DNA from: Warburgia ugandensis
Taxonomy: Eukaryota; Streptophyta; Magnoliopsida; Canellales; Canellaceae
Direction of reading: 5' to 3'
DNA length: 64,000 nucleotides
Assembly: GCA_035236585.1 (NCBI GenBank)
Contig: CP141135.1
Location: forward strand, 2,080,001-2,144,000
Numbering within the stretch: the first letter of the stretch is position 1; each line of letters starts with the position of its first letter. The translations under genes and the position numbers were made by a program. The notes beneath the pieces were generated by a model. That model was not told where the DNA came from and ran no database searches. It saw nothing but the letters and a program-made list of their open reading frames with translations. Positions 1 to 64,000 of the stretch are shown piece by piece.

Positions 1-1879
1 TAGATCCATCTTTCTTCTTTACGAATAATACTGGAGCTCCCCACGGTGATACGCTTGGCCGAATAAAGCCCAGATCTAACAATTCCTACAACTGTTCCTT
101 GAGTTCTTTCAATTCTGCAGGCGCCATACAGTAGGGTGCCTTTGAGATGGGAGCTGTACCTGGTACTATCTCAATAGTAAATTCCATCTCTCTTGGGCGG
201 CAACCCTGGTAACTCATCAGGAAACACTCCTCTAAAGTCCCGTACAACATCTATGTCCTCTACTTTCTATAGGTATTCCTTCTGAGTCACCATGCTCACC
301 CAGTAAGCTGTATGGCCCTTGGCCATGAGTCTTGTCACTTTTATTGCTGATATAATTGGTATTCCTGATGTGTCTAATCGGCCTTGGAATATGTATGTGT
401 TACCCTCTATCTCATCAAATCGTACTCTCTTCTTTCGACAATCAATTGTAGCTTCATACCTTGACAACCAATCCATACCCAATACGACATCAAAGTCCGT
501 CATATTGAATAGGATTAGGTTAGCTAAAAACTCCCTATCTCCCATCTAAATCCCTATATCTCGGGCATATTGGTTCGAAATAACAGGTCCTCTATGTGGT
601 ATATTGATCTTTATGTTAAATTTCAAAGGTAATACAGTACAATCCAAAGTTGATGCAAAGTGTTGTAATATGAAAGAATGTGTAACGCCTGAATCTATCA
701 AAACTCTAGCAAATTGACCAAGAATGGGTAAAGTACCTTCAACAGCTGGGTTTGAAGCTCTGGCTTGCTCGGTAGTCAGGGCAAAAACCCGTCCCTGACC
801 ACGTGGTAAAATCTCTTGTTTCTGAGGTTGATTTCTGTTATTTCCCTTAGGGCAATTTTTTATGAAATGCCCTTTCTCTCCACATCCAAAGCACCTTCTC
901 TCCTGGACATAACATGGCTTTCTAAGATGCTTCTTGTCATAGTGTCTGCAGAGGTTTCGGTCCACTTCCATCTTTTTGAACTCTGGCCTCCGTGGTGGTA
1001 TAAATCAAAGTGGAACTATTGCTTTCGGTGGAGCTCTAGGTAAGATCGGCCTCTTTCCTTTCCAATTTGGCTTATTTCCTCCAAGCATAACTGTTTATGT
1101 TCTCATGTCCTTTAGCTCTCTCTCATATAGAGAAGCCAACTCTACAGCCTTTGCCAATGAAGTAGGCTGTGACATAAAAATACGACTACAAATTCCTATG
1201 CATAATCAGCGAACAAATTTTTTAGCAACTCTGAGTTCAGTGGGGCAAACTTCCGATGCAAATCTCCTTAGCTTAGTGAAGCAAGTCTCATACTCACTGT
1301 CATGGAACCTTGAACTAGGTTCATGAACTCCCTTTCCTTAGACTCCACAACGTGAGGTGGATAATATTTCTGCTCAAAAACTCTCCTGAACTCGTCCCAC
1401 AAGATGACTCTAACATTAGCGAAATATGTTCGCTCAACAGTTGGCCACCAATGTGCGGCCTCTCCTCTTAGTGCAAATGTAGCAACAGTGACTTGCTGAT
1501 CTTCTGGCATCATCATCCCTTTGAACAGCCTTTCAACCTCGTAGAGCTAGGTCTCAGCTGCTTCAGCACCCTCAATTCCATAAAACTTTGGAGCGATCTT
1601 TTTGAATCGCTCCATCAAAGTGTCACTCTTGCCCCTTGCAACAGAATCCTCTTCTGATGATGCCTGAAGCTTTTGTTTCATTTGTTGAAATATCAGTTGC
1701 ATCACCTCACTAGCCAAATCCCCAGGTGCACCAACACTTCGTTGGGCCTGTACTGATGGTTCTGGTACATCATGCTGAACCTCCATAGGTGCAGATGCAG
1801 GTACATGTGCTTGGCTTCTAACAGTACCAGACTCTTCTACTAGTGCAGACGTATTGGTTCTACTACGACAAGGTGGCAT
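1..1879 (-). pseudogene. Element A: Ty3/gypsy gag-protease-RT start (degenerate, cut by window edge)
   Basis: Minus-strand retrotransposon coding region. Gag starts at 1879 (MPPCRSRTNTS) and continues after a stop near 1547 into another open piece, 1268-1516 (GEAAHWWPTVERTYF, then FEQKYYPP, typical of plant gypsy gag). A CCHC zinc knuckle (CFGCGEKGHFIKNCP) lies in the piece 546-971, followed by an aspartic protease with an intact-looking LIDSGVTHSFI motif. The protease tail reads on in 267-545 (VVLGMDWLSRYEATIDCRKK). Reverse transcriptase begins at about 130-1 (LGFIRPSVSPWGAPV, FVKKKDGS) and runs out of the window. Stops and frame changes between segments make it non-functional as read. The gag and protease resemble element B but are clearly a different copy or subfamily. 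Confidence 0.9.
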
Positions 1880-2012
1880 CTGTATTTCAACATATAATAC
1901 TTATGAGATTTTATTTTTATTTTTAAGCTATCTAAATTAAGATGTCCTTAAGATTCGTTCTCTTAATTTTGATATATTTGATTTCCTAGTGCATTGGGCT
2001 GTGAGTAGTTCA

Positions 2013-2025
2013 GGCTCTGATACCA
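2013..2025 (-). other. Primer-binding site of element A
   Basis: The minus strand reads TGGTATCAGAGCC, the initiator tRNA-Met primer-binding site of plant LTR retrotransposons. It lies directly between the LTR end (about 2028) and the gag start (1879). Confidence 0.85.
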
Positions 2026-2027
2026 AC

Positions 2028-3148
2028 TACGACGTCCTGGGTTTTATAAAGAGATTTTCTAAATTTTTTTGAAAATCTTGTCAGGATCGATCCTTAAATT
2101 TATTTATTTATTTATTTTCAACTCTACATACAATAATATATTTAAATTACTTCTTCTAACCCAAGTACGTCAAATAAATCTCCACAATATATTCAAAATA
2201 ACAGTTGATCTTTTTCAGCCAGTCAAGACCTACTAGTCACAGCCCAAACACTACTAAGTTAAATCATAATATAAAGTTCAAATATTTAATTTATTACAAA
2301 TTGACTAAAGTCTTCAAATAAATTAAAACTATTTCTAGCTCCTCATACTTTGAAACTCCGAGTTTACTCAATCTCTTTCGCGTCAATTTCAAGCTTTTCC
2401 TTTTGCTCTTCACCTGTAGGGTGGTTTGGTGAGTAATATGAATTACCCAGTAGAAAATCTAAACCTAGCCAAAAACTCTTAAAAACCTTGATATGCATGT
2501 TTTATTTTTATTTTTTTTAAAGGCATACATGTACTATCAAGCATGTCATTGTTACATCGTAAACTCTCAATTCATATCAACCAATTATGTAATAATCAAA
2601 ATGACATCATATTGGATAATACAAGTAATATCCACGCATATAAAGATCTGAGTTAAATTCAATTCATATTCATTGAATGATTAATTCATAACTAAATCTA
2701 GTTAATAATAATTATATATTTGGATGGCACTTGGTATCATGTCACAAGCATCGGCATATCCAAACAAAATATAAGGTTGCCTATACACGCAGCAAAACTA
2801 AAGTTTCAAACTACGTTCGTTTGTGGGTACCGCACTAACTACACCGACTACATGGGATAGCCGGATCAATCTTATACAAGGGTAGTCTTCCCATGTAACA
2901 TACCCTCATCAAACATGCCTATTATAGGCTGGTACCTATTTAGAAGTCAGTGGCCAACTGACTCCCTAGTATAGCAACCATGGGATGTGACATAACATCC
3001 TTGAGCCAAGATCAACTCTTAAGAGTCTCCTGATTTTTCTTCTTCTTCTTCTTCTTATTATTATTATTAGGTTCCATTGCACAAGAGTACGAAAATATCA
3101 AATAATATGTACCTCAATAATTTGTGAATTTACTATTGTTGATTTCAA

Positions 3149-3186
<38 letters not shown>

Positions 3187-6142
3187 TTGAAGATCAATTT
3201 ATGAAGTTTCAATATACTAATCAATTTCATTCATATTTATTCCCAAATCAACTTAAAACATAAGTACGTGAAATTTTCTTGGAAATCAATTTAATGTCAT
3301 ACATAAAATTTCAATGGTTGACTAAACTAGGAATGATAATAAAGTCCAAGGGCATTATATTAGTTGTGTACTTTAAGCAAGACACATTTTCAAACTATAC
3401 ATAAGTTCCACTAAAAATAATTCCACAATCTTCCAAGAATATAATATTAGCTATTATACTTTAAAACTGGAATCTAATCCAACCACCAACTACCAATTTC
3501 ATACATCAAGATACCAATTTAACATTTCTAAGTATTATGCTATACATCTAATAATATGCTAATCATGCAAAGTATACCCAAAACATGACTTGATGCATTA
3601 AGTATCAATAGTGCTTTATCTCCATTCTTTTATTTATTAGTCACTATTTAAGACCCATATGCCTATTTACTAATTAATACTTAATGCTCATGCATTTAAT
3701 CACCAATCACTGATTGATGCTCACAAGCCTAAGCCTAGCGCAATCTTTGATTAGTGTAACGTGTGACTATCATATGAAATGTGATATGCTCTTGACTTTG
3801 TTTGGTATACCATGGAATTTCATTGTCCAAGGCATCATGTGCTAAATACAACTAGGTATCCATAGGCTGGTCAGTACCCACTACTCATGCATTTGGGTGT
3901 TACAATATGTTTTCTATCAATTTAATACCTATGCATCTGTTAGCGCTAATTATATGTGTACTGATTTTCTGTTTAGTGCGTGGGCCTAGTTGCTAATCTC
4001 TGCTCATATCCATACACGTGTTTTCTATACAATGCTCAGAACATGTATGTACCTAAGTCTAGTCCAACTCACTGCACACTCCAGCACCTGTCCCATATGC
4101 CCTTTTTGTTTCAACTTCACACAGTATATGGTGTGGCTAGAATTTCAAAATTTCTTCAATGAGGCAGAAATTTCTGCGAAATAGAGATCTAGAAGGTTCA
4201 TAATTCATATATGGAGCCCACTGCACCATAAAACGCAGCTTTTTAGTGGTCCACAACACAACTCACAAGCCCATATTTAACATCACAAACCCATTTTGAA
4301 CAACCGCAACATGTTTTCAAAGTGAATATACAAGTTTCAAGTGTACTCAAGGGCCCACCATTAGTTAACAAGCTTTTCCTTGATATGTATAAATGGCCTC
4401 CAAACAATGCCTGCTTAATGCTTAAACAAAGTTCACACGCTTTTATATGTGAGCATTTCCAGCATAATAAAAACTTTAGCAATGTTTGACACATGACAAT
4501 CTATTTTGTTCAGTGCGTCATGTGTCTAAATATTAAGTAGGTACTCTGTCTATGAAATGTATAAAGTGACATAAATTAAAAAGATTTCTAGGCTATTTAG
4601 TTTTATGTGTTTAGTTGCTGGATAAGTCGTTTGAGGAATGTGCATGATTACTATCAAATGATTAGATATTATAAACTTATGATCAATACTGGGTTGCTGA
4701 GTTTGTTGCATCTGATCACTATTAGATTTATCAGTGGCTTGTGCTTGGTCAGTGCTAGATCTTTGGGTGCCTTATGCCTAATCAAAATTAATGCGTCACA
4801 CAATAACAGATCAAGTGGTGTGAATTATGACAATCAAGTCCAGTGTGTCGTGCAGCCTATGAGTCTTAGTGTGCCACACAGCTGCACTGCTAAGTGCATG
4901 CTGCGGCTTGTTTGTTTTGGTTTTGTCATGTTCTTACATGTTGTTGGGCATATGGTGTAGCTGCCATGATCAATGCGCCACACACACTTAGAGGTTGTTA
5001 AGCACATGATTAAATGAATGGCACAATCATCCTATGTAAGGTGTAAGAAATTTTATCTTATTTGTTGTATTATGAAATTTCATTTCTAAGGAGTCGTGCA
5101 TCTAAATTTCACTTGGTGTAAGGTGTAATCCAGTACAATATGATACTATCAGCGCAAGGTCCCCATTAGATTAACATTCATCACGTCAGATCCAATCCAT
5201 GAACTCTTTGTGCAAACTAAATTTTAAATTCAAACAATCAAAATCTAAATGGTCTAATCATAGTTATGATCTTCATTTCTGAGACACTTGCACATAATCA
5301 CCATCCAATGACCATGAACCAAATTTTTAACTTGGTGCTGGGTGTGACTGGTATAATCCAGTACATTCATTAACAAGCATGGCTGCTCTATCTAACTATA
5401 TTTAATAAAATCAACATCTGATTTGATTCACTGCATAGCATAATTATGCATCATTTACCAAATTGAAAATCAAAATAAAAATTTTCAATTCTAAACATAT
5501 ACCCATGAATCTTGCACAACTATTCAAAGCCAAATATCTAATCTAAACATTTACCATGTGATTAACATCTAGAAATTTATCAAGCATATATGCATTTACA
5601 TTCTAATGAGCTTTCAATACAACTTCATTCCAAAAACAATCGAAAAAGCTCAATATTTTCTTCTTCTTTTTCAAAAGAAAACAGCGGTCTAGATCTAGAT
5701 TCCCTATCTCAAAATGCGATTTCCTTCAATGCAAATTCCTCTGCTTCTAATCGATTTGACACAAATTTCAGATCTCTGCTTTTCCTCTTGATCTTCTTTT
5801 CCTTTTTTCTTTCCTTTTCTCTTTTCTTTTTGTCTCACGCACTCCCCTTCTTCCTCTCCAACTATTTCACATTCCTAAACTTTTCTTTCCATTTTCTTTG
5901 TTTCTTTTATAGATACTTTCCTTGTAACGGTTTTCCCAATTTATTACATATTTGTAACTCTTCAAAATTTTAATGGTGTATTTACTCCCTTTTTCTATAA
6001 CTGTCAAATTATCATGTTTAGCCATTTGTAACGGTTTTCTCCACGTGGCAAAAAAATTCGTAATAACCAAAAAATTTAATTAATAAAATAAACTAACATA
6101 AAAACGTAATTTCTTTATTTCTTAAAAATGCGGGCCATTACA
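2028..6142 (-). mobile_element. 5' LTR of element A (about 4.1 kb)
   Basis: On the minus strand the LTR would begin TGTAATGGCCCGC at 6142, exactly where homology between the two LTRs of element B breaks off, and end at about 2028 (CCAGGACGTCGTA) next to the primer-binding site. The length is unusually large. A TGTAACACCC motif at about 3903 on the minus strand is an alternative LTR start, in which case 3904-6142 would be a different insertion. The stretch is AT-rich, with a TTC/TTA run (3034-3069) and an AT run (3151-3184), and has no credible gene. The open frames at 3980-4184, 4243-4494, 4607-4960 and 5590-5973 resemble no family. Confidence 0.6.
3034..3184. repeat. Microsatellites in LTR A
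   Basis: A TTC/TTA triplet run at about 3034-3069 and an (AT)n run at 3151-3184. Confidence 0.9.
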
Positions 6143-7349
6143 TTAACCATTTAAAAGGCCCTCAAAGCTAGGTTTTTATCTTGAATCTAGGTCCGTGTCG
6201 TCGAGACGATCGCAACGTCTCTTTCAGATCACGATTTAGACCTTTGTAGCTCTTAAAATCACATTTTTTGTGAATGAACAGCCCAAAAAATCCAAAAAAA
6301 TCAAGAAAAAGCCACACCACACGTGACGCGCATCGCCCGGTGTCACGCATGCGCTTGCCACCCGAGTGTCACCTGCATGCGCACGTCGCCTGAGCTGCCA
6401 TTGCTAACTGTCACCGTGAACGACGACCAGCTGGCTGCCGTCGCCAGAGACGACGACAGGACTCTAGTTGCCGCCGGCGACTCCCATGTGTCCAAATGGT
6501 GCAATTTTTGCACCGTTTTGCTCTATTTTTCGCGTACATTCCATTTTCAAGCTCCCCTTCAACAGATCCTATCGTTATTTGCCATTTTCACACGATTTTT
6601 ATCATGTTCCTAAAAATCTTCCTCTTACTGTTTTCTTAGTTTTTCCGCGTCCCTAAACGTCCAATTATCATAAAAATTCATAAGTTTGTTCTTCGTGTTA
6701 CCATGCACAAGATGAACAGTTCAGATCATCCATCTAACACCGTTTCATTGTGTTATTTTTGCAAAAAGAGTAGATTCATGCAGTCACCAGAAAAACGACA
6801 TTCCACGTCATTTTCCAGCGTTAAAAAGGGTAAACTAAATAAAGATAAGCTAGAAATGGAGAGGGGAAAAGAGAACAAGGGTCAGCCTCATTCAGGCTAG
6901 CTGAAACGTGAGGCTTCCCGTCACCGCCCGCTACATCAAGTGGAAATGGCGCTCTTGTCGAAAGAGAAACAGTCGCCAGTGATCTGTCGCCAGTGGCACG
7001 GGAACTGAGGGGGTCAAAGTTTTGGCCGTGAGGGAAAACAGGGTGGGCTTTTAAAGCCTCGTTCATGGGTTCCCGCGCCCAGTCCGTGGGCCTCATGTGT
7101 ATCTACCATTTTACCCCTCCTCTGTCATTTAATTAAATACAAAAATTAAAATAATTATCTATTTTTCCTCCGGTCTTCGATTTTAGCGTTCTTAGTGGCA
7201 TTGAATTCCATTTTTCGAATACATTCCAATTATTGAGGTTTTAACTCAAGATTTCAACTCTTAATTCCCTAAATCCTTAATTTTCTAATTTTTTTCATAA
7301 TTCTACAAAATTACGTCTTTTTCAGAATTTAAAAATTTTAGTTATTACA
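6143..7349 (-). mobile_element. 3' LTR of element B, truncated
   Basis: This is a diverged copy of 14046-15246. The two share the AACCATTTAAAAG block at one end, the CGTCGAGACGATCGCAACG segment, the GTCGCC-rich middle and the AATTAAATAC/AATAATTA block at the other end. On the minus strand it begins TGTAATAAC at 7349 right after a polypurine tract. It stops at 6143 because element A seems to have inserted there; the rest of this LTR should lie beyond the left edge of the window. ORFs 6323-6613 and 6821-7096 are accidental. Confidence 0.85.
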
Positions 7350-7361
7350 TCCTCTCCCACT
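7350..7361 (-). other. Polypurine tract of element B
   Basis: The minus strand reads GTGGGAGAGGA immediately before the 3' LTR start (TGTAATAAC). This is the expected site of plus-strand priming. Confidence 0.75.
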
Positions 7362-7403
7362 CATAGAAAATTTCGTCCTCGAAATTTAAATGTGTGCATA
7401 TCT

Positions 7404-7769
7404 CTAAGGAAAGAGCTCTGGGTAGTTAAGCCTCATCTCGTCCTTCGTCTCCCACGTAGCCTCCTGCGCCGAGTGATGCTGTCAAAGGATCTTGACCAAA
7501 GGAATGGTCTTAGTCCTCAACTCCTGGATCTTACTATCCAAGATCCGTATAGGGCGCTCTTTAAATGTCAAGTCAGGCCGTACCTCTCCTGGAATTTGCT
7601 CGAGTACGTGGGATAGATCTAGTATGTACTTCCTCAGCATGGAAATATGGAAGACATCATGTACTCCAGCCAACTGCGGGGGCAAGGCTAACTGATAAGC
7701 AATAGGTCCAACTCGGCCTAGAATCTCGAAAGGACCAATATCTGGAGCTGAGCTTCTCCCTGACACCAA
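7404..7769 (-). pseudogene. Element B: integrase C-terminus and chromodomain
   Basis: The minus-strand frame reads [20 protein letters not shown], then [10 protein letters not shown] (the GPF/Y-type integrase tail). It then gives [20 protein letters not shown], an in-frame TGA where a tryptophan is usual, and QEATWETKDEMRLNYPELFP before a TAG at 7404-7406. The last part is a chromodomain ending, which assigns the element to the chromoviruses, most likely the Tekay/Del clade. Chromodomains steer integration toward modified histones (family knowledge). Confidence 0.85.
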
Positions 7770-8650
7770 ATTTCATCACTCCTTTCATAGGAGAAACTCT
7801 CAAAAAGACATGCTCACCAACCTCAAACTCCAAGTCTTTCCATCTACTGATGGCATAGCTCTTTTGGCGGCTATGAGCTGTCAGTGGTCTTCTCCGAACG
7901 AGTCGAACCTTCTCCGTGCACTGCTCAATCAACTCGTACTTCACTACTCATCCTTCCCGCACATCACTCCAACATAAGGGAGACCGACAAGATTTGTCAT
8001 AAAGCGCCTCATAAGGCGCCATGCTGATACTCCCGTAGTAGTTGTTATCATATGCAAACTCTACGAGTGGCAAATGCTCATCCCAGCTATCCTTCCAATC
8101 CATGATACAAGCCCTCAACAGTCTTAATGGTCCTCTCATATTGGCCATCCATCTGGGGGTGGAACGCCATACTGAATCTCAACCTCGACCCCAGAGCCTT
8201 CTGTACACTCTGCTAGTACTTCGAGGTAAACCGCGTGTCTTGATCTGAAATAATCGTCAAGGGTACCCCATTTAAGCTCACGATCTCCCTAACATACAGC
8301 TTAGCTAAGATGTTCACGATCTGAGTCTGTCTAATGGGGAGGAAATGAGCAGACTTCGTCAATCTGTCAACCACAACCCATATCATGTCATGCCCGCTAG
8401 CAATTCTCGGCAGGCCCACTATAAAATCCATAATAAGGTAGTACCACTTCCACTCTGGAAGGTCTAATGTCTACAACAACTCCGATGGTCGCTAATGCTC
8501 TACCTTGATCTGCTGACAGGTCAAGCATCGTGTCACGCACCCACCAACATCCTTCGTCATCCCATTCCATAAAAAATGTCGTCTAAGATCCTAGTACATC
8601 TTCGTACCTCCGGGATGAATAGAATATGGACACTGGTGGGCCTCCTGGAG
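7770..8650 (-). pseudogene. Element B: integrase (zinc domain and DDE core)
   Basis: The order on the minus strand is an HHCC zinc domain (about 8640-8500, SIHPGGTKMYQDLRRHFLW ... CLTCQQIKVEH), then the core with MDFIVGLPRIASGHDMIWVV and VDRLTKSAHF (first Asp), TIISDQDTRF (second Asp) and QYERTIKTV (Glu). VEFAYDNNYYGSISMAPYEA and LYDKSCRSP follow. The catalytic triad can be seen. Stops and frame changes (for example near 8470, 8200 and 7945) break the reading frame. Confidence 0.88.
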
Positions 8651-8806
8651 CAAATCATGTCTCAACTAATCATCTGTAGGCACCACCAATTTGCCCCTGT
8701 ACCTGACACCTCCATCAAGACCTCTAGAAAAATCAACCTTATCGGCCATATCCTGTATCTCAATATCACTCATCTGTGCATGAAAAATCCTGTCAAGAAA
8801 CCTGGA

Positions 8807-9478
8807 TCAAGTCGAGAGGTTAGCAATCATCACTATCGACTTTCTGCTCAAGGCATCAACTGCAACGTTGGCTTTTCCCAGGTGGTATTGTATGGTAAAG
8901 TCAAAGTTCTTGAGGTACTCCATCCATCTCCGCTGCCTCATATTCAAATCGCTCTGCGTGAAGAAATACTTGAGGCTTTTGTGGTCAGTGTATACCTCAA
9001 ATTTCTCACTGTATAAATAATGTCTCCAGGACTTCAACACGAACACTACTGCTACCAACTCTAAATCATGGGTTGGGTAGTTCACTTCATGCATCTTCAA
9101 TTGGCTCGATACATAGGCGATAACCCTCCCATGCTGCATCAACACCACTCCTAAACTTCTGCCTGATACATCACAAAATACCACGTAGCCACCGGCACCT
9201 GAATGTAGGGCCAGTACTGGCATGGTAGTCAACCTCCTTTTGAGCACCTGAAAACTCTCCTCACAAGCATCAGTCCAAACAAACCTAGTATCCTTCCTAA
9301 TCAAAGTGGTCATGGGCAAGGTGATCCTCGAGAACCCCTCAATAAATCGTCGGTAGTAACCAGCCAAATCGAGAAAACTCCAAATCTCTGTCACTGTTGT
9401 AGGCCTCTCCCAATACAAAACTGCCTCCACCTTGGCTAGGTCCACGACCACACCATCCTTGGACACCACATGCCCCAA
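8807..9478 (-). pseudogene. Element B: RNase H region
   Basis: A 223-codon open stretch. It starts with the end of RT ([37 protein letters not shown]), followed by the RNase H segment ([63 protein letters not shown]). In intact copies it degrades the RNA strand during reverse transcription. It is separated from the upstream RT piece by a stop near 9480. Confidence 0.9.
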
Positions 9479-9487
9479 AAACTACAC

Positions 9488-10231
9488 CTATCCTAACCAG
9501 AAGTCGCACTTACTGAGCTTCGCATACCAACGATGACGGCTTAGCGTGTCCAACACAGTGCGAAGATGCTTCCTGTGGGCCTCACGGCTAGAAGAGTATA
9601 TCAGAATATCATCCACGAAGACGATCACGAACTGATCTAAATAAGCCTGAAATACCCTGTTCATCAAGTCCATGAACATTGCATGTGCATTCGTCAAACC
9701 AAAGAGCATCACCAAAAACTCATAGTGGCCATACCGACTCCTAAACGAGGTCTGAGGGATATCCTCATCCGTAATCCTCAACTGGTGGTAACCTAATCTC
9801 AAGTCAGTCTTAGAGAATACCTATGCCGACTGCAACTGGTCAAACAAGTCATCAATACGAGGCAAAGGATACCGATTCTTCACAGTAACACTATTCAGTA
9901 ACTGATAGTCAATACACAACCTCAAAGACCCATCTTTCTTAACGAAGAGGAATGGTGCTCCTCAAGGAGATCCACTTGGCCTGATGAAACCCTTATCTAG
10001 AAGCTCCTGTAATTGTACCTGGAACTCTCTCAACTCTGCAAGGGCCATCCTGTAGGGCGCCTTAGAGATAGGTAATGTGCCCAGCACCAAGTCTATGGTA
10101 AAATCAATTTCCTTGCGTGAGGGTACTCCTGGCAGCACGTCTAGAAATACATCAGCAAAATCTCGCAGCACATTTATCTCCTCAATCCATGGCTGCTTAC
10201 TGTCAATCATCATGAAGCAAGTAAAAAACAC
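9488..10231 (-). pseudogene. Element B: reverse transcriptase
   Basis: Two open pieces cover the RT. 9962-10231 carries the start (DFADVFLDVLPGVPSRKEID, LLDKGFIRPSGSP). 9488-9802 carries the palm ([43 protein letters not shown]) with the catalytic VDD box preserved. Stops separate the pieces, so no full polymerase is encoded. Confidence 0.9.
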
Positions 10232-10306
10232 TTGACAACCTCGAGCGTAACATCGAGCTACTCACATTGTTGAAATAATACAGGGCCCACTAACACTCCT
10301 CTTGCC

Positions 10307-10693
10307 CTAGACTACAACCACTGGTCGATCCGGTATACTACATATGATTTGCTTCTTTCGGCAGTCTATCATAACCCAACACGCCGCTAGCCAGTCTATC
10401 CTTAAGATAATATCAAAATCCACCATATCTAAAAGGAGGTCAGCATCCATCCTAACACCTAATATCTCCACTGGTACCCTCTCAAGGTATTTAATAGCCT
10501 CCATAGTCTCTCCTGCTAGCATCGATAAGTCTAACTCAAATGCTAACTCACACGTGTACAAGTCAAGACATAATGCAAATGTAAGTGCAATAAATGAATG
10601 GGTAGACCCCGAGTAAAAAAAAACTCTGGCATGCCTGTCAACCGCCACAAACGTACCTTCTACTACCTGGTTCGAGGCCTGTGCCTGCCCCAA
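10307..10693 (-). pseudogene. Element B: aspartic protease, catalytic Asp lost
   Basis: The retropepsin-like piece reads ARVFFYSGSTHSFIALTFAL. Related copies (for example element A, LIDSGVTHSFI) have Asp in the DSG position; here it is Tyr, so the protease would be inactive. It is followed by MDADLLLDMVDFDIILRIDW and LAACWVMIDCRKK, the usual link between protease and RT. Confidence 0.88.
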
Positions 10694-10739
10694 AGTAATG
10701 GCGAATACACGTCCCTGACTACCTTGCTGGCCTGTCTCC

Positions 10740-11851
10740 CTGACCTCTCGGGCATTCTCTCCTCCTATGCCCTATCTCTCTGCAGCCATAGCACTTGAAC
10801 GGCTCGCTCGGCTGAAAAGGCTGCTGTCGCTGGGACTACTGTGGGCCTTGATGCTGACGGCCCTGTCCTGAGCATAGTCGCCTAAGTGTCGGCCCTTACA
10901 ATGAGGGCACGCTCTCCTGCTCTGGTCTCTTCTCTGTCTAGGAGGATACTACTGATCTGGAGCCCCACGGGACTGCATAGATGAAAAAGGCCTCTTGCCC
11001 TTAAAGGGTTGAACCACCTCACCTCTGCTTCGTACAAGGTCTCTCTCGAGTACGGAAGCCGTGTCTGCTGCCTGTCTCACCGTAGTTGGGTGTGCAATAA
11101 GTAGCTCGTGTCTCAATTGCGGCATCAACCCGTCGACAAATCTATCTGTCGCCTCCTGATCTGAGGCAAAATGGGTAGCTATGAATCTCTGTAGTCTAGT
11201 GAATCGATTCAGATACTGCTGAACCGTCATACTTCCCTGTGCTAATGTGGCGAACTCCCTCTTCATAGCATGCAGGGCATGAGGAGGAAAGTACTGCTCA
11301 TCGAAAATTCTCCGAAAATCCTCCCATAAAAGTGGTACTGAGGATGGAGGGCATGTCTGCCGCTGAGTCTTCCACCAAAACCCAGCCTCTCCAATGAATA
11401 AGTAGGTCGCTAGTCTGACCTGATCCTCAGGTGGAACCTCCATCTCCTTGAAGGCCTTCTCTACCTCAAATAGCCATCTCTCCAGCACTGCTGTATCTCC
11501 TTCCCCACAGAAAGTGGGTACCATCCTCTGAAACCCCTCTAACTGCTCAATCGATGAAATGCGTGTGCTCGAGGATCCTCCCTCTGTAGCTCCTGGCATA
11601 GGAGTTGTCAATACTGGGCAAGATGGCTGCACTGATGTGTCCCCCTGGACTGTTGCAATCGTCGCTAGGTGGGCAGAGTGCATAGCCTGCATTTCTGCCC
11701 GGACCTGCTGTATAATCTGCTCAGTAAGACCTGGAATAAGGCCTTGAACCACACCTGCCACTACATTTGCCTCCTGATCCCCTTGCCCTGGTGTCATGGC
11801 AGTAGTAACTGGTGGAGCAGGGGTGGACCTAGTCCTTCGTCGAAGAGCCAT
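10740..11851 (-). pseudogene. Element B: gag with two zinc knuckles
   Basis: The longest open piece is 10949-11851 (300 codons, MALRRRTRSTPAPPV). It has the gag core IGEAGFWWKTQRQT and FDEQYFPPHALHAMKREFAT, then LNRFTRLQRFIATHFASDQE. After a stop at 10949 two knuckle-like motifs follow in broken frame: CPHCKGRHLGDY (about 10900-10860) and CYGCREIGHRRREC (about 10795-10750). Gag forms the virus-like particle and packages the RNA. Confidence 0.9.
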
Positions 11852-11968
11852 TTGTTAACAACCCAATATCACATTGCATAAGTATTTCTTCTATCTCTGT
11901 CTAAGTTATGAACTTATGAGCTGTAACTCTAATTGGACCCTTAAAGTGGCGATGATGGAATAAACCTG

Positions 11969-11981
11969 GGCTCTGATACCA
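11969..11981 (-). other. Primer-binding site of element B
   Basis: The minus strand reads TGGTATCAGAGCC three bases after the LTR end, matching initiator tRNA-Met priming. Confidence 0.85.
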
Positions 11982-11984
11982 AAT

Positions 11985-14900
11985 TGTGACACCCTGGGTT
12001 TTTTTAAACCTTTTTTCAAAGTCGTAATAATAATAATATGTTTTTAAGAAAAATAGGTCGGATCCCTGAAAACAAAAACTCAAGATTTATAAATCTTACG
12101 CAGCGTTAAAAGAATGATCGACAACGAAAACCTCGGGAATCAACCACATTCCAAAACTGTGACAATGAATAAAATCAAATCCAAATACTCTAAGCATGCT
12201 CGATTTAAAACCATGATAAATACACAAGCTAAGAAAAGACAATAATAATACAAGTCCAAAAGCCACCAGGTTTCATCCATGATCACCACCACAACTACAT
12301 TTGTAAATAAACGTACACTACACAATGGTATGGGTCCAATCTATCTAAATATACAAACATCCAAGTAGAGTCCCAAAAGTATAATACAAGTCTAAAAGAC
12401 GTACACTAATCTGTCTCCAAATACTGAAAGTAGACAGTCCTCAGGTCCTCGCCCAAATCAATGCTACTCCACCCGCTTTCCTTTCTAGCTATCGCGCTCC
12501 AAATCTGAGGCATTGCAAAACAAAGCAATGCTTTAGCAAGCTATGCTTGTGTAGGTGATTTACATTTAATTTGAAAAACGATATAAAATCACATGTCGCA
12601 AGATATTAAGATCATGGAAATTCCCATAAGAAGAATATATATGCACGAAACATCAGAATCCATAACGAACAATATACGAAATCCATGATATAAACAAAGC
12701 GATATTAATCCTGGGTATCAAGACATACATAACATGAGAAAATACATAGATATGTATGTCAAAACAATGAAAATCAGTACCTATAGAACATCATGAATTC
12801 ATGTCAAAATCAACAAAACATCGTATACGATCAAGCCCTATGAGTGTCTCAAATACACTTACCACAATATGGGGCCAACTATCAGTACTTTCTGCTTTCA
12901 CCCACAACGAGGCACTCAGGCACTCACGGAAAGAAGTGTTTCAATTCCGCTTTCACCCACACGGGCACGTAGACACTCACGGAAAGACGTGTTCCAATCC
13001 TGTTTTCACCCTTTCACCCACACAGGCACTCACGGGGGCGGGGGAGGGGGATGCATCCCATCACAAGCTCACTTATCCTAATCGACAAGGCATAGAACTC
13101 CCACATGTCAAAGTCTCAATAAGATCTGGTCAAAGATATGGTAGTGTACCATCGGCCATAAGTTCAAATATATGACTAAATCATATAGAATAAAGGAATT
13201 TTTCTGAAAGCATAATAATGCGCAATCATTCTCGATAAAAACCAAATCGAGAGAGTAATTTAACATATCCACATCATGCATCGCAAATCAGTGAAATAAC
13301 ATTCGCAATAATCAAGTCAATGCAACTGAAATATACTAAAAATAGTTCATAATTCATGCACAAAGAAAGTAGCAAGCATGTCGGCAATACATGCTGAAAA
13401 TGATCTCATGCAATATGGCATGGCATAAAACCTACACCTCAAAGTTTCAAATACTATGTCATGATTTAAGAAATCATGGAAAAATCATGAATGTAATCAC
13501 CTACCTCGATAAATGCGATACTTCAATAAGGTGCGTATGTTATATCGCGTCATGCGCCCTGACATACCTGTCACAACATAAGTCATCAATCACTTAGGGT
13601 TCCCACAACTCAAATAACAGGTCCAAGCGATGACCTTCCTGATCTGATAGTTAACCCTAGATTAACGGCCCAGATCATCTGATTAACCTTCTATTAGGAC
13701 AATCCTGAGCTAGATGTTTGTCTTCCTAACATCTAGACCGTCATATGTCATTTTCGATTTCAATCCTACTCATTTTTATCATGATCCATTAAGTTTCTAT
13801 TTCGTTTAATGATGCACATGTATCTTTATGATTACGCTCTGATCTAACGATTAAATCTCTCTCTGATCAACCAACCCCAAGGCACCTGATCAGATCAATG
13901 GTCAATATCACTTTTCTTGGCAATTCAATGAGATCTACTCTTCTAATCTCCTAGATCATCTCATATTTGATGTATACAATCAATGTCTAAGGCCTAATCA
14001 TACATTGATTGGACTGATCTAGGTCATCTAATAGTATTTAGTGGTTTAACCATTTAAAAGAGGCTCAAAGCTAGGTTTTTATCTTGAATCTAGGTATGTG
14101 TCGTCGAGACGATCGCAACGTCTCTTTTGGATCGCAATTTAGACTTCTATAGCTCTTAAAATCACATTTTTTGTGAATGAACGGCCCAAAAAACCCAAAA
14201 AAATAAAGAAAAAGCCGTGCCGCACGTGACTCGCGTGCCACTCGTACTTTTGCACTACATGCGTGTGCCACCCGCGTGCGCATGCTTGTGCGTGCTACTT
14301 GCTTCTCACCGCGTGTCGCACGTGCCGCTTGCTCGTCGCCTAGTGTCGCACGTGCTATCACCGTCCGAGCTGCTACCGAAGACGACGGCTGGACTCCAGC
14401 TGCCGCTAGCGACTCCCAGGTGTCCAAATTGTGCGATTTTTGCACCGTTTTGCTCTATTTTTTTGCGTACATTCCATTTTCAAGCTCCCCTTCAACAGAT
14501 TCTATCGTTTTCACACAATTTTTATCACGTTCCTAAAAATCTTCCTCTTACTATTTTCTTAGTTTTTCGACATCCTCAGTCGTACAATTACCATGAAAAT
14601 TCATGGGTTTGTTCTTCATGTTACCATGCACAAGATGAACAGTTCAGATCATCCATCTGACACCGTTTCATCAAGTTATTTTTGCAAAAACAATAAATTC
14701 ATGCAGTCACCAAAAAAACGACATTCCACATCATTTTTCGGCATTAAAAAGGGTAAACTAAATGGAGAGGGGAAAAGAGAACGAGGGTCTACCTCAGGCA
14801 GGCAGGCCAAAACGAGAGGCTTCCCGTCATTGCACGCTACAGCAAGTGGAAATGGTGCTCTTGCCGGAAGAGAAAGTCGCCGATGACACAGGAATTGAGG

Positions 14901-15246
14901 GGGGAAAAGTTTTGGCTGTGTGGGAAAACAAGGCAAGCTTTTAAAGCCTCATTCGTGGGTTCTCGTGCTCAGTCAGTGGGCCCCACATGTATTTACCATT
15001 TTACCCCTCTTTTGTCATTTAATTAAATACAGAAATTAAAATAATTAGCTATTTTTTCTCCAGTCTCCGATTTTAGCGTTCTTAGTGGCGTTGGATTCCA
15101 TTTTTCAAGTACATTCCAATTATTGAGATTTTAACTCAAGATTTCATCTCTTAATTCCCCAAATCCTTAATTTTCTAATTTTCCAAAATTTTCATAATTC
15201 TAGGAAATTACGTCTTTTCTAGAATTTAAAATTTTGGGTTATTACG
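11985..15246 (-). mobile_element. 5' LTR of element B (about 3.26 kb)
   Basis: On the minus strand it starts at 15246 with (C)GTAATAACCC, where the first T of the usual TG is mutated, and ends at 11985 with GGGTGTCACA. The ends form the imperfect inverted repeat normal for LTRs. 14046-15246 matches the 3' LTR fragment 6143-7349, and 11985-14150 matches the plus-strand LTR at 32530-34543. A short C/G-rich imperfect tandem (CACTCACGGAAAG with CTTTCACCC, about 12896-13030) lies inside. Open frames such as 12801-13175, 14071-14445 and 14217-14660 are LTR sequence, not genes. Confidence 0.88.
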
Positions 15247-16640
15247 CTCACTCTCTCTTACCCGATCTCCCCCATGTCCCCCCTCCTCTTCACTTTCACT
15301 CCCTATCTCCATTCTCTCTCGCACTCTTTCCTCCCTCTCTCTCTCGTTTTCCCTCTCCACCATCTCTGACTCTCTTAGTCTCTCTCTGTTCCACCTCCCG
15401 CACTCTCTCTTCCCATCTCTAATGCACCAACCCCCTTCTTCCACCGTCTCTCCTTATGCTTCACCGCACAACCCAGACACCAGACAACCCTTCACCTAAC
15501 TCGCTCTCTCTTCTCTCCTTGCTTCCAATAGCACCGCACACCCCCGTCTCCCTCTTGTTCCCTGCCATCACTCCCACACCACCTCTGCCACAGCCCTCTC
15601 TCTCCATCTCACTCTCACTCTCAGTCTCCCCCTTCCCCTTCTCTCTCTCTACTCCTTCTATCTTCCCATCTGCTTCCAGCACCACCAGTTCTCTATGTCA
15701 CCCCTCTTCTCTCTATCTCCCTCACCATCACCAGCTCCCTCATCGGTTGCCCAGCCTCTCTCTCACCTCCACCTTTGTTCTTCCCTCTTCCTCATCATCT
15801 CTGTCTGCCAAATGCATAGCAACACCCCAGCCTCTACCACTGGTTCTCTGCCCGACGCGCACCGAACATCCATTCCTCTCCTCTTTGTCACTCTCCCTGC
15901 TTTTCCTCTATTCACCCACCTGAGCCAGAGCCCAACGCCAGAACCCTTCACTCTTCTCTCCCTTCCTCTGTTCCTTGGCACCATCGCACCCCAAAACTTT
16001 GCCAGCCAGCTCCATCACCCATCTCTTCCCCCTCTTCTCTCCATCGTCTTTCAACTAGCTGGCACCTTCCTCTTCTTCATAGGAGAAAAACCAATATGGG
16101 TTTTCCCCTAACTCTTCCGCTCCTCCTCATCTTCTTCCTCTTCTTCTCTTCCCCTATTGTTCATCGTCGTCCTCAGGCAGTTTCCTGCTTTTTATTAAAA
16201 ATCAGATTTCTTTCTTTAATTCCATTTTCGGCCTTGGTCTCTTTTCCTAAATTCCTAATATGTCCTTAGGACTTCAACCTACCGTTCCTCTTGTTTGAGT
16301 GAAACTGTTGTGCTCCAGGACTCTGTGCAATTGGGTAATTCTCTGGATCTATATGTGTTTTACTTGTTACTAAGTATGGGTAGATATGCTCCTTTGAACA
16401 TGAGGATCAGTTAACCATGTCATTTAACTTGTTGGCAATATAAGATGGCCCCAAGGAGACAATCTAGATAGACCAAAACTTGAGTGTACTTTCACAATCT
16501 AGATAGACCAAAACTTGAGTGTACTTTCCCTACCTTCAACGCCTAAGTAGGAATTAGAAAGAGGCATATCTGTTACTTGAGAAATTTTTATTTCAGAAAA
16601 TAGGTTCATCGTTAACCCCTAAGTTAAAAGGGTATAACCG
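15247..16640. other. CT-rich intergenic stretch without a gene
   Basis: 15247-16140 is strongly pyrimidine-rich on the plus strand (CTCTCTC, CCCTC and CACC runs), giving long but low-complexity open frames in both directions (15456-15923, 15695-16111, 15226-15444, 15461-15685) made of Ser/Pro/Leu or Glu/Arg. It may be an old LTR or 5' leader remnant. 16141-16640 is ordinary AT-rich sequence. Confidence 0.6.
16460..16528. repeat. 35-bp tandem duplication
   Basis: A 35-bp unit starting CAATCTAGATAGACCAAAAC occurs twice head to tail (16460 and 16495) with no visible difference. Confidence 0.9.
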
Positions 16641-16687
16641 TCATTTCAACAGTACTACCAGCAACCAAGACCAAATGTCAGCCCGAA

Positions 16688-16689
<2 letters not shown>

Positions 16690-16732
<43 letters not shown>
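16690..16732. repeat. (CT)n microsatellite
   Basis: About 21 CT units on the plus strand. Confidence 0.95.
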
Positions 16733-16735
<3 letters not shown>

Positions 16736-17533
16736 TGAATATCCATCTGTTTTTCACGACTGAGAACATGGATATCCAGCCATGGTGTCAACCTCAATAG
16801 ATCTTCACCCAGCTTCTACCGATCGCTGTAAGTCATAAAATGCTCCATTTTTTCTTCTGGGTATTACTGAGGTTTCTACCTTTTCAGATAGGAAGTGTAT
16901 CTCTGCAGTCCCATATCGAATAATGGCACTAATCTCTTTGTCTAACACTTCTTTGTTCATGTTGGTAGCCTTTGAAAGATTATTTTATTGTTTAAATTGA
17001 AGAGTGGAGTGTGATTATCAAATGTGGGAGTCTGGATTTTGTTCCATTTCGGGATATTGTAGATAGTCTGTAGATTTTCAGGCATTAAAAACTTCGATTG
17101 ACTCAAGCTGCCAAGAGTGCCAAAAGTAAATAAGTTTGTCGTCCCCCGCAGGAAATTATCAATCCATATTCCTAGTCAAGTTTCCAATATTTGTTTGAAA
17201 TGAGTTTCTTATGCTGGTTGTTTAACAAGTCAATTCTGGGAAGAAGAAAGGCCCGGCACCCAAAAGGAAAATACGCACAAGCACAATAGACCGAGGACTA
17301 GATATAATCTGCTGCAACGAAAACGAACGGATTTAACCCAAACAAGCACACATACCAATATAGAGAACAATAAAATCAAGCTCAAATCCTCCACCAGCGG
17401 GAATCCAGTTCAGAACAACAAAAGACTCGATTTTGATCAGGAAAATCCACAATAAGTCACAGGATTCACCAGATATATCACCCATAAGAAACTCAGAGCT
17501 AGAACGCAGAAATTCAAAGAGAGAGCAACTTAC

Positions 17534-17990
17534 CAAGTGGAAAATCAATGGTACCGACTCGAACGCCCCCTAACTAACAGCAAGATGAGATTTTCCGGTG
17601 CAATCAACCGATATCCTACGGCAATCTCCGATCTCCCACCAGCCTCCAAACGAAACCCTTGAAGCTTACAAAAATGCGAGCCAAAACCGGAAGAAATTCC
17701 ACATACCCTTATTTAAAGAAACCGAGGCGCGCTATTTCGACCGCCTTTTTATACCTGGTGCCGCGTAGACGATGACATGGGAGTTTCCGAGTCACCCACA
17801 AGAGTGCTGATGTGGCACGTGACACGCGTGGGAATGTGCAGTAACATGTTTAAACGTGTCAGGTGGACAGCCTTTTCTGGGGAGAATGAATTCGACACGT
17901 GGCAGATGATTAGATATTTCAATAGGATGTGATTGGACGACGGTGATTGAAACTTACCACAAAGCGAAATAAAAATTGAAAACACGTGGA
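17534..17990 (-). promoter_or_regulatory. Promoter-like block with TATA box and three G-boxes (orphan)
   Basis: Read on the minus strand, TATAAAAAGG (17753-17744) lies downstream of three perfect CACGTG palindromes at 17983-17988, 17896-17901 and 17816-17821. These sit in ACACGTGGCA-like contexts (G-box/ABRE core), next to an ACGCGTG. From a start around 17720 a leader of about 185 nt would end at a good donor, CACTTG/GTAAGT (17534). No coding exon that I recognise follows between 17534 and the retrotransposon edge at 15246. ABRE/G-box clusters bind bZIP/bHLH factors (established); activity here is inferred. Confidence 0.45.
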
Positions 17991-19241
17991 ATTATCTGTC
18001 ACATGTGGCTTGAGTGGGAAAATTGACAGAATGGAGACAAAACTTTGATGTAATCAGAACCGTTGATCGAGCAGGCCACCGGGTGAAGTCATAAAATTTT
18101 AGTGATGAAAAGGGAAGTACTAAATGATGTCAACATTTTCCTTTTTGGTAAATCATAAAATTTAGAGTCCGAAAAGCCGTCCAAAAGTGGCCTCTTGGCC
18201 TATGAATGCAGGTGAACAAGGGGATTTTATGCACGAAATTAGGATAATAAGTTCTAAGTGTAAGGGCATCAATGAAATTCTTTAACAGTACCGCGTAACA
18301 GGAATTATGAGTTGCAGAGAGGCTCACTAAGTGATGCCAACTGAACTAAAAGTTGATGAACTAAGAATTTGGTTATTCAAATCACTCATCCTCGCATAGT
18401 CACTCTGTTAGAAAATATATGCTCATCCAAGGTTTCTAATAGGCATGATTTTGGTTTGTAGGTATCTAAGGTAAGGCGAGCAAGATGAACGGCTTAAATT
18501 TTCTAAAAGTCGCGCCCTTGCACCAAGAATATATCTTTCAAGAAGCATTCTACTTTAGAAGTTCCCTAATTTTTGGAGTTCTAGCTAGAAAACGGTAACA
18601 TGAGAGCATCAATCTTTTAGCATTCTAGTTCTAAATCTGTGAAGTTCTTGTTTATACAGGTCTACTTGATCATGGTATTTTCTTTTTGTTTAGTTTCTCA
18701 TTCAAACTTTGCATACTTGAAGTGATTTGAGATCTTATTATATTGATCTCTTTTTGAGATTTCACTGTGATCTAAGGGTTTGATTTCACAAAATCTTGAA
18801 GAACATTGTTTTAAGACATTTATTTTGGAGACAAAGTTACGGACAGATTCTGATCACACAAATCAGTTAAAATACAGAATGAATTTGGCTCAGTTAAATC
18901 TTAGGAATATAACTGATATATCCCGTACACCATTTGAGAGAGTCCAACTATCTTCAAGAAGTGCATTTTGATTTGCACCTCTAAGCTAAGGTTAAGATAC
19001 AAATTCTAATACAAAGCACTAGGTTGTAGGCATCAAATTGTACTTGATATTCATTTAGGAACGTATTTACTTGCTTATCTAGTAGTGTATGTTGGATAAT
19101 TTTGTTCAAATAGTCTAAATGTTTCAAAATTTTGGGATTGGGCTCACATATTATTTTTTTCACAACCCTATTTAATTAATTAGTTTTATTTAGACGTATG
19201 TTGTTAATTAGTTACTAATATATGTACTTTAATTAGTCTTC
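17991..19241. other. Intergenic, nothing recognised
   Basis: AT-rich sequence with only short accidental open frames (18130-18327, 18780-18971, 18981-19163). Confidence 0.5.
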
Positions 19242-19260
19242 TTACAACTTTCTATTTTCT

Positions 19261-19405
19261 CATCATGTGACCTTGAGGTCATGGGTTCAAGGCGTGGAAA
19301 CAGCCTCTTCCAAATGCAAAGTAAGGCCGTGTACTTTAGGCCCTTGTGGTCCGCCCCTTCCTAGACCCTGCATAGGCGGGAGCTTCGTGCACTAGGACTG
19401 CCCTT
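19261..19405 (+). mobile_element. Au-like SINE, 5'-truncated, with perfect target duplication
   Basis: A tRNA-derived SINE body: a B-box-like GGGTTCAAGG after GACCTTGAGGTCAT, then GGAAACAGCCTCTT, CCCTTGTGGTCCGCCCCTTC, GGGAGCTTCGTGCAC and a T-rich end. It is flanked by a perfect 19-bp duplication, TTACAACTTTCTATTTTCT, at 19242-19260 and 19406-19424, so this is a fairly recent insertion. It lacks the first part of the SINE including the A box. Confidence 0.9.
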
Positions 19406-19424
19406 TTACAACTTTCTATTTTCT

Positions 19425-20381
19425 ATATAGAAATTATGAGAATATATAGAAGAAAATAAAAGATGTATACGTCGCCCACCTTCGCCTCTGTTTTTTTAAT
19501 TTCCTTTAATGATCAAGTATTACTATTATTAACTAGGAAGCAAGTTCATATTCAAGTTCTTGCTCATCTGATTGAAAGTGCGGATCATCTGGGGACGTTT
19601 GCCATTTGTCTGGAGTGCACGATGGTGGAGGAAATTTCGTCTTTCATTCGTGACTGCAGCCTGCATACTATAAATCCACACGGTCCGTCCTTTTATAGGA
19701 CACCGCATATGCAAGAGCTTTGTGTACCGAGCTGCCTAATTTTATTCCTGTTTTCAGAGGATTAGTCATCTAAAAGTCGGAGAAATCAGATGGACAGTTC
19801 TCATCAAGCATTTGCAGGGTCCATCATGCAAAAGTAGGGCACAGAATCATTGGCTGTCTGTTGATAGCTATAGTTTGGACCCCACTGCTACTTACCATGT
19901 GCAGCCCACTGTCCGATGCTCGATCCGGCCCCTTCTTCCAACTCCTCGGCCTTCCAAAATTCTTAGCAAATGAAGAAGAAAAGAGGATCGGACGATTCAA
20001 AGCTTCTGAGCATCAGTTCTCCACGAGCAAAACACATTTCTCATCAGGCTAGAATCATCCAGTCTTAGCAGTTTTCCGGTGATCTAACGTTTTTTTCAAA
20101 CGTTAGAAGACACTCGTGGTCTTAAGGCACCTGAATCTCACCAGATAGAGCAAGAACCTCTAACCTTTCAAGTGCACTTGTATGAAAAGATGTTCTCGGC
20201 AAAACACAAATGAAGAGAGGATGTACACAACCAAACGAGCAGTTAATTTCAATCAGGTCTAAAATAAAAGCAAAAGAAAGTTGAAACACCGAATACCCAA
20301 AAATGTCATGTGAGTACTACACAACAGAAACAGCCTGCAATGATTCACTTGACCTTTTACCGGAAACGTATCAGAGTCATG
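19425..20381. other. Region downstream of DWF1
   Basis: It holds the DWF1 3' UTR, which should start just below 20382. No polyadenylation signal is obvious. The open frame 19463-19765 has no recognisable domain. Confidence 0.5.
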
Positions 20382-22480
20382 TTAGTTGGCCTCGGCATAG
20401 GCAGTCTCAAGGTGCGCTTGCTCGGCCTCCTGCACCTCTTTCTCAGTTTTCCTTCCCTTCTTGCACTTATAGTAAATACTCATGAAACTGCCGACTGCTC
20501 TATACTTATTACGGCAATGCTCGTATAGACTGGCATCAAACATCCGCCAGAAATTCTTCTCATTCAGCTCAGATACTGCATACTGAGGCTGGAACCCATG
20601 GTTCTCTATCAACCAATTTTCCATCTTGCGAACAGCTTCTGCTCCATCAAACTCCTCACCTCTCAGGACTGGTCCTGGAGAATAGTAAATGCCAACATCT
20701 GTGTACATTTGGGCGTATTCTGTGTCTCCCTGCCTGCGTTCTAGCTCAAAACCAGGTTCAGGATACACCATCGTTTTTACGGGAAGCTTGTACAGCCTGT
20801 GGGGACAGAGCCAGATAGGATAAACCTGTAAAGTCAGAAGAGGAGCACTTTTAGCATCAGATAGAATACCAACAGCAAAAGCAACAAGGAAGAGTCGATG
20901 GCATTTATATGTCATCGCTACCCTTTATATAACCAAGTAATATGTTTTTAATAATAACGTCCAGTTATGCAATGGATTTTAAAACATCAAATCATGAAGT
21001 TGGTTGCTTTTTGACTAAAGAACAACATTTTAAACACTTACAAAAGAAGGCAAATGGTGAAAATGTATTCGAAAACACAACTATAAAATTCCTAACCATC
21101 AAGACAAAGACAGACAAATTTAGCCGAATGTTTTTCCACTGCAATACATATGACCAGTTTTAACAAATAAATAATATCAAAACAAGTATGTGATACCATT
21201 TTGATATGGAAGTGTGATAGAGAGAGGCATACCTCCATTTCATGGTGAGCAAACTCCAGAGCAGCACCGACCTTGTACAGGGGTACCAACATATCCTGGA
21301 TCACATGCATGTCATGGTAATAATTCCTGATAGCTTCACCCTGGGTGGCCTTGAGCAAAGAAACCTTGGGAGGCATCAACCATCCCAGTGTCCATCGGAA
21401 CCACCACTGATCTGCAAAAGGAAGAATCAGCTTCCCCTCCCAGTACAAACACCTTGTGTGTCTGTGATAATATTCCCTGGTTGGTATGTACTCCACAAAT
21501 TCTCCTTTCTTGAGTGCCTTTTCAGCATGCTGGTAGAACCACGGCTTGAACCACCATCCGACATTGTTAATCACATTCCCCTTCTGCTTGGCTTCTTCCT
21601 TGGAAGCATACCTTCCGGCCATGCAAACACCTTCAGTAGGAGTGTAAATCATTGTCTCAACGAAATCTGGAACCTTGGCTGGGTTGTCCTGATCTCCATC
21701 TCTAGGTGCAAGAGAATCAATATATCCCTGTGCAAGATCCCTCAAATTGCCTCTGACAGGTGTGTAAGTCAGCCTCATGTATTCTTTGACAGGGATAAGC
21801 TTGACCTCTGCTGCAACCAAAAGTCCCAAAGTTCCTTGAGACCACGGGATAGCATAGAAAAGATCTGAATACTCGTTATCCTTTGTGGCTCTAACCACAC
21901 GCCCATCAGCAAGTACAATTTCATAGGCAACAACAGTATCAGAGAAAAGGCCATAGATATGGGAACTTCCTTCAATGCCATAACCATTGATGAGACCCCC
22001 AACTGTGAGATCATCCAGCTCTGCAACTACAGCAAGAGCAAGATTCATGGGGACTGTAACTCTGGTAATCTGACCCATATTAACAAGGGGCTCCACCCTT
22101 GCAATCATTCTGTCCCTGTCGATGTCAAGAATGTTTCTGAATTCTGAAAGATCAATCTTAAAATGCCTAGCACGTTTATAATCAACATTTCTCATGCCAA
22201 CAGCAATCCAAGGTTTCCTGGCTGTGCAGATAAGGCCATCCTTGGATGGATTTCTCTGTTTGAGGCGTTTCACAACTTTCTTCACATTTTCATCGTGTTC
22301 TTTCTGCCGGTGCTTGAATGATTTGCTTTCAGATTTTACATCTCCAAGATAAGTAAGGAAGTACATTGTAAAAGATATGGGAAGGACAACAAAAATGACA
22401 ATGATCCATCGAAATTTGACAAAGTAGTCTACCCAGATTTTCTTTCTTTTTGGGCGCAATGGTGCCTCCAAATCAGACAT
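20382..22480 (-). CDS. DWF1: Delta(24)-sterol reductase DWARF1/DIMINUTO
   Basis: The coding exons are 22480-21233 and 20825-20382, joined at donor GAG/GTATGC and acceptor TTTACAG/GTTTAT in phase 0. They give 563 residues, close to the Arabidopsis protein. The N-terminus MSDLEAPLRPKRKK precedes a membrane segment at about residues 25-46 (WIIVIFVVLPISFTMYFLTY). An FAD-binding (PCMH type) oxidoreductase domain follows with AVGMRNVDYKRARHFKIDLS, LDDLTVGGLINGYGIEGSSH and FYAIPWSQGTLGLLVAAEVK, and later WWFKPWFYQHAEKALKKGEF. The enzyme converts 24-methylenecholesterol to campesterol through isomerisation and reduction of the side-chain double bond, feeding brassinosteroid synthesis; it is an integral ER membrane protein and binds calmodulin (family knowledge). 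The frame is fully intact, so the gene is probably functional. Confidence 0.97.
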
Positions 22481-24078
22481 GATGGAAATGCTGCACAGAT
22501 TTTCACCAAGATTATAAGGATGTGCGGTAGCAGAAATTCCAAGTATCTGCTACAGTAGGCATAAGAAGGGGAAAAAAAATCCTTCTGGAATGGACGTAGA
22601 GACAAACAAATTTATTTTTCTTTTTTTGAATGGATAGAGAGACAAACAATGTTAGTTCAGATTTTCTAACAAGATTCCGAACTTGAGTATCAGGAAAGTC
22701 TTGAAAGACATCGAAACTGCAATAACAAAAGTGAATAAGAAAACCAAATTGAGATAATTCAAAAGTACAGACAAGGGGGGGCAGAGGAAAACATGAAGTC
22801 TCGAACTAATAGTGCACTATTATGTCAGATATGCCAGTAGAACTAAGAATCTCAGACAGTTATCAAATTGGACAGAGCCTGAATGTGTATCATTGGTCAT
22901 GGGCTCATTGCACATCAGGATGGAAGAGGATGGAAGTAGATAAAAACCCTAGCCTGACACGACCATATAGCCAAAATTAATATGGATGGCACCTTATGCC
23001 TCTGAACCCATATTTCACATGGAACCTAAGACCACAATCATGTTATACAATGGGCCTCTAAGAAGAAGAAATAACCAGAGACTTCAAGTGAGTGGGTGAA
23101 ACTAAAGCTCAAAAAGAACTGTTGAATAAACCACCAAATTCAATCTTATGGAATGTCATATTTTTACTGTGAAATAGTGTAATGCGTCAAATCCTTGTAG
23201 CTTCGATCAGACCTCTTGGTATAGAACAGACAGCCAAATAAAGCACAGGAAAGAAAGTAACACTGTTAAACAATTCAAAAATATTTTCCTTGGAAAATTG
23301 GAAACAATTCTTTGTAGGCTCCAAAAACCTCTATAAATCTGATGACCAGACAGAAAAAGAGAAAACCATGAACTGGATAAATATTTCTAATGGAAATGCA
23401 TACCAACTCAGATTCAACACTGCAAAAGATAACAACCACTTATGGAACAAAATGTGATTTACAAAATGCAGTCAATTTTTTCCATATTGCAGCTATGTGA
23501 ACTCCAAAATGGCAAGATTCACACAGTAAGAGAATGTGAACAGTGTATAGGGATAATAATAACAAGAGTTAACTTCAAAGGTTAAAGAGCACACCACCAA
23601 AGTCAATATCCTAAGGAAGTTAACTCTTGGAAAAACAAGTATCTAGTAGGGAAACACCAAGGGGAATAACTAAAGAGGATGACAAGAAAAACACATACGA
23701 CAGCATCAAATGAGTCAAGGTCCTACATCTCTAGCTCAATGACCAGTTCAGATCCATATACTCAAATAAACATCTGATCACAGTCAGTTGTTTAGAAATT
23801 CTTGAAATCAGATTTTCGGCAAGCAAGTTATGCAACAAGAACCAAAATGGTCAAAGAAATTATAAACGAAATATACACTACAAAAGCACAAAGTCACAAA
23901 TACAGCAACAGAATAAGTCGAAGCCCTACACGGGAAGGAAATGAGAGGCATGAAAAGAATACAGTAGAAAAACCTTCAGAGGTAGGGGCCGCTGAAATCC
24001 AGTAAACGAATGCTTCAAAACCCGATGTATTTGCTACAGGATAGGAGGTTGACTATGAAGGAGACGGGAGCACATTAA

Positions 24079-24128
<50 letters not shown>

Positions 24129-25591
24129 TCCTATGCACCTCACTTTAGCCATGCATCAGATAACACCCGCAAAATGTAATTTGTTATAAATACAAAAAAA
24201 TTCTTACTTGAAAACTCTGGTTATACTTAAATGACCTGAAGAGATTTACATCAGATCTACATCAACCAAAGTAAGCAACAAGAGCAGAAGCAAGAGCATG
24301 TTAGAATAGAACAGATAAAATGCTTTGGCATCAGGGTTGATGCCTGTAAATTTGTTAAACTAAATTAACCAACTGTCACAAGGATATATCTATATAACCC
24401 GAAATTCAATTCATCTGACAAGAGGATCCAATATCTGATCGTTGCTGTTTAGTATCAGCACATTCATATTCAGGTAACATAGATCAAACAATAAAGAAGA
24501 CAAAGCCCAAAAAAAGGATATTTCTAAAAGAACCTACTGATCAACACTAAAATCAAGAGGCAAACTTTTCAAAAGAAAACTAGACAGCAAAAGCATTTCA
24601 AGTGCATGTTCTCTCAAATATAGATAGTGGAACAGCAAAGATATTATTGGCATAAAAAAATCATATTTACAATAAAAATCTCAAATGATACAGATCCAAA
24701 TCTTAGAAAAGATTAATCCAGAGTTTTCATCAGTGACAATAACCAACTAAACAAGAATATAAAGATCTTAAAATCCCACACACCAGCACAGCCAGATTCT
24801 ACCACTCACTTAACAAGAGCAAACGAACTCACTTAACCAAAAAGAGCATAAAATGGAAATCAACTCCAAAACGTCCTCGATTAAAATGCTCAGAAAGCAG
24901 TTTTACACAGAATGCCGCTACAACAAGAACACGTTGAATTCAAGTTGATCTAGATCAGTAGAAGGTTAACAACGGAACCGCATTACAAAAGAAACAGAAT
25001 TTCCAAGTGACATGAAGTAGGCAAAGCAAAAACTGACAAGTCTAGCAACCAGAAATGCCTGAAAACAAACAAAAGAATGTAAGTAAAGGAACGCTTCACT
25101 AATCAATGCACAACAGATCCCGACCACTAAACATCTACTAGTTCAAAAGAAAGCCTATTTCTCCACTAGAAACACAAAAACACGACTCATAAGACGAAAA
25201 CTCCTCGCTATCTCCACCAAACCAGTAAAAACACTTCAAATACCAACATGTATGGATCCAAAAAACTAAAAACCTACGTAAAAAGACACTAGAACTAACC
25301 AAAAACCACTGAAAATTACTGGTGAACTCCACTAAACCAGAAAAACCACTTTAATTTCCAACATCTACAGATCCAGAACACTAATAACACCATTTCGAAC
25401 ACCAAACGACTAAAAACTACTCATGAAATCCAACAAACCAGAAAAACAATACATGAGCCAACACCTAGAGATCCAGAACTCTAGAATCACTAATCCAGGC
25501 AAAAAAACACCTCTGCGAACCAAAAAACGCAGAGAATTAAGCAGTAAACTCAGCAAAGTAGAATCTAACGCCTAGAAACGAATATACTGAC
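22481..25591 (-). other. Probable 5' UTR intron of DWF1
   Basis: Upstream of the ATG the minus strand offers acceptors at about 22550 (CTGTAG/CAGATAC) or 22493 (TGTGCAG/CATTTCC). A plausible donor AAG/GTCAGT is at about 25591. The roughly 3 kb between contains no recognisable gene, only an AT microsatellite (24083-24126) and the short frames 23802-24005 and 25138-25332. A leader intron before the ATG is known for DWF1 genes; the exact ends are inferred. Confidence 0.5.
24083..24126. repeat. (AT)n microsatellite
   Basis: About 22 AT units. Confidence 0.95.
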
Positions 25592-25720
25592 CTTAAACCA
25601 AATGCAGCTCAAGCACCTGCTAGATTGAACCAGAAAGGTATCCGACAGATCTAATAGCGTTCAAAAAGCGGTCGAATCCGATTAAAACCTCCGAAAATCA
25701 GTATTTATAAGCAAGAAAGG
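25592..25720 (-). promoter_or_regulatory. Probable DWF1 core promoter and non-coding first exon
   Basis: The minus strand carries TATAAATACTG at about 25710-25700. A start some 30 nt downstream and the donor at 25591 would define a non-coding exon of about 80 nt. An alternative start lies further upstream, where an AAACCCTAG telo-box-like motif (about 25929-25920) and CTTCTTCTTCC runs also look like a plant 5' leader. Confidence 0.4.
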
Positions 25721-27539
25721 AGGAGAGATCGAATCAGTAGAGATTCGCTGGAGTGACGTTGAGATTCAGGTACGCATGTGAGTGTCTCACGGAGTGCGAT
25801 TAAAATAAACAAAAAGCTCCAAAAGAAAATAGCAAGAAATGATGGAATTCTACGGTGTACAGTGGAGAATAACACTAAAATAAGGAGGAAGAAGAAGAGA
25901 GAACGAGAAAGCAGATTAGGCTTCTAGGGTTTCCAAACGCCATTGAAACAGGAAGAGAGCTTCCGTTACCTAAAGATGCGGAGACTGTCTTCGTTATCTT
26001 CACCGATTTGGTGGTGCCGAGAACAAAATGGGAGGTTTTGAATTCGCTGGCCACTTCAAATACTGGAAAGCGGGCGCCTGAGAAGGAAGGAGTCAATTTA
26101 CTAAAATAGCCCTGTTTGGAGATCCACTGGCATGGAGTGAGAAGAACACGGGCGTCCTTCTATGGGGTCCATGTGCATGTGTTGTCATCTTCCGGCCTCG
26201 AGACTCGAGCCAATAGTAGGATAGCTTAACGAGGTTAATCGGGAGGATAATAGGGTAAGGGTATTTGTGGAAATAAATTTGTTACCGTATGGCGGTCATC
26301 CGAGCAAAGCTTATGTTTTACCCCACATGCTGAAAAATGAAAATAGAAACGGGGCCCATGAGTTTGTGATCTCAACCGTTGAACAACTGGGCCAGCTCAG
26401 ATGGTGTCCGAGAATCGTAAAGGTAGAGCTCTACTTTACCTGGATGGCCCCCACTTTAGATGATCCATTTTGTTCAGCTGATTGCTCCGGGCTTGGATGT
26501 CTACTAGATCGAAAATCGAAATTTTGTAATAAACTGATGGGTAGCAATTTCTATAAACAGCAGTTTAAATTCAACTCCCTTGATCTCTTGTTTCGGGATA
26601 TCAAAGCCAAAAAAATCAGACGAACAGATCGGATCATCCAAAGATGGGTCCCTTTATCTAAAACATTAAAGGCATGGATATCTAATAGAGGAATTTTTTT
26701 GGGACAAGCCATGTCCAGATGGGCCCCCAATATAGAAAGAATCAGATTCGAACCTTGAAATGGGTCCACCTGTATTTATAGAAAACCCTTTATTTCTGAA
26801 CGATACCATATGCGTCAAAACAAAAATAAAGCTTGTTTGGAGTCTGCACGGATGTAGTCAAATTTGGATATCCTGAGCGTTACACGTGGACCCAGATTTG
26901 AGTGATGCAGAACCGTCCATCTTGGGAAATTTTAGATTGGCAATGCACCTAAACGTATCTCAATCCAAGTGGAGAAGATTTTTGAAATTATTATGCATAT
27001 GAGATGTGGGGCACAAGATGAATGGATTAGATTTACCAGCGAGATATAAGAAACGTGATAAGAGATGGATAGTGAATCTACTGATACATGCTCCCTATCT
27101 TTCCCCACGAACCCCTTAATGCTTGATACGTATGGGTATAAGAAAAAGGCTACAGTGGAAGTGGGTCAGATGAGGTGGTCCCGCCAGCCAGCAACCAGGC
27201 TCCACATCGCATCTTCAAGAATCAATAAGACAAAAAGAGGAAGAACAAGTATGAAATCTTCACCCATCTGAAAAGGATCTCATCGTTTCTAAGCCGTCCA
27301 AGATGCATTGAAGATGTCTCTTAAACTTGAGCAGTCTTTAATGTACACCTTCTCACTAAAAATAAAAAAGGTGCATATATCACCTATCTTGTTTGAGCAA
27401 GCTAGTCTAATGAATGAGTAACACTTGGCTTATCTTTTTTAAAACCTATGTCTTTCTTTAATAAATTTCTATGAAAGTTTGCCATATGTGATAGGCTGCC
27501 TTATTGTAAGCCTAGTAATACAGGTTGGAGGGTTATGTT
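25721..27539. other. Intergenic DNA upstream of DWF1
   Basis: No gene recognised. The 163-codon frame at 26267-26758 and the 73-codon minus frame at 25875-26096 show no family signature. The latter begins near a telo-box and could be untranslated leader. Confidence 0.5.
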
Positions 27540-27985
27540 TGTTTCATGTCGAGACTAACCCATTATAGTATATGGTTAGACACGAACACGACTCGCTAAT
27601 AATCGTGTCAAAAATCCATGACTCGAATATAACACGATTATTATACAAGTCAACACGACACAACTCGTGTAACATGATTAAATAAATGTAAAATAACTAA
27701 TATAGGATGGTTTCTGAAGAACAATCCTATATTACTATAGTAATATAGGACTGTTTCTGATAACCGTCTAATATTTTTTAACCTGATTGGTTAACAACTT
27801 ACGAGTTAGATGGGTCAACATGACAAATTAATAGGTCGTGTGTCAAACAGGTTAACATGACGAGTCAACATTGATTTTGGCATGTTATATGAACACAATA
27901 AGACTCGACCCTAACCCACTAAATCAATGTCGGGTTCGAGTTGTGTTATCGTGTCACTTTATATTTTACTACCCCTACTTTATTG
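27540..27985 (+). repeat. MITE-like repeat, copy 1
   Basis: About 445 bp closely related to 30990-31470 in the same orientation. Shared blocks are GTCGAGACTAACCCATTATA, TTAAATAAATGTAAAATAAC, TAATATAGGA with a short hairpin, GATTGGTTAACAACTT, ACCCTAACCCACTAAAT and a TTTTACTACCCCTA end. It is rich in CGTGTCGACACGA-type motifs seen in non-autonomous hAT-like plant elements. No transposase is present. Confidence 0.7.
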
Positions 27986-29057
27986 TTTTATAACCAATAG
28001 TCCCCATAGCTCATGAGTTCATGTCTATCCCTTCTTCTTTTTATTCTTTTTTTCATAAATTTATGTCCATCTCTAATTTAGATATAATTTTTGTCTGATA
28101 AAAATGTCACGTGGCACTCATTCATTTGACTAGCTTGCTATATTTGGCACTTTATTACAAATATACATTACAATAATTTTTTATATTTCATAGAAACTCA
28201 AGAGAAATAGCATTTACAGCTACATAAAAAAAGAAACCCTAACTAACAGAAACTGCCACCAACCATAAACAAATAACCCCCCCCCCCAAAAAAAAATAAA
28301 AAAGACCAAAGGGCTGCGCATGACAAATATTTACATAAATAATTGTAACTATATACATATGAAATGACAGCAATGGAATACCAATCCTAGGGCTTTATTT
28401 GAAAAAAGGTAAACCCTAAAAAAACTACCACAACTAACATCCTCATAATCAACTACTAAATTTGCCTCCTTTATATGTTATTCACTTTCCAGTAAATCTT
28501 GCAATATATTTTGCGGTAAATACTGATATTACTGTTTTGGATCCACATTTATTTGTTACAAGTGAAGAATTATAAAGCAAATTATTCCTATCCTTTGTTT
28601 AGGAAAAAAGCAGTGATTCGAATCTGCGAGGAAGTATATGATGGAGGAGATGCTGAATGGCCTACAGCCAACTGCGCTAGACAATTATTTGCAATTTTTT
28701 AGTCTACTTGTAGATCTAATTAGTTGGTTAGTCTAGTAGGCAAGTGTAAGTTTATCCTATAACTACTAATTAACCCTGATCAAATGACATTGAATCATTA
28801 ATCTATTTGCTAATTGATATATTTTTCTCATTTGTTAGGAATTTGTTTAGTATGAGACTAAGAAACATGTGGGTTTGCCTCTGTCATGTCCACAGATTAA
28901 CAGTCTACCGAGTAAAAATAAGTACAAATCAACGGGTGCCGCAAGCAGATTTTGCTCTTGAGATTTGTGTCTCTCCTATAATTTTCTTAAAATTGGGTGA
29001 AAACCCAAAGTCCCAAGAAAATAAGTATTAAATGGTGCCCATTAGTTTACACTTTTC
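27986..29057. other. Intergenic, AT-rich
   Basis: A C run followed by an A run (28268-28303), AT-rich DNA and only short accidental frames (28807-29031). Confidence 0.5.
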
Positions 29058-29069
29058 ACTTAGGGCTTC

Positions 29070-29186
29070 AAGGCGTGGAAATAACCTCTTGCAAATGTAA
29101 GATAAGGCAGTATACTTTAGGCCTTTGTGGTCTGCCCCTTCCCAAGACCCTGCATAGGCAGGAGCTTAGTACACTGGGGCTGCCCT
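29070..29186 (+). mobile_element. Au-like SINE, truncated, with 12-bp target duplication
   Basis: The body runs from AGGCGTGGAAATAACCTCTT to GGAGCTTAGTACACTGGGGC and TGCCCT. ACTTAGGGCTTC flanks it at 29058-29069 and 29187-29198. Confidence 0.88.
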
Positions 29187-29198
29187 ACTTAGGGCTTC

Positions 29199-30099
29199 TA
29201 TGGGCCAAAGTTTGACCGTCAATAGAGCCATGACTATTTTCTCTAAGAGTCCTGCTGACATTACAAGCTCAAGAGGAGTTTTAAGGGTCAAAACTCAAAA
29301 TGCAGACACAATGTGTACTTAAGTTAACTTGGGTGTTAATACAGCGGAGTACTTAGACGATGCAAAAAATGCAAGAATATATTTTAATATTACCAGCTAA
29401 CATATCCGTTGATAGAAGTCTTTTTCTCGACTCCATAAAATACTGGTGTCTAGGATGCAAAATGCAGAAAGTCTAAAACTTCGAATCAATGGAGTTTTGA
29501 GATGACACACTGCTTTCTTATACAACGGCAAGGAGTACATGGTCCTTTTTTCACTCTTTTTTGTAGCTATTGCAAGCTGTTCATTATGTTCGAAGTATTA
29601 AAAATAGGTAAAGCATGAGAATTAATGCATTTGGATGATCCTAACTACTTATTTTAGGTCTTTGAAAAAAGTTAGTAAAAATAGATAATCTTAAATTTTC
29701 ACTTAAAGTAATCTAGGCTACAAACATTCGACAAGCATAAAATTTATTGTCCGGCCTATTTAAAAAGTTTAATGTGGTGAATGTGCATGATTGACAAGAA
29801 ATATTTTATGAAAAAAGGCTGCGCTCCTTATATTTGGCTTGAGTGTGTACTCTGACAAGGACTCTTTTCTCTAGGTATCTCATCCATCTCCCTCTCTCTA
29901 ATCTGAATTGGGAGTTAGAGTACTTGTTAGACAGAAAGAAAAATGGGATGCGGCCTCACTTTTTTGCATTTTTTTGAGATCTAATCTGTTCATCTAGTTC
30001 GGCCACATCTAGATGGCCTTTGTATCAAAACCCAGATAAAAAAACACTTGCAAGAACCTATTTTCTATGGCTATTTTGGTTGAAAAATGGACTTTGTTA
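29199..30099. other. Intergenic, nothing recognised
   Basis: AT-rich sequence without open frames of note. Confidence 0.5.
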
Positions 30100-30258
30100 A
30101 AAGGCTAGCCCCCATGCAAGAAGCTCCCACCTATGCGGGATTTGGGGAAGAGGCAGACTATAAAGGTCTGTACGCAGCCTTACTTTGTATTTTTGCAAGA
30201 AGTTATTTTCACATCTTCAACCAGTGACCTCAAAGTCACACGGCAACAACTTTACTGT
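30100..30258 (-). mobile_element. Au-like SINE copy (minus)
   Basis: The reverse complement shows the whole order: GTTGTTGCCGTGTGACTTTG, the B-box area, the TTGCAAAAATACAAAGTAAG block, the GACCTTTATAGTCTGCC block and GGGAGCTTCTTGCA. Confidence 0.8.
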
Positions 30259-30539
30259 GATGCATTACAGTAAAATCGATACATCCATCTGCAAACAAGT
30301 CAAAAATCAAATTCAAAACTGTCACCACCTTTCTCCACATGATCCAATAGCTCAACTTGATCACTTAAAAAAAAGTGCTGATTTGCAGCCAATCCACCCA
30401 TCATTATCATAATATGTGCTTACGTTGCCAGCTTTAATTGATCTGGGAAACTTAATTGGTAGATCGTGCGGTGTGATTTTCATGATCAGATATGTGTTGA
30501 TTTTAGGATGACAATGAGCCTGGCACAAGACTCTTATTG

Positions 30540-30662
30540 CAAGTATGGTCGAGCGACAGAGAAATAACCTCTTGCAAAAATATAAGATAAGACCGCGTAT
30601 TATAGATTCTTGTGGTTCTTGCCTTCCTCAGACCTCACATGGGCAGGAGCTTCATGCACCTT
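30540..30662 (+). mobile_element. Au-like SINE copy, diverged
   Basis: Recognised by GAAATAACCTCTTGCAAAAA, TATAAGATAAGACCGCGTAT, TTCTTGTGGTTCTTGCCTTC and GGGCAGGAGCTTCATGCACC. Confidence 0.75.
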
Positions 30663-30989
30663 ATTGCACGTATAGTGAAGGCTAGGATCATAATTTTTTT
30701 GACTCAAACAGAGTTGTGTCTAAAAAACAAATTCTTTGATCAGAAATTCATTGGATCGGAATAGTGACGGGACAAGAGCATTAGAATTAGAGACTCAGAG
30801 TTAAGATGGGTTAAAAATCTGCCTTGACCCGATCCATTGCCTATACCTCCTATCGAACGGAGGTCGTCCTTTTAGTTGCGATGATTTCTTTTTTCAAAGC
30901 TAGGGGTGCTATTGTCCCATTCCTTCTCGCAAGCATCCATAGTTAATCTTCACACTAAGTTTCTTTCTAGGCTTCTTAGGCCCTGTTAA

Positions 30990-31470
30990 TAGGCCTGGCA
31001 ATTTGGGTTGCCAGGTCGTATTCGTGTCGAGACTAACCCATTATAGTATATGGGTCGACACAAACACGACTTGCTTAATAACTGTGTCAAGAACTCGTGA
31101 CTCGAATACGACACGATTATTAAATGAGTCGACGTGACTCGTGTAACACAATTAAATAAATGTAAAATAACTAATATAGGACGGTTTTTGAAGAACCGTC
31201 CTATATTACAATAGTAATATAGGATGTTTTTGATGAACCGTCCTATATTTTCAACTCGATTGGTTAACAACTTGCGGATTAGATGGGTCAATACGACAAA
31301 TTAATAAGTCGTATGTCAAATAGGTCAACACAACTGGTTAACATTGATTGAGTCAAACACGACATGATTTTTGGCGTGTCATTTTGACACGAATATGATA
31401 AGACTCAACCCTAACCCACTAAATTCATGTCTGGTTCGAGTCGTGTTATATTTTACCACCCCTACCTATT
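30990..31470 (+). repeat. MITE-like repeat, copy 2
   Basis: Second copy of the 27540-27985 family. The ends are imperfectly inverted: TAGGCCTGGCAATTTGGG on the left against the reverse complement of TTTTACCACCCCTACC on the right. Near-palindromic TATAGGACGGTTTTTGAAGA and ACCGTCCTATATT segments are clearer here than in copy 1. The minus frame 30986-31291 inside it is accidental. Confidence 0.72.
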
Positions 31471-31482
31471 AACATGATCATG

Positions 31483-31485
<3 letters not shown>

Positions 31486-31571
<86 letters not shown>
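31486..31571. repeat. Compound (CT)n(AT)n microsatellite
   Basis: About 28 CT units (31486-31542) run directly into about 15 AT units (31542-31571). Confidence 0.95.
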
Positions 31572-31575
<4 letters not shown>

Positions 31576-32380
31576 CAGAGGCTAAGGTTCATCAATCCTG
31601 ACCCGATCGGATGAATCTAGCCCGTTGATCTATCCTAGGTATGCCTGCACATAGCTTTCAGGCATGCCCCCGACTCCAGGCGCAAACCACTTACGGTAAA
31701 GTATAAACCTCGTTTTTCTTTTTATGTTTTTCACCTTCCAACCCTAATTTCAATCTTCCAACCCACTGAGAAGGTGAAAACAACTATTCCTCTTCGATCT
31801 TTCACAGATCTAAGCAAAAAAAGGTGTGGATTTACAAATTTTAACATGTGTATACAGTTTCTGTAAAAACCGTAAAAACCAGTACCGTTTTTTCAAATTT
31901 TTTGTTTTTTGTTAACTATTTTTCATAGAGCTTGATGGGTTTTAGTTCTATCTGTATAAGAAAACATTCCATTTGAGTTTTATATTTCTTTACTTTAGAT
32001 TTGAGTTTGTTTTTAGGTTTTTTACTATTTTTCTCAAAAAATAAATTACGAAAAAAAAAAGTCATCGTTTTTCCGTATTTCTTCATTGAAACGTATTTCT
32101 ATCTACATATTTAGCTTTCCCATGCTTGTGTCTTCGTGTGTGATAATTTTTCCATCTTTTTTTGGTAATTTAGGGTTATTTTTTTAAATTTTTTAAAAAA
32201 AAAGTTACAAAAATTAGGAAAATTTTGTTCTTTTTTATATTTATTAGTTAATACCTGTTCTCATCCACATATATAGCTTACTCATGCTTGTATCTTCATG
32301 TATAATGTACTTTTCATGCTTTTTTTATTATTATTATAGCATTTTAGCTAATTTTTAATTATGAAAAATATAATTTTGCG
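31572..32380. other. Intergenic, T-rich
   Basis: Poly-T-rich DNA without recognisable features. Confidence 0.5.
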
Positions 32381-34543
32381 TATGTAACAGCTTGAGGGCC
32401 CACACATTGCAATGATATTGTCTGTATCAACAAATTGGGGCCTATATCACCCAGCCCACCTATGGTTTTATTCTTCCTCCCGTAGGGGAAAAGGCCTTGT
32501 TCCGTGGGTAGAGTGCGCAGCGGATACAATATTGACATGCACGCGAGCGTTAACGGTACGCACACGCACATGCCTATGGTATACGTGCACGCACGAAGAC
32601 GGCACACGCACGTGCACAAAGACGACACACGCACCCAATGTGTCTGTGCACGCGCACGCACAAAGACAGCGCACACGCGCACATATGCGACACTTGGTTT
32701 TTTGGATTTTTGGGGTCCTTTAACCCGTCCATTTATAAAAACTTGATTTTTAGGAGCTACAGAGGTCCAAATCTCGATCCAAAAGAGGCGTTGCGACCGT
32801 ATCGACGACGCAAACTTAGATTTGACTTGAAAATCTAGATCTAAATATCTTTTTAAGGGTTAAACTACTGAATATTGTGAGATAACCTCAATCAGATTGA
32901 TCAATGGATGATCAGGCCTTAAATCTTGATGATATACATCAAATGTGAGATAACCTAGGGGATTAGAGAGATAAACATCATTGAATTGCCAAATGACTGA
33001 AAATTTATAATATAACAGGTACGTTAGGGCCCGCAATGTGATACTTCCACGCGCTTGATTAGTGCACTACATTATTGAGGTAGGTGATTTCATTCAATTA
33101 CTTCGTGATTTTAGTAACCATGAGTGGATTTTAAAGTTTTGAGACATGTGTTTTATGTCTTCTCTTGCACATAAATAGATCTCTATTTTCATGTTGCATG
33201 ACTTTTTAATTTAGTAATAACTATGTGTACATAAGCTTTGATCGTATTTATTGGGATTATTTATAGCGTCTTTACATGATTTATATGATTTATATCTTGT
33301 CAATGATTTATGATGGGTGCTTTCACCCGGTAGGTACTATGCTATGATGGTTGTAGGGTTGGCCACCCGCTTTCTAACTTTGTGATGATGATGATTAGAC
33401 ATCGCCCTTGAGTGATACAGGGCCAGGTACGTAGGTAGTGATATCATGGGTAGTTTCTCCTACGAGTCTGTTCATTTTCATGGGGATGGAGAAAGTCTCC
33501 CGTTTGAGTGTCGACAGGGAGCGACAGTAGTTCAGATTCTGATAGAGTTGCCACTGCAGCATAGTAACCCATATAGTTATTTTGCATGTTCATATGGCTT
33601 TGTATGCGAGGGTGAATCGGGGCAAGCCTGGCCTAAGCCGTGAGGGACTCTGAGGGCTGATGCGGGCTGCATGGGAGAGACTCAAAGGTTAGTATGGGTA
33701 CACATCACTAGTGATTGAGTATATTGGAGCATTTTGGCATAGTTTTGATACAGTGTTTTGTTATCTATGATTGCATGCATATTATCCTGTGGATATATAC
33801 TAGTATAGTTTGGATGTTCTTACCTTTGTATTTTGATCATGCCTTGCATGCTATACTGATTTAACTCGATATCTGTTTTGTGAAAGTTGTAATTGTAAGC
33901 ATTCGGTTATTTGACGTCTTGAGTATGTTTTCTTTATGAGAATCCTATTGTAAATTTTGTTAAACTTTATTTAAGTGTAATCACCTACACAAGCATAACT
34001 TGCGAAGACATTGCCTTGTTTTGCAATGCCTGAAATTTGAAACGTAATAACAAGAAGGGAAAGCAGGCAGAGTAGCAGGGATTTGGAAGAAGACTTAAAG
34101 ACCGTCCATCTCATTTTCTTATTCGGATATAGCTTAGAGTATGTTACTTGGATTAGACTTTTGAGACTTTCTTAGATGTCGATATATTTTTATAGATTGG
34201 ACTCATATTATGGTATGAAGAATTGTTAAAGTTTAGATGGAAATAGTGTGGTGGTTATGGATGGAACGTGGTAACGTTTGATTTGATTTATTATCATCTT
34301 TAATTAGCCCGTGTATTTATTGTGGTTTTTAATCGAGCATGCTCAGAGTATCAAGGTTTTAATGTTATTTATGATTTTAGTTTTGAATGTAGTTGACCCC
34401 CGAAGTTTACGCTTTCAACCAATTCATTTAAAGATGCACTAAAAGTTTTATAATTTTAAATTACAGGGATCCTATCTATTTTCTTAAAACATATTATTAT
34501 TATTATTATGGGAAAAAGGTTTTGAAAAACCTAGGGTGTCACA
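32381..34543 (+). mobile_element. Plus-strand LTR of element B's family
   Basis: From about 32530 to 34543 it matches the reverse complement of the element B 5' LTR. Shared landmarks are the CACGCACACG-rich block, AAAGAGGCGTTGCGACCGTA, GATTGATCAATGGATGATCA, TGTAATCACCTACACAAGCA with TTGCAATGCCTGAAA, and the end GGGTGTCACA (34543). It may start at 32381 with TGTAACAGCTTGAGGGCCC, which differs from element B's start, so either the 5' third was replaced or this is a shorter LTR variant. All open frames here (32359-32746, 33446-33643) are LTR sequence. Confidence 0.82.
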
Positions 34544-34546
34544 ATT

Positions 34547-34558
34547 TGGTATCAGAGC
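34547..34558 (+). other. Primer-binding site after plus-strand LTR
   Basis: TGGTATCAGAGC three bases after the LTR end GTCACA. Its presence shows this was a 5' LTR with internal sequence, not a clean solo LTR. Confidence 0.82.
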
Positions 34559-34839
34559 GGGACCCCGACCCGGTGTGGAGGCTAACCCCACGCGTGGACA
34601 CGTGGCCCCTAAGGAGGGGAGAGATAAACCATCGCCAAAAGGCGCAGTCGTTGAGGGACGGGAGGAACTGAGAGTTTAGTCCCACATCGTTAGGGAGAGA
34701 GTTCTTGGGCTATTGATAAGGGGTCGGATGACTTTGAATACAACCATACGTTTTACCCTACGGGATAAGAACAAAACCGTGCGAGCCTGGGCTCAGAGCA
34801 GACAATATGGTTGTATGTGGGGCCCTCGGGGTCGTTACA
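34559..34839 (+). repeat. Short non-autonomous retroelement-like segment
   Basis: Starts right after the primer site (GGGACCCCGACCCGGTGTGG), contains TAGTCCCACATCG and GTGCGAGCCTGGGCTCAGAG, and ends CTCGGGGTCGTTACA. Its last 45 bases, read in reverse complement, resemble 32381-32425. No coding capacity is seen. It looks like the internal or terminal part of a TRIM/LARD-type element. Confidence 0.55.
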
Positions 34840-35578
34840 GCACCTCAGGCTCCAGGCACGCCTAAGTGCCCCAGGCTCCAAGCGCACCCTTTGCGCCTAA
34901 GTGCGCCTCGCGCCTTTAACTACACAGCACAAAATCAAGAGTTCAGCATGGTCTCTGACACAGCTTCAGCTGCTTGGACTTTGGTGTGCAAAGTGATTGT
35001 TCTCTTTGACAGAATCAGAAACGGTGGTCTTCTTCAATGGGGGCGTGCAAGATGAAGTTCAAGTGTGTTCAATTCATTGCTCTTTAACGGTTATTTTTAA
35101 GACATTATATACAATATAAGGCAAATATCAAAATCTGGATAGCCCAAGAAACTCACAGATTCTACAATTAGTTAAACTCAGGCAGAGAACCCCCTGAGCA
35201 GATGCATTGAGATGAACTGTTGTTGTGATGAACTTGACCTCCTTAAAGGGAAGACTTACCGTGCCAGTTTGAAGCAGGTCTTCTGACAAAACAATCATGC
35301 TGAAGAAAGCTCGAAAAGGATGGTTACAGTGTAATATGAACACAGAAATAGATTTGAGGGATCAAAATCTGCCGCAGAAAAGAAAGAACCTCTGCTGATG
35401 GAGCCGAATTTACATGAGAAAGGATGATGAACGCAGGTGATGCAGGTTGGTCTTGTGACTTCGAGGGTGTTCTAAAGGAGAGTCATAGCTACACATGCAC
35501 ATGGTTCAAACCCAAGGTGGAAGAATCAAGGAAATCAGTTGCACGACTTCTGTTATTCACACCTTCGATGTTTAGAAA
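34840..35578. other. Region downstream of the NTMC2T5 stop
   Basis: It begins with GC-rich imperfect repeats of CAGGCTCCAGGCACGCCTAA type (34843-34915). The rest should include the 3' UTR of the minus-strand gene. The open frames 34807-35055 and 35128-35343 are not recognised. Confidence 0.5.
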
Positions 35579-38500
35579 TCATGGATTGAAAAAACTTGAA
35601 CCTCCCACATTGAGAGAGATCAATACTGCAAGACCTGTAATCACAGCGAACCAAAGCAATGCAGATCCTGCCACTGGAAGTTCATAGCATGAGTCAGATG
35701 GCAAAGGAGTTCAGATATCATCAAAATGCATGATGTTAAAAATAACAGTCAGACTCAGAACTAAATGATACCTGTAGGGCTATCATTACTACTCTGGGAA
35801 TCAACTGGTATAAATTTAGCATTACGACCCCGTGATAAAGGTACTGCTGATTCCAGATTTGTGAATTCTTCAGATGACTTTGAATTTCCAGCTTCAGATG
35901 CCACTATGCCTTGAAATTCCTCGCTAACAAGCAAAGCTGCTAGAACACCCATGAAAGATTCTTTCTCTGCTTCCCCAGAGAAGCCACTATCAGTCTGTTC
36001 ATATCTATCATTTGCATCATCAGACTCATCATCAGATAAATCACTATCTAAGGGTTCCCTGTCAGTTGCATCGTCTTCTTCATCCTCAACATATGCTTTA
36101 TATGTAAGGCGGAGTAATATCTCCCCAGCAGATTCTTTCGTGAACAGTCCCCAACCTCCTTGCAAGGCTATGATTTTGTCTGTTGGTACGGTGTCTTCAA
36201 GAGATCCTAGTCCAACCTGAAAAATAGGCTCCATGATGAGTTCGAACAGAAGTCTATGCATCCTAGATGCATTTGTTCTGCCAAAGAAAAACAGGGACAC
36301 ATTTAAATGTCAAAACAGTATAAATGGAAGTGGATGTATATAGTTATGCTATCTCCTTCCAAATAGAAGCAATAATGGAAAAGCCACAACTCGAACATCA
36401 ATTCCAAGAGGCATATAGAAAATGGACCCCTTCCCTTGAATAGTGAAGATTTTATTAAGTCAACCGGATCAAGCAGGTCTCCCAGCAACTCCAGAAACAG
36501 TCTTAATACCTTTACAGCTTCAATTTGTGTGATTTTATACTAATTACTATGAAACAACTATAAGTTCACAGCTAAACCTCATATTATCAGTATCTGGGAT
36601 GGCTGAACCTACAACATTTACAGTTAAGTTACAAAAACTATCATGCTAGTATAATTCCTAGAGAATAGCCCAATTATAAAATTGACTCGGGGTTTTACCA
36701 TAACCTATACATTCTTGATTTCCAAATGACAAAAGACCACGCAGAATATTATGCCATCCATTGTAATTGTGTGTATGATCATTATTGCTAGGAAACCCTT
36801 TTCAGGCTCCAATACTTGATTAGTCACTAAGAAATCAGGATTTGGTATCATTACCCAATTATATGTGTCTTGAAATACACCAAATCAGATCTCCAGCAAT
36901 TGGGTGCATAGTTCCAGACACCACCATAGGCCCCCCATCACCTTATCTTCTCATCCCTCCCCCGCCCTAAACCTAAGAAGGAAGAAAACTCAACTTTTTA
37001 CATTGTCTTACTTCCTGCCAGATCTAGTAAGCAAACTTGCAGATAAACTTATCTTCTCCAATAGGAAGCATGATCTTAAAGTATACCATCAACAAAGAAT
37101 TCTAACTGAACAGTACTTCCAACAAGTTCCCAACCCAAACAAACATCTTTAGCTTGACAAATAATTATCAAGTTAAAATGTCGCTATATAGTTATACTTT
37201 CCTAGAGAGAACTTATTTTATGCTTTCCCTCCGCATTAGCTAGATCTGGGTTCAATGTCATGTGCATCTGCCTTTTGCATAAAGTGATCAATGTCAGAGG
37301 GAAGTGCAACCTTTTTATCTTTTGAAATTTTCAAATCTGTTTCAAGACAATAACACATTTCAACCATACATTTTGCTAAATCAACTTGAGTACGAACAGG
37401 CAATTTACCTCTGCTGTGCCTATAGTGAAATCTTTGAAACCAAACGAGTCCTTAACTTCAATATTCAATCTCTGCTTTCTAGGATTTGTAACAAGCATAT
37501 GAAAATCCTGCATAAAGCAAACAGATACTATCATTCACAAAAATTCTAGAGCTTGCGATTTAAATTGGAAAAAAAGGAAAAGAACAGAAAGAAAAGAAAA
37601 AAATCCAATTGAGATACAAATTCCTAAATTTAGTGATTGCCCCTGGAGGATCAATGTCAATGGGGAAAACATGGCAAGAGAAACAGCAAGGATTCAGAAA
37701 TGGAGCTTCACCTGGTTCCAAATTGGTTTGCCAGGTGGCCCGATGACAGTGGTTTGACTGTTCTTTTTACTGCAAATTACTTGATCACCCAGGCTTAGGA
37801 CTACATATGGATCTGTTTTTCCTGGTAATTTCCACAGGAATAAAACAATCATCGAAGCATATGGATATATAAAAAAGACATTAGTTGACCAAACTGCTAT
37901 GAGCCATTTTAAATGCATATCTCATATCCAGTGAGGCTGTTTACAATGACAAGAAACCATGGAGAGTAAATCATGTGGCAGCCCTAAAACATTCATGACT
38001 TATTCAAACATAGATAAATGGGCCTGTAATAATTTTATTTATTTTTTAAGGCCGGAATAGCAGGGGATGAAATCACTATTCATCGATAGGTATCCCCATG
38101 CCAAATAGACCAAATAAGATAAAAAGGCTGTAGTGAGACACTGCACACAGCCTCACAGCCATGATACCCTGCAATCTCCAGATAATTTGGTTAGTATCAA
38201 GGCTGGGTTGAGCTTCAGTAAACAGTTGCATTCAACCCTACCCTTACAGTCATTACAAGTAAACTGCTCAACTTATGAGTTCAAGAACCCAAAAGTTGGA
38301 AAAACCAATCAATCCTAATCTTTAAACAGAATTCTTTGTAAGAGTCCACCTCAAACTACTTGATGGCTATAGCTAAGAATGGGCACTGTCAAGGGTATGC
38401 CTAATTCATGATCTGATAATCTTATAAATGGACTTGCATAGATACTGTCTAGTTCATACAATGGATAGATTTCTCGATAGTTATCAAAAGAGGATTATCT

Positions 38501-41500
38501 CTCTGTCCTGCAATTAGAAGAAGCCAAAGTCACAATGTTGCCAACTTGTTGCTAATGGAGTGTTTTCATAGGGTTGCCTTAGCAGTGGATAAATCTCTGC
38601 CCTTTGCCTAACTGTGACTTCTACACCCTCCTTTTATCACACTTCCAGTATCTTCCAAAATATAAAGTTAATACATCCATAACCATGAACATGGATGTAG
38701 GCTGCAAAAGCATAACTGGAAATGAAGTGACAATGATACCAAAGAGTAAAACATTGAAGCACAAGTACAACAACATAAGGAGTTGAGGACATATAAAGTA
38801 TACCATAGAAAACATAGGGAAGCTTCTGAGCATCAACAAGAGTCACAGATAATTCTCCAACAAAATCTTTGTTTCCTTCCTGAATTGATTCAGATCTAAA
38901 ATCATCTGCAACAGGACCAACTGCTTTTCCTTTCTGAAAATCAAGAACAATCTTCTTGGGACGAACGAAGAGTCGAGGCAGATCCTCAGTGAGTAGTTTT
39001 GTCAAGAACCTAGAAGGACGCAAAGTAATAGTATAGAAAAAATATATAGAAAGCTGAACTGCATAAACAAAGATCTAGGATAGAGTAACATTTGGAATAT
39101 ATTAGAGAAGCGTATCTTACAATGCCAAAACTGAAAAAGAATGCATTATTATCAAAGATAGGTACTTAATAAATCCATAAAAATATGGAAACCAACATAA
39201 CATCAAGAACCTCAAAAGATGCAATGGAACAGTTGGAAAATGTATAATGAAGTACACCTGCATAAGACAACCCCGAGGAGAGTAACAATAAGCATTTGTT
39301 ATCACTTCAGCATAACTCACAATGTCCAAACCAAGGACAAGCATATTATCATTAAAAGATGGGCTCTCAAATAAAACATAGAACATCAGAGTGAGTACAA
39401 TGTAAAAGCATAGTAATAGATCTTAGGCTCTGGAGGTAGGATATAGTATCAAATGTGCTTGCTGCAGGGGAAACCAATGAAAGTTGATCTTTCCGTGGGT
39501 CATGTATGACATAAAGCTTCACTTTAGTGGTACAGATGCACATTTGCAAAGGACTTCAATTGATTTGTGATGATCCAATTTTACTTCCTATGAATTAGCA
39601 AACTTCGATTTTGGAAATGTACATATATGCAACCCACTAACTCAATAAGTCTCATCAAAGTCAACTTGAGAAAGCTGCATCAATTTCATGGAGAAATTGA
39701 GAGGAAACACAATATGGACAAAATTAAACTACAATGAAGCTGAAAAAATTCACAGAATTGAATCTGGAAAATGATCACAGAAATCTATATCAAGGTTAAA
39801 AGCATCTAGGACATAGTGATTCCACATTTCCCAATGAAACCTATGATAAAGGAATTCTCCTGTAAGAAAGAAACCCTAGTACAATTTAAGTGATTGAAAA
39901 CAATTGATTGTAATGATCAGATCAGAAAATGCAACACTCTGCTACATGATTGAATGGAAATGTCAATGCTCAAAATGACAGCTTCCTTTGCAGATGTGTT
40001 AACACTTCTAGGTTCTACTCAAATCCACACACAAGTAAATACATTCCAGAGAAAAATGATGACAGCAAAGCTTAACTGACATTAGGCAGTTTCAACGTAA
40101 ATTGTGAAAGAGAAGTTTCACTTACATTGAAAGAACAGGAATAGCTGGTGTATGGGCCATGGCATGCAAAAAATAAATGAGCTCATGTTAGTAGAGTTTT
40201 AAAACTAATTTAGGGTGTTAACAAGAAATATGGCTCTGAAACTAGATGCTTTTTGAGCTTTTAAAATTACCAAGCATGTGCAACTAATGAATTTACCAAA
40301 ATAAGGAATTGCTGAAGTACAACCAGTCTATTATTCAGTGGCACGTTTACATCTTTTAGGAACACATTTTAGAATATAGAAACAGATAACATATATGAAA
40401 AGAACCAGAATTTCATAACCAATTCAAAAGTTGACAATATTTTGCCAACTTGTAATACAAAGTGCACTCTCGGAAACCCCTAAGCTTAATCTTCTAATTT
40501 GTTCACCTTTTTCTTCTTTGATGGTCAGTGATTAGCACATTTCGTTTCAAGTCTTATTTCTTGGAATAACATCACTGAAGGAGTTCCTCTAACTGAGTAG
40601 AAAGGTGCTCCTTACAAGTCTGAAACGATGGCTCAGAACCCTAGGGTCCCGACCTAATCAATGATGATAATGCAACCAGTCCTAGGTTCTTGAACAAGCC
40701 AATAACCCACATACTTAATCTTTTCTCTACTTGGCCAAGTAGATTGATTTTTACATTCTGTTTATAAATCAGACAGGCTTATTACTGTTGACAGCTAAAG
40801 TTGCAATTTGAACTTTGACTATTTTTATGGTTCGATTGGATTTTCTGAGGTTTATTATTTCCAGAAACTCCTTTTCATCTCCGGAGATAGTATTACCAAT
40901 CAACCAAAAACATTGATTATCTGCATCTACTCTCAGTCTCCTTTTGTTCCATGCTACCTTCCAACTGATTGATCTCTCCCTACTTCATCACTTCTCTTCT
41001 AATCTATCTTTTCAAATGCTCCATCTCTAGATCTATCTACACTCTTGCTTCTCATTCTTCTGACTTACTGACTGTAACTTTCTCTGGTACTATTCTATTT
41101 AAATGGACCCATGGAAAGATTCCAGATTTTCTTTTTCCATTTTAACAAGCTCAATTTTCAACAGTTAATCTTAAATCATGTGAATTTGATACACAAAGAT
41201 TAAAGGCTCAGTTTCATGGAGATTAGATAAGAAAAAAGAATGAAATATTGTTGATTTGTTCACAATTTTTGTGCTATTGCTTTGATTAAGAGATGAAAAA
41301 CTATTATCTTTAGATCTTTTTGATGTGTAATGTTTTACCAAGATCCAGCTACAAACATCATTAATCCAAAGGGCAACGTGTAGGTATAGACAGTCACTTT
41401 TATACAAAAATGTCATGTGAGGGAAACTGCTCAATAAAATAAAATTTCAAAAGATAATGAATTACCCATGAGATTGAATAGTCGAAATGGTGACAGCTCA

Positions 41501-43917
41501 AACTTGATCTTCGGAAGGGAAACAAAAGCCCATGATACAGCTCCAACCCAAGGCTCTGATGGTATTAGTCTTAGTTTGACCCAGAGCTCCCCATCAATAT
41601 CAAAATCCCGAACTCGAACAGGTACAACAACAGGTATGATGCCAAATTTCAATGAGAGTGATAACAGCATGCGAGCACCACCTGTATAACGGAGGCCTAT
41701 TTGGTACCTATATAGTGTCAAAGGAAAAATCAAGTGAATGAAACATGGAATTCTTCTTTCAAAAGATAACAAAATACTTGACTTAAAAGATTGACAAGAA
41801 ATTATATTTCACAAACAACTCAGTCCTACAAACTATGATCATATGGCTTTACATGCTTAGAATGTCACAAAGGCCTTCGGCGAATTGTTTTAGGCCTTCA
41901 GAGAATTGTTTTAAACAGGTAGCAAACTCAATTGAAAAGTCAAATTAAGTATGTAATAGTACCATGCAAAAAGAATGAAAGCATCAGTCCATCCAATTGA
42001 AAACACTCAGATCAAATTTGATTCACAAAATCAATTCCTGACAGAGTTGTCCATGCCTTCTTTTTCTGACTGGTTAGAAATTCTTGTTACAAGCATATGT
42101 TTTATGTAACAAGATAGACATGCTATGAGAAATTCTATCTTTTTCTGGAATGATACTATCAGCAGATGCTATCGCAAAAGCACCAAAATGCATGCTAGAC
42201 CAATAAGCACTAGACTGAAGGAAATTAGAACCATGCTCAGATGTCAACATTTGTCTTTGGCTAAATCCACCTCATTTCTATCATGATATACGTGGACAAA
42301 TAAAAGCTGAAGTTCAACACACATATCTAGGATGTTCTTTGGTCATTAAACAAATCTCCACATGCACTTTATCTCCTTTTCTTACCACTCACCAGAATTA
42401 GAAGAATCAAGAAACTGTTGTTCCAGGTGCATTTTCCCTTGCTGGGAGGAGTAAAATGTGGGGTTCTCTGATGACCAGAACTTGTTTTCTTTTGGCCCTA
42501 TTATTCACGGACCAGAGTGCAAAATCTCCTGCAGGTACCTAGTACAGCTCAATCATCTAACTGGAGGTTGCTAAAATGATACTGTTAATGGTTAGGTGTT
42601 CATCCGGTACAAGTTCTCCTGTTCTAAAATACCAGGGGACTTCAGCTGCATCTGCTCATCACTTCAGTTCCTGGACATTTTTTCATTAGTTTACATATTC
42701 TTCATCCTTGAATAAAATGTAGCTTTTTAATTAAGAACATGAAGAAGAATCAGAAGAAGAACAGCTTAATTAAATCCGACAGAAGAAATCCAATACATAT
42801 AGTGATATATGAATTCACAGTATACATTAGGCCCTTGTGGTCCGCCCCTTCCCCGGACCCCACATAGGCAGGAGCTTCGTGCACCGGGAATGGGCCTTTT
42901 TAGTATACAAAAGAGCATTTGTAGTATATGTAATACAATCCTTTTCACATCAGCTGAAGACATACAATAAGCACTACTGCAAATTTCATATTCAGAAGCA
43001 GTACAAGCTGACGACATATAGTAAACAATAGAGAACTAATAAAGACTGGTACTGAAAATTAAAACAATGTCATGGCATCTGGAAACTCACTGCAAATCAT
43101 TAGCTAGGCGAGAAGTTCTGCGCTCGACATTCCTAACAGATAAGGGCTCTTCTCCTAGACAGAACTGCTTTATTTCAACCCTCTCCACATAATCAGGCTT
43201 CTTTAGATTGTCTATGACGGGCTGAAGCAATCCAATAATCCAATTTTCAAGCCCCGCTCTGTACACCTTCCACAATTTCCCAAGAACCATGTTCACCCAT
43301 TCGACCGATTCCTTTCTTTGCAGATCCTTCTCAAGAAATAGAGAAAAACTAGTCGGAACCTGAGGCCATATGCTCAACTGCCCATCATGCCTGGACTTGT
43401 TTCTCTTCCTTGATGTCCAAACTTTATCAAAAACAACCCCGACAAGGAAAAAGAACACAAACATACCTGCAATATTCCGATTAATAGGAGGTGCTGGGAT
43501 TGGGTGAATTACACCTAGCTGAGTCCTCAACTTATCTACCAAAGGATCCTCTTGGAAACTAGTGAAGTTAGATTGGATCTGAAAGTGCTCCCCAACTGAT
43601 TGACCATAATCCAATTCATCAGATAACTGCCTAACTAGTAACAACCTCTGGGAATTCAAGTTTTTTCTTGTCGAATCATGAAGATCAAAATTCAGATTCG
43701 AGCCTCCATTTTCAGAGGGAAGTGCACATGCTCTCCATTTCCACCTTCTACAACTAATTTTACCACCAAAAATTCCAATAAACACTCTTCTCGGGCCATG
43801 ATCTAACTGATAATTCCGTCTTTCAACAGTCCTGCCTATCTTACAAGGGCACAGATTCGGTGTCACCCAGCAAATCTGCGAGACAATCCAGCTCGCAGAA
43901 GCTGGTTGTATGAACAT
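35579..43917 (-). CDS. NTMC2T5: SMP and C2 domain lipid-transfer protein (NTMC2T5 type)
   Basis: Eight coding exons fit in phase: 43917-43091, 41707-41466, 40144-40126 (19 nt), 39009-38804, 37821-37712, 37507-37409, 36216-35772 and 35673-35579, giving 680 residues. The order is a basic N-terminal region, a membrane segment at about 147-163 (IAGMFVFFFLVGVVFDKVW), an SMP lipid-binding domain about 200-400 (ESVEWVNMVLGKLWKVYRAG, YTGGARMLLSLSLKFGIIPV), and one C2 domain about 410-502 (GELSVTLVDAQKLPYVFYGK, TDPYVVLSLGDQVI, FGFKDFTIGTAE). An acidic linker (EDEEDDATDREPLDSDLSDD) and a C-terminal membrane segment about 654-672 (ALLWFAVITGLAVLISL) follow. The ATG at 43917 directly follows an in-frame TAA, so it is the first Met available. 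SMP proteins move lipids at membrane contact sites; NTMC2T5 members are reported at plastid-ER contacts (from memory). The length agrees with the Arabidopsis homologues. No stop interrupts the model. Confidence 0.92.
42822..42900 (+). mobile_element. Au-like SINE 3' fragment in an NTMC2T5 intron
   Basis: Only the 3' half is present: AGGCCCTTGTGGTCCGCCCC, then CCCACATAGGCAGGAGCTTC and GTGCACCGGGA. It lies in the intron between exons 1 and 2, antisense to the gene. Confidence 0.85.
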
Positions 43918-44092
43918 TTAAACTACAAAAACTGACAGCCCCAGTTTCAATCCGGGCCAGGCAATTTGCATGAAATGGATTGGTAAACATAGACTCAAGT
44001 CCAGAATGGGCACCAATACCATAATCAGAGATACAGGTTTCACTAGTTACACTAGTGATGTTCACCAACTGCTGTCTACAGCTGAGGAACAA
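43841..44092 (-). other. Possible 83-codon upstream ORF overlapping the NTMC2T5 start
   Basis: An ATG at 44092 opens a frame (MFLSCRQQLVNITSVTSETC) that ends at 43841, past the main ATG at 43917 in a different frame. It follows a candidate acceptor (ATATTTAG/CTTGTTCC, about 44100). If the mRNA starts upstream, near 44750, this frame would compete for initiation. It could equally be untranslated leader. Confidence 0.35.
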
Positions 44093-44760
44093 GCTAAATA
44101 TTGGATTTTAAGCTCTATCTAGAAACTAGTTTACTTCAAATCAACAAAACACCCTACCATAACAAAATGGGAACGTGATTTTACCAGATTCTTCCACAGA
44201 AAGCTGAAAATTTCCCCTCAATGAACTGATTTTCGATGGCAGTAACCACTTTCAGACCAAAATTAGTTGTGACAGCTTCGGATTCTGACAATCCAGCTTC
44301 CTCTCAATTGAAGTCAAAATCTCCATCAAAATCACTATCAATACAAAAACTCCAAACAAAACCGAATCACCCCCACCCATTAAGCAGATTCATCAGACTG
44401 CAACTAAAACCGCCCCTCGATCCTCGGGCCAAAACAAGTAAGATTGAACCAATGGAAATTGCTTCGCAATAGGGTTTTCATCAAACTGAGCGGAAAAAAC
44501 ATGAATTTATTGTGCTGAAGCAGCGAAAAGATCCAGGATTTGACTGGAAATGAAAATTCAACTGAAAAAAGTCGGTGGAGAGGTAGAATTGTAAGGCAAG
44601 GGAAAGAATTTGGATGAAGAGCGATTTTAGGCTTCAAGAGAGGAGGCGTGGAGGAGAAATAACGGTCGGAGAAAGGAAAAATGAGGAAAATGTCTTCTGA
44701 TTGGTGGCCATCATCTTCTCCTCTTCTTTCCGCCTTTTCCAATCGGTGCAGCTTCACAAA
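43918..44760 (-). promoter_or_regulatory. Probable 5' UTR and promoter of NTMC2T5
   Basis: The minus strand here is pyrimidine-rich (TTTCTCCTCCACGCCTCC, 44640 area), with a candidate leader intron from donor AATCTG/GTAAAA (about 44186) to acceptor at about 44100. The 117-codon frame 44404-44757 shows no domain and is probably leader. Confidence 0.4.
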
Positions 44761-45726
44761 TTTAGCGCGTACATGGACGATACTATCTTGGACGTAAGTC
44801 CACGCAGGACTTCCGACGCGCGCAAACCGCGGCCCTAAATGTGCCCTTCATTAACTGTTACGGGCGGCTATTATATTAGGTGGCCCCTGTTTTTTAAAGA
44901 TCTGAGCCGTTTATAGCATTGCGCAGGACTTAGATGATCATAGTCCAAAATTTTTATTTTATTTCTTAAATAATTGTAGCTAATGTTTTTTATTCATTTA
45001 CAAGATAGTAAACGGTTTCACTGCCTATCTTACAATAAAAAGCAGCAATCCATATGACCATTTAATAGATGAGAATTTTGAATTATAGCCATCGAAGTTG
45101 AGGACAAATATAAACAAATTGGATCTTAAAAAATTTGTGCTTTGAAGGGAAGCCTTACGAACTATTGTTACGCAATCCATGGCGAAGGCCCACAAGCCTT
45201 AAGAGAGGCCTTTTTTAGTTCATGCGCTTAGTCCAAGGTACTTTGGCCCATTATTGAAAGTCTATGGAAGAAGGTCCGTTTCTAGAAAGCCTAGATTCTA
45301 GAACTATCGTTGTAAATATCTAGAATTTAGAATGTGGCAGACTTTAGATATTTTGCTAGAATATTGCTATGCTCCTTGTTTTTCCTTAGAAGCCCCTCAT
45401 TAAATTGTACAAACAGCAGACAATGACCCATATTTTTAAAGATCTAGATTGTATGTAATGTTCTTCTCGACTTAGATGGGCCATAATCCAAAATTCTTAT
45501 TTATTCAATAATACTAACCAGCGTTGTATGGAGTTACAAAACGGAAGGCAGAAGTTTTTACAGTCCATCTTATAACTGTAAGCAGCAATTGCAATGATCA
45601 TCCATTGGATGCAATTTTGAAATAAAGCCCATCTAAATCAAGGGCATCAATATAAACACGAGAAGCCACAGATACCTGAGGGTCCCATTGGAGTGGGAGC
45701 TAGATAAAAGTTATACTAGTGTTTTA
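44761..45726. other. Intergenic, nothing recognised
   Basis: Two loosely similar AT-rich passages mention the same phrases (TTAGATGATCATAGTCCAAA near 44930 and TTAGATGGGCCATAATCCAA near 45470, each followed by tracts with AATGACCATTTAATAG-like words). This suggests an old duplicated repeat from about 44880-45110 and 45420-45640. Confidence 0.5.
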
Positions 45727-45740
45727 AGAGAGCTGAACCA

Positions 45741-45912
45741 ATAAAGGGCAGTCCTGATGCACAAAGCTCCTGCCTATGAGGGGTTCGGGAAATGAGCGGG
45801 CCACAATGGCTTAAAGTAGACAACCTTACCTTGCATTTTTGCAAGAGGTTGATTCCATGCCTTGAAACCGTGACCTCAAGGTCATATGACGACAACTTAT
45901 ACTGTTGCGCCA
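45741..45912 (-). mobile_element. Full-length Au-like SINE with target duplication
   Basis: The reverse complement begins TTGGCGCAACAGTATAAGTT (A-box region), has TGACCTTGAGGTCACGGTTT and CCTCTTGCAAAAATGCAAGG, and ends AGGAGCTTTGTGCATCAGGA then CTGCCCTTT. AGAGAGCTGAACCA flanks it at 45727-45740 and 45913-45926. Confidence 0.9.
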
Positions 45913-46083
45913 AGAGAGCTGAACCAAGATTAGGTAAACTCCTTTATGAGAGAGAGAGAGAGAGAAGGTTAATGGATAGTTTGCTTCTTAATTTAATTCG
46001 TCATTGTACCATAAATAAATAAAAAAGAGTGGGATCGTAGAGTGTTTGGTATTCGGGCGAGAGTAGTGATAAGTTATTCTAAA

Positions 46084-46558
46084 TCAAGGAAGGGTGGCAA
46101 TTTAGGTTTGCTGATCATGTCAAGATATGTGCATTAAGTTAAATGGGTCTACACGAACAGGACCCATTTAGTTAATTGGGTGAAATGGCATGATATGACA
46201 CGCATAACCTGTTTACTTAGATGTGCGGTGTTGATCAATTGACATGACACAACCGATTAACCAATTGACAAGATTAGCTATCATAAAATCACCTAATTTT
46301 TTAATAAATAATTTTATAATTTTTATGTTTATAATTTTTATTATTGTATTTAGTATTAAAAAAAGAAAATATAAATAAAATCTTATATTTAATTATATAT
46401 ATAATTTTAAAGTTAAATATGTCACAGGTTGGCACACAACACCACGACTCTCATTTTCAAGTTAGAAGGGTTGACACGATGACACGAAATTCACGCGAAG
46501 ATAAACTTAATCCTAATCCTCTAATTACATGTCGTGTCAAAAATTGCCACCCCTAATC
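46084..46558 (+). repeat. MITE-like repeat with terminal GGGTGGCAATTT
   Basis: About 475 bp with matching inverted ends (AAGGGTGGCAATTTAGG on the left; AAATTGCCACCCCTAATC on the right) and interior GACACGA/TCGTGTC words and AT-rich filler. It resembles non-autonomous hAT-like elements and shares ends with the 30990-31470 family. No transposase is present. Confidence 0.68.
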
Positions 46559-47363
46559 ATCCATTGGACAAAGGCTATCATTTAGACTATCTCACACGGG
46601 CATGAAATAATAAAATTTGGGGTGATCTAGAAAGCCGACTCAATTTGCAGGTCTGAAATCCCGTTCTCTTGATTATCATGTACATGTGTGCCACCTGGGC
46701 AACCAAGGTTCAAGCTTGTGCACGTGTGTGTCTATCTTTTAAATTAAAAAAATCTGCAATAACATCTATTTGTAATTTTACTTAACGTGCAATTGACTAT
46801 GCTTGTTTTCCATTGTCATTGCCATTATAGTGCATGTGTAGCCCAGACCATAAGGGCCATGTGGACTTGACGTCATCCCTGCCTTCCTCTAATGTATCAC
46901 TGGCAGTACTTTGCGAGTGTGGTGCGCACCTTTGTGTTTGTTTTAACCTGCTTCTTTATTGGGTTCGCTCTCTTTGGTGGGGGGACATGCCAGAACCAGC
47001 ACTAACCAGAAGGGGAAACATCCGGCTCTCCCCATAATCCATAACAAGGCTATGGGGAAAGAAGGGTCTAGGAGCTATGTGAACTAATAATACAAGATAG
47101 CCCACGTACAGTGGGTGTAGATCGAGTAGGGGGGAAGAAAAGGTCGCTTGAATTCTATGGTATCAGTTGATTTTAGTGCTATGATATGATAGATAGCTCA
47201 TAAATGCTCAACTTTGGTGTCATTTTCAATGATTATCAAAAAGCACATTATTTGCAAATGAGGGCAAGGAAAACGTGGGAAATGAGGCAAAAAATTATTT
47301 GCTAGTGGTACGCAAAAGCAGTGCAAGACTGATTCGGCCTCATCTACATGCCTTGCCACTAAA
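46559..47363. other. Intergenic, nothing recognised
   Basis: The 67-codon frame 46834-47037 has no family signature. Confidence 0.5.
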
Positions 47364-47440
<77 letters not shown>

Positions 47441-47443
47441 CTC
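47364..47443. repeat. (CT)n microsatellite
   Basis: A nearly pure CT tract of about 80 bp with two TTC interruptions. It is the source of the Arg/Glu or Ser/Leu runs in the frames 47198-47539 and 47275-47469. Confidence 0.95.
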
Positions 47444-47610
47444 AGCACTTTTCACTGGGAGAAGAATAAAATGAGATACAAACAACTTCGGTTCTAGTTC
47501 CAATTTATAGGAGTCTAGGTCTCTCGAAGCACTTTTCACTGTGAGAAGAATAAAATGAGATACAAATAACTTTGGTTCTGGCTCTAATTTATAGTAGTCT
47601 AGGGAATCAA
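47444..47610. repeat. 84-bp tandem duplication
   Basis: A unit starting AGCACTTTTCACTGGGAGAA recurs at 47528 with a few substitutions (GTGAGAAGAATAAAATGAGA). Confidence 0.9.
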
Positions 47611-47704
47611 AATCACCGTTTTCCCACCAATCTGCTCCTAATTTTTAGATTCTCATTTTTTTTTTCCAGTATTTCCAAAACAATCCCAATATTAAATCAC
47701 TCTA

Positions 47705-47780
47705 ACACCTTGAGGTCACTTGTTCAATGAGTGAAAATAGCTTCTTGCAAAAATACAAAAAATACAAAGGCAGTCTGCAA
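47705..47780 (+). mobile_element. Au-like SINE fragment
   Basis: Only the 5'-central part is present: CTTGAGGTCACTTGTTCAAT, then GAAAATAGCTTCTTGCAAAA. Confidence 0.65.
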
Positions 47781-47850
47781 CACATTTGCTTTCATTTTGC
47801 TTTGATCTCAAAACCATGCTGTTTTTATTCCCAAGACCTTTAACTTGTTG

Positions 47851-47995
47851 GAAGGGGAGCCTTGGCGTAATGATGAAGTTGTTGTCGTGTAACCTTAAGG
47901 TCACGGGTTAAGGCTTTGTACTATTGACCCTTGTGGTAAATCCCTTTTCCAAATCCCACATATGTGGTAGCTTTGTGCACTTAGGCTGCAATTTT
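47851..47995 (+). mobile_element. Au-like SINE with internal deletion
   Basis: Starts GGAGCCTTGGCGTAATGATG (A-box region), has CCTTAAGGTCACGGGTTAAG, then jumps to CTATTGACCCTTGTGGTAAA and ends GTAGCTTTGTGCACTTAGGC. The GGAAACAGCCTCTTGCA block is missing. A near-perfect 15-bp duplication, ACCTTTAACTTG(T/G)TG, flanks it (47836-47850, 47996-48010). Confidence 0.85.
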
Positions 47996-48010
47996 ACCTT
48001 TAACTTGGTG

Positions 48011-48893
48011 CAGGACCATGTCCGGATCACTTGGATATGAGGAGCATGCCTCGTGGGTAAGACTAATGATTTTTCTTAAGGGTTAGGTTGGACCTGGTTC
48101 TTACTTCTCATGCTTTGCTATCTCGAATAGTTGAAATTTTTTTATTGGAACTCTAGGGCACGGTTCACATTTCAGAAAGTATGCATCCTTACTTTCAATA
48201 ACCCATACTGACCCATTGGAGTGTAAACTACAACCTATACCTTTAAGAGTGATTATGATAGCTTATAAAGGTGCATAACAGTTCTTAGTTGGCAGAGCGA
48301 TTTGTTTGGTTAATTCCGTTAACAAACGAGACCTCAGCCTAGCTAGCTATGTGGAGGTGACCCTCCACGGCCAGCTTCTCAGAGGTATTATGGCCGTTTA
48401 TGAGACTATAATTTGATTACTTTCCATTATTATAGTCAATTATACCAAATACTGGATTGTTTTTCAAGCTAGACTCATTTAACACTCTCTAAGTTTCTAA
48501 AGATACATTAATAGCTATCATAAAAAACTAAGTAAAAACGAGTTATCTTATAATAATGATAGCACAACAACAACAGTGAAGTGCCTCCACTTGTTTTCGT
48601 GGGCCTTGCATGCTATCTAACTCTGGATATATGATGATCCGAGAATTACTCTAGAAGAAAGTCATTTTAGCATCAAAGAACATGGTGCTTTTATCTTACT
48701 AGATATGGACGGTCAAAAGCTCTCTAGAAGCAACGGCTTGGATTCGATGAACTAAACACAATTTTATAAAAGCCAGTGACTTAATTCCGGCATTCTTGAT
48801 AAATAAATAACATTTCAAATAGTATTCTAATGAAATAACTCATTTTCAACCTATAGAGTTTCCTTTTTAGGGCATTCACTTGCAAGTAGTAAA

Positions 48894-48895
<2 letters not shown>
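48011..48895. other. Intergenic, nothing recognised
   Basis: AT-rich sequence without credible open frames. Confidence 0.5.

Positions 48896-48955
<60 letters not shown>
48896..48955. repeat. (GA)n microsatellite
   Basis: About 30 GA units. Confidence 0.95.
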
Positions 48956-48958
<3 letters not shown>

Positions 48959-49288
48959 TGGAAAAAAAGGCACTTTCTCTAAAGAAGAAGAAGTGCAAAT
49001 TTTTTTAGGACCCACATGGTCTATATATGAATGATCCAGCCCGTTAACCAAGTAGAGCCCAGCCCGTATATAGTAATTTTATTTTGATTAGATATTTTTA
49101 GACCCTTCATCCAATAAGTCCTGCTCAGGGTTTTGGTAAGAAAACTTGCCAATGAAATATTAGTCTGGCATGCGACTCCAAGTTGTGTATTTAGAAAATA
49201 TACTCTTTCCTTAACGAGACAAAATAGGGGAGAGAGAGATACCAAACTAGAGGATTTTCAATTAATGTGGTAGAGAAGGACTTTAATT

Positions 49289-49400
49289 AAGGCGAGCCTT
49301 GGCACAACTGTAAAAGTTGTCGGCATGTGACCTTGAGGTCACAGGTTACAGGCATGGAAACAGCCACTTGCAAAAAATGCAAGGTAAAGCTGACTACTAT
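49289..49400 (+). mobile_element. Au-like SINE, 3'-truncated
   Basis: A 5' part with A and B box regions (GCGAGCCTTGGCACAACTGT, GACCTTGAGGTCACAGGTTA) and GGAAACAGCCACTTGCAAAA. It breaks off after AAGGTAAAGCTGACTACTA, about 180 bp before the start codon of the cysteine-rich peptide gene. Confidence 0.85.
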
Positions 49401-49580
49401 AAAACTGGCTAACTTAGGAATTATTTCCACTTTAAAGAAGAACCAAATCTTCTAGAGAGATGAGAAAATATAGGAAATGAGAAGGCTTAGAACCAGATTT
49501 CAGCCATAAAAGGCGTCTCTCTTAACCCCTCACACAAACCTTCACTAGCTGACTTCTTCATTGTCACCCCCACTCTAATT
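49401..49580 (+). promoter_or_regulatory. Probable core promoter and leader of the cysteine-rich peptide gene
   Basis: A TATA-like CCATAAAAGGC at about 49505-49515 lies some 70 nt before the ATG (49581), and CTCACACAAACCTTCACTAG resembles a plant leader. The start site is inferred. Confidence 0.4.
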
Positions 49581-49657
49581 ATGGCCTCCTCTCATTTCCG
49601 TAACCAAGTTTTCTTTCTTGTCATGTTCTTGCTTCTAGCCACTGCTTCTCTTTCCGG

Positions 49658-49709
<52 letters not shown>

Positions 49710-50636
49710 TCATCTTGTTTGTTGAACTTTGGATAGAATGCCTCCAAAGAGAGCAACCTTTGATGATCACAGCCTATTTTACTTTGGATGAAAAATCACG
49801 ACCCTTGATCCTAAAAACAACAAAAAGAACTAACTATAATAGTTCAATTGATGTGATTCTTCGTACTCTGAAAAAGACAACAAGATGAATGATATAGATC
49901 TTCCAGAAAACATTCATGTACTAGCATCTCGGAGATTGTAGAAACATGTCCTCATTACAATCAATTACTTGGAGAACCGCTTTGCCCTTCCAGTGCATGG
50001 TCTGTTAGTGTATGAGTGGAGAGCAAAAGCGACCTATTTTGTGGTGTTTTTTCCATGATTCAAGCCTTTCATTAGAGATGCCTTCTTTTAAGATGGAGGA
50101 TACCAAAAATATCATGCACTCAATAAACATGAGTTTTGCTATCATGGTCATCTGATTAAGGCTGAATCAAATGAATATTTTGGATCTATAAAAAAAAAAA
50201 AGAAAAAGAAAAAAAAAAGCCCAATGTAACTCATACAAACGGTTATATATAGTAAAAATTATCTTATATATGTGCGTGTTAATTTCAGCTGTTTTATACA
50301 AGTGTAAGGAGCAGGTGACATTTAATTGACTGAAAAAAAATAAAAGACAGAAAAAATAAAAGAAAATGATAGTTAGAAGCTTTTTCCGATTTAATCAATT
50401 GTCACCTACACTTTACATCTGCAACTACTTGCTGAAATTACCAAACTAATGAATTATCTTGTTTATTGTGAAAAGTGCAAGCACAGGAAATACAGCCAAA
50501 CTTACCAGAGACATGCCTTGGCGACTACGGCGTGGCCTGTGTCACTGCGTGCCCCAGAGCCTGCTTTGTAAGGGGATTTTCAAACTATCACTGCAATTCG
50601 GGTGGCGATATCCACATCATCTGCTGTTGTGACTGA
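49581..50636 (+). CDS. Small secreted cysteine-rich (defensin-like) peptide
   Basis: Two exons, 49581-49656 and 50482-50636 (donor TCCG/GTAATC, acceptor TGCAAG/CACAGG), give 76 residues. Exon 1 is a classic signal peptide (MASSHFRNQVFFLVMFLLLA, TASLS). Exon 2 encodes the mature part, beginning near QEIQPNLPETCLGDYG, with eight cysteines arranged as C, C, C, C, C and a final CCC followed by Asp and a TGA stop (ACVTACPRACF; HCNSGG; IICCCD). A signal-peptide exon, one phase-1 intron and a Cys-rich second exon are the standard layout of plant DEFL genes. The product is expected to be secreted, in defence or cell-cell signalling; which one cannot be told. The intron carries a long CT microsatellite. 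The gene is complete, with no defect seen. The Cys spacing is not textbook gamma-thionin, so it may be a divergent DEFL or other CRP subgroup. Confidence 0.85.
49663..49708. repeat. (CT)n microsatellite in the peptide gene intron
   Basis: About 22 CT units beginning six bases after the exon 1 donor. Confidence 0.95.
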
Positions 50637-51235
50637 TAATGGAAGTAGAATCCTCCCTGCTACCCATTCCATTCTATGCTTACCCAACATGCTATATTAC
50701 CAAATTTATGCTTATATGAAAGCTTTATTCGGATATCTCATTCTCATCTTTGCATGCAAGTGCCTACACATTTTGCACGAGAAAAGGGCCTGCACCAGGA
50801 TGATCCGAACCGTTGGTGTGGCTAATATCTCTTTACTTTGATCTCACAATCACGGCTAGAAACTTTATAGCAACAACAATCTAATTTGTTCGAATCTTCA
50901 AAAAGAATCATCTACATTTTCGTGACTTGCGCAATCAGAATAAATGAGTCAAATCATCCAAAAGTGAGCCCCTTAGTGCAAAATGAGAGAGGCACCGCTA
51001 AAGAGCTGTTACATGGTTACAGCATCTAAAGGCAATGGCCCAGAAAACTGCTATATACTGTTTGTGGATGGGGCTAGATTTTTTCCAAAGTGAGCATTAG
51101 GTCACGCGTGACTTACAAATTTGGGGACAAAAATGAAAATAACTCAGTCCTTATCCGAGTCTTTTGACCTTCTTTGAGTCATGCTCATGAGATTATAGAG
51201 TAAAACACTATTTATAAACTAGTGCCACAAATTAT
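50637..51235. other. Region downstream of the peptide gene
   Basis: It should contain its 3' UTR. The frame 50602-50841 overlaps the stop in another frame and is accidental. Confidence 0.5.
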
Positions 51236-51236
51236 A

Positions 51237-51390
51237 GAGTTGTCATCGTGTAACCTTGAGGTCATGGGTTTAGGGGATGGAAACAGCAAAACGCAAAATA
51301 AGGTTGCAAATTATTGACCCTTGGGGTCCGTTCCTTCCTCCAACCCTACATACGTGGGAGCTTGGTGCACTGGGACTGCCTTTTTTTTCT
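51237..51390 (+). mobile_element. Au-like SINE
   Basis: AGTTGTCATCGTGTAACCTT, GAGGTCATGGGTTTAGG, GGAAACAGCAAAACGCAAAA, GACCCTTGGGGTCCGTTCCT, GTGGGAGCTTGGTGCACTGG and a final T run are all in order. Confidence 0.88.
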
Positions 51391-51839
51391 GCCACAAACT
51401 ATCCTAGATAACCAAACGAAGTTGAAAACTAAGACGAGCTAACTAGTAAAAGCAAATAGCGATATTGCAGATGCGAAATCTAGGCAAGTTAACTACACAC
51501 GAGATTAAATGTAATTGACAATTGAATCCAATTTTTTCATTATTTTTGCGCTCGTAATAGTGCAAAAAGAAGGCGTGGCTCCCAAGAATTTTGCTATTTC
51601 CATTTTGTTAGCTCTTGGGAATAGCATAGCAACAGATAATTCAGAAAAACAAACCATTCTATCCGGTAGAGATTTCTTATCAGTTTCGAAGGTGATCAAT
51701 CAAGTCAATTGGTACCGCACAATGGTCTCACGAGATCGTTATATACTTTGAATGATAAATTGCAAAATTTAAAGCGAAAACGATTATTCTACAAAAGTAA
51801 ATGTGAGTAGTGCTTTTGATTGACAAAATGAAGAGGTTG
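51391..51839. other. Intergenic, nothing recognised
   Basis: Overlapping short frames on both strands (51505-51751) without family features. Confidence 0.5.
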
Positions 51840-51968
51840 GGCAGACTACAAGGATCTATAGTAGACAGTCTTACTTTGCATTTTTGCAATAAGCTCTTTT
51901 CATGCCTTGAACCCATGCTCTCAAGGTCATACGACAATAACTTTACCATTGCACCAAAGCTCCCCTTT
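51840..51968 (-). mobile_element. Au-like SINE copy (minus), 3'-truncated
   Basis: The reverse complement reads GGGGAGCTTTGGTGCAATGG, TAAAGTTATTGTCGTATGAC, the B-box region, TATTGCAAAAATGCAAAGTA and GACTGTCTACTATAGATCCT. Confidence 0.85.
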
Positions 51969-52341
51969 ATCCAACATCCATAATTGAGAATGTCAATTCT
52001 AGTCATTGAACAATGCTAAAACACTTTGAAAAGCTCTGAATTGCTCAAACTTACAAAATCCACCCTAAGTTTCACTTTTTTAGATTGACTCTAGCCTATT
52101 CTCACTTGGATGAAGATTTTGTTCTAGAAACCCGGTTTCTCTCGGATCTCAGTCTCAAGCCACCTAGGGTTGGACTTAGATCAAGATGGGAAATTGTGGT
52201 TTCCTTGGAAATCTTCGGATTTAAAAAAAAAAAGGAAAAAACGTCTAAGCCTTTGGCTGAGCTGCATGGAGTGTTTATATAGACCCTTGGTACTTTGTTG
52301 GACGGTTCTCGTCTGCATTTAATTTTTTCAAATGCAGTATT

Positions 52342-52500
52342 GGTGCAATGGTGGAGTCATCGTTGTGTGACTTTGAGGTCATAGATTCAAGACATTGAAA
52401 TAGCCTCTTACAAAACGCAAGGTAATGCTGCATAATATTGACCATTGTTTTCTATCCCTTCCTAGCTGAACCCCACGCGGAGGCTGCTTTTTTTAGGCAG
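52342..52500 (+). mobile_element. Au-like SINE, diverged
   Basis: GTGCAATGGTGGAGTCATCG, TGACTTTGAGGTCATAGATT, AATAGCCTCTTACAAAACGC, GAACCCCACGCGGAGGCTGC and a T-rich end. Confidence 0.82.
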
Positions 52501-53399
52501 CTTCCTTCTCGTGAGTTGGTGAATAAAAATGTATGTGTAAGCTTGTTGTCAGAAGGAAGTACTCTTGTAAGACTTACATGGCATGATAGATTAGGGGATG
52601 GCTTCGATTTATAAGGTTTAGAAGCTTTCTCCTCTGCTTTTTAATCGGTTAATTTGCTCCATCATACAACCAAGTCATATTGTTGGGTCAAATTCATCGG
52701 GCTTTGAGTAGATGACATTGTGGTGCCAGTGGATTGAGCTTGGGATAGACGCTGGCTGTAGATGGAAGTGTGTATTCTTCACGGTGAGCCCTACCTCTGG
52801 TTTCAGGGATTAACCGAATAGGTCTGAAGTCTATTATTGGGCGTGTAACAAAGCTGCTTTTGCTGTGCTTATGGGATGAAGGGTACAGTGTGTGGGACCA
52901 ACATCGTCAGCTTTTATAAAAACTTGGTAAGGTGACAATGGCCTGCAGAAGAATAAGAGAGCAGTTTTACTGTAGTTCCTTGCTGATTGTTTGGTGTAAT
53001 GTGTCACAGATTGTTATTAAGTGCTGCACGGGAATCTGAGAAGCTAAACCCGTCACATATAACGCATTAATATACTCGCTGGGCATATTATAATGACTGC
53101 TCAACTAGTGGGCTTAATAGCAAAACAAAAACGCATACCTCACATGCACTGCCCAACTGGCAACGTTTATATTATCCGGTTCAAGCGATTATGGCTGATT
53201 GTTCCCCATGAGATATTTCTCAATCACTCGCTCCCCAAAATGTAATCCCAAATCTACTTCCCAGATGAAGAGAGTGGGAGACTCAACCTGCAACCAAGAG
53301 TATTCCAAAGGAGTTTCGTTGATGATTCCACATACGATTAGAGGAAATAGTGCAGCATATCAGCATAAACCGGATTAGGCATGCCATTCCAGTTTTATG
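52501..53399. other. Intergenic, nothing recognised
   Basis: No credible gene. The frame 53283-53477 partly overlaps a SINE. Confidence 0.5.
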
Positions 53400-53596
53400 T
53401 ATATCAGCATATCTAAAGGGTTGTCTGGTGCGTAAAGCTCTCATATATGCAGGATCCCGAAAAGGGACTGAGTACAAAGATCAATAATATGCAACCTTAC
53501 CTTACATTTTACAAGATGCTATTTCCATGCCTTGAACCCGTGTCCTCAAGATCACACGACAACAACTTTACCGTTGCACCAAAGCTCCCCTTCTAA
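53400..53596 (-). mobile_element. Au-like SINE copy (minus)
   Basis: The reverse complement has GGGGAGCTTTGGTGCAACGG, TAAAGTTGTTGTCGTGTGAT, GGGTTCAAGGCATGGAAATA, ATGTAAGGTAAGGTTGCATA and a degenerate GAGAGCTTTACGCACCAGAC 3' part. Confidence 0.85.
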
Positions 53597-54099
53597 AAAC
53601 CATCTAAAAAGTTACGATTAAGATAAACAATTTAGAAATTTTATAAATAATACATAGTTTCTTCTAGGATAGAATCATCCAAACCACACAATTTTTTATC
53701 TATAAGAAATTTGAAGTTAGAGCAATGAGACGAATGATTCACATCGTGCAAAGGTACGGTTAGCCGCGTAAGATGGGCCACTATAGCTCACCTATAGTGC
53801 GGACAATTTATCATTTCTCAGTCACGGTCAGGGATGAAAAAATGTCCTCGACCACAAGAATCAAAAGTTCTGACGAATGATGCTTCCTAATTTCATCTAT
53901 ATTAAGTAACTAGGTCACTTTCCCTGGTAGAAACATTTTCACTGATGAATTAATTAATTATACCTAAAAAGAAAAAGAAAAAAGAGAAGATACACCAAAA
54001 CTGCCTCCTAATTTATAGAACAGGGAGCTGAAAGAAATTTAATGATTTACCGAGAGAAAAAGGTGAAAATTAATAAACACAATGTCTCAACAGAGAATT
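53597..54099. other. Region downstream of PRP40C
   Basis: It should include the PRP40C 3' UTR; otherwise plain AT-rich DNA. Confidence 0.5.
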
Positions 54100-57000
54100 T
54101 TATCTCCGTCCATGGGTTCTCCTTGCTGACGGAGACCTCCTCGAGGAATCAGCAGGAGCTCTGCTCCTGCCCTCTGTAGAGGGCTTCTCTTCCCTTGCAT
54201 CGGAAGTGGATTTTAGCTTTCGCTGCATTTCTTCTGAATGTCTTTGCCACAGGGACTCCCGTTCCTTCCTAGGCATTTTCGAATATCTCGGATCAGGTTT
54301 TAAGAGCTTTTTGGCTGTAGACCAAGAAGTGAGGGCTGTCTTTCCTTCCTCTGTCACTTGGGCAGCACATTCAACAGTAATGACCTCTGCTAACAGCGCT
54401 CTGAAATCACGGACACAACGCTGGCAGTGGCAAATATTTGAGAGAGTCAGTGACATCTTCCCTCGTCATTTGAAAATAAGGCCTTAAAGCAATGAAAGAA
54501 TATGACCATGTATCTGGTAATTCGGATAAGTAATGGAAGGAAATGAACACCATATTTACATCTCAATGTAACAGTGATTCTAACGACAGATTGCTTTTAC
54601 GGAAGTATCCTCTCAAAAACAAAGTTCACAATTTTTACGACCAACAGATAGAAGTAAATATTTAAATGTAGTTAAAAGCAAGTGGCCAAACTGTCAACGA
54701 AGTAATTTATTTTTACTACCAACAGAGCTGAATTTCAGGTGATTATAATATTTTATCTTTGATACTGTGCAGTTGGAACCACAAATCAGAACCATACATT
54801 ATCAACTCAATACCATGGATTAGTAAAACAGAAGGTATTATACTTACCGAGTTAGAAGTTGTACCAAGAGAGGATTGGCTGACTGAGCATACAGCTAACA
54901 GATATTAGATGCTACAGATATAGTCGAGTTCATTGCTAGAGACTATTGATCCACCAACTCATTTTCATTGTGTAATTCAGCATAGTCAACCCAGATAACA
55001 ACAAAAACTATTCAACACCCCTGCCATTTTGTCATTGTATAGCATGCATATTAAACAAGATCCGGATAAATGGTACCTCATATAATATCTTTACATGCTC
55101 CCTGAATAACTTTTCTGTGTCATCCTTCTCAAGATCAGGGTTTGTGGCACGACCCTGGGGATCCTTCTCCAACTTTGGTTTTGATTCAGTCCAAGATGCC
55201 TAAGTGAATAACATACATCAATTGCAATCAATAACTACTATACTTTGCCTTAACAAGATGTGCAATCGAAAATTAGTAACTGATCAGGAAGTCAAAAGCT
55301 CAAAATTCATCGGATGAAATAATGTTCCTCTATTGAGAAAGCCACAATTACAATTGACAAATACTATACTTTGGATTAACAAGATGTGCAATACAAATTA
55401 GTAACTGATCACGAAGTCAAAAGCTCAAAATTCATCCGATGAAATAATGTTCCTCCATTGAGAAAGCTAATGTACAAAAAGTACCAGTTTAAAGTTATGA
55501 ACAATCAGGTTATAGGTAGCTGATATTATACAAAGATACTTTTCCTTATGCAAGCCTCCAGAAAAGGGGTGCTAGCTACTAAATTTGAGGATAGTCAACT
55601 GAATAGCAATCATTCCAAAACTCAACGCCACCAAACTGTCAGATCTTGTGTCAGAAATAACCTTAGGTTCTTTAATTGTTTCCACCAGTAGAGCCTGATA
55701 AGATGCAGCTGCTTCCATTCTACGAACTTTCAGACGTACTCGATCCATTTCTTGTTCTTCTCTTTCTTTTCTTTTGAGTGTTTCTCTCTCCCTTTCTTTT
55801 ATCTTCTCCTGGTACTTATAAGCATAGAAAATAAGAAAAGATGCCCACCAATGGAAGGTAATTTATTCACAGCCACATGAGCCACATTGTCAAACTGCAA
55901 AAGCCATCATGATCATAGAATGAAAGCACTTACCTGCTCCTCTCTTTTGGCTTTTGCAGCTCTCTCTGCTTCCTGTTCTTTGGCTTTCAACTCAGATATA
56001 TACTGGTAAAATAGAATCTCCCTTTCTTCATGCTTAACAGATCTGTATCTTGGATCACTCCGCAAGCTATCCTTTACCTGAAACAATGCCAAAAGTTGCA
56101 CATGTCAGTTAAATTTGAAAAAGATAGCAAAGTGATATAGAAACTCTATGATAAATTCCGTTTGATCCCATGCGCATCCTAGTAGCATATGATAACAAGA
56201 ACTCCGCAACATTCTTTTAAGTTTCTACCATAACAAGATCACAAGACTAATTGACAAGACCACCGAGAGCAAACTTTTCAGGGTTAAGAAAATGTAATGG
56301 CAGCAAAACTCCAAAGCAACTCAAAACAATATGAATGAGGTAACAGTCCTTGACATACTTCAACTTCCAACTCATATCTGCAGCAGTACACCTACCCTGG
56401 ACCAACGGCTACTTGTAGTTATATCTCCTTTGTCTTGAAGCATGGATTTAAAGCTAGAGACAGAAGCTGCACGTATTGCTTGTGCCTTCTTCTTCAAAGG
56501 AAGGACCCTGCGCAAACCCACAAGCATAAAGTCAAACACAACTGCTGGTCATCTTGATTAAAAAAAAAAAAGATTAAACTGTACATACTTTTCATTCAAT
56601 AGAACTTGTCGCTCCTTACAATCCAAGGCATCAAATCTAGGGTCACTACCCCATTTTCTTTTGAATGATTGGTAGTCGGTTTCGTGATCAATATCCTAAT
56701 AGATGAAACCATTCAATCACGTTGCAATATGTAATCAAATATCAAACTGCATGATACTGAATGTGACTTTTGCCAGCAAAACGTCATACTAAGAAATCTA
56801 ACTCAAGATCATAATGCAACCTCTGAAGCTTCTTCCAACAATTGCTTGAAACCCTCGATTGCAGACTTCTGAGCTGCTCTTTTTTCCTTCCGCTCCTCTT
56901 CAGCCCGTGTACGAACATAGTGTTCAAATAAGGATCTTCTAGTGCTATAACCAGGAACAGCCTACACAAGCAGACATGTTTGTCAGAACTGCAGAGATAA

Positions 57001-59891
57001 TGGAACTTTATGAAACAAAATATGGCCACTTGTGGTCTCAAAGTGAAAACACCAGCACACAATAGTGACTGAATTAACACTTAAGGAAGTGATAATTTCA
57101 TAAAGTAACTGACATCAATAGTAATCTCAGGCAATAGCAAGCAATAATGAGTGGTAAATTGAGCTAAGTATTATCCAGGCATAGGAGAAAAGAAATATGA
57201 GAGCAATTGGAGCAATAAATCCAAATTGCTTTCTGAACAAAACATTTGGAGCAATAGGTACAAATTGCATTTTGAACAACTGTAATTTTGTTTGGGCATG
57301 AACTCTTTGCACGATTCAAAGCCCAGTTCAAAATTAATTGTCTCAGGAATTTCAAAGCTGATGTGACGTTTTACGTTTTTCTTCGGGTTTATATAGAGCA
57401 AGTACACTGAAAAATACACATCTTTTAAAGATTTACTACAAAGGCTCATTTTGCGGCTTCTACACCCTCAACAGTCAACACTAAAAACAATAACATCCAC
57501 AGAAAGACACGCATGAAGAACTGGCAGTTGTCCAGGTAGTGCTAACTTACACACTTAATGATATCCTTTCATGCCATATAAATCATAGTAACAATAGTAA
57601 TTAACTGTTGTCATTTCAAGGTCAATCTACTCACACGTCTGGATAATATTTTTCCTTGTTCACTAATAAATCAACCAATTAAAACTCATATTTCTATAAT
57701 CAATTCGATCTTACAGTTCACATATTCTGCTATGATATTCATAGAGGATATATAACACAAATGTGAGGTATTTTAAGGCAGGTTGAACATGATGTTGAAG
57801 GAGATACAAAAGAAGCTGATTGGGACAAACATGCAACAAAACAATTCCAAAGTGGGCAGAGTTTTTCCAACATGTCTACACCAACGTCTTCTTATGCTAA
57901 CACCGAACATTAAGATGGTCATGCATGTTCCAGAGATAATCAAATTCTACAGGAGTTTCATAGAGACATTTTAAATACATCATAAAGGGACCACATGTCA
58001 CAAGACCCATAAGTTTCATGTCTGGTACAATGGCAGGTGAAATAGTCAATGCAGAAACCAGTTTGAGGATGGTTTAGTTCTTCATTTTCGTCCTCTTAAT
58101 TTCCTAACCATTTTCTTACAAAGGCTAGACGCATTTAACTGTTTCAAAGTCAACAAATGGAAAAACAAGAATACGTCCTGATTCAACTAGGGATTAAAAC
58201 CTAGCAGAACCGATACTGTTTTGATTGTGTCAATTGTACACAGATGATAACCCAATAGTGTAACTTTTCCAAGAGAAAAGAACTAGGATAATTTATAGAT
58301 GTATGGACTATGGAATAATTGTATGTGCTTTAAGCTTTTCTTTCTAGTGTTCAAAGTTTCAGTTTTTCTAAATGTTTAAACAGCAAGACAGCCAAAATAT
58401 CTTGTTAGTTGTTACAGCATAAAAATTGGAGTGCTGACAATGAAGAATTGGATCCTTAGAATCCCTGTCATCAAAGCACCAATTTATGTTGATAGGTACT
58501 CCAACATCAAATTGGATAGCAGTATGGACTATGGAATAAGAGTATCGATAGTGGTATCACAATGGATAGTGATATGGACTATGGAATAAGTGTATGTACT
58601 TTAAGTTTTTCTTTCTAGTCCTCAAATTTTATGTTTTTCTAAATTTTTAAACAGGAAAACTGCTGAAATGTCTCATTACAGAAAGAAGTTGGAACACTGA
58701 CTATGAAGAATGGAATCCTAAGACTGCGTGTCATCAGAACCCCAAAAATTGCCTTTAAGTCTCATCCAACTTATAACACCAACAAATATGTCGAAGTTTT
58801 TTATATGCAGGTACTGTTATCATGAACCACATCTAACTATAGAGTACAAAGATAATGAAAAGAAAGCAATAAACATATTCACCTTGTCACAAGTTAGCAT
58901 AATATATGGGTCTAACAAACCTGCCCCATGATGATCCAGTTGTAGGAAAGGCCCAAAATTCTAGTACAAATAATTCATAACCTTTATACTAAACAAACCT
59001 TAAAGCGTGGATCAAATAGTATCTTCGGCAGTTCCTTCTCCCATTTCGAGAATGGTGCCACCCCACGCTCTTTAAGCATTTCCTACAGAATTGAGCAGAT
59101 TTAACATGAATTTCAGATTTTACATCAAGTAGAAACTCACAAGACATGCAAGTGAAGCAAGATTACAACTATATTTAACTACCCTAGTTAGAAATTTTAT
59201 CAATTTTGGAGTATCTTAAAGATGGAGTATTCACGTCTCAAGAGAATAAATCTAAAGGAAACTATTTCAACATCCACATATAGGTAAATTTATGTCTAAT
59301 TTACCTCAGCGAGAAATATGCCCCTAGGCTCGAGTGCGTAGTGAAACCAAAAGGAACTGAGGTGCAAACGAGCTGACACAATTGTAGACTCTACCAATTA
59401 GCGAAGCAGACAAGCAAAGGTACCTTGAACTGAATAATGCACTCCTTTGTAGGTCCACTGTCCACATCATCTGAATCTGATGATGAATCTGAAATATTTC
59501 CATCTCCATTACCATCTTTTAATTTGTCTCTGCTATTCTCACTCTGCTGGCCTTTCACTGCCACCTCAGTTGATCTTGGGCCATTTAAATCTGAAGCAGT
59601 AGGTGCAGAAGCAGCAGCAAGAGGTGAGGAAGTGATAGGAGTTCCAGCATCCTGTAGTTTCTTCTTAATCAGATCCAGCGCAGATGAAGAAACCAGAGCA
59701 CCTGAAATTCTTAGAGCTGTGGCATCTCGAGCAACTGTGTTAACAGTGGAAGCACTCAAACTAACAGCAGCAGAACCTTTATCCGCTGGAGTACTAGCAT
59801 TAGGCACTAAAGTCATGTTTAGTTTCAAAGAATCACTGTCCTGTTTCTTTCTCAATTCTGCAACCTCAAGTGGGACTTGCCAGCTACTTAC
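54100..59891 (-). CDS. PRP40C: Pre-mRNA-processing protein 40C, FF-domain part (5' exons not in window)
   Basis: Nine exons join in phase: 59891-59424, 59082-58999, 56961-56821, 56695-56589, 56507-56396, 56077-55934, 55808-55662, 55199-55077 and 54420-54100, giving the last 548 residues of a protein of about 830. The first visible exon starts [20 protein letters not shown], the end of a WW-like segment, and ends with an acidic stretch ([20 protein letters not shown]). Five FF domains follow, starting at [80 protein letters not shown] and [20 protein letters not shown]. The tail is basic and Ser/Arg-rich ([20 protein letters not shown]). PRP40-type proteins bind RNA polymerase II CTD through WW domains and join U1 snRNP with the branch-point complex in the nucleus (family knowledge). 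No stop interrupts the nine exons. The WW-coding exons are not found up to 64000, where retroelement and viral DNA sit instead. Confidence 0.94.
55237..55480. repeat. 126-bp tandem duplication in a PRP40C intron
   Basis: ACTATACTTTGCCTTAACAA at 55237 recurs as ACTATACTTTGGATTAACAA at 55363, and the similarity continues through AAAGCTCAAAATTCATC and AATGTTCCTC. Confidence 0.9.
58302..58740. repeat. Direct repeat (period about 271 bp) in a PRP40C intron
   Basis: TATGGACTATGGAATAATTG (58302) and TATGGACTATGGAATAAGTG (58573) head two diverged copies that share CTTTAAG, TTTCTTTCTAG and TGAAGAATTGGATCCTTAGA/TGAAGAATGGAATCCTAAGA. A short TATGGACTATGGAATAA unit also repeats in between (about 58523). 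Confidence 0.85.
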
Positions 59892-60247
59892 CTGGAACAG
59901 AAATTCAGTCATGTAACAGAAACCAGAGTCAACCAAAAGGTGCAACAAGTGAAAAATAGTAAAAAATAAATTAAGTTGATAAGATGGTCACCAGAACGCA
60001 ATGACAATATCAAGTTGATAAGATGGTCATCAGACCACAGACTAATATGAATCTCAAACTCTAAAAATGCAACCTTAATATGCCAAGCAGATGGAGCTAC
60101 TTGCTCATGACTCATCAGATTTAAGACCAACAATGCTGGGTGTCTGTTACATCAACTGAACCTAAGGAAGGCAGATTCAGCAAGTATTATACAAGAAGAG
60201 GAAAGGACAAAGTGTAAACAGCATTCAGTTTTACATTAGTTTACTTC

Positions 60248-60517
60248 TGTTAAGGCCAGTTACATCAGTTAGAGAGAAAGAAAAGGCAGTTAGGTATGGA
60301 GAGAAGGGAATATAAGGGGAAGGAGAGAAGAAAGAAAGGGAGGATTGTTGAAGGATTGAAGTGGAGGTTCTAGCTCCTCGAAAGCTAGAGAATTGTAATA
60401 GTAGAACATTGTATACAGAACAAAATCAACAGAGTTCTGCATTTTTTTCTTTCTGATTGTAATTGCAGCTCTGTATTCTAAGTCTTTTGAAATTGAATTC
60501 GATTGGAGCATCTATCA
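60248..60517 (+). mobile_element. Short LTR of a gypsy element
   Basis: Begins TGTTAAGGCCAGTTACATCA and ends CATCTATCA, with the primer site one base later. It contains ATTGTATACAGAAC and a T run typical of R-U5. The start could instead be at 60146 (TGTTACATCAACTG). Confidence 0.6.
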
Positions 60518-60518
60518 G

Positions 60519-60531
60519 TGGTATCAGAGCC
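60519..60531 (+). other. Primer-binding site of the short-LTR element
   Basis: TGGTATCAGAGCC immediately after the LTR. Confidence 0.85.
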
Positions 60532-60549
60532 GGTTCGAACCCAGGGAAT

Positions 60550-61298
60550 GGTTGGAACCCGGATGAAAAGAAACGAAGGAATGGAGAAGGAGATAGAAGG
60601 AGTCAGGGGTGAGATAGGAGACTTGAGGGAAAACATGGGGAGATTACAAACGAATGTAAATGCATTCGGTGAATATCTAGTAGAAATAAGAGAATGGATC
60701 AAGAATCAAGAAATGCCAGAGGAATGTTGAGATCGGCATAGGAATACAGAAGGTGGAAAACCCTCAATTGGTCACGAAGGAAGTTCCTTCTTACTGGGGG
60801 ATCATCATCATCATGAGTTTCAAGGAAGGAGACTGGATTTGCCAGCGTTCAATAGCAAAGATCCCTATAGTTGGTTATGTCGAGCTGAACGATATTTCCA
60901 GGTCAACCACAAATCCGACGAGGAGAAGATACCAACAGCAGCCATTTGCATGGAGGGAGAAGCTCTCCATTGGTTTTTGTAGATGGAATCAAGAAATCTC
61001 TTCTCATCATGGGGTTCTTTCCGGTCATCCCTGCTGCATTGTTTCCGATCTTCTCAATGGGACGACGATTATGAATCTCTTTTGGCTTTGAGGCAGACCT
61101 GAAGTGTCTTCGAGTATCTCCGGTCGTTCAAGCTTCTCTCCAGTCACCTGAGTGATCTTTCCGACAATCTGTTGAAAGAAGCCTTCTTGAATGGGCTTGG
61201 GGAAGATATCAAGGCCGAAATAAAATTATTCATGCCTGCATCTTTATATAGGCTTGTGGATTTAGCCCACAAAATAGAAGAGAAGAACATTGCGTTGC
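60550..61298 (+). pseudogene. Ty3/gypsy gag fragment, interrupted by viral DNA
   Basis: Reads MVGTRMKRNEGMEKEIEGVR and a coiled-coil-like NMGRLQTNVNAFGEYLVEIR, then a TGA. A gag core follows: LPAFNSKDPYSWLCRAERYF and AAICMEGEALHWF, a TAG, SSWGSFRSSLLHCF, LLALRQT, a stop, then FLNGLGEDIKAEIKLFMP and LVDLAHKIEEKN. At about 61298 the sequence changes into the viral leader. At least three in-frame stops show it is dead. It lies antisense to PRP40C. Confidence 0.85.
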
Positions 61299-61491
61299 TC
61301 TTAGTTTCAGTTTGAGTTGTAGAGCAAGAAGCTCAGCTTTCAGCAATTGAAGTTCTTGTTCTTCCATTCTCAGTTCTTATGCTTATGCATGTTAGGTAAT
61401 TCCGCACTCTGATTTTGTTCAATGTTAGTTATCTCTACGGCGCACTTCCGTTTATGAAACAACATTGAATAGTTTTCCGATCCCTTTTGAA
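61299..61491 (+). repeat. Left arm of the viral inverted repeat (leader sequence)
   Basis: 193 bp that match the reverse complement of 63661-63852 with a single visible mismatch (GTTGTTTC against GCTGTTTC on the right-arm strand). Both arms are viral leader, lying just upstream of the primer site at 61506. The left edge abuts host gag. Confidence 0.95.
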
Positions 61492-61505
61492 AATTGGGCC
61501 TTTTA

Positions 61506-61517
61506 TGGTATCAGAGC
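61506..61517 (+). other. tRNA-Met primer-binding site of the endogenous badnavirus
   Basis: TGGTATCAGAGC followed by TATCCTTATG. In Caulimoviridae this site marks the conventional position 1 of the circular genome (established). Confidence 0.85.
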
Positions 61518-61902
61518 TATCCTTATGTGCAGATTAACCATGTCTGAGTAGAACCTTAAGGTTCGGGTGCTCAGAGGTGCGTGGTCTGGTACTTGGGGAT
61601 ACCAGCTCTTGTTCCTGTTACTATGCTTATCTTAGTTACATTTCTTTCATTTATTGCTGTTATTTAATTTCGGGATTCATAGTTTAAACCTGGTAAGACT
61701 TTCTGTGAGGCATGCTATCGGAAATGGTAATCAGTAGGGAAACCAAAAGACGTAAGCCGATGTAAGTCGCCAAGGAGGGTGCCGCAGGTCATAAGGTGAG
61801 GGGAACTGATGGGTTACCAAATCTAATTGTATGTCTTGCTTAATCGTCTTCTGCTTTAAATATGAATTCTTAGCTTAATGACGCAGCAATTTATGCTTAA
61901 AA

Positions 61903-62334
61903 ATGTCAGTAAGATGGGAGCAACAGGTTCAGGAATGGTATAACCGAGCACCGACTGCAAACCTAGAGTACCTAGACCTTTCCCTTTCAGACAGAGTATC
62001 TTCTAAGGATATAGCTCATAACCTCGCAGTTTGTTACGATAGAATTTGTTTGGCCTCTAGAGTTCATTTAAAGAATTTTAAGCTGGTTCTAGAAAAACAT
62101 CAGCTACTGGAAAACAAGCTCCAGGAGATTCAATTTGGCCTCACGGCCCTGGCCACCCAAGTTCAAAACCAGAAACCACTGTCTAAGGTAGACGTCAGAA
62201 CCTTAGTGACAGAAATTGCCCAGCAACCTAAGTTGGTTGAAGAGGAAGCCTTACGGCTAACAGAGGACCTAAAGGAGAAAATCCAGAGGATTGAGCAACT
62301 GGTTCAACGAGTGGAGAACCATCTCCTTTCATGA
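61903..62334 (+). CDS. Badnavirus ORF1 (P1) protein
   Basis: 143 codons, fully open. It has WYNRAPTANLEYLDLS near the N-terminus, a hallmark of the badnavirus P1 family (DUF1319 type), and a coiled-coil-prone C-terminal half (LEKHQLLENKLQEIQFGL, LKEKIQRIEQLVQRVENHLL). The length is normal for the genus. P1 is a virion-associated protein of uncertain role (family knowledge). The stop overlaps the ORF2 start as ATGA, allowing leaky scanning from one mRNA. Here it is a host-integrated copy; expression is unknown. Confidence 0.9.
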   Translation: MSVRWEQQVQEWYNRAPTANLEYLDLSLSDRVSSKDIAHNLAVCYDRICLASRVHLKNFKLVLEKHQLLENKLQEIQFGLTALATQVQNQKPLSKVDVRTLVTEIAQQPKLVEEEALRLTEDLKEKIQRIEQLVQRVENHLLS

Positions 62335-62765
62335 ACGTGAACAACCTGGTAAACACAGACGCTTACCAGATCTCAGATCAGATCCTCCAGACTTTGGACG
62401 ATAACCCGACAGCAGGTTTCGTCAAAACCACCGATTACTCAGGTTCCTCGACAGCAACTGCGCTGTCCATAAAGCAAAATAATTTGCTTCTGGCAGTAGT
62501 TATCCAACAGTCCGAGATTCTTGCAGACATCCGTCAGGATATCCGTCGGCTGTTAAGCCAGAAGGGGGTTGTTGAACCTACCCCTTCAGCACCACCATTA
62601 CCAGTCCAGTCATCGACCGAAGAGGTCTTGACAAAAATCGAGGCAAAATTAGACCATCTGGGTCTATCGGGACTGCCATCTAGAAAGGTAGTTACCGGCA
62701 ACATCAGGGTTGTAACAGACCCTCAGGAACTTCTGTTAACAGAAATCGACAAAGCGCGACAATGA
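62331..62765 (+). CDS. Badnavirus ORF2 (P2) protein
   Basis: 144 codons, open. It has coiled-coil-like central heptads (LLLAVVIQQSEILADIRQDI), a proline-rich linker (EPTPSAPPLPVQSS) and a second helical stretch (EEVLTKIEAKLDHLGLSGLP). Badnavirus P2 is a small nucleic-acid-binding, virion-associated protein (family knowledge); the basic tail usual for it is weak here. It overlaps ORF1 and ORF3 by ATGA. Confidence 0.88.
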   Translation: MNVNNLVNTDAYQISDQILQTLDDNPTAGFVKTTDYSGSSTATALSIKQNNLLLAVVIQQSEILADIRQDIRRLLSQKGVVEPTPSAPPLPVQSSTEEVLTKIEAKLDHLGLSGLPSRKVVTGNIRVVTDPQELLLTEIDKARQ

Positions 62766-63662
62766 GTCGATCATCTAGGAGTTTGACCACAACTGCTCCA
62801 GCAGTTAGAAGCACACGGAGAAGTGCAGATGATGGCCCCCAGCATGAAGATCAGATCAGATCTTACAGGGCAACACAACGGAGGTTATACAACCTTCAAC
62901 GCAACATTCGGAGCCTTGGGCATCGAATGACTGGCAGAGGGTCTTATTCACAGACTCTAGAACAACAACTGGATCCAGATTTACAACTCCAGTTATCCAT
63001 GAAGGATCGTGCAGCATTAGTACCAAATGCGGGTAAGTGCTATACCGAAGTCAAGCAACAGATACACACCACAGAGTGTATCTTCACAGGTCTGAAGAAG
63101 CCATCTTGTGCTTGGACAACCAGCAGGTTGATCGAGCCTTCATACAACCAGAAAGTTATTATCGGTTTCAACAGGAAAGAATGCAGTTCGTGCATGTTGG
63201 GATCCTACAGGTTCGCCTACAGATCTTGCACAGACAAGATGAAGGGACTATGGCATTGGTAATATTCAGAGATAATCGCTGGCAAGGAGACCAATCCATA
63301 TTTGCAACAATGGAGATAGACCTCTCCCGAGGGAGTCAATTGGTCTATGTTGTCCCAGATACAATGATGACAATTGCGGACTTCTACCGCAATGTCCAGA
63401 TCTCAATACAGACCAGAGGATACCAAAATTGGCAGAATGGAGAAGCCAATTTACTGATCACCAGAGGGATGGTTGGCCGACTATCAAACACACCCAATGT
63501 TGGCTTTGCATATCAAATCGACCAAGTGGTGGAACATCTAGCAAGCAAAGGAGTATTAGCCCTTCCTGGCAAGAGATACAATCCACAACAGTTCCAGTCA
63601 AACAACTGGCATATCAAACCGCCTGTGCTATCCATACCATTACAAGCTTCACAAGCTAATTC
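62762..63662 (+). pseudogene. Badnavirus ORF3 polyprotein, N-terminal part only, frameshifted and truncated
   Basis: The start overlaps the ORF2 stop (ATGA). The first frame runs from 62762 (MSRSSRSLTTTAPAVRSTRR) through the arginine-rich N-terminus (YNLQRNIRSLGHRMTGRGSY). Near 63030 the recognisable sequence moves to another frame. There it shows the viral movement-protein domain (30K-superfamily type), for example ALVIFRDNRWQGDQSIFATM and GEANLLITRGMVGRLSNTPN. At 63662 it is cut by the inverted leader, which adds about a dozen unrelated codons and a stop at 63699. Capsid, protease, RT and RNase H regions are missing. A GGTAAGT donor-like word sits at the frame change. Confidence 0.9.
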
Positions 63663-63852
63663 AAAAGGGATCGGAAAACTATTCAATGCTGTTTCATAAA
63701 CGGAAGTGCGCCGTAGAGATAACTAACATTGAACAAAATCAGAGTGCGGAATTACCTAACATGCATAAGCATAAGAACTGAGAATGGAAGAACAAGAACT
63801 TCAATTGCTGAAAGCTGAGCTTCTTGCTCTACAACTCAAACTGAAACTAAGA
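63661..63852 (-). repeat. Right arm of the viral inverted repeat
   Basis: The viral leader in reverse orientation, 192 bp, essentially identical to the left arm. The ORF3/leader joint shows a few shared bases (TTTTGAA on the leader strand), as in end-joining. Confidence 0.95.
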
Positions 63853-64000
63853 CTCCAAGCCCGAATGAAACTCCAAACCCGAAACTCGAATGCTTACAAC
63901 GTTGGGAGGTAAGAGCTTATATAGGCTCGACCTCACCACAAACTCACGACGCGTGTAAAGGAGGGAATCTCCTTTCCACCGAAAGCAGGCACCTAAACAT
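63853..64000 (-). promoter_or_regulatory. Viral promoter (TATA box) facing left
   Basis: The minus strand reads CTATATAAGCTCTTACCTCC, with the TATA box at 63923-63915. It lies about 70 nt upstream of the right arm, in the position expected for the badnavirus pregenomic promoter. GCGTCGTGAG and TTTACACGCGTCG lie further upstream. Transcription would run toward 63661 and then through ORF3 to ORF1 in antisense. Confidence 0.7.

What the first reader, a model, noticed from the sequence alone, without database searches (positions are those of the whole stretch)
61299..64000. Rearranged endogenous badnavirus with open ORF1 and ORF2 and an inverted copy of its own leader
Seen: tRNA-Met site, ORF1 (143 codons), ORF2 (144) and ORF3 start chained by ATGA overlaps, then a breakpoint at 63662 into an inverted viral leader. 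The arms 61299-61491 and 63661-63852 differ at one position. Known: badnaviruses have this ORF order and integrate only by accident. Inference: two viral fragments, or one rearranged concatemer, joined head to head during integration. The near identity of the arms and the open ORF1 and ORF2 argue for a fairly young event.
Basis: partly seen in the sequence, partly recalled or inferred. Interest (0 to 1): 0.92.

Follow-up and report, generated by a model that had tools for sequence, protein, structure and literature searches.

The report
Young inverted badnavirus array in intron
A plant virus that normally does not integrate has left a recent, rearranged 12-kilobase block of its DNA, with one piece turned around, inside an old jumping gene in an intron of a magnoliid plant gene; this is a known kind of genomic fossil, and a good place to test whether such inverted viral DNA makes antiviral small RNAs.

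Summary
In detail: ORF1 (DUF1319, E 1.8e-35), ORF2, ORF3 start, ATGA overlaps, tRNA-Met-type site and 193-nt inverted leader arms with one difference. The window stops inside the feature. In the host assembly (1.12 Gb, 14 contigs) the viral block is C10:2141299-2153368, 12,070 bp: a 2,361-nt fragment (+) joined head to head to 9,709 nt (-) of the same virus, more than one 8,451-bp unit, with a 1,258-nt direct repeat. The block lies in the gag of an older Ty3-type element (LTRs 3.3% apart) within a 17.3-kb intron of a PRP40C-like gene. Outside six scrambled tracts the copies differ by 0.20%, so the event is young. One tract shifts the ORF3 frame in the window; in five of the six the CAG/CTG count differs between copies, a pattern that fits consensus errors at methylated sites better than decay. 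The genome has 22 ORF1-bearing loci; 11 of 12 multi-match loci carry both orientations. A new member of a known kind (rearranged endogenous badnavirus). Hairpin RNA is possible, untested.

The parts
59394..59891 (-). Exon of host PRP40C-like gene that follows the WW exons (lower end approximate); the 17.3-kb intron begins at 59892
   Evidence: Open frame; acceptor CAG and reading frame continue the exon that ends KYYYNAQTK at about C10:2157163; FF-domain pieces further down. The gene name is recalled; WW and FF domains are
60138..60518 (+). 5' LTR of the host Ty3-type element (ends approximate)
   Evidence: Matches L016:4199-4532 with 11 mismatches in 332 aligned bases plus 53 gap columns; followed by a tRNA-Met-type site at 60519
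60548..61298 (+). Gag remnant of the Ty3-type element, interrupted by virus
   Evidence: Open pieces; weak Ty3_capsid match, E 0.044, below cut-off; its end aligns to a related gag at L016:2520-2655, 92 of 146 columns identical
61298..61299 (.). Left host/virus junction, no evident microhomology
   Evidence: Compared with the viral sequence upstream of the other arm
61299..61902 (+). Viral leader; fold energy z -4.4 against 20 shuffles
   Evidence: its first 193 nt were found at two more places, C10:2143660-2143852 (-) and 2152111-2152303 (-)
61506..61517 (+). tRNA-Met-type primer binding site
   Evidence: Exact match to the first 12 bases of a published badnavirus site
61648..61895 (+). Large stem-loop between primer site and ORF1
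   Evidence: Minimum-energy structure; same order as described for badnaviruses
61903..62334 (+). ORF1, 143 aa, open
   Evidence: DUF1319 E 1.8e-35; best named match 54% identity
62331..62765 (+). ORF2, 144 aa, open
   Evidence: Position, size, ATGA overlaps; no protein scored E <= 0.01
62762..63659 (+). Start of ORF3, movement-protein region; frame changes in 63026-63039
   Evidence: MP Pfam E 7.8e-4, below the curated cut-off
63659..63660 (.). Head-to-head virus/virus junction; the inverted copy ends 14 nt short of the primer site
63660..63852 (-). Inverted leader = end of the 9,709-nt (-) viral block that continues to C10:2153368
63853..64000 (-). Viral promoter region with TATATAA (63923-63917), reading leftward into the array
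   Evidence: the same heptamer also occurs by itself at 61250-61244, so the motif alone is weak; the stretch is repeated in the tandem copy, 2 differences in 1,258 nt

Best explanation
A badnavirus-like pararetrovirus DNA was captured, as one joined block, into a break in the gag of a Ty3-type element that already lay in a PRP40C-like intron. The block is a 2,361-nt piece (leader to early ORF3) joined head to head with a 9,709-nt piece of the same virus that exceeds one genome length. Shown from the assembly: structure, host flanks, intron position, copy identity. Inferred: end joining of linear or concatemeric viral DNA as the mechanism, capture of both pieces together, and an age under about 1.4 million years.
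For: Three leader copies found in the genome, all here. The left fragment is an inverted copy of C10:2149942-2152303 over all 2,361 nt. Direct repeat of 1,258 nt with 2 differences, 8,451 bp apart. CP, zinc knuckle, protease, RT and RNase H domains in separate pieces of the (-) block. Ty3 gag on the two sides maps to nearby positions of a related gag. WW exon and GT/AG splice ends flank the whole block. Pooled divergence outside the scrambled tracts 7 in 3,532 (0.08-0.41%) against 11 in 332 for the Ty3 LTRs.
Against: No reads could be examined, so the junctions rest on the assembly. Ages use rates that I chose and assume identical copies at entry. The related gag used for the empty site is only 63-67% identical, so the target loss is known to some tens of bases only. 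ORF2 had no match; MP is below its cut-off; no exact AATAAA lies between TATA and primer site. Genus was not tested by RT/RNase H comparison.
Confidence: 0.92

Rival explanations
1. The inverted 2,361-nt fragment arose after integration, by local inverted duplication or template switching from the (-) block, not during capture.
For: Every part of the left fragment is contained in the (-) block, and mixed-orientation sets are common in this genome (11 of 12 multi-match loci).
Against: The flanking gag appears to be cut once, between the left fragment and the right end of the block; the inverted pair and the direct repeat have about the same divergence (0.22% and 0.16%), as expected if all copies entered together, although the intervals are wide.
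Confidence: 0.2
2. The inverted repeat is kept because it is transcribed (from the viral promoter at 63923-63917, or as part of the host intron) into a hairpin RNA that feeds siRNAs against related viruses. This is a reading about function and can hold together with the best explanation.
For: 2,361-nt inverted repeat; TATA-type motif oriented into the array; the intron's pre-mRNA would carry both arms. A review describes rearranged endogenous caulimovirids with inverted repeats as 22-nt siRNA sources in tomato (passage seen).
Against: No RNA data; the locus is young, so its presence needs no selection; badnaviruses are said to lack the leader-decoy strategy of caulimo- and tungroviruses (passage).
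Confidence: 0.2
3. Assembly chimera.
For: No reads seen; the assembly seems to have base-level problems in viral DNA.
Against: The arms are 2.2 kb or more apart with different flanks, unlike fold-back chimeras (inference); the block lies in a Ty3 gag that resumes on the other side; mixed orientations occur at other loci too.
Confidence: 0.03

Closest known systems
Endogenous banana streak viruses of Musa balbisiana (eBSV)
   Same: Badnavirus DNA with fragments duplicated in the same and opposite directions at one locus (PMC7814968 passages; PMC10377300 passages)
   Different: Different virus lineage and a magnoliid host; sits in a Ty3-type element in an intron; ORF3 of the (-) block is interrupted
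Rearranged endogenous caulimovirids with inverted repeats that make 22-nt siRNA in tomato (Valli et al. 2023; known to me through passages of PMC10377300; the paper itself is not held)
   Same: Inverted-repeat conformation
   Different: siRNA and transcription not tested here; badnavirus type in a magnoliid
Badnavirus insertion in the R1a gene of eggplant (PMC8346255, passages)
   Same: Badnaviral DNA within a host gene
   Different: That insertion disrupts a resistance gene and is co-transcribed with it; here it is intronic and expression is unknown

Membership tests
Badnavirus (endogenous) | ORF1 of the DUF1319 family | tested here: met
   E 1.8e-35
Badnavirus (endogenous) | ORF1-ORF2-ORF3 chained by ATGA in -1 frame | tested here: met
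   criterion from PMC5799344 passages
[quoted passage not shown]
   Site 61506, stem-loop 61648-61895, ORF1 61903; criterion from PMC5902531 passages
Badnavirus (endogenous) | ORF3 with MP, CP, zinc finger, protease, RT, RNase H | tested here: met
   CP 8e-43, zinc knuckle 1.4e-5, RVP 8.6e-6, RVT_1 4.8e-36, RNase H 3.8e-9 in separate pieces of the (-) block; MP only 7.8e-4, below cut-off, so MP by itself is inconclusive
Badnavirus (endogenous) | ORF1 and ORF2 without internal AUG (leaky scanning) | tested here: inconclusive
   ORF2 none, ORF1 two out-of-frame AUGs at 61914 and 61935; passages give none for one virus but one or two short uORFs within ORF I for some members
Badnavirus (endogenous) | Poly(A) signal downstream of the TATA box | tested here: inconclusive
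   Only exact AATAAA was sought; none between TATA and primer site. A variant is reported for another badnavirus (passage)
Badnavirus (endogenous) | Genome unit of about 7-9 kb (range recalled) | tested here: met
   Same-strand leader spacing 8,451 bp
Badnavirus (endogenous) | RT/RNase H nucleotide identity to genus and species | not tested
Inverted-repeat siRNA-producing endogenous caulimovirid | Long inverted repeat | tested here: met
   2,361 nt, 97.9%
Inverted-repeat siRNA-producing endogenous caulimovirid | Transcription and 22-nt siRNA | not testable with these tools
   No RNA data
eBSV-type rearranged array | Duplicated fragments in same and opposite orientation at one locus | tested here: met

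The most novel reading that the evidence does not exclude
An intron of a housekeeping splicing-factor gene has acquired a viral inverted repeat that is transcribed with the host gene or from the virus's own leftward promoter, giving a heritable intron-hairpin source of antiviral siRNA; the prevalence of mixed-orientation badnavirus arrays in this magnoliid (11 of 12 multi-match loci) would then reflect selection for hairpins rather than only the mechanics of capture.
Probability: 0.15. Interest if true: 0.7.

Novelty: new member of a known kind. Interest (0 to 1): 0.45.

Why it matters
It is a young, delimited badnavirus capture: insertion site, internal junctions, unit length and order of events (gene, then Ty3, then virus) can all be read from the assembly. 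The genome carries 22 ORF1-bearing loci, and 11 of the 12 with several matches have both orientations, which makes the question whether inverted arrays are a by-product of capture or are kept for RNA silencing directly testable with small-RNA data. It also warns that frame breaks in such copies may be sequencing artefacts at CAG/CTG sites.

Tried and rejected
Viral-contig scans with ORF1, the MP piece and an ORF1 alignment gave no confirmed relative. Rfam and tRNA scans of the window gave nothing. A DNA comparison of 61299-64000 with the rest of the window gave only two matches of 19 and 22 nt. ORF2 had no protein match. I rejected a minus-strand strong-stop product as the source of the inverted leader, because the inverted copy runs on through the promoter. 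I rejected capture of the RNA 5' end at 61299, because the break lies about 70 nt past the TATA box (inference). I first misread the L016:4208-4532 match as viral (it belongs to the second search); one search shows it is the Ty3 LTR.

Reading the many indels between copies as decay was given up. Alignment matters for the count: 28 mismatches and 14 gap openings in BLAST, 15 substitutions and 22 indels with cheaper gaps. In 23 scrambled tracts of 5 copy pairs one copy holds 41 CAG/CTG sites and the other 5 (random expectation 18.1, sd 3.8; none of 5,000 draws as extreme either way); the counts differ in 21 of 23 tracts. Those 5 pairs were taken from the 8: two dropped pairs had no tract, one had 2 tracts (344 gap columns in all). 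With all 8 pairs (25 tracts) the excess in the richer copy is weaker: 57 (poorer copy 11) against a random mean of 39.8, sd 6.5, maximum 64. Other 3-mer classes (CGA, CCG, GCC) shift more strongly still relative to expectation. Pairs share loci and are not independent. That nanopore-type methylation errors are the cause is inference; I do not know how the assembly was sequenced, and the two controls with no tract show that not every viral stretch is affected.

Full report
What is there. One search finds inverted arms 61299-61491 and 63660-63852 and one difference between them. One search gives ORF1 (143 aa), ORF2 (144 aa) and the ORF3 start, each overlap being ATGA. ORF1 matches Pfam DUF1319 at E 1.8e-35; among its 17 protein matches the named ones include cacao swollen shoot, citrus yellow mosaic and fig badnaviruses and Musa proteins at 47-54% identity. 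ORF2 had no match. A tRNA-Met-type site lies at 61506 and a large stem-loop at 61648-61895 between it and ORF1 (fold z -4.4 against 20 shuffles). [quoted passage not shown] No exact AATAAA lies between the TATA box and the primer site, and ORF1 holds two out-of-frame AUGs.

What the window cuts off. The window is C10:2080001-2144000 of a 1.12-Gb, 14-contig assembly. The 193-nt leader was found three times in that genome, all here: 2141299 (+), 2143660 (-) and 2152111 (-). The left fragment 61299-63659 is, over its full 2,361 nt, an inverted copy of C10:2149942-2152303 (97.9%). The two (-) copies share a 1,258-nt direct repeat with 2 differences and no gaps, 8,451 bp apart. The viral block is therefore 2141299-2153368: 2,361 nt (+) and 9,709 nt (-). 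Separate pieces of the (-) block match caulimovirid coat protein (8e-43), zinc knuckle, aspartic protease, reverse transcriptase (4.8e-36) and RNase H. ORF1 and ORF2 of the (-) block are open. Its ORF3 is interrupted by in-frame stops in two places, at least one of them outside the scrambled tracts, so it is not intact.

Where it sits. To the left is a Ty3-type element: LTR 60138-60518, primer site 60519, gag to 61298. Its other LTR is at L016:4199-4532. The gag on the left and the sequence on the right align to nearby positions of a related gag (61287 with L016:2655, and L016:1192 with L016:2695; 63% and 67% identity), so by extrapolation host loss is some tens of bases at most. A WW-domain exon (Pfam E 6.8e-9) lies at C10:2157369-2157785 (-) and the next, recognised by motif, ends near 2157163. 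FF-domain matches lie at window 54.1-56.7 kb, 4 of 5 pieces tried, one above the curated cut-off. Splice ends GT at about 2157162 and AG at 2139892 (window 59892) bound an intron of about 17.3 kb that holds Ty3 and virus. I call the gene PRP40C-like from its WW and FF domains; the name is recalled.

Age. Outside six scrambled tracts the inverted copies differ by 5 transitions in 2,274 nt plus one length difference in a T run; pooled with the direct repeat 7 in 3,532, or 0.20% (0.08-0.41%). With assumed rates of 1.5 to 6.5e-9 this is 0.06-1.4 million years over the intervals; the Ty3 LTRs differ by 11 in 332 (3.3%). Viral variation before entry would make it younger still.

A caution on decay. 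The scrambled tracts carry 21 of the 22 indels. At this locus the CAG/CTG count differs between copies in 5 of 6 tracts. In 23 tracts from 5 copy pairs one copy has 41 CAG/CTG sites and the other 5 (random 18.1, sd 3.8); with all 8 pairs tried the totals are 57 and 11 against 39.8, sd 6.5. Loss of CAG/CTG with gain of CG (Spearman -0.67) and indels is not what deamination does. I read it as consensus error at CHG-methylated sites; the frame change of ORF3 at 63026-63039 is one such tract, so it should not be counted as real inactivation without reads. Two of the 8 pairs, one of them the direct repeat here, show no tract.

Genome context. 69 ORF1 matches fall into 22 loci (neighbours within 60 kb); 12 have more than one match and 11 of these hold both orientations (some matches are pieces of one copy, and the count is a lower bound). 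Mixed orientation is thus usual at multi-match loci of this host, which pairs with Tasmannia in a 19-row tree.

Mechanism. End joining of linear or concatemeric viral DNA in a break fits: no evident microhomology on the left, small target loss, head-to-head joint. The inverted end lies 14 nt from the primer site, where caulimovirid DNA has a discontinuity (recalled), so a trimmed natural end is plausible but not shown. A review states that mechanisms of capture remain speculative and lists break repair and retrotransposon-linked routes (section read).

Function. A TATATAA at 63923-63917 reads leftward into the array, and the host gene is transcribed in the same direction; either could yield RNA with a 2.36-kb inverted repeat. 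Passages of the review report 22-nt siRNA from such rearranged elements in tomato. Nothing here tests it.

Known or new. Badnavirus elements in magnoliids are already reported (PMC9794742 passages). I searched for papers on badnavirus, endogenous and magnoliid (6 papers) and on Canella winterana with genome assembly (2 papers, listing only); the main texts of PMC13308828 and PMC9794742 do not contain the names Canella or Winteraceae. That is no proof that this element is undescribed. I rate it a new member of a known kind.

Noticed in passing
L016:554-1036 (-), C10:2152753-2153235; repeated at C10:2144302-2144784: A 161-codon frame overlaps the 3' end of ORF3. 65 matches in the genome, 35-100% identity, 56 of 65 without a stop inside. 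I fetched 20 of the 65 places (18 of the 20 listed without a stop): 19 of 20 keep two frames open over at least 140 codons. Its position is that of CSSV ORF Y and CYMV ORF6 (PMC4514669 passages) and fGBV1 ORF4 (PMC9573714 passages); homology to those was not tested.
   Followed up: partly
Genome-wide: 69 ORF1 matches (a lower bound) in 22 loci; of 30 matches spanning at least 130 of the 143 residues, 29 have no stop. In a tree of those 30 with 12 reference proteins the host label needs 2 changes and copies of a locus mostly group together, so several related viruses probably entered (many forks weak).
   Followed up: partly
62363-62389, 62407-62413, 62441-62463, 62673-62682, 62794-62799, 63026-63039 and other viral loci: Scrambled tracts between near-identical copies in which CAG/CTG sites are usually lost in one copy; probably consensus errors at CHG-methylated motifs. 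Methylation-linked indel errors in nanopore assemblies are reported for bacteria (PMC12506013 passages).
   Followed up: partly
Window as a whole: Host looks like a magnoliid near Canellales: the tricalbin-like exon at 43087-43917 is 79% identical to Tasmannia lanceolata and pairs with it at 99/98 support in a 19-row tree. Fourteen contigs would fit a Canellaceae chromosome number (recalled).
   Followed up: partly
L016:1377-1564 and 3332-3519: A 188-nt inverted repeat (96%) with Ty3-type protease pieces in both orientations nearby, to the right of the virus: a nested or rearranged transposon.
   Followed up: no
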